Of a stretch of 64,000 bases of DNA, positions 1 through 64,000 are shown in pieces (positions within the stretch are counted from its first letter, which is position 1; each line of letters opens with the position of its first letter). The stretch comes from Cucumis sativus (lineage: Eukaryota; Streptophyta; Magnoliopsida; Cucurbitales; Cucurbitaceae). The stretch covers positions 5,084,001 through 5,148,000 of the forward strand of contig NC_026657.2 of assembly GCF_000004075.3 (NCBI RefSeq), read 5' to 3'. The position numbers and the translations under genes are program-made. The notes below the pieces were generated by a model. That model did not search any database, was not told the DNA's origin, and saw only the letters and a program-made list of their open reading frames with translations.

Positions 1-2337
1 TAAGACAATTAAAGCGATCCTGTGAAAAATGAACATAATTCAAGGATATGATGCAGGGGAAGACAATGCAGAAATTGGTCAGCTGATGTATATTCCCAAG
101 CATTTGACAACATTTGAACCTGAAATTAGACCAAAGGATCCAAAAAAAAATTATATCAATTATGAATGCTGGACCTCACACATATTATTGTTATTAATTC
201 TGTGGAGTGAGGTCGTTTATCATAATTTATCACACACATAAGAAGAACATGCCATACCTGTGAAGTGATGCTTTTATGAGTGTGAACAACTCCTTTTGGT
301 TTACCAGTTGTACCACTAGTATAAATTATCAATGCAGGATCATCACCTTCACATTTGAAATGAGAAATAAAAGACATGTTTGATGGGTACAATCCATAAG
401 TTTACAAAGCAATTCAATCCGCTATCTTACTCAAGTTCTCTACTGTCCCCTGAAAAACTCTATCTGCATCTGCTGCATCTACTTCTATATTGGTTGATTG
501 ATCATGAGAGTTTCTTTCTGAATAAATATGAGGAACAGGTGGAATAAGAGAAACTGTTGCAACTGTTTTAGCAGCAACACTTTGCATAAATTCAACATGA
601 TCTTCAGTACTCAGTATCATGGAGACCTCCTACAGTCAAGTAAACTGTTAAATACTTCTACAACTTTCCTCACACAAAGGGAAAATAGAAATAGATGTTA
701 AGATGAACTAGTCAAAGTAGAATTTTCCAGTAATAAGACATTAGAAGGGAGAAAAAGTTATGAGAGGGTAGGCAAAACCAAACCGAATCATTCAAGACAT
801 GTAAGAGCTCAGCCTCTGGATAGCTGAGTGCAAGTGGAACAGCAACACCTCCACTAAACCAAGTTCCCAGCACTCCAGCAAGAAATTCAGCCGAGGGTTT
901 TGCTACAATGCCAATTTTTGCTCCACCAAGATGCCCATGACCCTTCACATCATTTAATAAGATTATGAATCAATTAAGTGATTCAAAGTGGTCGAAAAAG
1001 CGATAATGGTACACTTCATCATACTTCAAAAAATGTAGCAAGAACTAAAAGTTTAGTCATCCCTCGAGCACTGAAACAATTATTTAAATGGTGCAATGAA
1101 TCCATTAGTGACATTTTTTTCTGGAATAAAAAGGAAATTACATTTTGAAGTTCAATATCAAACCAAGTCAACATTCTGCTTACTACAATCTCATGACAAA
1201 AACATCAATTAGACCTTCTGCTTGCTATAATCTCATAACAAAATCACGTACAAATATACCAAGCAAACGCCACAGTATCAAACTAAAATATCCAGTTTTC
1301 ACCATATAAAGTAGACATACAGTTCGTAGATCACTGCTAGTCAATAGATCAGATATCTTTAGTGCAGATGAGATCAGTTGTATGTAACTATGACTTTTCT
1401 GGTTAGCTCTAATAGCAACATTCTCACGGCAAGTTGCCCCATGCTTTGCAGCTGATTTGACCACCTCCATGAAGGTATAAGAACTTAATACTGCATAACA
1501 TGAGAAGGAAATAATAATCAGAATAAGAACATATATAACAGTTAACACGATACTTTTATACTTCCAATTGGTGGAACCTAATGCATGTCATGTAGAACTT
1601 CATTCAGATTATTACAAAACTAGCTCCCGGAAGTTCGTTACTAGCTATAAATTTAACAGAAGAAATGCCATGGTGGGGTTTCAAGCTATACATTCATGAA
1701 AGCTAGCAGAAAGGTGATCTTCTACTATGCTCTAAAGATCCCGGCCCACCACGCAAGGTAAGTGAGAGGGAACCATAATGGGATCAATCGTCATGACTGA
1801 AGGAAAGGTCTCAGAATCAAGGAGATTGTAATCATTGACTAGTAGCAATGGCATGATTGAGCTTCAATTATACATTCTAGAAATCAACTAATTCCACCCC
1901 AAGTAAAAGTCAAAAGATACAACTACTCATCCCAAAAACATAAGAACAAACAAGCCCAACTAGCTGGTGACAGAGTAGATGAACAAAACAACTTCAAAAA
2001 CCAAACCCACATAAGAACAATGGAAAATAAATTTCCAATCAACTATGTAGAGAAACTTTCTAAATGACCCAGAAACCAAAAATTAAAAAAAAAAGCAAAA
2101 CAAATTTCCCATCATTACCCATCTTTTCATGATTTCCCACAATAAACAAACAACTAAAAAGGAAGAAAAGTCACCTGAAAACAACCGAAAACGTGAAAAA
2201 CAGAACTTGGGAATGCTCTTCCCAATACAAAAGCAAGCAGAACTCGATCGAATGGCAATCAAACGAGAAGAGGGAAGTGAAAGATGAGAGATACGAGTAA
2301 ATAAAGAGGTGGGGTTATTAAATGTAGAATAGTTCAT
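1..2337 (-). CDS. AAE13: Malonyl-CoA synthetase (malonate-CoA ligase), 5' part, gene cut by window edge
   Basis: Acyl-activating enzyme that joins malonate to CoA using ATP. Exons, all on the minus strand: 2337-2175, 1490-1321, 942-784, 629-431, 346-258 and 119-50; the rest lies left of the window. Phases close through 283 residues. The AMP-binding P-loop [11 protein letters not shown] is at residues 239-249, and the stretch [13 protein letters not shown] matches Arabidopsis AAE13 as remembered. Residues 1-61, from exon 1 plus seven codons of exon 2, are rich in Ser, Arg and Phe with no acidic residue, as in a mitochondrial presequence. A second Met (residue 62, codon 1470-1468) begins the conserved body, so a cytosolic form from that start is plausible; dual targeting of AAE13 is known in Arabidopsis. 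The last visible exon ends inside the conserved PLHH(VHG) motif at a U12-like ATATCCTTG donor. Identity is confident; the first-exon start is less so. Confidence 0.9.
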
Positions 2338-2339
2338 GA

Positions 2340-5130
2340 AGAAAAGGTAGGTGGCTAAGAAGGAAAAGGGCGGTGAGTCCTAACTACTTGTGTACAATAT
2401 ATTATTTGGTTATGGAGATGGTAGACGAAAACGTTTAATCAAATTGAATAGGTAATAAATTGACCATCTGGGGACATTCAAGTGATGGGTTTCTGTGAAT
2501 GGGGGGGTCAAGACGTTGGTCGAAATCGCTATCGAAGTATTCAGTTTGAGGCACCGCCAACAAATGGAGTTGTTTATTTAGGATGACAAATCCGAATGTA
2601 AGCTGTTTAATTCATTTAAGAAAGAGTGGAAGCTTCTCAAGTTTTATAACTGATCTGTGATTTGCATCACTCTGTTAACTAAGGAGAAATGTAGTAACTG
2701 TGCTTCAATTTATCAACAAATGAGGGATTGTGTTTTCCACAAAATGATTGAGAATTATTTAGGTATTTTGATTTGCTTTCTCTTTCACTTGTAGATGTAA
2801 ACTTAGCTCATCATTGTCATTACTCCACAAGTTTATGAATTTCATATTTTCTTTATTATCTGCTAGTAATGTTTTAAAAAACTAAGCCAAATTTTTAAAA
2901 CTAGAAAAAAATGTTTTAGAAACTTGATTTTTATTTTTTAAATTTGGCTAAAAATTCAATTATTCTATTGAAGAATGATACAAATGGTTGAAGTAACGGA
3001 GAGAAAATAAGTTTTTATTTTTTTTATTAGTGAGGGTTTTTGCTAGCTTATGCGCCCTTCAATTTAATCCTACGTGACAAAAAAAAAACTTAATCTAGTT
3101 ATCAAAAACCAAAAATTAAAAAAAAAAAAATGATATAGTTATCAAACAAGTCTTACCAATTAAATTTAGGGTTATTTGGTCACAACCAAAATAGTGAAAT
3201 CTTCGAATTATCAATAAAACATTCAAATAAAGTTTAAAAAAAAAAACGTAAACTTTTAAAATAAAGTTTTAGAATGATACCCTTAATGCTTTTTTCAAAA
3301 TATCTTTCAAATTTCTTTAATTGTATCGAATATGTCATTGACCTTAAAAAAGTTTTTAAGAAAAACACCTTAGTATATGAATGGAAACTATTAATTTTTT
3401 AAAATTTGAAAGTTCAAAAGTATTTTTGAAGAAAAGTTAGAGGATCCCAAAACCAAAGGATTATCTAATCAAACGGGGGAAAAGACTTAATTAAGATGGA
3501 AACTTTGTTGGCATTTGGACTACTATTAACAAAAGAGATCAACAACCCTGATTGAGTAGTTTCCTCGTAAATCAAACTACCAAATTCTTGATTTCTAAAG
3601 TACATCCGTTAATATTTAAACATTGACAATCTTCAGTCATTCGGCTTCAATGACGAGCTTAAACATGCATGTCGAAGATTTTTCTAATACTACAATAATA
3701 TCATACTTTCTTTGTTTTAATGAAAAACAAATGAAAAAATGGAAATAGTTTCTAAACAAAAAAGATATTTGAAGGGAAAATTTGTAAGGATGTTTAGGAA
3801 CATTTAGACAGTCACATCTGCTTTGTTTGTATGATTTTTCAATGAGGATATGATATCTTGAAATGATGTATTATTCCAACCACACTATTCTATTTCAATA
3901 TAATTTCTATCTTAATTTGATATAACATACTTAAATTTATACAATATTTCAGTGTCTTCGATAGTGTAATATTTTATTTGGCCAAGAAAAACAATTTCAT
4001 ATTTATTGTTGTAAATATGAAATAAACATAAATGATATTTTTTAGTATAACCATTCAAGCTTGGCTGATTCAAACTTTCAAATCATCTTAATTATGATTA
4101 AGTTCAACTCGGTTTGATATATAAAAAAATGACGTTAAATATTAATTTTATTACACATATTTGAAATAATTGATTTTTAAGAGGAAGCATTGGATTACAT
4201 GATTGGTACTACTATGGTACATGAATAACCACTTTTTCTCAATAAATTAGAGACTACTTGAAAGAATCGATATTGTTTTATGGATATAGATATTAAATAT
4301 ATGTAATTTGAATGTTTGAATTTTAAATGTTTAGAATAATTAAATTTGTGTGTTTAATTCAATCATTTATAAAAATTAAAATTAAATTTAACATAAACTA
4401 GTTTATTGTTATGTTAATAAGTTATTTAGTTAACAAAATGAAAAATAAAATAATAACTTCTAAAGGAATGTAAATAAATTAATTACTAAAAATAATTAAA
4501 TTAATATTAAAATATTGATAATTAACAACAATAATTTATACTAAACGGTTAATAACATAAAATATTGATGGTAAAAATATTTGTTAAAATTTATTAAGAC
4601 TAAATAATATATTTATATTCAATAATTAACTAAAATTAACAATAATAAATAATTGATATTAATTTATAAATTAATTAAATAATATATCGGTTGTTCATCT
4701 CCCAAACATAAAAGTCCCACATTTTTATAAGTTATTAAAAAATTGGTTTAATTTTAAAATTGGTAGATATCTTGAATTTAAAGAAATAAATTTATGTAAA
4801 ACAAACAAGGATACTAAAGATATGTATGAAATTACATGAGAAAACTTGTAAAACAAATTGGATCTTAGAGTCTCGATTGAATTGAAAAGATATATATATT
4901 AAAGAAAACTCATTTTTTATTTAAACATGTTAAATAAAAATAGTTCAAAATACATTTGAAGAGTTATTTGGAATAGTTATCAAACACTTTAATGTTTTCG
5001 GATTTATCTACTTTCCATCAAAATTTGCTTTCAAATACATTCATAAAGAATGGACCAGTGGTGGGGGAAGACAGAAATGGCATCTACCTCTTCTTTGTCA
5101 TCTGAGTAATCCACAAATTTTAACAAATTC
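2340..5130. other. AT-rich spacer between AAE13 and the PLAC8 gene
   Basis: No gene is recognised. The left end should hold the AAE13 promoter, read leftward. Bases 2868-3152 resemble the Tourist-like MITE described below. From 3200 to 5030 the DNA is very AT-rich, with many stop codons in all frames. Confidence 0.6.
2868..3152. mobile_element. Truncated Tourist-like MITE (copy A)
   Basis: The interior shares its pattern with the two better copies at 6497-6798 and 54147-54446: a 'gccaaat..aaaactagaaaaa' block, then 'tttggctaa..attcaat', then 'gagagaaaataag'. The right end reads atcaaacaagtc followed by tta, which matches the terminal inverted repeat of the family and its TTA target. A left terminus is not clear. 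Family assignment follows from the other two copies. Confidence 0.5.
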
Positions 5131-5231
5131 AAAATCTTAGAGAAAAGGAAGAAATAAGTTGTAGAAACAGAACCAGAACCACACACACAGATTGATGGAT
5201 GAGAAAATTCAACAGGTTTTCCATTTGTTTA

Positions 5232-7223
5232 TCAAAACATGGTTTGTGTTGGAGGAGGAACTTCCATTGTTTCATTTTGTGTTGCTTGTCTTTGAGCCAA
5301 AATTCCATTCCATCCTGTGTACACAACAAAGTTACATTAACAAATTATTAATTTAACTTTCCAAACTGCCTTGGAAACTAAAAGCCTAATGCATCATTTC
5401 TGTTATTTCCATGGTTACTCTAAAAACACGCCTTAAACTATTAAGCAAAGACTGTTTGGTAGCTGGTAGAAGTGATTAGCAAGTGTTTAAGAACCATACA
5501 AAGTCATTATTCTCAAGACTTGGGCAATGTAAAATAAAAGAAATAGAATTTATAAGTACCTAAAGCTGGGTCAAGTCCTCTTTTTCGAAGTTCTCTAAAC
5601 TCTTGGCAAAGTGAACAACATGGGCAGAACACATGAGAAATGATATCAGTATATGGAGCTTCTACCAAATTATATCTCTCTCTCAGTCTTGTTCTGTATT
5701 TTGAGCCCATCAACCATTGAGAGCACAAAGCAGGCATCATCAAAGCATATATAAGACTTCCCAAAGGACAGGCTGCAATCAATATCACGCATATATTATC
5801 ATCCAGAATGTTAAAGAAATCGACAAACAACGTAGAACAATAGAGAATTGACACATAGATTTATGTGGTTCACTAGCTATGTCTAGTGACAAGATGGAGA
5901 AAGCAATTTCATTAAATATAAGATCTCGGACACAATTTTAAAACGGCAAAAGGTAATCTGAGAAAAGAAAGAAGTTGAAGGTTAAAGGAAAGCTTTACTC
6001 AATTCTCCTTGATCCATCACTTCTGCAATCTGTCCAAATGTAACACATGGTAGGAATGCTGTCATGACCGCTGCCAAATAGAAACTAATGTGTAAAAGAT
6101 ATGTTCAAAACCCTCCATGTATAACCATACCCTTTTAAATAGTGAACAAGAACTTTTAACAGTCAACAATTAAATAAAAAAGAACAGAAAGATTAAGGTT
6201 TACACTTCTGATTCTTGAACACTTGTGAAAATAACAATTTAGTCCTAACAGTTGTAAATTTATAACAATCTACTTGTTGTGCTTTAGTATGTAACAGCTT
6301 TTTCCCTATATGTTAAATTTTCTTAAAATTTTCATCAAAATTAAGTACTTAGTTTTCGTTAGCCTTTGTTTTTTATAAACACATATGGTCCCTAATCAAT
6401 TTATGAATCTACATATGAAAGAAAGTCTTAGTGAGTCATACCAATACTTTTTCTTCCTATAGACTAAATCATTACCTAGGAAGGTTTAGAAGCTAAAGTC
6501 CAATTGGATAACCATTTTTCGTTTTTTTCTTTTTGGTTTTTGAGAATGGAGTCAATAGATAACACTCCTTCTACCTTTAAATTTCTTGCTTTACCATCTA
6601 ACTTTTACCATTTTTTTAAAAAAAAACAAGCTAAATTTTGAAAAGTAAAATAGTAGTTTTAAAATCTTGTTTTTGTTTTTGAAGTTTGGCTAACATTTTA
6701 ACTCTTAGTACTTAAGGAAGATGTCAACTATTCTAAAAAACCGAGAGAAAATAAGTTCATTTTCAAAACAAAAAACGACGTGGTTAAAAAACGGAGCCTA
6801 AGTTGTTAACAAAAATTGTCTAAGAACCCTCTTCTTAGTGTTGGATAAAATCATCCATCTCAAAGAACCAAAAACATCATATACACAAGTTGAAAACACA
6901 ACAGAAACACGATAAAACAATCTTCCAAAGTAGAGAGTCAACCTTAGAAACATACATAGTCATCAACCAAATTACGAGCAAAAAAACGAACCATTTGTTT
7001 CATCTTCATGGCAATCAAACAATCCAGTGCTCCAAACATTCCCACGGACAGTATTTGCCTGATACATAGTTGGACCTGAGAACTCAGTTTCTAGTGTATC
7101 CCCACCACCACCATAATTAGTAGCTGGATTCCCTGTATTTGCTTCATACATTCTTGGACCTGAAAATCCATGTTGAGCAGATTGTGTAGTTCCACCATAA
7201 CCATTAGCTGAGCTTCGATCCAT
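5232..7223 (-). CDS. PLAC8 / PLANT CADMIUM RESISTANCE-like (cell number regulator) membrane protein
   Basis: Exons 7223-6992, 6070-5999, 5772-5560 and 5314-5232 give 199 residues with exact phase closure. Family marks are WSTGL (64-68), PCVTFGQIAE in exon 2, a hydrophobic segment near residues 104-123 (PLGSLIYALMMPALCSQWL), FCPCC (150-154) and the RGLDPALGWNG end. Members are small membrane proteins linked to cadmium/zinc transport or organ size control; which applies here cannot be told from sequence. The usual Cys-rich CCxxxxCPC stretch is altered to NAVMTAFLPC, so only part of the motif remains. The N-terminus contains two copies of an SGPxMYxANT repeat (residues 21-30 and 49-58). The ATG sits directly after a good acceptor (gaacag|ATG), suggesting a 5'UTR intron of about 64 bases. 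Intron 1 holds a MITE. A degenerate partial duplicate lies upstream at 8405-8930. Confidence 0.88.
6497..6798. mobile_element. Tourist-like MITE (copy B) inside PLAC8 intron 1
   Basis: About 302 bases flanked on both sides by TAA (6494-6496 and 6799-6801), the 3-bp target duplication expected for PIF/Harbinger-type elements. The right end, read inward, is GGCTCCGTTTTTTAACC; the left end is a decayed version containing TTGGATAACC. The interior shares 'acaagct(a)aattttgaaaa' and 'tttggctaacat' blocks with copy C in the CCDA gene. No coding capacity. Confidence 0.65.
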
Positions 7224-8404
7224 CTGTTCTTCACCACAGAAGTATCTACCCGAAGATGAATATGCAATATGCCAGATGTGTTTTGTACCTTGATTGCTTG
7301 GAAATTGGTCTTTAAGGAGTTTTCAATGTGAAAATCTTCTCCCCTCCAACTGTACGATCCTTCCACTCACTAATCATAAAAAACAGAAGTAAGACTTTGA
7401 ATAAAGAGCTGGGTCAACTAAGTTTATCGTTTAAATTGAAGTCAACTAATAAAAGAACAGCAAAGCCCCTTTGTTTGAATGTCTGATTGGATTTACGTGA
7501 TTTCTTAAATGAAGACAGATCTGAGTACCAAAACATTTTGGTGGCTGCGTTAGTCGTTGACTCAATGTAACACCAGTTGGATAGTTGACAACTTGACATA
7601 GCAGCCAACCAGACTTCCCTGCAGCAAGAATCTGCCTGTGCCAGCACATTGATCCAACATAGTTTGCTTCTCGTATGAGGTCAATGGATTGAAGGATTGA
7701 ATGGTCCTTTTGGGGTTTTGATATTAAAATGAAAATTGGAACTCGTACATAATTGTATGGTGATGTAAGATTTGGGCTAAAATTGAAATTACTCGACTTT
7801 TTAAAACTTAGGTTAGTTGACCTTTTGCTTACGTTTTATTATGGTTGCATTGTGAATCTCGTTCTTGTTTTCTTGTTTCTCGCTCTCAATTTTTGTTTTT
7901 TGTTTTTTCTATTTCCCTTTTTGTATGACTAAATGTTCGTGCTCTTTGCTCTTAGAAGAGAAATAAACTAAAGGACAAATGAGAGAGAAACTAAAAACAA
8001 GATATAAGAGCAAGGACAGAAAACTAAAACAAGGCCAAGAAACGGGAGCAAGAACTAACAAAGTGAAGATAAACCGAAACAAGGAATAAATGAAAGCGAG
8101 TGCGCGAGTTCAAAATGTGAACTCTCGTTTTACTTCAATAATAACATCAATAAAATACTATATAACATTAGTTTAATAGATGGGCACAATCACATCTGGA
8201 TCCTCTTTAGGCCATCTAGACGAAGTCCCTTAAACTTCTTAAGTTTCCTCCTTTTTGTTCTTAAAACTTGAAATATATGGACAGTCCATTGAATCGTAAT
8301 AATATCTTTCGTAGTAGAGACTAAACTATTACAAATATGAATACAAAAATTAAACTCTTTACACAACACTTTAGGACTAGATTGTTACAGAAATTAAATT
8401 TGTT
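7224..8404. other. PLAC8 5' region and spacer
   Basis: Bases 7224-7375 probably contain the 5'UTR and a short leader intron (donor near 7287, acceptor at 7224), because this stretch is also preserved in the upstream duplicate. From 7400 to 8404 I recognise no gene; short open stretches near 7414-7649 have no family features. Confidence 0.45.
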
Positions 8405-8930
8405 CCAAACTAACTCAATTCTCCACAATCCATCACTTCAGCCGTTTGTTCAAATGTCTTAGATCATAGAATTTCTCACTACCGCTGCCAAAACACAAAC
8501 TCAGGATGAGGTTGACATCTTCTAAATCCCAAGATAAATACTAACATAGTAATATTTCTTCTTAAAATAGTGTTTCTACACATGTAACCTAGGGAATCTA
8601 AGCAACTATTAATTTAAACACCCATTAACTGGATTTTCTGCAAAACAAAACTACCATTTTGTCCATCTTCCAGATATAATCCAAGTAAGCCAGTGCTCCA
8701 AACATGTTCTTTGGACAGCATTTCTTTAGTTAGGGTGCATATTTTCTCCCTAACTAGTATCCATCTGATACTTGACAAAGAATATATACACAAAGTTGAA
8801 TTTGCAATGCTTGTTCTGTACGTACCTTAATTCCATGGAGGTTGGTCTTTTAAGGAGTTTTGGATGGTGGAAGTTTTCCCTCCATCCCATCCCTATCACA
8901 CTCCACTCACCAGCCGTAAGAACAAAAGCA
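8405..8930 (-). pseudogene. Decayed partial duplicate of the PLAC8 gene (5' half)
   Basis: Three blocks repeat the neighbouring gene in the same order and strand. Block 8408-8490 copies exon 2 and its splice edges (compare 5997-6080: 'actcaattctcc..gatccatcact' and 'ccgctgccaaa'). Block 8680-8730 copies the end of exon 1 ('ccagtgctccaaacat', compare 7022-7042). Block 8800-8905 copies the leader region ('ttggtctttaaggagttt', compare 7305-7323). Spacing between blocks is compressed, the exon 2 frame is disrupted and exons 3-4 are not seen, so it should not encode a PLAC8 protein. A tandem duplication followed by decay is the simplest account. Confidence 0.7.
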
Positions 8931-9452
8931 ATAAAACTAAATTGAAGAGTCGTCAACGAAGGTTAATTTATAAAATGGGAGGCTACATTATAAAAGAAAT
9001 TTTGTTCTTTGTTTAAAAAGAATCCATATTCACTCAAAAGTTGTAACATTACCACCCACCTTCCATAAACAGCTCAAAACTATCTTGGAGCATAATCCTT
9101 TAGAATTTTAAATGAAAATAGGGTCCAGGAATAGTGTGATAACAACCTGGAATTGTGTGGTAATCCAAACTTCTGTTCATTGGTGTGTTTCCTTCAGAGA
9201 ACCCTATGAACCTAACTAGGTAACATCTAAACTGGCGATAAGAAACAAATATAAACAGAATTGTAAGGTGCAAGTTCATATTCACAATGTAGGTAACATT
9301 TTTTCTAGCAAAAGTAATCATAAAACCATCGTTGAGTATAATACAGTACAAAAATTGTAATGCTTTCAGATTTGTAATCTAATGTGTAGATCTTCAACAT
9401 ACTCTGAAACTCTTTGAACTGTTGTTCGAGCTAGCAATAAGGAGCAGTTGCC
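8931..9452. other. Spacer downstream of CCMH
   Basis: AT-rich DNA between the decayed PLAC8 copy and the CCMH stop codon. It should include the CCMH 3'UTR. No other gene is recognised. Confidence 0.4.
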
Positions 9453-10789
9453 TCATTGCCTACGCCAATTCCTCCACCATGAAGAAGGGGTTCTCTGAGA
9501 AGGCGGAGGTGAGAGGAGATCTAACATGGTTTGCTTCTCTTTAGGGGTCAATGGAACACCCCTGACCAGATTTAAAGCCATGATGTGAACATTAGACCTT
9601 TGCTTGTGCTTACTATAAGCCCATACTCCTACAGCAGCACCAGCCACTATCACCTATTCCAAAGTGTAATATATTTAGAATTAAAATTAGAAGAAATAGG
9701 ATGAACTATTTGCTTAATTCTGAATTTCACACACATTAACTGACCGGTGATAGCCATAAGCCTGCAGTTTGAAGGTCAAACTTTGGGGTATAAAGGATCG
9801 TCTCCCCATAATCATTCTCAAGCTTTTTGTAGATATCTTTGTCCGATTTCCCAGACCGAATCTCATCACGAATCAACTATGGTTACATAACAAATACAAC
9901 CCAATGTGAAGCAAATTTATTGCAAAGCAATATTCATCCAAGAATTATTGGCAGGTAACTCAACAAATATGTGAGAAATCGTTGTGTGGCAAAGATTCAA
10001 GGTCTGGTATAACCTTCTTTTTCATTCATCATTATGACATAAGAGGCACCGTGATCAAATGAAGTTATTTAAAACTATGCATTATTTTAAAATTTCCAAG
10101 GGGATGGCAACATAGATGGTTATTTTGTAGATAATCTACTAATCCAAAAGAAGAATTTTTCATTAAAAAAAATTGATTTATTTCTATTTCCTTCAAGTAG
10201 TTTATGAAATAGAGAACCACTAAATACTATATTTCCCATTGACATGAACCATCTCTTGTGAAAGTTTCGACCTCCATTGATACTTGCCAGAGAGATTGCA
10301 GGATTTCTGGTTCAAAGTATGCCCCCATTGACAAGTTAGAATTTTTTTTTTTTTTTTTTTTTTTTTTGGATTGAGATGATTTTCTAGTTATTTGGATTAC
10401 TTGGTTTATTGACCTTCAGTAACTGCATCCTCTCCTCCTTTACTTGTAAGAGTAAATTAGTATTATAATCACAATTACAAGAAGCTTTAGTAACTACACT
10501 TCTTCCAAGCCATTTTCATCAGAAATCTAGTATCCATATTTCTGAATTTCATCATTGAAAAGAGAAAACAAAAAGGCAATTTGCACAAGAGAGAAGAAGT
10601 GTTAGTTAAATTATTTAGATTGAAGTTAACCTAAATAACCGATACCTTTCTGAGGAGAATCGCAATATCTGCTTGTGAATCTTCAATGGATTGACTACCA
10701 CACTCAATACACCTAACATTGTGACTAATATTTCTTGCTCGGGCTTCCACTAGCTGGGTTTTTTTCAGAGCATCCTCATCGGTCTCCAT
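9453..10789 (-). CDS. CCMH: Cytochrome c-type biogenesis protein CcmH, mitochondrial
   Basis: Exons 10789-10646, 9876-9745 and 9653-9453 give 158 residues, close to the 159 of the Arabidopsis protein. It acts in System I cytochrome c maturation at the mitochondrial inner membrane, where the RCxxC site reduces the apocytochrome c haem-binding thiols before haem attachment. The motif is present as RCIEC at residues 26-30, followed by GSQSIEDSQADIAILLRK, a family signature. Exon 2 encodes the helical domain ending in PKFDLQTAGLWLSP. Exon 3 opens with a single membrane segment (about residues 93-105, VIVAGAAVGVWAY), followed by NVHIMALNLVRGVPLTP. There is no cleavable presequence before residue 20, as in other plant homologues. 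All introns are GT-AG in phase 0. Identity is confident; the next upstream Met is not in frame with the conserved body. Confidence 0.95.
10342..10367. repeat. Poly-T run of 26 bases in CCMH intron 1
   Basis: An uninterrupted T homopolymer inside the first CCMH intron. On the coding strand it is poly-A. It may be the tail scar of a retroposed sequence or simple slippage; no flanking duplication was recognised. Confidence 0.8.
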
Positions 10790-12720
10790 TTCAGACACTG
10801 TGAAACCTTAAGCTCTGACCCAACTGCAACGCAAGAAAATACCCAGAAATCATTGAATGCAAACTGCAAGTTAAAGATACAGCTCTGATAAAAATCGAGC
10901 AAGTCAGAGAGAAAAGTTTAGCAGATCAAATTCCAGTTAGAAATTACTCTGATAGGATGGAAGGGATGAATTCTCGTTAGGACAATACAGGGAGAGACGG
11001 CTCACCTCAATCAACCCTACCAAGAAAAAGCAATAGGATAATAAGGCCCAAAAGGGTGGTGGATCTAAAGAATTAAAGTATGGATGGGTGTTTGGCCCAT
11101 GGGTTTTCAACTTAAGGGTGTTCGGCTTTGTTGTTTGAGCACTTAAATAAAATTCCTGTCATTAACAATGAGTTTGGAATAGCATATGTTTCATTTGTAT
11201 GAATACCATCAATTTTAGAAAAAAATTCACTTCTTTTATCAATCATAATTCATAACAAATGTTGGTCAATTTCAAAATCAACTATTAATGACCAACCGTG
11301 ACCGATCGACAGTCACAATGACCGATTGTCTTGATTGTCAGCTTTGGATCGTCTTGATCATTGGCTTTAGATCGTCTTGAATGTTGATTATCAATCGTTT
11401 TGACCGTTAATGATTGACCATCTTGATCGTTAGTGACCTACAACTTTGGACGTCACTGTCATCAAGTGAACATCTTGATCATTGGCGTCCAATCGTTATA
11501 GTTAAGGATTGATTGTTGTGCCTATTAACAAAGGATCATGGTGATGGTCAATGAGCAATAGTCATGACCTTTGGCAACCAACTGTCATGACAGTCAGCGG
11601 CCAACCAGTCTTCTTAATCATTGGCGATAGTTGACATCATTACTAGGGGTGTTCATGGTTCGGTTTGAAGCTAAAACCACATTAAACAAAAAAAATACAA
11701 AAAAAAATCTTGTTTGAAATCGAACCGAACTACTCATTTATGTCAAACTCCCACTTATGCATAAATATTATAATCGAAATCCTTTATGAACATTATACGT
11801 AAATAAGTCCTACAAAGTTACAAACATAGTTTAAATTAATTTGTACAGTAATTAAGTAGAAGATATATATAATTTTTTAAAATAAAGTGGTTTGGTTCGA
11901 TTTTAGAATCAATTTAATGTCTTAAATCGAACCAAACCGCATAAGAATCAGTTTCAATTTAACACAAATCAAATCAAATTGCATGCATTCAGTTTTGGTT
12001 TGGTTTGGTTTGTTAATCGATTCGATTTTCAACTATTTTTTGAACACTTCTAATCTTCACCCTTGATCGACGACCATTTTCACCACGCTTCCTACACTCT
12101 TTCCCATGGGTTTGAATAGCAAACATCTATTTCAAGCCCATGGATTACCTCTTTTTTTCCCATTCTTAATTCAATATAGAAAATTTGTCAGCCAAGTCCA
12201 GATACCACTTTCGGTAACCATTGTCGGATTCAGTTAACCATTGGGTGCCATTTCCGACAACCTCGCTAACAAACTTCTGTCCATCAACTTTGATGACCGC
12301 CACCAACCTTGCAAAATTAATAAAAATGATTTTTTGTACAACAGAAAAATTTAAGTGATTCCAAAGAGGCCATTGACTTAATCACAACAATATTTTTTAA
12401 AACTACATTTTTTTTTTTTTCTGTTGGTGTCTTTTAATAATTATTATTTGCATTCTTCTATTTTTTTATTTTGGAGTTTTTTAATAATAAATAATTATTA
12501 GATCATCTTTCTTTAATTTTCTCTTTTTCTCTTTTTGGTTTAAAATTAATCCTTTTAAGAATTTTTTTTATTTTGTTATATTTTTTCAAGGTGAAAATTG
12601 ATGACCTATCTATATATTTTGATCTCAAGTATAAATAAATATCAATATATTGATCATATAGTAGAAATTGTAAATGTAAGCATAATCTTGACATGATAAA
12701 ATTTTGGATGTACAATTTAC

Positions 12721-12751
<31 letters not shown>

Positions 12752-12920
12752 AAACTAGTTAAACCCACAAATTCAAAACCAACACCCCAAACATAAGTAT
12801 CAGAAACTCAAATTTTCAAATCCTATCCCAAACACAGACATTTGTAACTTTTAGGCATCAAAACCCCATCAGATAAGCCTACAGACGTTTAATTTCTAGT
12901 AATTTGATTTCAAACCTACA
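10790..12920. other. CCMH 5' region and degenerate repeat spacer
   Basis: The first 200 bases should be the CCMH leader and promoter. Bases 11280-11640 are a degenerate repeat described separately. Bases 11650-12060 are AT-rich with repeated 'cgaaccgaac' and 'ggtttggttcg' words on both strands. An A-run of about 24 bases lies at 12721-12744. No gene recognised. Confidence 0.45.
11280..11640. repeat. Degenerate repeat of 'gatcgtcttgatcattggc'-like words
   Basis: Words such as tcttgatcgttgg, tcttgatcattggc and gaccgtc recur more than ten times with irregular spacing and many changes. It looks like an old tandem array or a decayed low-complexity part of a mobile element. No period could be fixed by eye. 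Confidence 0.5.
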
Positions 12921-12929
12921 CACCAAATG

Positions 12930-14600
12930 TTATGAGCATGCTTGTTCAGGGCGTTGTTTGCCTATGGCCGCATGCCAAAACATTCTCAACCTGCCTTATC
13001 CTTTATGTTTTGTATTTAGTTTAGTTTAGTCCATTGTTTTCCTTTTGCTGTTGTTGACCTTTGGGTGTGACATTTCGCACTTTTCCTATGTAAGCATGTC
13101 AAATCTAAATATGTTTAAAATGTACTATAAGGGAGATCCACTAGTTGAATCCCTGACCAAGTTTTGTCGTACTCTTTGCAATCTAAGCTTTCTTTGCAAT
13201 TGGCAGTCTTCAATGATTTTTTCAATTCTTTCTTTCTCTCTCACGTTTTATAAACACAATTTTCTCTCAAAACGTGAAGGAAAGCTACATAATATCGTGA
13301 GTTTGCTTGCAACTTTCAGATTTAGTACTGCTAACTTGTTCATCGAGGTAAGACAAGTGTCTCACAATCGTCTGTCCCATATCTGAAAGGTCGAGATAAT
13401 GACAAGCGGTATTGAAGCTTTTTTATCTCCTTGGCTAAGTGAGACACAATTATGTCGACAATGAAACAACTTTCGAAGTAGCAATTTGAGCCATTGACTG
13501 GAATTTAAGAGCAATTCTTGTACATGAGAGAATTGTCAAACGAAGTAAGATTTCTCTAGACTCGACTGACTGAGTTGGATAAAAAGGTTGGAGCACATTA
13601 GATGCATTAAATGCCCAGATAGACGGACTACCTGTAAACGAATTAACGCTAATGGTTGATTCGATAGAACATAAAACCGCCCAAGCAGTTAGTTTTGAAC
13701 TTGAGAATAGTTCTTCGAATTCTGTTACACACATGGAAGAGCATGTCAAAGAGCTTGACTATTCCCATAAGACCATGCTAAAGTTGTTTAGCGATCTGTC
13801 AGACGACTTTAGAGCCACGATAGAGACAATCAAAACCAAAATGGTCGAGATGAAAGTGCAAGTGAATTTAACGATGTGAGCACTAGCAAACCAGATTTCG
13901 AATCAAGCATGTATTGCTTCGTGGAAGTTCAAGATCCTGAAACCCAAAGCCTTCAATGGGAACCTCGATGCTAATGAGTTTGAAATTTTCATCTTTGATA
14001 TGGAACAATACTTTAAGGCCAGTGGAACCAACTTTGAGGAAACTAAGGTGACATTAGCCTTCATGCATCTGTTTGATGATGCAAAGCTTTAATGGAAGTT
14101 GAAAGTTAACGACGTCCAAAATTGTCAATGTAACAATACTTTAAGGAAGAACTAAGAGCTTAGTTCTTTTTTGAAAATGTTGAATTTATTGCAAGAAGCT
14201 AGAAAACTGGGGGAACTTAGACACGGGGAACCATAAGAGACATGTCGAAAAAGCATAAAGTATTGTGCTTTGTAGAAGGGCTCAAGTTGTGGGCTGAGAC
14301 AAAATTATATTAACAAAAAATTCAAGATCTTGCCTCTACTCTTGCTACAGCAGAGAGATTATTTAACTACGGTGGCGACCAAGAGTCTTAAAAGAAGAAT
14401 GTGACAACACTAAATCTCGAGAATAGCGTCTTCAAGCCTAATTATGCAAGAAACTTCGCATGATAAGAAATCGTAGACCCTAAGCACTATTCTCCTCGAG
14501 GAGCACATAAGTCATGTTCGAATCAGACAAGACCTATTTTTTGCTTATTGTGTAAAGGCCCCTATCAAGTATCTGAGTGTCAATACTGGGGATCGTTGAC
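12930..14600 (+). mobile_element. Ty3/Gypsy retrotransposon fossil, gag part
   Basis: Broken remnant of a Ty3/Gypsy LTR retrotransposon. Bases about 13640-14480 still read as gag: a coiled start, then a stretch resembling the retrotransposon gag domain (PKAFNGNLDANEF, DMEQYFKASG, then a DAKLWWK-like block), and near 14540-14580 a zinc-knuckle-like remnant (FCLLCKGP). Upstream, 12930-13400 may be a leftover LTR or leader, but no paired repeat is visible. Protease, polymerase and integrase of this family are not seen. Many breaks; old. Confidence 0.7.
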
Positions 14601-15055
14601 AAAATTATAAGATCTTAGTACATGATCCATGATCGTGTATCAAATCTAAACGATCTTGGTTCAAAATCTGTAGCAAATATAAAAGATCTTGGTACACGAT
14701 CTTGAATAAAAATCATTTAGATATTGGCACACAATCGCGTACCAAGAGCTAAACGTCGTGTACAAAGTCTAAAGGATATTAGTACACGATCTTGTACTAA
14801 ATATAAATTATCTTGGTATAGATCTTGAACCAAGTTTGTTTAGATTTTGTACACGATTATTTAGCTCTTTGTATGTGATCGTGTATCAATATCTAAATGA
14901 TCTTGATTCACGATCGTTTAGAAGAAGAATTACACGCGCACGTGTGGTCAATGTTGATACTACCTACACGATCGTATATCATTTCATACATGATTGCGTA
15001 TGAGATCGCTTAGAAGAAGAATTACACACGCCCGTGTGGCCGATTAATCGTGTGT
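14585..15055. repeat. Degenerate array of 'acacgatc(g/t)tgta'-type units
   Basis: Words such as gtacacgatcttg, cacgatcgtgta and aaatctaaacgatcttgg recur about a dozen times. Many contain the palindrome cacgatcgtg. Near 14920 and 15010 there is a near-identical pair ending in gtttagaagaagaattacac and gcttagaagaagaattacac. The array lies directly between the Gypsy gag fossil and the Copia fossil, so it may be a non-coding internal part of one of them. Confidence 0.6.
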
Positions 15056-15719
15056 TGTCAGAAAGATTTTTTATATTTTTCATTGTGGGTATTTGGACCT
15101 TTTCCATTTTCGAAATTGTTCCATACAGTGTGAATATTTTGTTGGGTTTGTTATATTTTTTTTAAAAAATCTCATTATAAAATTCTAAAACAACTGATTT
15201 ATTAGAGAAGATTTAGTTAATTAAAAGAATTGAGTATCTGGTTTGATTTGAGATCTTAAAAGGAAAAGTTAGTTTTGGTGGACCTCAATCCTCAACTACA
15301 TCACAAACCTCGGAAAATCTCACTGCTCCAATTAACATTGAACAGATACTCGTAAATCTTGTCACAACCAATATAACACCCAACCAATCCATACAAATTC
15401 CTACACATAAATGACCCCAAACTAAAAAATTCATCCCGTGTTTCAAAACTTCCAAGCTACCTCTAGAACTACCAGTGTAACCTTATAAAAAGGTCCTCTC
15501 CCCAATTACCACCAACTTACATCCTTTACATAACCACATCTCTTGTGAAAACCTCTCAACCCAATATTGCGAGACCTTTGCAATGAACATATCCACACAT
15601 TATGAACTCCAATTTTACCATCAAGCTGTCCCATATGAATGTTGGAAATTAGATATATAAAAGTTGAGTTAGAAACCATGGAGGTCAATAACACGCATGG
15701 ATGATCATTCCACTTCCAA
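15056..15719. other. Spacer between repeat array and Copia fossil
   Basis: Contains a T-rich stretch, then ordinary composition from 15290 to 15710. No recognisable protein domain on either strand. It may be a decayed internal part of the Copia element. Confidence 0.35.
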
Positions 15720-17200
15720 CCCACAAACATTCAATTGGTTGTAGATGAATTTATAAATGCATAAAGCAGATGGTTCCATAGAAAGATACAAAGCTCGGTT
15801 GATCACAAAGAAATATACTCAATATGAAAATTACATAAGTCGGTATATGGATAGAAGCAAGCTTTTTGACAATGGTTTACAAAGTTCTTTAACACCTTGA
15901 TATCTTTAGGTTTTCAGCAATCAAAAGCTTATTACTCCTTAGAGGTTCTGATGCTGACTTCTTAGTCCTGTTAGTATATACGTAGACGACATCATGATTA
16001 TTGGAGTAAATGAGTCTCAAATTACACAAGTAAAAATCCTCTTAAATAAGAAGTTTAAGGTAAAATATTTAGGAGAACTCAAATACTTCTTAGGATTAAA
16101 CTGGCAAGATTTTCTCAAGGGATTTTTCTATCCCAAAGACATTTCACTTTACAATTACTAGAATCTTGGCTGAAAACCAGAACCTGTACCCATGGATCCT
16201 AGTCTCAAACTGAGTAAGGCCATTAGTGAGCCCTTGAAAGATCCCTTTACGCATCGAAGGTTGATTGGCATGTTACTTTATCTTACTATAACAAGATTGG
16301 ATATTAGTTTTATTGTCAACAAGCTAAGCCAACTGTGTCTCAAACCTTGTTAAGCTCACCATTTAGTTGTCCATCACTTATTGAAGTATTTGAAAAATGC
16401 TCCAGAATAAGGTGATTCTTCGACCAACCAAAAACTTTCAATTGAAAGCATTTGCAGACTCAAATTAGTCATCATGTGTTGATACTCGGCGTTCTACCTA
16501 CATGATTTTGCATTTTCTTGGGAGATGCTCAGTGTCATGGAAGTCCAAGAAGTAGAATGTAGTCTCACGATCTTCAACAGAGGAAGAATATTGATCCATT
16601 ACGCTGACATTGTGTGAACTGATTTGGTTACATTCTTTGTTAAAAGATTTGCAACTTCCTTCCTCAAACAATCTTGTTTTGTGACAATCAAATTGTTGTC
16701 CATGTTGCCTCTAATCCAACCTTCCATGAACAAACGAAACATATAAAACTTGATTGTCACTTCATAAGAGAAAAAGCTCCATTTGGTTTCTTGAAGATTT
16801 TACGTATCAATTTTCGAATTCAACTCGTATAGATACTCTCACAAATTAGTCACTTACATCTATTGTGTTTTGTCTCTATTGTTATCCAAGATGGGTTTAT
16901 TGAATATTTTCAATCCATCTCGAGAGGGAGTAGCACATATAAACTGAAGTTTGTTATTCAGTTATCAATTAGTTTTATCTCACACTCGATGTAATGCCCA
17001 TTATACATACGTGTGTGTGTATATGGTTGGTACGTAAAGTTAATGAAATAAGGCAGACTTATTTTGACCCTTCTTCCTCGTTAAACCTTGTGTTTCTTTC
17101 TCCTCTATTTCTTGTTATGTGTATGACTCGTGATCATCCTATGTTAAATACTAACCCTTCTTTCTATACGAGTTCTAGAGCAATATATATATATATAAAA
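15720..17200 (+). mobile_element. Ty1/Copia retrotransposon fossil, reverse transcriptase/RNase H part and 3' end
   Basis: Broken remnant of a Ty1/Copia element. Recognisable pieces are a YVDDIMIIG-like reverse transcriptase active-site block (about 15975), the KVKYLGELKYFLGL block (about 16055), the GMLLYLTITRLDISF and VNKLSQL blocks (about 16270-16335) and an RNase H-like region to about 16800. A purine-rich tract at 16922-16930 (gagagggag) just before 16932 is where a 3' LTR would begin; the following 250 bases may be that LTR, ending near 17190. No 5' LTR, gag or integrase is seen. Many breaks; old. Confidence 0.75.
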
Positions 17201-18900
17201 GAATGCTAAACTTTACATGGTGGCTATGAATTGCCAAATATTATTATATAAAGCCAATTCTCCAAGGTTGTATGAATATATGTGAATAAATTAACTAACT
17301 TAGTACATTTAACTTTTAATTATTAAACGTAGGCACGTGAGATTATACCAAAAAAAGAGAAAACTCAAAAATCCTTTTAATAATAACAATAATAAAACAA
17401 TAAATTCCTCAAAGTGGTTTTCAAGTTGAATCTTGAAACCATCCAACTGCTTATTTAGTCATTGAGTCGTGTGGTTCTTTTATTTTTCATATTTTGGAAG
17501 AAAACCCAAACTCATGGATTCCATTAAAACTTGTGGATTTACCATATGCGGTTTCATAAACTTCTTAGTCAATATGTGGATTCCATACAACATTATTTTT
17601 TGCAACATCTAATTTTAGGTTCTCTCTTTTTCTATTTTTCTTTCTTTTTTCATTCTTCTTTTATACAATCTTTACTGTTTATAAAGTAAGCAAATATTTT
17701 CCAATAACTTTAATAATTAACACTTTGCCTCTTTTTCTTTTTCGTTTTTTCTTTATTTGCCACTATCAATATTGTAATAATAATACCATTAATTATTACT
17801 TAAAATATTACATGCACATTTCAAACTTGATTATTTAATAACTATATTTTCATGAATATGTTTAAATTATATACATGAAATTCTTGATAGATAATTATAA
17901 CGTTGCACTAAAAAAAATTCAGGTTAAACTAATCATTTACGTAAAAATATTTATTGAAAACTAACTCTTCAATTACAAAATTTGAAGTGATATTTTCTAA
18001 TATATAATTTAATATTAAATTAAAATATTTATAAACTCTATCTATCCAACCGTTTAATAGACTTTCATAGATTTCTATTAGTATCTATGAGGAGTAATAT
18101 TTATAGGTTCGTTTTTTATAATTTTTCAATTTCAACCAATTTTATCTAATTTAATTAATTTCTTTCCAAAAAAATGGAAATGATTCTCCCCAATAATTCA
18201 AGCATTAGAACTTCTGTACTACAATCTCTATCAAATTAAATGAGAATTTTTTAAAATACCAAAAGTGAAAAGGAGAGATAGGGACAAGAAAAACAACTCT
18301 AACCTCATTTCATCTCATAAATATCTCTAGGTTGAAAACCAACAATAAAATCTTTTATTGATATAGGAATACACTTTGAAACATTCAATGTCGATATTAG
18401 ATATTTATGAATATCATTTTATACATACTCAAAATATAATAAATGTCAAATATTTAATCCAACATGAGTAAAGTTTAGAAGTAAAGACAACCTAAAATAT
18501 TAAAGAGCGTTTGCAAAAAGAAAAAGTGGGTTCATACCCTTACATTTTCTAAGTTAGTTATTGAATATATCTAATTACTCGTTATTTTGTCGTATTTACA
18601 AAATATATAAAAAAGATGGGTTAAGGGAGTGTTTTTTTCTAATTCTTTTTTTGTTAGGTAATGCAATTTCTCAAATATACTAGTAAATAATTTTTGTAAA
18701 AAAATTAATGAAAAAGAAAATATTTAGTAAAAACTCACTAAAATAATTATAAAAAAAATGTTGCTACCAATTTTATCATAAAATATAAATATATTTTCAA
18801 CTATATAATTTTTGAGTTTGTGGGACGGACACAATAGAGAGACATTGATATTTAATAATGAGTAAACTATGGGGAATGAGGAGAATATAGTAATTTAAGT
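17201..18900. other. AT-rich spacer
   Basis: No gene, RNA or element recognised on either strand. The right end approaches the promoter of the wound-induced gene at 19256. Confidence 0.5.
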
Positions 18901-19100
18901 TTGGAAAATAAAATAATTAGTCCTTGAAATCACAGGTAACGTTAATAAATAAACAACTAAAAGAAGAAAACAGCGTAAACGCCTTTTTCACAAAATCCAG
19001 GAATCCTTCTCCACCAAAGCACCTTGTTTTCTCCTCAAAACCATGGCTTCCAAAATCTTCCTCCTTTCCCTTTAATTTTCCCCTTTCTTTTCCCCTCTCT

Positions 19101-19109
19101 CTATAAATA
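19101..19109 (+). promoter_or_regulatory. TATA box of the wound-induced-type gene
   Basis: CTATAAATA lies about 150 bases before the ATG at 19256, after a pyrimidine-rich stretch. Transcription would start near 19135. The leader then includes a (GA)n run at about 19213-19238. Confidence 0.7.
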
Positions 19110-19205
19110 CTCACATCTCACCAAAATTCCACAAACCCATTACAAATCTCTTCAATTCCTTCTTCTTTCTTCTTCTTCCATCAATTCAATTCACCAAACC
19201 TAGAA

Positions 19206-19212
<7 letters not shown>

Positions 19213-19238
<26 letters not shown>
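19213..19238. repeat. (GA)n microsatellite in the 5' leader of the wound-induced-type gene
   Basis: About 13 GA units just before the start codon. GA runs are common in plant 5' leaders; length is likely polymorphic. Confidence 0.85.
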
Positions 19239-19255
19239 ACAAAAAACAGAGCAGC

Positions 19256-19528
19256 ATGTCTAGGAGCGCAGTTTGCAGAGCGTGGTTCGTGGCGGCGAGC
19301 ATCGGGGCAGTCGAGGCGTTGAAGGATCAAGGGGTTTGCCGGTGGAATAATGTGATTAAATCACTTCAACAACATGGGAAGACCAAAGTTAGGTCTTACT
19401 ATCAAGCTAAGAAGCTCTCTGCTTCTTCTTCTTCCGCCATTGCTAACCAGATCAAGAAGTCTAGAGAGGATAAGATGAGGAAAGTTATGGATTTGAGCTG
19501 TTTGGGACCTAGTACTATTAGATTCTAG
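19256..19528 (+). CDS. Wound-induced / wound-responsive family small protein (DUF3774)
   Basis: Single-exon gene of 90 residues. The N-terminal block AWFVAASIGAVEALKDQG (residues 9-26) followed by CRWNNVIKSLQQH is the signature of the plant wound-induced protein family, and the C-terminal VMDLSCLGPSTIRF matches the family's conserved 'vMyLSCWGP' end. The middle is basic and Ser-rich (SASSSSAIANQIKKS). Members are induced by wounding or stress; the biochemical role is not established. The start is fixed by the first ATG after the leader, and a TATA box sits 150 bases upstream. The leader has a GA microsatellite that may affect transcription or be neutral. No intron is needed to complete the family length. 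Confidence 0.9.
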   Translation: MSRSAVCRAWFVAASIGAVEALKDQGVCRWNNVIKSLQQHGKTKVRSYYQAKKLSASSSSAIANQIKKSREDKMRKVMDLSCLGPSTIRF

Positions 19529-22244
19529 GACATGTTTTTGTTTATGGGTTTATATGAAGAGTGTTTTGGGTCTTGGTCATGTGGGGTAGAAGAAGATATA
19601 ATGTTCTTACCAAAAGAAAAAAAAAAGTACTTCTAGAGAAATGATATATATATAGGTTGTTTCTTCTCTTGTTTTTGTTTATGTTTGTGATGGTTTTGGG
19701 TTTGAAGTTTGGTAATGAAGCTTCAATTCCCTTCACTTTTTTTTTTGTAAATAGGTCTCTGGACTCTGGATTACATATTAATGGACATTCAAATTCAAAT
19801 CTTCCTCTCTTCCAAAATGGAGATGGAGAAGAATTCTCTGTTTTTTTTTTCTTTTCTTTCCATTTCCCTTTGTTGGGACCAAGAATGTTTTGAGCACACA
19901 GATCATCCAAGATTTCAATTTCAAAATAAATAAATTAGCTATTTGTTGAAAAAATAAATATAACATTAGAAAAGATTATAGACAACTTTGTTATTTTTTT
20001 TGCAATTTTGAAAATGTATAAGTGAAATAAATTTTATTATAAAAAAAATACTTTTTTGTTACTTTTACAAACTCGCTATTTTCTGTTGTCGTAAAACGGT
20101 TCGATTTGTAGATTATTATATTTCAGATTTTTGGTTTTAAAAAATTAAACTTTTTGGAAAGTTGTTAGAAGAAAACAAGTTTTCAAGTAATATTTGTCTT
20201 TTAGTAGCAAATAGTTTGGGAAAATTTTCTATTTTTTAAAAAATTCCTTATTTTTAATTAAAAATTAAAAAATGAATTAATTAGCAAATGAAACTTTCAT
20301 ATTTTTAAAACAACTCTAAATTTATTTTAGATGATATATAATTAAATTAGTTAATTGTAAAAATTATTTAATTAAAGTATAATAGTAGTTGTAAATATAC
20401 CTTTAAATATTTAAAATTTAAAATTAAACCTAATCAAATATAAAAAACTGTATTAACAATAAGTTTGGGGATTTAAATTTCATAGTCTCATCAATTTTTT
20501 TACAATTATTGTATGTTTGATGATCCAATTTTAACAATTTAGAAGTCTAAAAGTCCAACGGTAGTTAGATCAATCGATGATTTAAGATGTTCAAACTGGT
20601 ACGTTGTTTCCTCTTCTATTAATATTCAATTTTCACTCCACAGGTAAAAGGTGTTACATATTATTTTAAACTTGCCTTCTTTTATCAATTTTGAAATACT
20701 CAACCCTAAACATTTTAAGTTCAATTTTTGCTTTCTAATAAATCCGATCCATGAAAAAGGATTACACTTTAATGACATTACTCATCTTAAGATAGAATGT
20801 TTAGATATAATATACGGTCTTGAAAGAAAGAATGAGAATCATCTAGAAAAGTTATAAGAAACCTCACGAATTATTTTTAAAAAGATAATGTTTTAATTTT
20901 AATATGTTGAGATGAAATCTCATATATATATTTTTATTCTTGAATGTTAAGCTAATTTTTGGGGAAGTTGCCATTTTTATTAGATTAAATAAAATATAAT
21001 TTCGGTCCAATGTTTGGGCTTTGGTTTTTAGTTTAATCTATGTACCTTTAGTCCCACGTTTTCTCCCAACCTTATATAATAAAAAGTGCTAAATAAATTA
21101 TCACACAAAATTACCAATTTGGTCTTCTTCTTCTTCTTCTTTTCTTTATTTATAAATTAATTAAATTAAAATAAAATAGGTGAATTTGTTTTAGAACATA
21201 AAACATCTAAAACTACCCATTTCAATTCCATTGTTTTAATACATATACTCAAAAAGAAAATATTACTTATTGATACTTAGTTTAGTATGTGATATCCAAT
21301 AAAATAACATAATGGGTATCAATCAAATTATTATGCCAACACGTTGAAAATACAATCGAATATTTCTCTCTCTAAATTATTCTTTATATATAAATAAGAG
21401 ATAAAAGACAAAGAATTATTGTTAGAAATAGTGATAGGCTCATAGCTAACATATTAGTTGAAGTCAAATAATGAAGTTAAGGTGTGAAGAAATGAATTGT
21501 ACTGAATTAAATAAGATATTAAGTAGTTGAGGGGATGTGTGGTGACAGACATGCCCATTTTTGAGATCTAGAGATGCAAATCAAAAAATTTCAAACCTTA
21601 CAGATAAATGTAACAATCAATGTACCATATCTGACTAATGGGTCATAAATTATTTGGGATAACCACATAATGTGTTAGACCATTTTAGGATTGTGTGGTT
21701 ATCCCAAGTAATTGTAAATAAAATAAACTAAATTTTGTGGCTCATAGAATCTATTACTAGCTAACAATTGAGTTTGATGAATTTTTACAACATTATTTTA
21801 AATTAATATAATTTAAGGAGAAGTATCGAGATTAGGTCAAAGTACCATTTCGATCTCATTGTCGTTTTTTTTGTTTTTTCTTTTTCTTTCAAATGGATTC
21901 AATGATTTATGAATATATTTTAAAATTTATGGTAAATGTGAAAGTGGATTATTTTTTTAAAAGAATTTAAGGAGTGAATTTAAGATTTATTAAAAGTGAA
22001 TGGACTAAAATTGAATTTTAAAATATATACATACTAACATTCAACAAACTTCCAAGTATAAGTATCGAAATGGTATTTTAACCATAAATGTTATGTCAAC
22101 TTTAAAGTAATAAACTAAATTGTTTGAAAATGTTATTAGATAATATGATATTTCATCTCAAAACCAATTTAAACTATAACAAAATTGGTGGTTCATTATA
22201 CAACATACAACAGTATAGTCAAATTAAGCTGCAGAGAAAAACAA
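19529..22244. other. 3' flank of wound-induced gene and AT-rich spacer
   Basis: Bases 19529-19900 probably include the 3'UTR. Beyond that the DNA is AT-rich with no recognised gene; the only structure seen is the hairpin at 21648-21713. Confidence 0.45.
21648..21713. repeat. Near-perfect short hairpin (21-bp arms)
   Basis: Left arm 21651-21671 (TATTTGGGATAACCACATAA and one more base) pairs with right arm 21690-21710, 19 of 21 positions matching, around an 18-base loop. It could be a very short MITE or an inverted repeat with no function; no coding or tRNA features. Confidence 0.65.
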
Positions 22245-23327
22245 CACTACAAGAAATCAGGGCATTCCCGATGTCAAAATGGGTGTCAATGAAGTGTATG
22301 TCGGGAATGTCCCACTATTTCTTGATGCCGCTAGGCAAGCGTCAGCAGAGATGTCCATTCCCTACGTCCACATTTAGCTAGGCATCGAGAATGGTCAACT
22401 AACCCCCAACATCAATGTTCATGGCATTGAGAAAAGAGATATTATTATTTTATTTTTTAATTATTCCTGACGTCATGCTAACACACGTTAGGAGTGATGT
22501 TAACTATTCCCAACAACATAAGTGAAACGTTAGAAATGGAGGCACCTTTTTTTACGTTGTACTTTACGGCGTTGGGAATAGGTGGATCTTCTGACGTTCA
22601 TAAAGTGAGTCGGAAGATCCCCTACATATTTGAGTTTTGTATTCACATAACACATAACTCAAATTGAAAGGAAAAGAGGAAAAGACCGAGAGAGAGAGAT
22701 CGCCGTCCATCCGTTGTCGTCTGCTCTGCTCGTCGCCGACACCCCCTCTGTCTTTGTCTCTTTCACAACCTCTTGGTTGGAGGTAATTCAAAGTTTAATA
22801 TCTTAAATATAATCCCTTTTGAATTTGTTCTTAATTTCCTTTTCTATCATTGGGTTTCTTTCTAACTCTCCCAATATTTCTTCTTGATTTCTGTTTTTGT
22901 TATATTCAACAGTTTGAAATGTGTTGATATCGCTCTTTATGTTATTGGCAACAATGGTGAGTTTAGAAGGTAAAGTATATGATTTTATTTTTCTTGTTGT
23001 TTACTTATTGTTTAGTGTGTGCTTGTGGTTTGAATTTTTGTATACGTTTGTTTGCACACAACAACTGCAAAAGAGGAGGAAGTTGAAGAAGATGAAATGG
23101 ATGGTTACCCAAGCAGGAAGATGACGACAACGAGAAGATGTTTCTTTTTTTTTTTAAATAGAGGATATCCAGATGCACGAGATATAGCGTCGGGATATCC
23201 TCTCTCGAAAGACTTTTTCCAACTTCGAACTCAATGCGAATTTATGTGTCAAAAAATTATTTTCCGACGTTTTTTCTATTTCTCCCGATGCTTTTGTGTG
23301 TTGGGAGATCCTCATTTTCTTGTAATA
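22245..23327. mobile_element. Non-autonomous CACTA (En/Spm-type) element
   Basis: The left end reads CACTACAAGAAATCAGGGC; the right end, read inward, is TATTACAAGAAAATGAGG, sharing the core TACAAGAAA. Subterminal repeats built on ttcccgacgt/tcccgatg words are dense at both ends in both orientations (for example 22265-22330, 22470-22560 and 23270-23300), as in CACTA elements. No transposase reading is seen. The centre (22660-23100) has a GA-rich block and short open stretches with no family match, possibly captured or neutral sequence. Flanking triplets are CAA and CGA, so a 3-bp target duplication is not intact. About 1.08 kb; moderately old. Confidence 0.72.
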
Positions 23328-23647
23328 CGATCATAAATACTACAATGTACAACTTTTTTTGCAAGATTAATAAATGTTGATTTTTATATTTTTTGAAATG
23401 TATGACATTTGTAAGTGTCACCAAACTATGTATGGGCGGATCAATTAAGGGGTCGAGGGGAGCACGTGCCCCCCATCATATTTCCGGTTTTTGTATTTTA
23501 ATATTAATTTTGAAGTGTTAAATTATAATATATCTTAAATAATGCTTTAATTTTACTATATTTTGCATTTGGTATAGTAGTTGTGGCCCTCATTTAAAAC
23601 TCTAGGGTTGTAGGTTCAAACCCCTACATATGATTTTTGGATACGCT

Positions 23648-23740
23648 GCTAAGTGACTATTAAGATTGTAATTAGGTCGCTAAGTGACTATTAAGATTGT
23701 AATTAGGTCGCTAAGTGACTATTAAGATTGTAATTAGGTG
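23648..23740. repeat. 31-bp tandem repeat, three copies
   Basis: The unit beginning gctaagtgactattaagatt starts at 23648, 23679 and 23710 with no visible differences between copies, so it is recent or homogenised. It lies between the CACTA element and the MULE relic. Confidence 0.9.
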
Positions 23741-23989
23741 ATGAACCAGTAAGTATTTCAATTCAAGGTGAAATATTGAAGGATAAGAAGTTTAATTTTC
23801 AAATTGATAAAAAAAGTTAAAGAATAGGAGGGTAATATTTTTATGTTACCATATAACATTTTCATTGTTCTTCTCGTCCTTCTAAATCCTTCTTTTCCTT
23901 TTCATTGTCCTTTTCAGCCTTAAATTATATTGTTGTTGAAGTAATTTGGGTGATATGTGTAGCAAAATTGCTTCACCTTTGGACCAGTC

Positions 23990-24960
23990 ATTAATTTTAA
24001 AATTGAGCGTGTCAAGAGATTCATTTAATAATGCATAGCAAAAGACGAAAAGGGTGACAATAACAATGCCATTGTTTTGTTCTATTTCATATCTTTTAAC
24101 TTTTTATTCCATAACCCTATGATACTTTGCATGGCTTCTCGAATGAAAATGCAAAGAATGCTCCCTTACTTAACGTCAACAACAACAACTTAGTTTACAT
24201 AAAAACCAAGTTGGCCATTGACCACGACATATCATATATTCTCTCCGAGTCAATAACGCACCAAATGCAAGTAGTACAATTTGAGAATTACCATCAATAG
24301 TATGCAGACAAACGTGTTAGCGTACCCAGGTATTTATTCTTCATGAATGCACTATCAACTGAAATTATTGGTAAACAATAATTCTATGCATCGATAGAAG
24401 CAACAAGATTCATGAAATAATACTTAAACCTACCTTCGCTTTCTGCTTCTTTGATAGTATATGTTCATGTAAATAGTGAAACGAAAAATGAGCTACGCTT
24501 GATAACTTAGAATGTATCATACTTGAATTACATTGTATTTATGAAAGCATGTGTACTTGAATTATTCGAATCAATGTAGTAGAGAATGTTGACAACATGG
24601 CATTATAAGGCCTCTGGAGTACCCCTAATAGAATTCAAAGCAATTTCACACCCTCTCCGAGCCTTGTCACAACTAGCTTACATACACTCCCATGATGCAT
24701 TTTTATACAATTAACAACATCAGAAAAATGGCTTTGTACACTAGAAATAATCTAAGATGTTGCTTGCCTAAGATCATCTTTTACTATGCATGTCAACCAG
24801 CACACGGGTGCTGGGTATTTGTGAATTTACGAACTATCCAAATATCACTTTTATTAAATATAGAATTATCACGTAAATACCAAGGACATGACGGATCCTT
24901 ATATCAAATATCTAATGAGATACAATTCGACCTAATCATAATAAGTTCAAAACTATTGTT
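23990..24960 (-). mobile_element. MULE (MuDR-like) transposase relic
   Basis: On the minus strand several blocks recall MULE transposases in the right order. Near 24830 is WIVRKFTNT, like the DNA-binding 'fkIkkFnnvHtC' motif. Near 24690-24600 is IMGVYVS followed by a KARRGCEIALNSIRGTPEALY-like block split over frames. Near 24350-24300 is an ISVDSAFMKNKYLG block, corresponding to the catalytic-core 'vDGtflKnkY.G'. Near 24230-24200 is a DMSWS-like block. The first catalytic Asp is retained in VDSAF but the frame is interrupted many times (stops and frameshifts), so no product is possible. Terminal inverted repeats were not located. Confidence 0.6.
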
Positions 24961-27631
24961 AATAGCAAACAATAAATAGCTTTTTAGTTTCAATATTGAT
25001 TTGCTTATAACATTAATCCTACTTTAATAGGAATTTCAGCGTGAGATGATTCAAATGCATCAAAGTCAATAATTTTGGTGCCATGATGTGAATGTTAAGA
25101 TCTAGGTATTTCACTATTTAAATACGCTATACTTCTAGCAACACTCGCTAATATAGAGTTCAGCAATCACAAATAAATCCTTATAGAAGAATTTCGATAG
25201 AACTAACATAAGCCAAGAAACATTTTTATCGTTCTCGCCAATTTGAATGAGATTGGAATGGTTGCGACCATCCTAGTAAATTGTCAAACGAGAAATAGAT
25301 AGATTGGCAAATGGAAAAAGTTTACCTTGAATATAATACATTCAACAGATTGTTGAAACGAAGTTGCAAATAAAACATAGCCCGATAATCATGATACTAG
25401 GAAGTTATGATCCATCTACCATAAAAAATAGTCTTTACTCGTTGTAAATTAATAACAAAAACTTCTTGATTACAATTCTATTCTTGTCTTCCAATTGTAT
25501 AATAGACACGAACTTTTTAAAATATATTGCTATAGGTCGATCTAGTACATATAAAATAATTAACATGCAAATCATTTCAAACAAGTAAAATATAGTCTAA
25601 AATTAGTTTAAATACAACTTTAATTAAAATAATAAAAACGTATAAGAGAAACATACAATTTCCAAAATCCAACTTTAAAAATACAAATATATATTAAAAA
25701 TACATATATTCAAAAATTTATTAAAGATATATCATACAACTACTAAATATCTTTAAACTTGAATTAAAAATGTATTTAAAATACAACTAGATCCATTGAG
25801 ATTCAGTTCTTAAATTTCGATTCATTTACGATATAATCTCATAACCAATAATTGAGTAAAATACACTGTGTTTCATAAAATCGATCACCTTATCAATATT
25901 CACTATTACAGTTACAAAATCGAGATACATTTAAAATGCATTGTATGCAGTAAAGATGATTTACCCACAACCATAGGTAAAAATGGAATATTTAGAAAAC
26001 TAGAAATGTGGGTGTCACAACTTTGTTAAAAGTCTTATACTCGTCGGTTATATCTATATTTGAAAGGGGCACCTCCAATTTTGTCATTGTAACAAATTTC
26101 ACTCTATATAAATGGTGTGATTATGGCAACCTAGCCCACCTCCATATACATCTAACTCAAACAGCCCATCAATCATAACCATCACCCTAATTTCAAAGAA
26201 GTAGGAAAAACAAGAAAACTAGAGGTTGTTTGAGTCATAACTAACTCACCTTTTACTGCAACAAATATTATTAAAAGTCTTCAATTAGCTATATAAACGA
26301 CACTATTTCAAAGCCGTATCTGATATTGTATATATTTACTATTTGCTACACTTTTAATACTATTTTACATTATGTCGTTTTTCTATTCTTTTCTACAGTA
26401 TTTACTATTTCCTTCTCAAATTAATTAAAATAGTTTTCACCTTAATTTCATCCCATTGCAATCCAAAGTAAAATATAATTTACACTCCAAACATAAACTA
26501 TTGTACTTCGATTATAATAATTTAGGACGAATAACCAACTTTTGGACCCAAACAATGCCATCAATTGTAAATTGAAAAAAAAAAAAAAAACCACATATGA
26601 TTATCCCCATCCTCCTCCGACCTCCATAGCTTCCCTCTACACCGATCTTCCCGTTTCCTCAATGGTTCAACGATCTATAGCTCCATCGTCCCCGCACCAT
26701 CATTCTCTTTGAGTTCAACATTTTAGATAAGTTTTTTTTTCTCTTTCTATTTTCTTTTTGTTGAAAAAATTGGCACTAACTAAAGAGACACTCACTTGGA
26801 AGAAAGAAAGTTTTATTGAGACAATTTACAAATGATGGACACTTTTAGAGGGAACACTGCTCACTCTCACTTAAAATTTCTTACTAACTCTCTTTCTCTC
26901 TTCCTCATCCACTAGGATAGTGTTGAAAAATGTGAGTAATTGAAAATAAAATGGAAATGAGAACTGTGAAGCGTGAAACAGTATTTGGATTGAAAACTGT
27001 TGGAATGAAAATTAGTTTTGTAAAACAAGTCGAACCTAATAATACACACACACTCCAAACATGGAATTGGGATTAAATTACATTACTAACTCATTCTATT
27101 ACGGACCACCAAAGACCCTCTATAAAAGGGAAGGAGGTCTTCCATTTCATCATGAACAACTCACCCTTCACCAGAGAAATAAAATTGTGCTATAAGGAGG
27201 CATCACTATCACTAAGATAGTATCCAAGCACAACATTGCTGATCCTTTATAAAGATTCTCATAGTTAAAGTATTTGACAGTTATTTATAGAATCCAGACC
27301 TAAAAGATATGCATCATAGACTGAAGTACAAAATAATTAATTTATCTTTAAAAATTCGTTAAACATTAGAGAGAATAATATTTGAGAAGATGATCATAAG
27401 TAACTAACACGATTTTGATCTATTTGGATCATATATTTTATTTTTCAAAATAAAAAAAAAAGATAGTAAACTCACTTTCTATAGAAAAAAAATCTTTTTT
27501 CTTTCAATTTGTAATCAGAACACAATAATATATATAATATAACAACAAATAAAATAAAAAAAATAAAAAAACAAACGAAAAAGAAAATCCAATTGAAAGG
27601 CAAGAAAATGCCAAAGATAAGATATGTTGAT
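24961..27631. other. AT-rich spacer downstream of CNGC4
   Basis: No gene recognised. The part next to 27632 should hold the CNGC4 3'UTR and polyadenylation region. An A-run lies at about 26574-26590. Confidence 0.45.
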
Positions 27632-30600
27632 TCAAAAATCAAAGTGGTCGTGGTTGGGCTTTGGAGAAGTAAGCAACGCCGTATAGAGGCGGAGGCGATC
27701 CTCCCCCAAGGAAGAGCACCGTGAGAGTGGGCGGCGGGGCCGAATAAAGGACAAGGACGTGAGTGTGAGACGATGGCGATATCGGCGCCAGGCTAGCTGG
27801 ATGGCAACAGCAGCCCAAGTGCGCCAGCCTGGGGAGTAGTAGCGGGCACTGCGCTTGACCTTGTCATTGACAAAGGTGTAGCGGAAGTGCTGGGTTACAT
27901 ACTTGACATCCTCGGCCTCCAAGCTGAAGGCTTCAGTGGTCTCCAGTGTCACGAGAGTAAAGGAGGAGGGTGGAAGGCGCTCTATGAAAGGGCGGCGGAG
28001 GCACCAGGATAGAAGCTCGTCGCCGCTGAAGTTGCCGGGGCCCAACATGCAGCAGCTTTTTACGCCGTCGCGTAGGACTTGGCTGCTTTGGAGATGCCCT
28101 CGCACTACGAATAGCATTCTTTGTACTGGATCTCCTTCTCTTGTTATCTAAACATCCACATTACACAATTTTCAACTAACATTAACAACACTCTCATTTT
28201 TTAATCAACTTCCCTTTAAATTCTTAACAAATTTTTTTTTTAAAAAAAACTACCCTTTTGAATTTTGGATTTTTAGAAACACTTTTAGAAGTGAATAATA
28301 AAACCAAAAAAAAGAAGAAAAATTAGGGTTTCAGTTGAAACTCACGGTTTCGCCCTTAGTGAAGATGAGGGACTTGACACGATCACAAATGTTCTCAAGA
28401 ACAAGATCATCCATATGTTGAAACAATGGCACCTGCCTGACTAGATCCAAGCAAAGGTGATACTTTATGTCTCGTCTAAGCCCTTCCGGTAGGTTTTTTA
28501 TCATCTCGCACTCGTCCACACCCCGCATCGCCGCCCACCGTTGGCGTTCATAGTTCCGAACACGCTGCCGAAACCCTTGTGGCAGCCTTCGCTTCCTCAT
28601 CCACCACTCTAGGTTCCTCATCTTCAGCTGCATTCCTTGTTTTTTTGACGTTGTTGCATGTAGAAACACCTTCGTAAACACATAAATACTACCAAATTGG
28701 CTTCATTTTCATTGGGTTTTTTTCTTTTTAAATTCAACAGAAACTAAGAACCAGCTGACTTCTAAAACACAAAAAATTAAAAATTAAAAGTAACAAAAGA
28801 TTTATTTCCAATTGTTAAAACTGAACCTGAATATTAAAAGCTAAAACATTTAATTACAAAAAAAGAAAAGACAAAAAAGGGTACCTTGATATTTCCAATC
28901 AACATGGTGACCAATAAGAGTCCACTGGTGAGAACAATGATATTGAACACTACTTCCAGCCATTCAGTTGTGCTTTCCAAATTCCCAAAGGTACTGTCTC
29001 CTCACACACATCCAATTCCACAAAATTAAAATATAAAATTATATAAACCCCATTGTTTAAAATAAAATTAAACGTTTGTTTTTAAATGTCAGATATTTTA
29101 AAATAAATTTTCTTCTGTATAAGCTTATGTAATCGAAGTTGATGCATGAAGATAAATATGCAATATATATCTAAAAGAAAATGGAAACGGCGGAATTAGA
29201 TACCTAAGAGTCATGAGGCCCCAAAAGATGGGGAAAAGGATTTTCTCCAACCGACTTTGATTGACAACAAGTTGAACAGTCCATTTATAAGCTCCATAAT
29301 CAAAGTTATCAGCAGTATCTAAACACATGAATTTTGATAGCCTATTGTTTGCCCAATCAAACCTTCCTCCATCTCTTCCCATTCTCATATTGTTTGGTCC
29401 ATAGAAGATTGGGTCTTTGCATGATAACAACCTCAGCCCACAGCTGTTGGTTGTTGCTGATCTACATTGCTCTTTTAGACATTTTGCTGCTCTTTGTACC
29501 CCTAATAGATACCAACATGCACCTGCAGCCTTCATTCGTGTATATACATTATATACACTTTTCCAAAGCTATTGTGTTGCTTTTGCAAATGAAAATTTCA
29601 TATTTTGATTCCAAAACACACACGTGCTTATGGTTTTGCAGGAAAATAAGCAACAGAAATAACAGGGAAATTTAAAGATAGACAATAAAACTAAAAACAT
29701 AAGAATTAATAATCAATGTGAGAAAAAACTCCAAACTTGAGAAAGAATTATGTGTTAGAAAATTTCTGCTAGGGTAAAAGATTATTACAATATTTTTCCT
29801 AATCTCAGATTGAAACAAGAAAACTTTCTTAAAGCATTTTTATAACTTCGCCATCTCACGTTTTTTCAGTTTTTAAAGTAGAGAATATAAAAAGAAAATT
29901 TAATTAAAGTTAACACAGTCAAGCTTTAAAGAGTTTATTCTAATTGGAACAATTTGAAATAAAAAACATAACGTTAGATAAGTACTGCACTTCTAATATT
30001 TTGCTAAATCTTTTAAATTTAATGTAATTAAAATCAGCATCCTAGAATCATGAAACTAGCTTAAATAGGGATGGTTCGTGTTGGAAAGAAACTTTTTGCT
30101 CAAGCTACTTGTATTGTTGTTGATCACTTCAATCTAATCTAGTTCTTTAATTTTGTGATGTTGATTCAAATCTCAAACTAACACTCATATTTATACACAA
30201 ATGATAGCCCTATACACAATATCTAGTAGTTATAAATGACTTTCTAAAATATTCTTTACACAATTACGTTTGTGGTATCGTATTACAAATAGGGAAATCT
30301 TTTTAGAAAGTTGTAAGAGATAGTAGTGTTGTTAGGTTGAAATGGAAGTTCAGATACAATTAATTGTAGGGAATAAAGAAAAAAGAAGGGTGGGGGTTGG
30401 GGATGAAGTTGAACTAGAAGCAAAACTTACATGGGCAGCAACAAAGTAAGCAATGAGATTGAGAGCAATGCCCCACCAAACAGTGCCAAAGATGTAACCA
30501 GAAAGGTTTTGGAGACGTCGTAGTAAGCAAACAGAATGGTACAATTTTGGTAAATATTGAAACAAAAAAACTATCAATAAGACTGTCATCACCGATGTCA

Positions 30601-32802
30601 CTAATCCTTCTTTCATTATTCTAGGAATTACTATCCATAATACAACCTGCAAACAACATCCAAATCATTTCAATAAAACATCAGATTTTGAAGAATAATT
30701 GTTTTCTTATTATATTTTCAAAATTAACACTTTTCCAAGTTAGGATTATAACAGTTTTTTTATTTCCTCACATATTTAACAGTATGGGAATCACATAGAA
30801 AACGAAAATAGATCGAATCCCAATATATTCCCGAATCAAAATCAAAATCAGAATCAGAATGAGGAACTAAAAAGAAATAAAAAACAAGAGATGTTGAGAA
30901 ATTAGAAAACGGAAAGGGGGAATTCATAATTGTCCTCCTACGCTACACAAAAAGACATCCAAATTTCACATGTTCTTCTGCCAAACACTCAACAGTTTCC
31001 CAAACATCACATTCTATTATTGATTCGTTTACTCCCCTAAAATAAAATTTTAAACTTTTTTTTTTTTTGTTCCAATAATGTATTTCATAATTATATGACA
31101 CTTTATGTTAAATCACAATTATATTTAGAAAAAAAATTATATTGTATAATTTTGAAAATTTTGTTTTCATTCTTTTTATTTTTTCAGAATTATTTGTTGG
31201 GTTTAGTTATTAGAAGTTTAATCTTTTTTGAAGAAATAAAAAACGAGGAAAGATGTGTGAAGAACATTTTCTGACAAAGGAGGGCATAGATATTATTCAT
31301 AATTGTTCCATTATTCTTTATTTTTAGCCATTTCAATTTTTTCTAAAAATTTAACTGTTTTTTGTTTTCTCTTTTTTTTTTTAACTAATTGTTTTCAATT
31401 TTTTACATGAAAGTTTTGGAAATTTAATAAATTTTCAAATTTTTTTCAAGGATGATAAAATTCATGTTAAGGTAACTATGGGAAGTAAAAACAAATTTCA
31501 ATAGAAAAGTACATGGGTGCTTTTCTCTTGTATGATTTTGGTTGGGACATTTTTTAAAATAACAAAATTAATTAAAATATTTACAAATTATAGCAAAATT
31601 TTAAATTTGATCAATAACAAATTGATAATGTCTATCAATGTCACTTATTGAAGGATATAAGGGTCTACCAATGTCTATTAATGAAAGAATATGAAATTCT
31701 ACTATATGTTAGTAAATATTTTATCAAATTCACTATTTTTCACAATTTCTCGTTTTACTAAATTGTTCCGATGGCAAATTCATCTTACTTTTTTCAAAAT
31801 ATTTTAATTTTTTTAATACATGTCATAAGCTTGAAATGTATAAAGATGAATGTACTCAATATGCATCTTCTAAGTATTGCTTAAAATAGATATTGATCCA
31901 TGCTTTTGGACATGTAATTTTTTTACCAAAGAATTGAAGTAGAAGTTGGAGATGGAGATTTCCATCTTCTATGTAGATCAAAGACTAAAAAAACACTAAT
32001 TATATGACTTATTAACTTTCTAATTAAATAATTTCACTGGTTACTCCAAAACTCCCTTTCCCTCTATATGTTAGTATAAGAACTAAAAGGATACAAATCC
32101 AACTAACAGATTTGAAAATATTTGTTGGGTTAGGGGGAGTGTTAAAGAAAAAACGCATTAATTTTGATTTATAAAAACTAAACAACTCTACTGTTTCAGT
32201 TTGTGAATGGATCGAGTTATTAAAATAGAAATTTTATAGAATGAAAAGAAGAATATATATAATATGCATAATTTCATGCATGTGGGTATTGGGTTTAGGT
32301 AAAAACAATATACCTGAGGAAAAGGAAGAATGACAAAGAGATCAAAAAAGAAGCCTTTCTTGGACTTCAAATACCGGAGAGCGACGGCGCGTGGGCTACT
32401 ATCGCAAAGCCGTCTATTTTCACCCCTCCCATCACCCTCCCCGCTACCAGCAAAGGATGACTTTGTAGCAGTCTTGAGCTGAAGCCACATATTCCAAAGG
32501 TGCAAAGCATCGCCCATGCAGCGGAGGACGGTCACGGTGATGGCCAACCACCCGTCAATAAAAACGCACATCCACGACTCGCTTATGGATAGCGTGTAGA
32601 GAAACAAAGGGTCGACGAACAGGCCCGCTGCACAGACGAGGAGGAAGACCCAATTCCATTCTCGAACCCATTTGGATGTTGGGTCGAGAACTGAAGCAAC
32701 TCCGTATAAGCTCTGACAAAACGCAGCGTTGGAGTGTTCTTCTTCTTCTGATTCTTGGTGGTCTAGCTCTTCGTCATCGGATGTTAGGGAGGTGGTGGCC
32801 AT
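27632..32802 (-). CDS. CNGC4: Cyclic nucleotide-gated ion channel 4 type (CNGC4/HLM1/DND2)
   Basis: Plasma-membrane cation channel subunit; in Arabidopsis CNGC4 pairs with CNGC2 in immune calcium signalling and cell-death control. Exons 32802-32314, 30646-30431, 29529-29204, 28993-28885, 28669-28346 and 28147-27632 give 659 residues (Arabidopsis about 694), all phases closing. S1 is near residues 50-71, S2 79-102, S3 150-170, S4 182-205, S5 214-235, the pore helix and filter around 325-348 (LMTLSTFGN), and S6 354-380. The cyclic-nucleotide-binding domain spans about 450-570 with FSGDELLSW at 528-536, and a calmodulin-binding IQ motif (AAVAIQLAWRRYRHRL) is at 600-615. The N-terminus is acidic (SDDEELDHQESEEEE). 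Start: first Met in frame after the leader, matching the MAT- start of the homologue. Intron 1 (about 1.67 kb) and intron 2 (about 0.9 kb) are the longest. Confidence 0.96.
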
Positions 32803-33959
32803 GGATGAAGGGAGAGTTATGGAGGAGGGTAGTGAGGTGTTATATTGTTGTTTTGTTGGATGTGAGAATGTGAGTTTTGGAGTGTTAAAGATAGAAGTGA
32901 CAAAAAAGGAATTATTAAGAGAGGTGGAGGATTGAGGAATAATATAAATGCAAAAGGGGAACCCCAACCCCAACAGAGATTTCATCAATAACGACAATAT
33001 TAGTTCTTAATTTACAAATTTATCCTTCTCTATTTCACAACCTCCAAAAACACCTTCCCCATCTTTTGTTTGATTTATAGAACGGGTGCAAGTCGGTTCA
33101 GTTTTCTTAATATATTTGGCTACAACTACTAACATTCCAATCAATACGTTTCCTTTTTGTTAATAACACTTTTAACCTTTCCTCTAATTCAATTCTGATT
33201 TTATTCTTCTTTTCTTTTCTCTAAATCTGAACGTGGGGAGAAATTGTCCTTCTTTATTACCCTTTATTAGCGCCCTAAACCAACTCCAACATTATGGCTA
33301 TCAAAGTTTTTAACTAAAAATATGATTCCAAATGAATTCATCTTAGCTTTTAAAATCACTCTTTACTGTCATCACAACAACCAACTTTATTGAAATCTCT
33401 AAAATCTCCAAACTTCCAAGAAAGAGCATGGAATTAAAGAAAAATTCTTTAAATCACACCCCTACCAACCCTACTTAATTTATTATTAAAATCACTGACC
33501 ATTTAGCATCTAAGTGTATTAGTAACCACCCACTCTATTGTTGAAATGCCCTTTCCTCAATTGTGATACTAAAAGGAAGTTCAATGAATGACCTATACTA
33601 AAACAACACTTAATTAGAATCTATACTAAAAATAAGGTCAATGATTTGATTTTCATAATGGAACTAATAATAATAATAAAAGATAAAAAGTGAGTAAATT
33701 GCCTATAGTAAAAAAAATTTAAGTGGAGAATTGTTGAATGGAAAATTCTTTACCTAATAAGACCAAACAGTGTGATATAACTATGTTTTAAACGCCAATT
33801 CTTTATGGGATGCGAGAAGACTAAGCTATGTTTCAAATTCGATGCGAATGAAAACTTGATAGTCTTTCATGTTTTAGCAAGTTTTCAACTATGTAATATT
33901 GATCATGACTATGCGATAACATGAGCTACGCGAAAGGTTAGAACATCGTCTCATCGTAT

Positions 33960-34510
33960 ATATTGACATTCTAGGAGAGATGGTCGAGCATGATGAGATA
34001 TATTGATGTCATGATCTTTATTACATATTTAAAAGAGTCAAACGTTTTATTATCGTTTTGTATTTAATAAGTCAACCTAATCTCTCCATAAATAAAATTG
34101 TTACAAAATTAATTTTCCAAAAATTAATTTCCAACCGTCTATTGATAATTCTCTCACACTATATATACACTTTTTTCATTCTTTCATTATATATACGCGA
34201 CAAATTTTCATAAGCTAGAAAAAATTTCTTTCAAACTTCTTCTTTGAGTTTATCAAGCAATTTTGAGCGTTTATCTGAGTGCTGAGATTCCGATTGATTT
34301 ATATGCAAAATCAATTGAAAAACAAAGGTTTTTTTATCTTGGGGATGACGATGCAATAACTTTATTTGCACAAAGAAGCAGAGCCGCAAAACGACTTAAA
34401 GAGAGTGTGATCCGCGATTCAACCATTTATTAACTATTTGTTGTTTTTCTAGCTTTGCGTTCTGACCACTAAACGTTTTATCTACTTGACGAGATAAACA
34501 GTAAACTTTG
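33960..34510. mobile_element. Possible solo LTR fossil
   Basis: The stretch has an LTR-like order: AT-rich flank, a TATA-type run near 34160-34195 (tatatatacac, then tatatatacgcg), and a region of mixed composition to about 34500 containing 'gagagtgtgatccgcgattc'. No second copy or flanking duplication was found in the window. Family unknown, possibly Ty1/Copia; degraded. Confidence 0.25.
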
Positions 34511-36525
34511 AGTGAGACACAAGCCAAGTGCAAGGACAATTATATTTTATACTACACGAACAAGAAATGGATGAGTAGTACAAAAAAGAATGCCCCACAT
34601 TAATTAATACAAGAGAAATTCTGTAGAAGAAAATTTGAAAGGTTTAATAATAACTTTTTTACAACACTTTAAAAGTTTATTTTAGAAACCTTTTAGGACA
34701 AAGAGTTGAAATAAAATAGAATTTGTAAAAAACCTTTTTCTTTCAATCTAAAGAAACACCGTAAATCAATGATCAATTAAACTATATATTTGGATTGTGA
34801 ATATTGTTTTTTAGAAAAAGAAAATCAAAATTGATACACATAATTCCTTCTACTTTTTGTTTTGAAGAATTTTTAATCCACAAAATAATAAAACATTTTA
34901 AGGCCTATTGATCAAATTCAGTAGTAGAATAAATCAATAAAACAAAGGTCCTAATGATATCATCGGCAATGCAATTAAGTGCGGAATAATATGTGATGAG
35001 ATGAGATGGGGGATGGGAAGCATAGGAAGCATAGGAAGCATAGGAAGGAATAAAAGGATATTCTCCTCTTCTTCTTCTTTTTTTTTTTTTTTTTCTTAAT
35101 TCAAGATAGTAATATTACAAAAGAAAATAAAAATGAATAAATAAATTCTTTTTTTAAAAAAAGAAAAAACAGGTTGTGGCAACGTGATAAATTAAGATTA
35201 TTAGTTTAAGTATTTGAATTTTGAATAAAGATGAGTGTGGACAAACAACACCTAACTGTTTCTGAAGGTACTCAAAATTATACTCTCTAATTTGTCTTTT
35301 TTCATCTCAATAATTGAAAATAAACAACAAAATTTGATACATTATTTTCCCTAAAAATCTTATATTATTTTAATTATATAACAATTCCCTACCTTTTATC
35401 TCTTCTTCACCACCACAATACTGTTTGGAGACAAAAAAAAGTACAATAAAATCATCCAAAAGGACTCCCCATCTTCTCAACAAATTTAAAAGAAAAACAA
35501 AATAGATCAAGAATTAATGATATAATTTTCTATTTGATTTAATTCTCAACTTTTAAATGTTACAAATGAGATGAGAAGATTTAAACAAACATTGTCAATA
35601 GTAATCCATTTTTAAAATCCTATCTTATTAAACTCAACTTATAAATGCATTCCTACTGCATAAAACAATGAACGAGTTTATATTAAATAATAAAATAAGT
35701 TATTTTATTTACAAAATATAGGGATGAACGTTGAAATTTTGAGTGAGAATAAAATTTTTAACATTTATTATTTATTGTTTGTAAAAAAAACATGGCAAGT
35801 AAATTCAAATGGATTTGAATAATGGAATAATCCATATGACTTTATTAAGAAGTTTACAAAAAAGAAAAAAGAAGATGAAGGGCAATATAATTCAATATTA
35901 TGAGGGGGAGAGGGGTGGGGGGGAGAAAGGGATAAGTAAGGTAGGGGGAAAGTGACAGATGTTATTGGCTTTGGCTCATTTTGTGTTACAAGTTAAACAA
36001 CACAGGTTCTTTGAAGTTTCCTTCTTTTGTTTTCATTGATCACAACAATGTATATCATAATGCATCAAAACCCCATTTGTTTCATACTCATCTATTCCCA
36101 AACCAAAATACTCCACATTCTTCCTCTTCCTTCTCTTTCTATACAAACACTATTATAAATGGTCATCACAATGCCTACTTCTCACTTCCGTTACCACTTT
36201 GATGATACATGGCCATATAACTCAATAAAACATGGAGTTCATCAAATACTATTTTAGTCTTTGATGTACTTTAATACTTTCCATTGTCTAATTGTTCTTT
36301 AAAAAAATGTTATCTATTAATTACCATATCTCTGTGTATTTTCATTCCTAACATTTAATTTGTTTTCTATTGTATCTTGCATTTACTCAACATTAAGGCT
36401 CATCTTAACACATTATGAGTGGCTAAGGTAAGTTTTCTAACTCAGGATAGGATTGAAATTAAACCTATATTGTATATTTGGCTTGAGACTTGGTTTTTAG
36501 TTTTCATTATTAGTGAGTACTTGTT

Positions 36526-36629
36526 GATTTTGTACTGTTCTTGAATGAATATATACTTCAATTTCATGCTTTGAATTGATTTTGTACTGTTCTTGAATGA
36601 ATATATACTTCAATTTCATGCTTTGAATT
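36526..36629. repeat. Perfect 52-bp tandem duplication
   Basis: The unit starting gattttgtactgttcttgaa begins at 36526 and again at 36578; the two copies look identical, so the duplication is recent. Confidence 0.9.
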
Positions 36630-37745
36630 AATGAGTTATTTGCTCATCTCTCATTGATTCATTGGATGCTAGTGTGGAACCTCTTCGTATCTCATTAATC
36701 CAAGGGCATCATGTTAAAACTCACTTGGGTGTGGATTTTAGGTTATTGTTTACAATAACTCTTTCACAAGCATTATTGCATTGATTTATTGATTTGAAGA
36801 ACAAGTTGATAGTAACTCAGTTTTCCAGGTTATTAATCAACTTAGCTTGACTAACTTGCTCAATGCGGTAGTTCAATTAATATTATTTGAACCCAATTTG
36901 TTGAGCATCTAGAATGTATAAGAAATTTCTTCAAAAAAAAAAAAAAAAGAAGAAGAAGAAGAAGAAAAGGTTGTTTAAGAAATTAACCAACGCATTTGAA
37001 GATGTATATTGAGTTTTCTTGAGTATATTGGTTAAGAATTAGATCGGCAAACATTGCACATTTTTAGAAGTTCTATGATCAACCAAGCAAATGGCAAATG
37101 GGTGGATTCTGTATCTGTATCCCTAGGCTACATCTTCTACAACTTTTACTTTATCAAAAATATGAACAAACAGAAACAGATCATACACTTCCTAATTTTT
37201 CTCTCATACATCTAACAATCATACAAATGTTAACCACATTATTACGGTAGTCACTTTCAGTATAAGCCTCTTAATAAACAAAAAATTAGATTAGATCTCG
37301 TTTAGATTTTCATTGTGACTTGACCCTGCTTGATAGGAAAAAAAAAATTGAAAGAGGGACCCCAAGTTTCTAGAACAATGAATGACTCAATGTGGTCGGT
37401 CCCATAGAGAAAGATATCAGCATCTCTTGTTTAATTCATAGTTCGGTATGATCCTTTATCTGATATCATCAACAACCTCATCATCCACTACATGTGTAAT
37501 TTGGTTTTGGTTGGTCCTAAATTGTTAATCCTATACCAATTTTTAAGGATGCTAGAGATCAACAGAAGTAAGAAGGGAATAACATTTTGCCAAATTCGTT
37601 CATATCCCTCTATTATTGATCTTCCTTTTAGTGTCTGGTAAAGTAGGAAAAAGGTATAACATTTCTGCACAAAGAACATACATTTACCTTTTGTATGTGT
37701 AGAGAGAAGTTACACAATATATATTTACAGACTCCATCAGCTCAC

Positions 37746-40700
37746 TCAACGGAAGTACACCCTTTTGCTTCCATTTTCCAGAATCTTTCCTTCACTTGGA
37801 TGACATATTTTAGCCTGTTGCTGTGAAAAGAATAAAAGGGTTAATCAAATGGAGATGATAATAAAATTGATCCAAATTGATCTACTTATTAATATCTAAA
37901 AGACACCGATACAGTTACGAGACATGGATATGACACAGACATTGCGACATGGCATATTTAAAAATATAGGACATGAGACAAGGAAAAGACACATTTATTA
38001 AAATTTACATTTTAAAAAATAATCAGAAAAAAAATACATCACTTTTATACTAAAAAAATGAAAGTAAATGAGTTGATAGATTTATACGTTTAGAAAAACT
38101 TAGTTTGGTGTATTTCACATTCTAAAGTTATTATTATATTATATGTTTGTTTAGTCTACACAACAAGATTTTTATGTTTGTTTAGTCTACACAACAAGAT
38201 TTTTATGCATGTCTAATATATTTGTTGCAGTAACAAGTATCCTACACATGTTGGACATTAACATGCTAGCAAAACTAAAATGATTGTGCTATTTGAATAG
38301 CACTAAATTATCCAAATTGTTGTCTTAATGAAAGAGATGTTGTGATTGGGATTAATTCAATCCATCTTATGAACAAGTGCAATCTTTCCATTTGATACAG
38401 CAATTGACAATAACAGAAAATGCCCTTATAATCAAATTACTACTTATTCCAGAAAAAGTCATGCAAGTATGGATTTCAATATCTGAAAATAGTTGAAACC
38501 TACTATCTTTTTTACCTTCAAGCTAAACACACTTCGTCCGCCAAGTCTTAGTGGTACGTTATGTTGTGTCTTTTTCTGATCCTTGACCATACTAAAAGTT
38601 GAAGGAATGACTCTACCTTTGCATTTCTGACTCACAGCAATTCTCCCCACTGCATTCTCCTTTCCGGCTTCTACTGTTTTGCATCTTCCTGTTCTTTCTA
38701 GACCTTCCTTTTTCTTCAGATTTAAGCAACTGTTTTGATTGTCTCTTTGCAGTAGTAGAGAAGCTTTAGGACGAAGTATCTGGTTGAATAACAAACAAGA
38801 TTAAGTACATTTCCCTGACATTAAGTTTGCACACTGACAAATTAAAATTTTCAATACCATTTCTCTGACACAAAATTGATTGCAAGAAAACCTTGCGTTT
38901 GATTAGGAGTTACCAAATTGAGTTGATAAAATTAGTTTTACAATATAGATATCTCAATCTTAAATTCTAACAGCTTCTCACCTTTGGTTTTGAAGCCTCA
39001 GGATTAGCATTATTTAGTTTACCAACCACCCTCCTTGAGTTAGAACTCACACCCTCCAGTTGGACTTTTAATGTGCTTGACAAAACACTCAAAACTTTGG
39101 ACTTGTTCATTGATGCTTGAGTCATTCTGGATAAGCCTCCAACGCATTGACTGTTTTTCAAGTGATGTTCTGATGTTTTGGTGATGTTTTTAGAACCAAA
39201 ACTAGGATTTAGAGAGGAGGATATGCTAGAGTTACGGCCACTTGACTGTCTTCGACAGTTATTAACTTCCAATCTAGATGCTTGTCTGGTGGCACAGCTT
39301 TTCCTAAGACTTCTCCTCATATCTAACAAAAGTTTACTAGAACTGCTCAATGATTGACTTGTTACCTCCGTTGGCTTATGTTGTTGTTGGTGGCCGATAC
39401 CGGATACGATTGTGCTGCTCGTTCTGCTGTCAACTGACTCCTTTCCCTCTGAACTGGAACCAATAACTGAAACATTTGCAACTACGTTTTCAATAAAACC
39501 GCTTGCATAAGGAACCAAACTTGACTTTGAACTCGAGATTCCTTTTGAGTTTGTAAAGCTTGATTTAGAGTTCAATTTAGTGGTTGATCCTGAAATTAGC
39601 TTCTCACCTACAACTTCCTTATTCATTGCAAAACCTCGACAGTTGCCTTTGCACTTCCTTCCGTCAAAGTCTTTCCCTCTTGATCTTGAGACAGAGTCAG
39701 GAAGGGTTGGAGAAGAAGACGCTTTTATTAATTCAAAATCCAAAGTCTTTTTCTCATCATAAAGCTGAGCAAATACTAATTTCAGGTCATGAGACGAACT
39801 TTGGTGGACCCTGATACGTGTATATGTAATTTTAAGAAAAACACAAGGAACAAAATCATGAATTTATGTATTTAACATCAAGTCTATAAACAGAGAAGCT
39901 AAATGGGTGCTTACTGATGGTGTGTATAGAACCATTTATCATCACTGCATTCAAAGTAAACGCATACGAGGAATTAGTACAATGAATTATTAAAAAGAAA
40001 ATATACCAATCTGTATGTACCTTTGACCAATTTATCAGCACTTACATGTTCTGGTTGTAGGACTTCCCTTCTAAGGAGAGATCAACCCACATGGGTGCTT
40101 CAATTTCTTCCTGACTCAATCAGAAATTACACACCAAAAAAAGCCTCATTGTATAAGGCTTCTGTTTAATGGCATCAATTTTGAAAAATAAGGAAGAAAC
40201 TCTTCCTTAGTTTTATAATCTAATAGCAAGATAAGTGTTCAAAACATAGATAAATTTTAAAATCTAAAACAAACAATTTATCCTTTTCAAAAAGTAGCTA
40301 AGATTCCAAAAGTACGTCAAAAGAAAAGTGAAAAACCAAAACGAACACAAATAAACATTAAACATCAGTCATGAACGTCATCTCTTTTTCTAAACATATT
40401 GATTCTCAATCTGAGATTCTGAATCATTAAAATGAAGCAATATCCAGGAAAATGATGCATTACCTTCTCCCTCGATTTTCAAGCACAATTTAAAAGGTAG
40501 AGAAACATGATATGGATGCATGAGAATATTTGAGGAACAGAAAATTAATCACATGATATATATTAACCATTTACTCAAGGAACTAGAGGTCAACATTAAA
40601 ACCTAGAAATCAAACATTGAAAAATCAATGAATCCGATCTCCACAAGAAAACGAAAACAAAATAATAGAAACAAAGAACAAGAAATAACATTTAAAAATT

Positions 40701-40906
40701 AAACCAAAAGGTGAAAAAGAGAATAATCAATGATGAAGCGCCAAACCAAACAAAAATCCCATTTCATCTAAAATAAATAAATAAAATAAAAACATCAAAG
40801 AAAGTGATGAGAATAAGAAATGAAATCACAAGAAGAAGAAGAAGAGAAGAGATACCAGGAAAGCCCAATAATGATTGGAGTTGAGATGCACCATTTTTGG
40901 AGGCAT
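37746..40906 (-). CDS. Conserved plant protein of unknown function, Ser/Lys-rich
   Basis: Exons 40906-40856, 40110-40046, 39810-38982, 38779-38516 and 37820-37746 give 427 residues with all phases closing. The start MPPKMVHLNSN is short; exon 2 contributes EEIEAPMWVDLSLEGKS (residues 18-34), a block I recognise from uncharacterised plant proteins. The long exon 3 is rich in Ser, Lys and Arg (for example SVSRSRGKDFDG and DMRRSLRKSCATRQASR) and lacks membrane segments. Exon 4 is basic with GKENAVGRIAVSQKCKG, and the last exon ends NGSKRVYFR. The composition suggests a disordered, perhaps nuclear or microtubule-associated protein, but that is inference. No catalytic motif is seen. The Met choice follows the first Met of the exon with a clean donor. 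Confidence 0.75.
38142..38204. repeat. 31-bp tandem duplication in intron 4 of the unknown-function gene
   Basis: The unit tatgtttgtttagtctacac begins at 38142 and at 38173. The copies look identical over the repeated stretch. Confidence 0.85.
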
Positions 40907-41120
40907 AAAATGTTGTGGAAATGAAGAAAGTGGGAAGGCAAAAGCGATGGTGTTGGAGGTTTTTGAAAGCTTCAAAATACCTCCATTTTCAGGGCGTCCT
41001 GGATTTGGTTGATTGAATAAATAGTTGGGTTGATGAAAACATATGTTCGTTATATTATTATTAACCAAGAGCGGGGAATGGACGGTGTAGATCTTTCAAT
41101 TAACTACGCACTCTCTCTCT

Positions 41121-41130
41121 CTATATATAA
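41121..41130 (-). promoter_or_regulatory. Possible TATA box of the unknown-function gene
   Basis: On the minus strand the stretch reads ttatatatag within ttatttatatatag, about 215 bases before the ATG at 40906. A CT microsatellite adjoins it. Confidence 0.4.
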
Positions 41131-42709
41131 ATAACTTTTTTGACCGTTGCATTTTTCAAACTGTTTCAGCACACAAAATTACGCTATTGCCATCTTTCAT
41201 GCCTTTTCCTTAATAATATTTAATAATCTTTCATTTTGATCAAGCTTATAAATATTATTATTCATATTCTATATTTGAAAATGTTCCACGTTAATTTTTA
41301 CGAAAAATATTAATTTACACGTTTAATTATAGAAGTTATATCGATTTGAACTTTAAACTAACTAGCATATTACCATGTGCATTTGCACGTGTATTTTTGT
41401 ATACATTTAGTTTTGATTCTTGTTTAATATTACTATATAAGTTTTATGTGCTTTTGTAGTTTTTTCTATACATTTCACATGTTCTTTTGCACATATTGAA
41501 GAAGAAAAGAAGATTGTTGTTAATTATAGCCTGTGTGCGTGATAATATTGCAGATTAAGGAAACCACCGTTTAGCGTGCAATAAGCTATATAACGTGGTG
41601 AGATTTAGAGTATGAGATGCAAACAATGAGACTATGAGTATTACAAGATTTTCTATTCGATTTCAAGTATAAACTTAAAATAGATTTCTTGGTGAGTTGA
41701 ACGCAACGATTTTAGCATTATTTATGATTGAATAATGTTTAAGTTGAGCTTTTGACGAACAATCAAAATAACTTATATTTAGTGTTTTTGACAAATAAAT
41801 TTTATGAACAATTATTTATACTAATGAATCTCCTACCTTAGTGACATGAATGATCTTTTTCCAAGATTATGCCGTGAGAGTGTTGAGCAATCAAGTGTAT
41901 AATAAACATAGAGTAAGGAATTATATGCGATGAATATGATTGAGAAATTAGTTTTTCAACGTTCCTTCCAAACCAAGCATAAATAACATTAAAGTGTCCT
42001 ACTATTAATTAAGACAAACTATCTTTTGACAATGAAATACTTTGTTTCTAGATGTATATGATGTCGTTATACACAACAAACTTACTCTTATTTCTAAGAT
42101 TTACTTACATATTCACTTAACTAAAACTTAGCAACTTATTCTTTCGAGTAGTTAGCTTGTTGTACTTGAACCAAACTTTCAATTAACTTGAACTTCTTTT
42201 TTAACTTAAAAGAACTTAAGTTTACTCATTAAATTTATACTTTTCTAGAATGTTAGTTCATCTCTTCTTAACCCATTGCAAGATTTAGCTACTCATGACG
42301 AAGGAAAAGAATATAATAGATTAAAAGTGATAGTGTGAATGTTCATATTGAGGAATATAGAAGATTTCTCACTCCTTATTTCACTGTACAACACAAAATT
42401 AAATACAAAGTGAAAAATCAAATTGATGTCAAGGAGCTGATCACACTTTCTTACTCTCCTTGGCTCCAATGGTGAATGCATGATTGAAGAATTTTAACAA
42501 AGGATCCTATTGTATGATCTTGATATATTCTCCTGCTTCTTTTGGCTTCCATGTGTCCATGTATGACCTTCACGAGTATCCTTCATTAAGCATGTTTCCT
42601 TGGTTTAAGGGAGAATATTTGTATTTGTCAATGACATAATAGCTTTTGCTTTTCTCTTTCCTATAATTTTAAAATTAAATAAGAAAAAGGTAGCCTTGTT
42701 TCAACAACA
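41131..42709. other. Spacer between the unknown-function gene and tRNA-Phe
   Basis: AT-rich, no gene recognised. The short open stretch at 42293-42481 has no family features. Confidence 0.45.
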
Positions 42710-42714
42710 GCGGG

Positions 42715-42757
<43 letters not shown>

Positions 42758-42782
42758 GCGTGTTCGATCCACGCTCACCGCA
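42710..42782 (+). tRNA. tRNA-Phe (GAA)
   Basis: A 73-base cloverleaf with the intact A-box region (TAGCTCAGTTGGGAGAGC), anticodon loop CTGAAGA with GAA, and the T-arm GTTCGATCC. The anticodon stem (CAGA/TCTG) and the T stem pair well. The acceptor stem has one G-A mismatch at the fifth pair, which I recall is usual in plant nuclear tRNA-Phe. A T-run (ttcttttt) follows directly and should stop RNA polymerase III. No intron. Confidence 0.97.
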
Positions 42783-43919
42783 TTCTTTTTCTTGTTTTTC
42801 TCATTTAATGAATCACTCATACGTCGTCGTTTCCATTGTCATAATCCATGAAGCGCTTTCAGCCCACAATTACCACTTTCAATATCGGCCCATTTTAATT
42901 CTATTCAAGTTTGAAGAAAATCTAATTATACTCAGGAGAAAATCTAATTAAATCGTTTTTTTTTCTTTTTTCGATAACCATTAGTTTTTGTGTTTAAGTT
43001 TGTGAAAATTGTTTGTTTTATTATTGATTCTAAATTTTATAAATTTTTTTAAAATAAATAAAAGTTATATTCTATTCTATCTTGATTGTATGAGGAAATG
43101 ACGAGAAGTTATTTATGTTGAAGGATGACATGTCTTCTAATTTTATGACTGTCTTTGATGAAGTTGCAAGAATATCTTCAATAATTTGGCTGACAACATG
43201 ACACCCAACAACTTCCGGTGCTTCCTTTCGTGTTCCGTAGAAATTTCTCAAGAGAAACTCTACCAAGGTAGTAGTGTTATTTGTTGGGGTTGAAGAAAGT
43301 TCTCATCTTCTTCATCAATAAACTTAAACTTACATGACTTTCTTCTTTCCTTTCTTTCTTTTTTTCTTGAGTCTTTCATCCTCGTGTAATTTTGATGGAA
43401 TTTTAACTTCTTTGGGATAGAACTTGATTTTCTTCTCTTTTTTTTTGGTGAGTCACGGACGTCCACCCTTTATCATCATCTTCAATATACTCATTTTTAT
43501 ACTTTGCGAGTCATCCTTTGGAACTTTCTATTGAAACTCAACAACTATAGCGTGAATATCCCAAACTAGATTAAACTTTTTCTTTTAATCATTGTTTAAT
43601 AAAAAATTTTGAGACGATTCACAAATTGTCACGCCATTTACTAAATTAAAGATGAAAAATACAAATAATTGAATTTGGGACTAATTAAAAAATGACATGT
43701 ATCCCAAATTAAAATTAAAGACATATATTGACAACTCTAATGATGCCACATGTTTTCATTATGACCGTTGGATTAAGTTAATTATTTGAGTTCAATTAAA
43801 TATTATTTACTTGAGCTAAAATTTAATTGAGCCCAAAATAAGCTTAATTTAGTCCAAAGGTTAAATATGACACAAATCCATGTGGTTGAGTCAATTGGTT
43901 TGATCTATGGATCAACCAG
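42783..43919. other. Spacer with short minus-strand open stretches
   Basis: Two short minus-strand open stretches (43072-43266, and 43260-43466, the latter Lys-rich) overlap but show no recognised domain, so they are not called as genes. The remainder is AT-rich. Confidence 0.4.
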
Positions 43920-44885
43920 CATTACAAGAAATAAGATTTTTTCCTGACGTAGCAATACATCGTTGAAAACCCTAACTAACGTCGAGGAAGGTTACTGCAA
44001 CATCGCGGACCATGTCGGTAGGCACGTCAAGGAAAGCACGTCGGGGACATTTTTCTCAACATGACTCACGTCAACGACGAGAAAATTTTTTTCGCGCATG
44101 CTGCAGCACGTTGCAGACGGCTTCTACAACTTGTGCGTCGCGGAAGGCTTTAAATATATATTTTGTTATTTTTTTCATTCATTACAAAACAATATATATG
44201 AAAAGAGACCCACTAAATTCTTCCATTTATTTATGTCATTGCTAGATATGGTTGATGTTGCAAATAAATTAATCTATTTCCAAGTGATTAATTGTTTTTG
44301 GAGAATGAAATTTGACAAAAGAAGGAATGAAGATGAGTGATTCAGAGAAGGAAGAGAGAGAGAGATGGGCGATTCGAAGAAGGAAAACATGGAGAAAGTA
44401 GAGGGAAGGAGAGAGGGAGAGTGAGGAATAGTGACAAAGGAGAAAGAGGGGACGAGAACACTTCCGACAGCGACGGCGAAGACGGACGACCGGCAACATG
44501 GATCTCCTCCTCTCCATCTCTCTCAGACGATTTTCTCTTCCTTTCGTTTCGCAATCGGTTCTATGTTGAAGGGGGAAGAAATAGAGTAGTCTTTCTCCGA
44601 CGTCGGACAAACTAACGTTGTGGAAAGATTAAATAATGAATTCATTATTTAAACATTCTCCAACGTGCACCTATTAAACGTCGCGGAAAGGTGACCATTG
44701 TCACTTCAATGCGTACACTTACAACTTTCATTTTTTTCGATGTGTGGCAGATAGACGTCGGAAAAGTGAAGATATTAAATTTAATTTTAAACTTTCCGCA
44801 ACGTCTAATTCTTTTGTGTCGTGGAAAGTAAAAGTATTAGATTTAATTTTGAACTTTCCGCGATGTCGGGTTCTCGTGTGTTGAG
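43920..44885. mobile_element. Second CACTA-like non-autonomous element
   Basis: The left end reads CATTACAAGAAATAAG, one base off the CACTACAAGAAA terminus of the element at 22245. Subterminal repeats built on tccgcgacgtc/ttccgcaacgtc words fill 43945-44150 and 44580-44880 in both orientations. The right end is unclear: the last repeat ends gttctcgtgtgttgag near 44885, a decayed form of the expected ttcttgtagtg. The centre (44340-44600) is GA-rich, like the centre of the first element. No transposase is seen. Confidence 0.6.
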
Positions 44886-45416
44886 TAAATATTGATGTTT
44901 GACAATTTTAAAATGTAATCATAATACAAATTCTAAATTGATTTACTAATAACGATTTAAAAGTTTAATAGAAATGTGGCATAATATTACCAAATCAAAT
45001 TTGATGAAGTGTGTGAACAGTTACAAAAAGTTTGGGGATATAAAATGAAAATTTCTAAATAGAAAAAAAAAAAATCATCACTCAAACCTTATGTGAATTA
45101 ATTTTGACACACACACACATAAAAAGTTGGTGTTAAAAGAAAAATGAAGATTGTGAAAAGAAAAGAAAAGTAGGGCATAGATAAAATGTGGATAGAAAGA
45201 GATGAGTTGTAGATGCAAAAAAATCTTTAGAAACAATATGATTGGCTAACTAAACCCTCTCACTACCCCACAAAATTTCTCAAAATCTTTCATTCTTCAC
45301 CACTCATCTTCCTCATTTCCTCATAATATTCCCCCACTTTCCCCCTCTCTCACTCACACACGACTGCCCATTCCTCCATTCTTTCTCACAACTCAACCAC
45401 AGACCTTCAACTACCC
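44886..45416. other. LHCB3 promoter region
   Basis: AT-rich upstream sequence. A CCAAT-type word on the minus strand (attggct, about 45241-45247) lies about 175 bases before the ATG. From 45300 the leader is C- and T-rich. No clear TATA box was fixed. Confidence 0.4.
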
Positions 45417-46687
45417 ATGGCCGCCACTGCCGCCACCGCCACCCTCCTCCGGGCCACCCCTTTTCTTGGCCAGGCCAGAGCCTCTCCTCAAAACCCCCTC
45501 AGAGATGTCGTCGCCATGGGAACTGGAAAATACACCATGGTCTTTACTCACTCACTTACTCTGTCTTTTTTTTTTTTTTTTTACATATATATATCTCTCT
45601 CTGTTTTTGGGGTGTTCTTGAAGATTGATGGTTTTTGTTTTCCAATTTTGGATAGAGTAATGATTTGTGGTATGGACCCGATAGAGTTAAGTACTTGGGG
45701 CCGTTTTCAGCTCAGACTCCATCGTACTTGAACGGTGAGTTCCCTGGTGATTATGGATGGGACACTGCTGGCTTGTCCGCCGATCCCGAGGCCTTCGCCA
45801 AGAACCGAGCTCTTGAGGTAGTTCATTTTAGTTTATCTACTCTCTTATTGTTTTCTTTTGATCTTTGTATGTCCAACTGGGTATTCTACTTCTAAAAATG
45901 ACTATTTTGGTACTCAACATAAAATTTAGAGAACAGTTTTGCTTTAATGATTAAAATTTGAGCAATGAGTTAAGTTGTAGATTCTAGAATTAATGTGTTG
46001 GGTTAGAAAGTTTCTGTTTGGGATGCTGAGATTAAGTACTTTGGTAAATAAAAATTAAAAAAAAAAAAAGAAAGGAAATTCTTCCATAAATGTACAAAAT
46101 TTGCAATGCTAGCTGCGTTATTTAGTTGATTGGACACCTCTGATAACTTTAAAACTAAATGACGATCAAATTTGCAGGTAATCCACGGAAGGTGGGCAAT
46201 GTTGGGCGCTTTGGGTTGCATAACACCCGAAGTCTTAGAAAAATGGCTTAAAGTGGACTTCAAGGAGCCAGTATGGTTCAAGGCAGGATCCCAAATCTTC
46301 ACAGAAGGAGGTCTAGACTACTTAGGCAACCCGAACTTGGTCCACGCCCAAAGCATTCTAGCCGTGTTGGGGTTCCAAGTGGTCCTCATGGGTCTAGTAG
46401 AAGGGTTCCGCATCAACGGCCTTGATGGCGTCGGCGAGGGCAATGACCTGTACCCAGGCGGTCAATACTTTGACCCACTTGGACTGGCTGATGACCCTGT
46501 CACCTTCGCTGAGCTGAAGGTGAAGGAGATCAAGAATGGGCGTCTTGCCATGTTTTCCATGTTTGGATTCTTCGTTCAAGCCATTGTGACCGGAAAGGGT
46601 CCTCTTGAGAACCTTCTTGACCACCTTGATGACCCTGTGGCTAATAATGCTTGGGTTTATGCCACCAAGTTTGCCCCTGGCTCATAA
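45417..46687 (+). CDS. LHCB3: Chlorophyll a/b-binding protein of LHCII type III (LHCB3, CAB-13 type)
   Basis: Light-harvesting complex II subunit that binds chlorophylls a and b in photosystem II antenna trimers of the thylakoid. Exons 45417-45539, 45656-45817 and 46178-46687 give 264 residues (Arabidopsis about 265). Residues 1-41 are a Ser/Ala-rich plastid transit peptide ending [11 protein letters not shown]. The mature start is [18 protein letters not shown], the type III signature lacking the longer phosphorylated N-terminus of LHCB1/2. Helix B holds the ExxxxR pair (E95, R100) before WAMLG; helix C lies near [23 protein letters not shown]; helix A is [19 protein letters not shown]. The C-terminus is [14 protein letters not shown]. 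The first donor is ATG|GTCTTT, a weak but usable GT site. The homologue has Gly where Ser begins exon 2. Confidence 0.97.
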
Positions 46688-48182
46688 GTATTTCACATTA
46701 ATTATTGAAATTGAACAAGCTAAGTTTGTTTGTTGTGTAAATTGTTTGTAGTTCTCTGGGCGTTTTTTTTTGGTGTGGGTGGATGTGATTATAATTAGAT
46801 GGATGAGTATTAAGGTGGATCAATGGACATTAATTCTCACTTGATCAAATGACTTTAATGTTCTTAATCTTAGTTATTACATCATTTAATTAGAGGTAGT
46901 CTTGATTGTAGTGATTTGATCATTTATTTTTTGGTAGTTACTTAGCAAGTAAATATATATGTTTTAAAAGAACCCAACGTGATAAAAGAAAACAAAGATG
47001 TTTTAATGTCAATTTATATGGGAACGGTAAAGGAGTCGATAGAGAGAGATGGAAATAATGCTTGTTGATGTTTTTACTAATTGCATACATTTCTACAAAG
47101 AGACAGCAAATAATGCTTGTTGAAACACATTGGTAACTAATTGCACACGAGATTTTGGTTCCATGTTAGGGATTCTATTTTAGGATTTTATTACACACCA
47201 CTAACTTTTGAATTTCATCCTTGATTTAGAGTAGGCTAAATTATATATAAAAAATTTCATCCTTGATTTAGAATAGGCTAAATTATATATAAAGAATGCT
47301 ATTAAATTTTACCGTTGCACTTGACACGTTTATTTTACATATATTGTATAAGATTCCAGACAGACATTAAATATTTTTGTTTGTTTCATATTTCAAAACT
47401 GAATGTTATTTTCCACGAGATATTAAAACTCATTCGACAAGGTTCACATTTTTTAATATCCTCCAAACATGTGAGGTTTTTATACCTAAAAAAGGAATGA
47501 AGTCTTGACTAATTAATAATTAATATCAATGAATCATACTTTTATTAATTTTAATTAATTATTAAATATAAATATATTATTAGACTTAATAAATTTCAAG
47601 ATATTTTAGTAAATAGTAAATCTAAATATTTTTGCAAATGAGGGACTTAAAAATAATGTTTTATAATAGCTAATTGGGAATTTTTAAATAGTATAGCATT
47701 TACTATAACTCGAGGCATTATTATTGTTTTTCATAACGGTGAGTTCAAACGACCTATGAATACATTCAAATTTTATATATCTAAATTCAAAATATTTTTA
47801 CTAAAAAAAATTCAAAAAAATTAATACTATGAAACAATAAGACTCAAAATTAGGAGTCATTAGGATAGATTAAAAAGCTGAACCAACCTACTAAAATTGC
47901 GGGCATTTATTTTTAAAAAGTTCAAACCAATATTTTATTAGAAAGAATTAAAGGCTTAAATCCACTGACCAACCATAGTCTATTTGATCGAAAAATGGAC
48001 TCCCACCCGATCCGACCCGACCTCACCACTACCCAATACCATCTAACTTTCATGGGCCAACAACACAGCCCAAAAACACAATTCGTCGATCGTCATTCGA
48101 CTACAGTTGGAAGCACAAACTTCTCGCTGTTTTCGTCTTTAGGGTTTTCGTTGTCAATCACCGCAGCTCTTATCTCTCAGCG
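46688..48182. other. Spacer between LHCB3 and the small basic protein gene
   Basis: Includes the LHCB3 3'UTR, a 42-bp duplicated unit (47211-47294), and AT-rich DNA. The promoter and leader of the next gene lie within about 48000-48182. No other gene recognised. Confidence 0.45.
47211..47294. repeat. 42-bp tandem duplication
   Basis: The unit starting aatttcatccttgatttaga begins at 47211 and 47253 with one or two differences between copies. Confidence 0.85.
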
Positions 48183-49881
48183 ATGGCGAAGAACAGGAAT
48201 AAGAAGCGAAGTGGGGCTGTTTCAATGGACGTAACGGAAAATTCCGTTCAAGAGCTCCCTCAAGGTACACTTTAGTTATTTCAAAGGGAATTATACAGAA
48301 TAGTATCAGATGGACGCATGTTTGTACTTGACGTTCTTGTTCGTTGTTGCTCTTTCAGATATTACTAGGACTCTTCTTTGTTTAATACTTGTTTTCTTTG
48401 AGTAGTTTTGAAGTTTAACTAACTTATTTTCCGCTTGAATCTATAGCGATGGACGTGTCTATGTCTTCAGTTCATAAACCAGCTTCTGGCGCTCTCGATT
48501 TGTAAGCTTCTATCTGCGAATTTTGGTTTTTTTTGGGACATGGTTTCACGCCAATTCATTCTGCATTTTTTTTTTCGTTTTTTCAATTCATGTGATTTTT
48601 TTTTATCATTGGCTCTGTTGAATTTTTGTGTGTCGAGAGACTTGAGGAGCTGTTTCTCATGAAGAATCCTTAATCCCAATTTTTTTTTTTCATTTTGGAC
48701 CGGATGAGGCTTCTAAGTTCGCTGACTAGAGAAAATTGAGCATGTATTAATGATCTTACCACAGAATTTGGTGAATAACACCCAGAAAACTTTTAGTCTC
48801 ATTCTGCTAACTATTCATATTTAGCCACATTACTATTGATCTTAATATTTTATTTAGTGGGTCACGTATAACATCATATGCTACATCTTTATAGGCACTT
48901 GAGGAGAAGTCATTGCTTGTAAATATATAATAGATAAAGAACTTAGAAGATATACTAAGTCTTTTGAGGTACTTCTACTTGGACCCTCGCACCCTCCCTC
49001 TTTAGATACCAATCTAATCCTAATTCACTTAGCAAATGCCTACTTTCTCCTTTTCCACTCCCTCCATTTATAACCAAATACCCTCAAATCTTAACAACTT
49101 CCTTAACCAATTGATTATTACTAATATATCCCCTAATGTCCCTAATAACATTCCTGTCAATTTAATTTCCCACAAATGTGTGAAGCATCTGATTCATGCA
49201 CGCACCCCTCTGATTCGTTTCTAGCCACTTGAACTTATCAGCAAAGACGGCAAATCAGTAATTGAAGGAGTGCCAGAGCTTTCCTACCACCGTAGCCCTT
49301 GATATTTTATCGTTCCTGCATTAGTAGCATGTAAAATGATACTATTGGTTTCAATTATATTGAAGGCACACGTATATTTAAAGTGGTATGCTCTACAATG
49401 TTCAACTTTTAATGCCTTAAGGATTATGATTGAAACCCACCCATGTTTTCCAAACAGTACTAGAATTTTAAGGGCACATTAGTAATTAGCTAGAGTGTTT
49501 TTATACTTCTTGTTAATAAATATACTTCTTTGGGTTTGATTCTCTCTTATCTATATCTTATAGCGTGTTTGGATTGTCTTTTTAAGTGTTTATAAACATT
49601 TTTTTTTAGACACTTGGAAACAATCCAAACATGCACTTAGTTTTAGCTGGTTTTCTCAATTTGGTTGGTGTTGAAAATTAAAGCTGCCATTTTCCTTGAT
49701 CTTTACTCGTTGTTGTGACAGAAAGTTGAAAAAGGGAAGGCCAATGAAGCGAACAAAGAATGTTAGGAAGACAAAAGCCATCGCGAAGGCCATTTCTAAG
49801 AGCGAGCAATCAATGGAGAAAATTTTGAAAAATCATAGCAAAACTACGAGAATACAATCTGCAAAAACATTGTATGAATGA
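48183..49881 (+). CDS. Small basic conserved plant protein, function unknown
   Basis: Exons 48183-48264, 48447-48501 and 49722-49881 give 98 residues with exact phase closure. The protein starts MAKNRNKKRSGAVSMDVTE, has a short linker (SMSSVHKPASGALDL) and a Lys-rich C-terminal half (KGRPMKRTKNVRKTKAIAKA) ending IQSAKTLYE. The SAKTLYE end and the lysine clusters are conserved in plant homologues I recall, all uncharacterised. The basic clusters suggest a nuclear or nucleolar protein, but this is inference. Intron 2 (about 1.2 kb) contains a 76-bp MITE hairpin. No membrane segment or signal peptide is visible. The start is the first ATG of the leader in a favourable context (gcgATGG). Confidence 0.8.
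49561..49636. mobile_element. Short PIF/Harbinger-like MITE hairpin in an intron
   Basis: A 76-bp inverted repeat: left arm gtgtttggattgtc.., right arm ..caatccaaacatgcac, separated by a short T-rich loop. It is flanked by TTA on both sides (49558-49560 and 49637-49639), the target duplication of PIF/Harbinger-type elements. It sits in the second intron of the small basic protein gene. Confidence 0.7.
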
Positions 49882-51550
49882 TAGCATCATTTTATAGAAA
49901 ATTTCCCTTGAAAATTGTAAAATTTATTTATTTTTGTTCTGCTCATAGGTTCTTATTACACTCTCTACCCACTCACCATTTAGTTTTCAATTGTATCAAT
50001 CTAATCTGGCATTTATTTATTTTAGAGAATGGATTGACATTTTTGTCTATGCTCACTAGCCACTAACAAAATGCTATATTTGCCAATTTGATTGCCATGG
50101 ATCAATATATATGGAGATATCAGACATTAATTTATTAAATTTTTTATCAAAAACAAAAAAAATAATAATAAAATAGGAATATTCTATGTAGCCTTGGGGA
50201 TGATCTATTTCTGGGTCACCTCAATCATCCTTGCGGAACTCAAAAACGTGTTATTTTGCCAATGCTGAGTGTAATTCAACTTGCAATTTGCAAATATACT
50301 AAAACAGAGTTAGTCTCATTTTGCAAATCTTAAATTTAAGATTTAGTTCTTATGGTTAGTATGATGTTATGTTAATTTTTTTATATTTTTTTTATCAAAC
50401 TTCGTGTGTTTGTGTTTGTTATCAATCTACAGACTGGTTTCCACTTTTAGTTAGAGAATTTGTTATAATCTCATTCACAACGTATACTTCATAATTGGAA
50501 TCTTCTTGTATGTCTTGTTGATGATCTCCATCATTTAGAATTGGTTGATCATCTTTCAACAATGGGTAATCTTTTTTATTCTTGTATAGATTGTGTGATT
50601 TGATTCCTACTTCTCAACTCTTCATTCAATCGAGTTATGCAATTCTTTCAGCTGAGTTATGTAATTCATGAATTTACCTAACTCAACTGAATTTTGTATT
50701 CTTTATAAAAACCATGCAAAAGATTTCAATATGGCCAAGAATGTGAAAACCGACCAAATCCTAAAGTTGAAAATTATTGAAAGATGCATTAGATAACTCT
50801 TTTTCTTTTTAGAAAAAATTTAAAACGTATGACAAAAATAAGATAAAATGTCACAAAAACATAATAAATACACATTTCTTTTCACAAATATTTTTTCTTT
50901 GAGCAAGCGCAAAAGTGTGAAGCAAGAAAAAAGGGAAGATAAAAGAGTCATGCGAACGAGAGAATATATTAAATTATTTAAAGACAGAAGGATGATATAG
51001 AAAGAAAAACAAATAAAGATATAATATGTTTAAATCCAAAATTTAGATATCAAATGATAAAGAGATACGAGAGGACTTTCCTTATTTTAAGTGAACCCTT
51101 ATTACGATAATAAGAATAAACCTAAATTGATGAGCAACCTTAAGAAAACTAAACAAACTTGATTTAGGAGATTGATGATAGATCAAAAAAAAAAGAGAGA
51201 ACTTGTTCCTAATTTCAACCTTTCGAACTTTATACAATCTAACCGATCAAACTAGATTGAAAGTTCTACATTATAACACAAGAATACAAATACAACGTAT
51301 AAAAGATTGAGAAAATAAAACATATGATAAAAGTTCATTCAAATTTCGATTCTATTTTTGAAACTTAAGTAAATAAGTATTTATAGTAATTGAAAAAGAG
51401 AATTATGAAATGTTACAACCTTTTCAACTACACTCTCATAAATGTGTAGATATAGAATTAAATAAATACATAACATTAAATTCATTTGTGATGCTGAGTT
51501 TTAAGTAACAATTGTCTGGTTGAAAAATTAAGGAGAGGAAAATAAAAAGA
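49882..51550. other. Spacer with the 3'UTR of the small basic protein gene
   Basis: AT-rich; no gene or RNA recognised between the stop at 49881 and the tRNA-Lys gene. Confidence 0.45.
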
Positions 51551-51622
51551 CGCCGTCTGTGGGGATCGAACCCACGACCACGTGGTTAAAAGCCACGCGC
51601 TCTACCACTGAGCTAAGACGGC
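51551..51622 (-). tRNA. tRNA-Lys (UUU)
   Basis: A 72-base cloverleaf on the minus strand: acceptor GCCGTCT paired with AGACGGC, D-arm TAGCTCAGTGGTAGAGC, anticodon stem CGTGG/CCACG around CTTTTAA with anticodon TTT, and T-arm GTGGGTTCGATCCCCAC. Discriminator base G. A T-run (ctttttatttt on the minus strand) follows and should terminate polymerase III. No intron. Confidence 0.97.
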
Positions 51623-51826
51623 CTTGTTGTTGTTAGACTCTAACAAAGTCGTAATTTGAGTTTTTTCATTTTCCTTCTTCTTTCTTTGTGTTTGTGGGCA
51701 GAAGGAAGGAAGAAATCTGGGATTGACAACTAACAACCAGAAAAATATCTCATTCAACATCCCACCACTCTCTCACTTCTCAACTAACTCTCCTCCCAAC
51801 TCCACACTTTTTCCCTAATTTCCCAC

Positions 51827-54800
51827 ATGAGTTTCCTTGTGAGCAATTCTGGTGCTTTCATCATCAATTCCATCCAAATTTCAACCTCTAAACACCCTAA
51901 CACCCCAGGTATTACCTTTCATTTCGCTCTATAACTATGGGGGAGTTGCGAATATTTATAGTTTCAAACAAGTCACCCAAACACTATTTGAAGATGTACA
52001 CAATTTTTGGGTATTCAATGGTATATCCAATGAGAAAATTTATGGTTTCATGAACTCTAGGGCTTGTTTTCATCATTATGTATTCAACTCTCTTTTATAC
52101 ACAGGCTCACTGGTTTCTTTAGGTAAACATGTCATGCCCATGAAATTTCTTGGGACACAATCCGTAGCTGATGATCAATGTAAACATATTGAGCTGGTGA
52201 AGAATAGAAACAGCCGCAATTATTTTCAAGCTATGGCTTTTGTAAATGCCATTTCTGGTAAGGCTTTCGCACGAACACTTTTTAATTTCACATGTTTTGA
52301 ACACTTGTGTTAATGCAATAGATGTGTTACACATTCATAGAACACTTGTTGAGAAGACCAAAGAGATGCATATATATAAAGATAATAATAGATTTTTGTT
52401 ACCAGTAGTATCACCGTTAATTAAATTCTGTGATTATGGTTATTATTTGTATGTCAAATACATCAAACTAATTGTTTAACGGTATAAATGCATCAACTCA
52501 TTTATTTTGAATTTTCTTCTATTTTAAAAATGATACACACGCATATATATGTTTTTTTTTTTTAAAATGTATATTTTAATAATTGTGTCCTTTCTTTGTC
52601 ATGTCCTAAATTTTTAGAAGATGGCGCGTCACTGTGTTTGTTGCACGGCTCGTATCCATAGTTATGCTTCTTAGGGCTTATGCTCTCTTCCTGAGGTGGA
52701 AGATGGTTCTACTTCAATCTTGTTATAATAATTTATTCACGTTCTTTTTCAATTCATTGTTTGTTCATTCTTTAACTATGATTGGTAATTTCATAAGTAA
52801 CTGTAAGCAATCAGGTGTATAGGATCATAGGCAACCTCTTATTTTCCTTTTAAATCCTGCTTTTCACTCCAAGTAAAATAGGCTGTACTTTACCTGCTTC
52901 AATGCTGCTGTGGTTTAGCATGGATTTTCTTAATTTTATTTCGTTTTCAATATTCCAGCAACAAGTTTCCTTGCAGTAGACGCCGCAAAGGCTGAAACTT
53001 TAAAGCATATGTGGGTAAGAGTTAGTCGTGTATTGTGTTTTCTAAAGCCACATGAATCTATATTCTTTTGAGACTTTAATTCCCTAAATTCCATTTATTT
53101 AACTACTTTTAAAGATTTTCTATATTACTTTTCACCAGTTCCTTTTATAATCTTGATGAAATTTATATGTATTTCTATTTTCCTTTGGACATATAGTCGT
53201 GAGAGGTTTCTTTATTTGTAAGTGAGTTTCAATTGTTTATCAGTTTCAATTGTTTATCCTTTATGATGACCGAGTTTTTTATTTTTCATTTATTTAGTTG
53301 TTTCACTACTTTTTGGGGTGAGGTATGGGTTTGCCAGATAAGAATGGTCAACTCATTATAACTTCAATAGAAAACAAAACTTGGTAATAGGACTGCTCTT
53401 TAGCATTACTTTCCAGCTTTGTTTGCTTGGTTAAGATGTTGGTCTCTATCAGTTGGATATCATGGTAAATGAATTAGTCTGCGTATATGTTATTGGTGTA
53501 TAACTGTAAATTATATCAGGAACTAGAATTATTTTCCTTCAAGTCAGGAAGGAGCTGCTTCTGTTTATACTCTGGCTGATGGTGGCATGGGAGATTGGTT
53601 TGGAGGCATCTTGTATTCGGCTGGACAACAGGCTAATGTTGCAGTTCAGGATCAGTTATCTGCTCTTAGTTTTACAAGGTCCAGTCTTGTTTTTCTGCCA
53701 TTTACATTTCATGTCTTTTAAGGATTTGAATTTGATAGTAAACGGCTTTTTTTTCTATTTCTCTGCCCTTGATCACTTATTCCTTTTTACAGTTTGGCAG
53801 TAATTTTTGGGGCAGGGTTCGTAACAAGCCTTTCCCCTTGCACACTGAGTGTTTTGCCTTTGACCCTTGGTTACATTGGTAAGCATCTCATACATATATT
53901 CTTGGAATCTTGGTATGTTATTTTCCTGTCATATGTTGATGTTGTGATCCAATGGAACTTTGTAGGAGCTTTTGGATCAGGGAAGAGCAAAGCAGAGGTA
54001 AATTACTTTCTACACGTGTTCCAATTTTCTTCTCTTTGCTCTTGTGATTGTGGTATCAAATTATAGAAATCTCCAAATCAATTGAGCGCTAGATGTTTGA
54101 TGATACATTCAAGATCCTAGGCTCAACCCTCTAGGTTGAAAGTTTAGGCTCTGCTTGATAAGCATTTGATTTTGGTTTTGGTTTTTTGTTTTTTAAATAA
54201 TAAGATTATAAACACTACTTCCACCCATATATTTCTATATTCTATTATCACTTTCTACTAACATTTACAAAAAACAAGCCACATTTTGAAAATTAGAAAA
54301 AAAAAGGTTTTTGTTATTAAAATTTGACTAAGAATTCAAGTGTTTATTTTACAAAAGTTAACCATAATTGAAATTTTTTATAGAAAACGAGTGAAGATTT
54401 TAAATGCAGAAAACCAAAAACCAAAATCGTTATCAAGCAGCGCCTTAATAGTTTATAACACTGGTTGTCCTTAATAGTTTATAACATTGGTTGTCATCTG
54501 TTAGTTGGGCTTGGGGTCAACAAAACGTTAATGAGATAAGTAGGGAAGGTCGTGAATCTATTGTAAAGAGTGGGGCCCTTCAACACCCTGGTAATAGAAA
54601 AATAATAATAATAAACCAGGACTAGAAAGAAACTATTCAATGGTTCTTCGATGTCAGAGTTTTCATATCCTTTGCCTGTCCAGATTTATCATCATTGTAC
54701 CTATCACATTTCTATTGAAATATATGCATCAATGTGAGCGGATGAGTAAGGGAACAGTTATAGAATAATTCTAAGGGCACAGTGGTAATTAGCTTTTGGT

Positions 54801-57317
54801 GCTCTGGTTATGAGGGAAGTTGGACACCTTAGGGGAGATCATTTTGATAAGTCCGGAATCAGTGTATTTGTTGTAGGAGAGAGATGACAAAAGGCTATTG
54901 ATATTGTAATTTCTTAATTGATATTGCAATGTAGTAATCCTTAGTGTTTTTCACATATTTTCTGTGTTTGGAATCCCGATAGAGTCCTTATACTCTGATG
55001 GTTGGGGTGAATATGCATATATGTGAGATGGTTTTCATAGAAATGGTTGAAAACTGTGCTGATGGTCCTTGCTTTGAGAAAGGAAGTTAAATGGAATTTG
55101 ATCTCTTCATATTTTCAGGTTGTTGGAAACTCTGTTGCTTTCTCATTAGGACTTGCTACCACCCTAGCGCTGTTAGGTATAGGAGCTTCTTTTGCTGGAA
55201 AGGCATATGGACAGATTGGCCAAGGATTACCATTGGCTGCTTCAGGCTTAGCTGTTATTATGGGCCTAAACCTACTGGAGGTATGATTAGATATTCGAAG
55301 GGTACTTTGGTATATCATTACCTATTATTCATAATCATCTCTTTTGTGGAAAGAATAATTAAATTTGTCTCATTATAAATGTTTCACTTTGTTGTATTTG
55401 TTAGTGGGTTGCAGAACCTGATACCCAAGTACTCGACTGCTTTTTTCACAATGTCGTTTTGGAATAGTCTTCTGATGGATTGATTCTATAATTTGTCACG
55501 AAATGCAGATAATTGAGTTGCAATTACCCTCATTCTTCAACAATTTCGATCCCCGTTCTGCTGCTGCCAACTTTCCATCAAGTAATTGGCCTCTCCATTT
55601 CTTTTGGCTACTGGTTACTTACCTACCTGGATCCCTAACAAGATTTTAAATCTGATGTATTAGGCGTGCAAGCATATTTAGCCGGGCTAACATTTGCTTT
55701 GGCTGCATCGCCTTGCAGTACTCCTGTGCTGGCTACTTTACTTGGATATGTAGCTACATCCAAGGTGCCCAAAGTGTTTCCTACACTGATTCGACTTTGA
55801 TCTTAGTTTCAATAGATTGAATTGTATGATTATTAAAGAATCCTTGAAATTAAAAAATGTCATGTATATATGATATTGACCGGTTGTGACTTTGATTGTG
55901 TTCTCTCTTAAACCTAGCCTTGGAGCTTTGAAACCTTTTTAGTGAATCAGTAGGGCGGATAACCAACCTAATTGTGGAAGAAGGATGAAATAATCCATTT
56001 TCTTAGTGTTCCCTGTTAATGACTACTCTCTTTTATAACAGGATCCCATCATCGGGGGTAGCCTCCTTTTGACATACACAACCGGTTACGTCGTGCCGTT
56101 ACTTCTTGCTGCCTCATTTGCTGGAGCATTGCAGGTAATATGGTTATACTAGGAAGGAGAACTTACCTGCATGTAGATATTGTCTGAATATACTATAAGT
56201 TTATCATGTGACTTTTTAAAAGTTTTCCCTTTTGTTACTTTTGATGCTCTAATTCATTGGAGATTGCTGTAGTCTCGGGTTTTATTATCTATATGACTCT
56301 TGTATGCCTGCAGAGTCTTCTGTCTTTCCGCAAGTTCTCATCATGGATTAATCCTATAAGGTAATTCCTCTTAAACTCATCTTTACTTAATTAAGATTAC
56401 AGATCAAATGTTCAATTTCAAAAGTTTGGAACCACTATGAGTTGACTTAGAGTCTTAATAAACTACATGAGTTTATTCCATTCCATGGCGTCCATTTACC
56501 TAAGAATTAATTTCGTACGAGTTTTCTGTGTCCATTTACCTAAGAATTAATTTCATACGAGTTTTCTGAGTTAGATAGATTGTTTCATGAGATTAGTCAA
56601 GGATCTCAAGGTGCAGATAAGTTGGCTTGTGAAGATAACAAAACATTCAAAGGTTTGGTTTTGAACACAGGAAAAAATAAAGATGTTCCAACTTCAAAAC
56701 AATATCAGTTTTATTTTCTAAAAATGCATATAAAAGAAATGCACCTCTTCTATAAAGTTATTCTAAACTCACTTAAAAGAAAAAATTCCCTTAATATAGG
56801 ACTGTTGCAACGAAAACACATCCAAGAAAAAGTCAGGTTTGCTGGGAAAAAACGGTGCATAAGAACTAAATAAATCTTGCAAACTAATTACACATTAGAT
56901 GCAATAATAATGTTTGAATTCCAAGTAAGTAAGATGAAGCAACTAAAATCTATAAAGGGACGTCTTTTTGATAACCGCCACTCTGACGACTATTAGAATC
57001 AAATAAAATACAAAACTGAATTATCTTTTCTTAAATATAAACAAAATTCATCGAATGGTAGAAGTATTTAATCTAACTATTAATCCCATAAAAAATTCAC
57101 CCTTTTCATCGTATCATAAAATATGCAACAAGATTTCACATTAAAGTATGGATTAAGTTTTTGAGTTGATATGTTTTGGTAGATGAAATATGATATGTTT
57201 TGAAGTGGGTTTTGTTTGTTGTTTGATGTTTGATGTATATGCAGTGGCGCATTACTATTGGGTGGAGGTCTATATACGTTCCTGGACAGATTATTTCCAG
57301 TCACAATGGCAATGTAA
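51827..57317 (+). CDS. CCDA: Cytochrome c biogenesis protein CcdA, chloroplastic
   Basis: Thylakoid membrane thiol-disulfide transporter that carries reducing power from the stroma to the lumen for c-type cytochrome and cytochrome b6f assembly. Twelve exons: 51827-51908, 52105-52257, 52959-53014, 53548-53678, 53793-53878, 53966-53997, 55119-55280, 55509-55581, 55664-55764, 56042-56134, 56314-56360 and 57245-57317, giving 362 residues (Arabidopsis about 354). Residues 1-90 form a plastid transit region with few acidic residues. The two redox Cys lie in SLSPCTLS (C157) and AASPCSTPV (C276), at the start of membrane helices 1 and 4 as in the family. Six membrane segments are near 142-165, 183-203, 211-233, 260-288, 297-320 and 336-358. 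Exon 6 has only 32 bases. All phases close; exons 1-3 are the least certain because the transit region is poorly conserved. Confidence 0.93.
54147..54446. mobile_element. Tourist-like MITE (copy C) inside CCDA intron 6
   Basis: A 300-bp element with terminal inverted repeats GGCTCTGCTTGATAA and, read inward from the right, GGCGCTGCTTGATAA (14 of 15 match), flanked by TTA on both sides (54144-54146 and 54447-54449). The TTA target and the GG..TG-TTTGATAA-type ends fit PIF/Harbinger (Tourist) MITEs. The interior is AT-rich and non-coding and shares blocks with copies A and B. Confidence 0.82.
56490..56569. repeat. 40-bp tandem duplication in CCDA intron 11
   Basis: The unit starting gtccatttacctaagaatta begins at 56490 and 56530 with about one difference between copies, so it is young. 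Confidence 0.88.
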
Positions 57318-58312
57318 GATTGATTTATTAATTATGTAAAGAAATATCTATATATATATTCAAAGTCCTTAGATAAAATGATAAGATTATGTTGCTCTCT
57401 CATCTCATTCAATGGTCCATATTTTTCTGTGTTTCTTTTGGCCTCACTATCTTTAATTTCATGTGGATAAAGATGAACCGTCATAAATATCCCAATCTCA
57501 AGTTTCAAAGATAAATCTATATTACCGACTTGAAGACTTCTCTATGATTTGGATTTGTTTTAGCCATGAATTTTATTTTAAATGTTTGTTTCTTAGAATT
57601 TATGAAAATTATTGTGAAAGATGGTGATAAAACGTGCCATAAATCAAATGATTATATCCATGAAGTCCTTGTTTTCACTATATGAGTTGTTTTGGGTGGA
57701 TTTTGAGATGGGTTAAAAAAAAGTATAAAAGTAAAAAGACAAAAAAAAAAGGGTAAGATTCTTTTCCTATGCTTTTGTTAATGTAAAAGTCTCTTTGTTT
57801 TTTTCTTGTTTGATTTATACCTTTTCTAACATCTTGAAACTTCTATGATTAATTATTGAAATATATTTCTGGACGTGAATTGATTCATTTGTATATTCCT
57901 CATACCTAAAAGAAAATAAACAGTGAAGAATTGGAGGTTTTTCTTCCGGACATGTAAAAAAGAAAAGAAAAAACAAATTGAATTTTAATATAAACATCAC
58001 CTAAAAGGAACACCAAGTTCAAATGTGTACCAACTACAGAAATTTAAAACACTATTAAAAAAGAAAAAGAAAAAGAAACTAAAACTCAAATCCTTAATTC
58101 CCCAACTAATCTATCTATTTGTAATAAAAAAAAAAGGAAATAGTTGAATTTCCCACACAAACAAATTAAAAAGAGCCCCCCCCCCCCCCCCCCCCCCTAT
58201 GAATATTCCTTTATCCTTTTCTTGTGTTTACTAGACACACAACTACACTACGTTAAAAAAGGCCCTAGAAAAAAGCAGTTTTTTAGTCGGCCCAAAAAGC
58301 TCTTATTCTTAT
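57318..58312. other. Spacer between the convergent CCDA and DUF4408 genes
   Basis: Should contain the 3'UTRs of both flanking genes, which point toward each other. AT-rich apart from a 22-base C run at 58176-58197. No gene recognised. Confidence 0.45.
58176..58197. repeat. Poly-C run of 22 bases
   Basis: An uninterrupted C homopolymer in a very AT-rich setting, about 120 bases from the end of the DUF4408/DUF761 coding region, on the side of its 3' end. Its length may be uncertain in sequencing. Confidence 0.85.
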
Positions 58313-59894
58313 TCAAAAGCTTTGGGCTCCACCACGGCCCACCATCTCCTGGTACTGCTTCAGCGATTCTTGTCTTTGCAACCTCATCTCGTCGTTAAAC
58401 TTCTTGATGAACGCCTCAACTCGTCGGTTCAACTCGTCCTGGCTCGGCGACGCTTCTCTCTTCATCCTCCCTGACCCCCCCGGCGAACCACCGCCCCTTC
58501 CTTCCTTGAACGTCTCAGACTTCTTCATCACCTTCGACGGCGGTGTCGCAGGGTCCTCCACCACCATAGTGGGGGCCTTTCGCCCGTGGGACTCCCACGT
58601 GTCGGATTTCCTTAAGTGCCTGGTTAACGGCATGGACCTTCCTTCCGTTATCTTCCGCCACGTGTTCTCCAGTGTGTCCTGCCGCTTCGGTTTTGAAACT
58701 CCCAACGGCTTTCCTTTAAATTAACAAAATCCCCCATAAAACTTCATTATATTTACGTCTTTTGCCATTATCCATTTAAACATTTGTTCGGTTCTCTTTC
58801 TCTATCTCACCCCTACACACACCCACCGAACGCCTCTCTCTCTTTCTCACGACTTTTTTAATTTCATTTTTTCCCAAATTTTGAAATCAGAACAAATCAA
58901 CAAATAAAGTTTCTACTCTTACTTATCTTGTCTAAGCTCAAATTTATGAAAACTATATTTGATCATTTCATTACCACCAAAATTTAACACTAAATTGAAG
59001 CTACAGGACTCAACTTTTACCATCATTCATGAACTAAATTCTTATTTATCAAAGTTCAAGATTTCATAATATTTTTATAAAAAATTCCATTTCGTTTAGC
59101 CTTCTTGTGTTAAGGATGGTCTCCGAAACCACCGGATTAAATTTCAGATCTCTCATGGCGAAACTACCTCTCTCTCATTTTACTGACTACCTATATAGCA
59201 GAAACCATGTTAATGAATTATAAATAGACAGAATGAGAGAAAGAGAGATCGAACCTTCAGGACTGGATTTCACGAATTTCCGTTGGCCAAATCTTGAAGA
59301 AACCGGCGGTTTCTCCTCCTTGTTTGAGAACAGAACTCCGATTGAATCTTTTCTTGGCAAAGTGTTGGTGATCGAGCTCAATACACTACTCTCATCACCA
59401 CCTTTCATCGCAATCATAGAATCATTCTCCCCTTTCTTCTCCATCTCAGAAACCCTAGATTCTTCAATCCGTCCGTACACCTCGTTGGAATCATCGATCT
59501 CAAGGTCCGAAACCTTCGTCACCACGTTCTGATTCGCGTTGTAACTACTGTATCCATTCAAAATGTCGCTACTACCACACACAGCGTAGTCAGAGGAGAT
59601 CTTAGTGACCGGAGGAGGAGCGGGTGTTTCCGGAATGGGATCATTCTCGAGATTGGACTGGAGCTTAGAAGAGGCAACAATACTGATGATTATGCAATTA
59701 ATAAGCAAATAAAGATAAGGAGGAGTTAACCAGGAGAGGAAGGAGGTCCAGATGGAAGGGATTTCAGAGAATACGAAATCGGCGAGCAGTGGAACAGAGA
59801 GCTTGAGGAAGAGGGCCATGGATAGAAGGCCAGTAGAGATTAAAAGGATCTTTAGAGAAAGGATCCAATGGTAGTTGGAGGAGAGAATGGGCAT
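58313..59894 (-). CDS. DUF4408 / DUF761 (cotton-fibre-type) membrane protein
   Basis: Exons 59894-59255 and 58713-58313 give 346 residues, phase 1 across the intron. The N-terminal DUF4408-like region has two hydrophobic segments, about 11-40 (ILSLKILLISTGLLSMALFL..) and 61-78 (YLYLLINCIIISIVASS), separated by a short loop with WTSFLSWLTPP. The middle (about 80-300) is polar and likely disordered, with DTLENTWRKITEGR near 226-239. The C-terminal DUF761 block is DELNRRVEAFIKKFNDEMRL (306-325) followed by QRQESLKQYQEMV. Family members are plant-specific; no biochemical activity is established. A TATA-like run lies about 130 bases upstream. Neighbour CCDA is convergent. Confidence 0.9.
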
Positions 59895-60018
59895 AGCGAT
59901 TTAAGCAGTGAGGATGATTAGAATCTTACCTTTGGGAGCGGGCAGAAGTGTTTTTGGTTTGAGGGAGCGGAACAGAGAGAAATAGTTGAATGAAGAAAGG
60001 GATTTATGCAACGCTCAT

Positions 60019-60028
60019 TTTATATATA
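60019..60028 (-). promoter_or_regulatory. Likely TATA box of the DUF4408/DUF761 gene
   Basis: On the minus strand the stretch reads gtatatataaaa, about 125-135 bases before the ATG at 59894, a normal spacing for a plant promoter with a leader near 100 bases. Confidence 0.6.
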
Positions 60029-60039
60029 CTCTGCCTCCT

Positions 60040-63000
60040 CCATACTTTCTTTTCCATTTTCTTATTTTCTTTTTATGTGTTTTATAATTTGTTGCGTTGC
60101 GTTTGGCTGAATACCAAAATTTCCCATTTCCTAATTATCAAATTCATTTATTTCTAAATTATTAAATACTTCTTTTATTTTACTTTATTAAATAAAAATG
60201 AGAACATTATAATTTTGCACAATTATCGATGTTGCTAAATATTTTTAATTACTAATTTGTTTTTCTATATAGATGTTAACATATTTATTTATTTATTATT
60301 ATATTTATATTATCAATATTTTATTGCTTATTTTTATGTTTAGTAAATTATATTAAATTCTTTCTACATCCTCTCTAATTCAAATATTTAACCTCATACT
60401 TTCCATTAAATTCACATATCTAATTCATAAAATTAAGTCAATTGACGTGTATTTAATAACAATTTGTATGGTTAAATATTAGGTTTCTTTATTTTGATGT
60501 AAATTCATTTCAATTTTAAAAGCAAAAGCAGCTTATTGAAAAATCATTTGTTGAGATTTTTAAAACTGGCTTAATTAATAATAATAATTAGAATTTATGA
60601 ACTTAATTTTTGGCAAAAAAGAACTGAAAATGAAATTAATAATGAGAGAATGGGAAGGGAGAGGAGAGAGGAGAGGATGATTTAAATATTTGAAAAGATA
60701 GAGAAATTCCCAACGGCTATATTTAAGGGGAAAAAAAAGACCGTTGATTGGGGAGGAATAGAAGGGAAGGTGAGGGTTCCATTGGGCGGTGGATGCACTC
60801 TTTGTCCACGTGCCAGTCCACCTCCTTGTAACAAACCGACTTCCCCTCCTCCCTATATTCCTACGCCGTATTTAAGTAAATCAAAGTGAATCCAATGCCA
60901 CACTCACACACACACACACACATATTTCCAACTTATCCTATCCTCTCCTCTTTTCCTTCATCATTTCGACTTTCCTACTTTATCATTCCACACATTCAAT
61001 TTTCACCTCTATGTCTATTTAACATCTGGACTCTTTACAAAATAGCAAACAACTTTATCATACATTAATTCGGGGTGTTACTATACAATTAATCTTTAAC
61101 AGATAGACACATTGATGTAGTATTTGTCATACACACCAAATTAGAGCGTATTTACAATTATGTATTTACATATAAATTTGACTTAGGTTGTTGGTCAAAA
61201 TTTTCAAATTACATTACGAATCAATTAGATAATCTAACTAGTCAATGAGTGTGCTTGATTTCATGTCTGGCTAGGATTGACCTTGACTTTGGTTAAGAGT
61301 GAGAATAGTGGCTTGGGCTATCTTCACTGGTTAAGAACGAGCACATTAGAGCAATGATAACTACAAAATGGCTTTACAAGACGAATCTAAGACTCAAGGA
61401 TGAATTTTCTCGAAGAAGGGGAGAATGATAAGCATATAATTATCAATGATTAGTTGAAACATTGAATAAGTTACTTTTAAAACGATAAGCTTCCCAATAA
61501 AGTTAAAGAGTTGCATCCTTTCATATATCAAAAGAAAATATTTCACCCAAAATCCACAGTGAATCTTGAGTTTCATATTCATTCACATGTTTTTTTTACG
61601 AATTATGTTTATGTATGTGCAATTATGAGAGTAGTCGAAAGGTTTTTATAAATTTAGACAAATTAAGTGAAAAGTTGTGTCCTTTTGTGGTATCATTTTA
61701 GTTAATCTAAATAGAGTTAAATTTGAATGAAATTTGTTAGAAAGTTTTACTGGTTAAGCTTTAAAAGCTTTTCTTTGTTTATTATATTAAAACGCATGTT
61801 CATCACTTTTAATCGAGTTTGATCAAAATTAAATCATACAAAGTTTAAAATTTGGAAGTTAGAAACATTTACTCATTTCATTTCTTATTGATCTCTTGTC
61901 AACCTTTACAAGTTATATATTGATAGTTAATTGATTGAATCATTTTGCTACTTTTTAAAACTAAAAGTTAATCACTGTGCCATATTTTAAAATGAGATTT
62001 TATAAATAACTATTCCTCTAGAATTAAAGTTGTGAAAAAGACAAAATAAAAAAAAAAGGCTAAATTATTTAGGTTTAGATATAATTAATTATAAATGAAG
62101 CCACCAACTTTTGGGCATATGGAAGGGGCCGGAAGATACCTTTATGTGATGGCTATAGAAGGCCACAAAATTAGAATGTAAAAGGATGCCTTTTTGTATT
62201 CGAATCAAACACATTACTCATATTTAGATCTCTTTATATTTAAACTTCTAACAACTATATATATATCCTTGTCTTTGTTTTTGTTTTTTCAATCCTCCAA
62301 ATCAAGTCTCCATCCAGTTTTTAGTTGTAAAATTACTCAATAAAAGAAAAGTTTTCAAATCTTACTTTTAGTTATTTACTCTTGTTTGGTTTATAGATAA
62401 GAATGGGTTAGTTTCTTAGATTATTAAGGATTTTTTTTAATCAACAAAAGCTTGAATCTTAACTAAGGATTATGATATAATAGTTAGGACATTTGTTAAA
62501 ATTGAATACCGCTCAAAGTATAGTGATCACAATAATATTTTAATCTAATTTTAGTTATTAATAAAACATATTATGAGTTCAACCCTTAGATTTTAAGGGG
62601 ATTTGTTCATTCAGTTATTACACTTAATTTTTTTTTATCATATAGCATTGGAGACTTTTATGTGAAGCTAAAAGTTCAGGTAAGTATTTTGATATCAACT
62701 TTATAATTTTGGTTGAAATCATGAATAAAATATTTAGAAGAATCTTTACATATCTTTTCTTTTTCCTTATATTTTTTTTACTTTACTTGTCCTTTTTTTT
62801 TAATTTTTATGAATTTTCATAGTGTCATTTGTCGAGTAGTTGTGACTTTTTGGAGTGTATGTATCGATTATAACTTTGCATGTACAATTGATGTCAAGAG
62901 ACGTCAAAATGGAATAATAAATGTCATTTGGATGCATCAGATCACGATGAACACAGTTTGAATTAGTAGAGTGCATTGATTCTTTTATTGTATATGTGAG

Positions 63001-63829
63001 GTATATGCACATGTAAAACAAAAACAAAACAAAGACTTGCAATTACCTACTTAGAAAAAAATAATTTCACGAGATCCAAAAGTTTAGAGAATTTTCAAAA
63101 CTATATCATATAAAATTTTAAAATAAAAAACGAAAAAATATCATTTTGAATGCTTATATGATTAAGGAATGTATGAAAAATAGTTGAGTGCATCTTGGAT
63201 TGAACCTATTTTTGTAAAATTCACCTAAATGCTCATTCATAAGCGTTGTACATAACATGTTTCGTTTTTTGTTTTTAAAAAATCTCTTCTATTATTCTTT
63301 GTGGTTGAAAAGAATGTATGAAGATGTGGGTAGCGTAATAAATGTAAGCAATATTGAAGAAAGTTCGTATTTATTGATTGGCAACAAACATAGATGAAGT
63401 CGAAAATGGTAAGAAAATAGAAGATATGGTCTTCATATGTACCTAAATATGCTTATTTGAGAAATTGATATCCCAAAAACAAGAAGAAAACAAACTGTAT
63501 ACGTAAAATAGAAATGAAAACATATGGTGCAAAAGGAAGGGGTGTGATCTTCTATGTGTATGGGTGTGTGTTTTTGTTATAATTTCATGGCCAAGAATGG
63601 TTTCATTTTTGTTTTGTTATGAACAATTTAGAAATAGGATAATTGTATAGCACTTTAGGTGTGTGTGTGCTCTAAGAATTTAGCTTCTTCTTCTGTTACA
63701 ATTGAATGGTGTTGGAGTCTTCTCATTTTTTTAAATTTTTTTTTACGCTTACCTAATCTTTTTTTCTCACCCCTTTTTCAACATTGATGATTTCTTTTAA
63801 AAAAAATAAACTTTAATTTTTGAACTGTT
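60040..63829. other. Gene-poor AT-rich region with a possible G-box
   Basis: No gene or RNA recognised on either strand. A CACGTG G-box core at 60807-60812 lies in a less AT-rich patch (60760-60870), and a CA microsatellite follows at about 60902-60921. The G-box is about 0.9 kb upstream of the DUF4408 gene, so a link is only possible. Confidence 0.4.
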
Positions 63830-64000
63830 TGTTGATCTTATTGGATAATCAATTTTTGGATTTGATGATCTTCCCATATCAAATTTGGTTTGTTAATCTA
63901 TTGAAGATAACTTATTGATCTCTTGGAGAATCGATGTGCAAGCTTATTGATCTTTCTCGGATGATCAACTTTTTGGATTGGCCTCTAGCTTGCTGATCTA
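63830..64000. repeat. Degenerate 'ttgatctt..ggatgatcaa' repeat running off the right edge
   Basis: Words such as ttggataatcaa, cttattgatct and ggatgatcaact recur with irregular spacing to the end of the window. It resembles the other GATC-rich arrays in style but not in exact sequence. The period cannot be fixed because the array continues outside. Confidence 0.45.

Follow-up and report, generated by a model that had tools for sequence, protein, structure and literature searches.

A probable U12-type AT-AC intron in a malonyl-CoA-ligase-like gene of cucumber

We analyzed a 64,000-nucleotide stretch of the cucumber genome (C3:5084001-5148000, hereafter the window) and find that a segment at its left edge is very probably a U12-type intron of the AT-AC subtype. 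The segment, intron 6 of a minus-strand gene encoding a malonyl-CoA-ligase-like enzyme, runs from window position 49 to -52 (contig C3:5083948-5084049), is 102 nt long and is 68% A+T. Its first 49 nt occupy window 1..49 (minus), and the other 53 nt lie to the left of the window edge, ending at window -52 with 0 counted. An earlier note made from the letters of the window had interpreted the segment as a U12 AT-AC intron, and the sequence evidence set out below supports that interpretation.

The AAE13-like gene

The genome that was searched comprises 226.6 Mb in 88 contigs, of which C3 measures 40.9 Mb. Because intron 6 lies at the left edge of the window, the adjoining C3 sequence to the left was read as well. 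Manual placement of the minus-strand exons, guided by open frames and splice signals, gave a model of 17 exons that extends from window 2337 to -4542 and holds 1833 coding bases including the stop, for a product of 610 residues. On the minus strand of the window, exon 1 (2175..2337) runs from its ATG to the donor GTGACTTTT, and exon 2 (1321..1490, donor GTATGTCTA) contains an internal in-frame ATG. These are followed by exon 3 (784..942, donor GTTTGGTTT), exon 4 (431..629, donor GTAAGATAG), exon 5 (258..346, donor GTATGGCAT), and exon 6 (50..119), which encodes 23 residues plus the first base of the following His codon. The earlier note had read the other five in-window donors of this gene as GT, which they are, as are the ten donors beyond the window. 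Fifteen of the 16 modeled introns are GT-AG, and the sole exception is intron 6, with AT-AC.

The 610-residue product matches AMP-binding PF00501 at 250.7 bits and AMP-binding_C PF13193 at 62 bits, both above the Pfam cut-off and both over the full or nearly full profile length. Every one of its five top PDB matches is a malonyl-CoA ligase or a chimera of such a ligase. Among NCBIfam models, the best is PRK07787 acyl-CoA synthetase (365.8 bits) and the second is malonyl-CoA synthase (356.6 bits), each below its curated cut-off (575 and 558, respectively). Judged from these matches, the gene product is an acyl-activating enzyme whose nearest relatives among solved structures are malonyl-CoA ligases.

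The exon 1 leader contains Ser and Arg and, judged by eye, resembles a mitochondrial presequence. Together with the in-frame ATG of exon 2, it would permit products with and without the presequence. Mitochondrial and cytosolic forms of AAE13 are described in Arabidopsis (PMC5441920), and the mitochondrial form is reported to be essential there (Guan and Nikolau 2016, as described in PMC5441920). We use the name AAE13 because of the malonyl-CoA ligase match and because a leader exon with an internal ATG fits these two forms. In these two respects, its best solved relatives and its two possible starts, the cucumber gene fits the published description of the AAE13 malonyl-CoA synthetase from Arabidopsis and petunia (PMC5441920).

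Splice signals of intron 6 and the minor spliceosome

The intron is bounded as ...CTG CAT C | ATATCCTTGA ... TTGATGTTAACTAGTAATGCAC | AT GTT CAT GGG. It lies in phase 1, with the cut inside the codon for residue 284 of 610, which is the second His in LPLHHVHGL. Bases repeat at the two ends, so four cut positions (CA-CA, AT-AC, TA-CA, and AT-AT) yield identical mRNA, and among these AT-AC is the only accepted terminal pair. The donor had been placed directly after ...CTG CAT C, with an 8/9 match to ATATCCTTT; minus 49-41 indeed reads ATATCCTTG, preceded by ...CCC CTG CAT C. When the sequence was read leftward, the predicted AC acceptor was present as ...GTTAACTAGTAATGCAC|AT GTT CAT GGG CTG, where the Val codon is GTT and not the GTG that had been predicted.

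The putative U12-type 5′ splice site ATATCCTTG (41..49, minus) agrees with the consensus ATATCCTT / RTATCCTTT in 8 of 9 positions and is exact over the 8-base ATATCCTT, an element described as nearly invariant in minor-class introns (PMC2831892). Scored against TATCCTTT at +2..+9, this donor matches in 7 of 8 positions and the 15 other donors of the gene in at most 5 of 8. The 8-base element occurs six times, the donor of intron 6 included, among 127,983 places on both strands of the window.

The branch site is less clear. A site had been predicted 10-15 bases before the AC acceptor, and the distance part of this prediction stands: TTAAC ends 11 nt before the end of the intron, with 12 nt following its second A, and the optimal branch-to-acceptor distance is given as 11-13 nt (PMC3584512). 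Agreement with the consensus is weak, in that the branch region GATGTTAAC has only the TTAAC core, matches TTCCTTRAY in 5 of 9 positions by a by-eye count, and falls outside the ten best matches listed. ATTGTTGAT, 17 nt from the intron end, matches in 6 of 9 positions, and 6 or 7 are reached elsewhere in the intron, at other distances from its end. Two further signals were considered and rejected. The duplex of U12 with the branch region (-4.4) gives no support to the site, because 59% of 1193 flank windows equal or better it. An absent pyrimidine tract does not discriminate either, as the 52% pyrimidine of the last 25 nt of intron 6 falls within the 44-80% of the gene's 15 GT-AG introns. Pairing with the donor is possible for both the U11 5′ region (-5.7 kcal/mol) and the U6atac 5′ region (-5.5 kcal/mol), values that carry no chance control.

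Components of the minor spliceosome were sought in the same genome. Rfam models detect three of the four minor snRNAs, with one match above the cut-off for U12, one for U11, and 12 for U6atac, and with matches in 0 of 14 control genomes in each search. Two of the U6atac matches are strong (≥91 bits), and the ten weaker ones (33-62 bits) may be pseudogenes. The U4atac model had no match in the genome, nor in the control genomes. No match to the U11-48K zinc finger was found in the genome with a model of 25 positions that matched one archaeal control. DIM1-family exons occur at three places. A 53-residue frame comes from one of these, on contig C7. At E up to 0.001 all of its PDB matches are TXNL4B chains, and because of this a DROL1-like factor is probably encoded in the genome.

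An intron can have AT-AC ends and still be removed by the major (U2) spliceosome. A few AT-AC introns are major-class, and the weak branch site of intron 6 would suit such a reading; none of 85 major AT-AC introns or related subtypes responded to the loss of CENATAC (PMC8280824). However, the donor carries the full element that is near-invariant in the minor class (PMC2831892), its TCCTT can pair with cucumber U6atac and U11, and the 11-nt distance from TTAAC to the intron end suits the minor class. We consider removal by the major spliceosome very unlikely.

For removal by the minor spliceosome, we propose that the 5′ end of the intron, at ATATCCTT, would be recognized by U11 and the region around GTTAAC by U12, with a branch adenosine about 12 nt from the intron end. 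U6atac would then take the place of U11 on TCCTT, and the cut would join CTG CAT C to AT GTT CAT GGG, giving the LPLHHVHGL of the malonyl-CoA-ligase-like enzyme.

Protein constraint at the junction

We surveyed the stretch from exon 6 through the intron to exon 7 for GT-AG, GC-AG, AT-AC, and AT-AG junctions that are in frame, free of stops, and enclose an intron of at least 50 nt. LPLHHVHGL is present in 1 of the 63 candidates, the AT-AC pair, and is lost in each of the other 62, be they GT-AG, GC-AG, AT-AG, or other AT-AC. The earlier assertion that the motif is lost with every GT donor is true within this stretch. It had also been argued that the exon cannot read through, and retention of the intron does yield other residues, 12 in number, followed by a stop.

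Relatives of the enzyme agree with the AT-AC junction. In a tblastn search over the junction, the split His and the Pro stand at equal spacing and ungapped in 16 of 16 relatives, which comprise 15 loci of the cucumber genome and one bacterial sequence; three further rows were the AAE13-like gene itself and were left out. The bacterial relative, on a Verrucomicrobiaceae contig, is 42% identical and reads LPLHHVHGI (the one relative among 18 pattern matches in a scan of genome contigs). Three PDB alignments, each with a malonyl-CoA ligase or a chimera of such a ligase, were compared; they are ungapped across the junction, where the relatives have LPLFHVHGL or LPIYHTHGL. The statement that the family needs PLHHVHGL thus holds for the Pro and the split His, which are constant, and is too narrow for the rest, as relatives have LPLFHVHGL, LPIYHTHGL, and others.

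The junction-spanning query returned at least 36 genome matches at E up to 10, three of them to the AAE13-like gene and 33 elsewhere, the weakest of which are doubtful. Twenty of the 33 cross the split His without interruption by at least five residues on each side, six cross it narrowly, and seven do not reach it; the intron is absent from the first 20. Among the matches listed for this genome-wide query, there is no second close copy of the junction region: the longer matches elsewhere are 33-47% identical, and a few short ones at 49-52% stop short of the junction.

A junction with other ends remains to be weighed. The GC-AG pair with donor CCT|GCATCA and acceptor TTAACTAG|TAA would remove 99 nt and give LPLNAHVHGL; it is in frame and stop-free and retains HVHGL. 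GC donors usually take the form AG|GCAAGT, from which CCT|GCATCA is far removed. Moreover, the GC-AG product has one additional residue between LPL and HVHGL, where none stands in 16 of 16 relatives, and its junction piece scores 82.2 bits against PF00501, 8 bits below the 90.3 bits of the 83-residue AT-AC piece. An AT-AC donor three bases upstream gives 80.8 bits for the corresponding piece. GT-AG pairs either insert residues from the intron or cost a large part of exon 6 or exon 7. We give this junction, or any other in-frame pair that is not AT-AC, a slighter chance than removal of intron 6 by the major spliceosome.

We note that the splice motifs alone recur. A second set of ATATCCTT...TTGAC...AC lies at window 14779 (minus) in apparently non-coding sequence, where each of the three frames is interrupted by many stops; we set it aside as a chance occurrence and not a second minor intron. 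It is because of this recurrence that the protein constraint carries the case for the AT-AC junction. Given a junction fixed by the protein (four cuts), the joint chance of ATATCCTT, AC, and TTRAY at one of five distances is about 4e-7, a rough figure for which the branch motif was picked after looking. The recurring set is also what could be said for a pseudogene or misassembly in which the AT-AC match arose by chance, the least likely reading given 610 open codons across 17 modeled exons, 15 of 15 other introns with GT-AG ends, and AMP-binding domains matched to full or near-full profile length.

The set at 14779 sits in an imperfect repeat stretch (window about 14570-15050, minus) of GATCGTGTAC- and AAGATC-like units. 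Elsewhere the window holds two perfect tandem arrays (23648-23739, 31 bp × 3; 36524-36629, 52 bp × 2) and two tRNA matches above the Rfam cut-off (42710-42782, plus; 51551-51622, minus).

Comparison with known minor introns and consequences for AAE13

AT-AC minor introns are of a rare type, but numerous plant genes have been found to carry one, and intron 6 is ordinary in kind. IAOD holds 269 Arabidopsis U12 introns, 26% of them AT-AC (PMC7367187); an alternative count of 4.8% is quoted in PMC5932401. As described there, intron 4 of CBP20 is a plant U12-type intron with AT-AC ends like those of intron 6. The two are similar in A/T richness (about 65% in CBP20 versus 68% here) and in that a short length is possible (76-2733 nt in CBP20 versus 102 nt here), but the CBP20 introns are described as having a typical U12 branch point, whereas intron 6 has only the TTRAY core (PMC5932401). 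Splicing of plant minor introns can be poor: a mini-gene of Arabidopsis CBP20 was spliced at 4.77% in tobacco protoplasts (PMC5932401).

In human cells, AT-AC minor introns depend on CENATAC (PMC8280824); in Arabidopsis, they are described as needing DROL1 (PMC11039992). Intron 6 shares its terminal subtype with these A-type introns, and the genome contains the TXNL4B-like frame. Among the papers listed by the literature search, none names AAE13 or ACSF3 with a minor intron. The AAE13 intron may already be catalogued in U12DB, ERISdb, or IAOD, and because such catalogues and supplements lay outside the search, we claim no priority.

If the minor spliceosome removes intron 6, as we infer, AAE13 expression would depend on U12 splicing, as the earlier note had suggested. 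This dependence is predicted from the frame, in which retention ends in a stop: without splicing, the mRNA would encode an enzyme that lacks its C-terminal half, and transcripts that retain the intron would be non-productive. A U2-like acceptor, GTTCATTTTTCACAG, is also present within the intron (window 20-34, minus), ending 30 nt past the intron start, and could act as a cryptic site upon failure of U12 splicing.

Since the mitochondrial form is reported to be essential in Arabidopsis, AAE13 may plausibly be among the outputs of the AT-AC branch (DROL1/CENATAC) of minor splicing. Both start sites, the ATG of exon 1 and the internal ATG of exon 2, lie upstream of intron 6. One could go further and regard AAE13 as a metabolic gate: because of this position, the mitochondrial and cytosolic forms would each need the DROL1/CENATAC branch, which would in turn set a limit on fatty acid synthesis and lipoylation in mitochondria, and plant minor-spliceosome mutants would owe some of their growth defect to a shortage of mitochondrial malonyl-CoA. 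We regard this extension as unlikely.

For annotation, gene finders restricted to GT-AG and GC-AG introns would break the enzyme at its conserved LPxxHxHG stretch. With the present analysis, the cucumber genome gains one more candidate for a gene with an AT-AC minor intron. If the intron is conserved, an enzyme whose mitochondrial form is described as essential (PMC5441920) would be linked to the AT-AC side of minor splicing.
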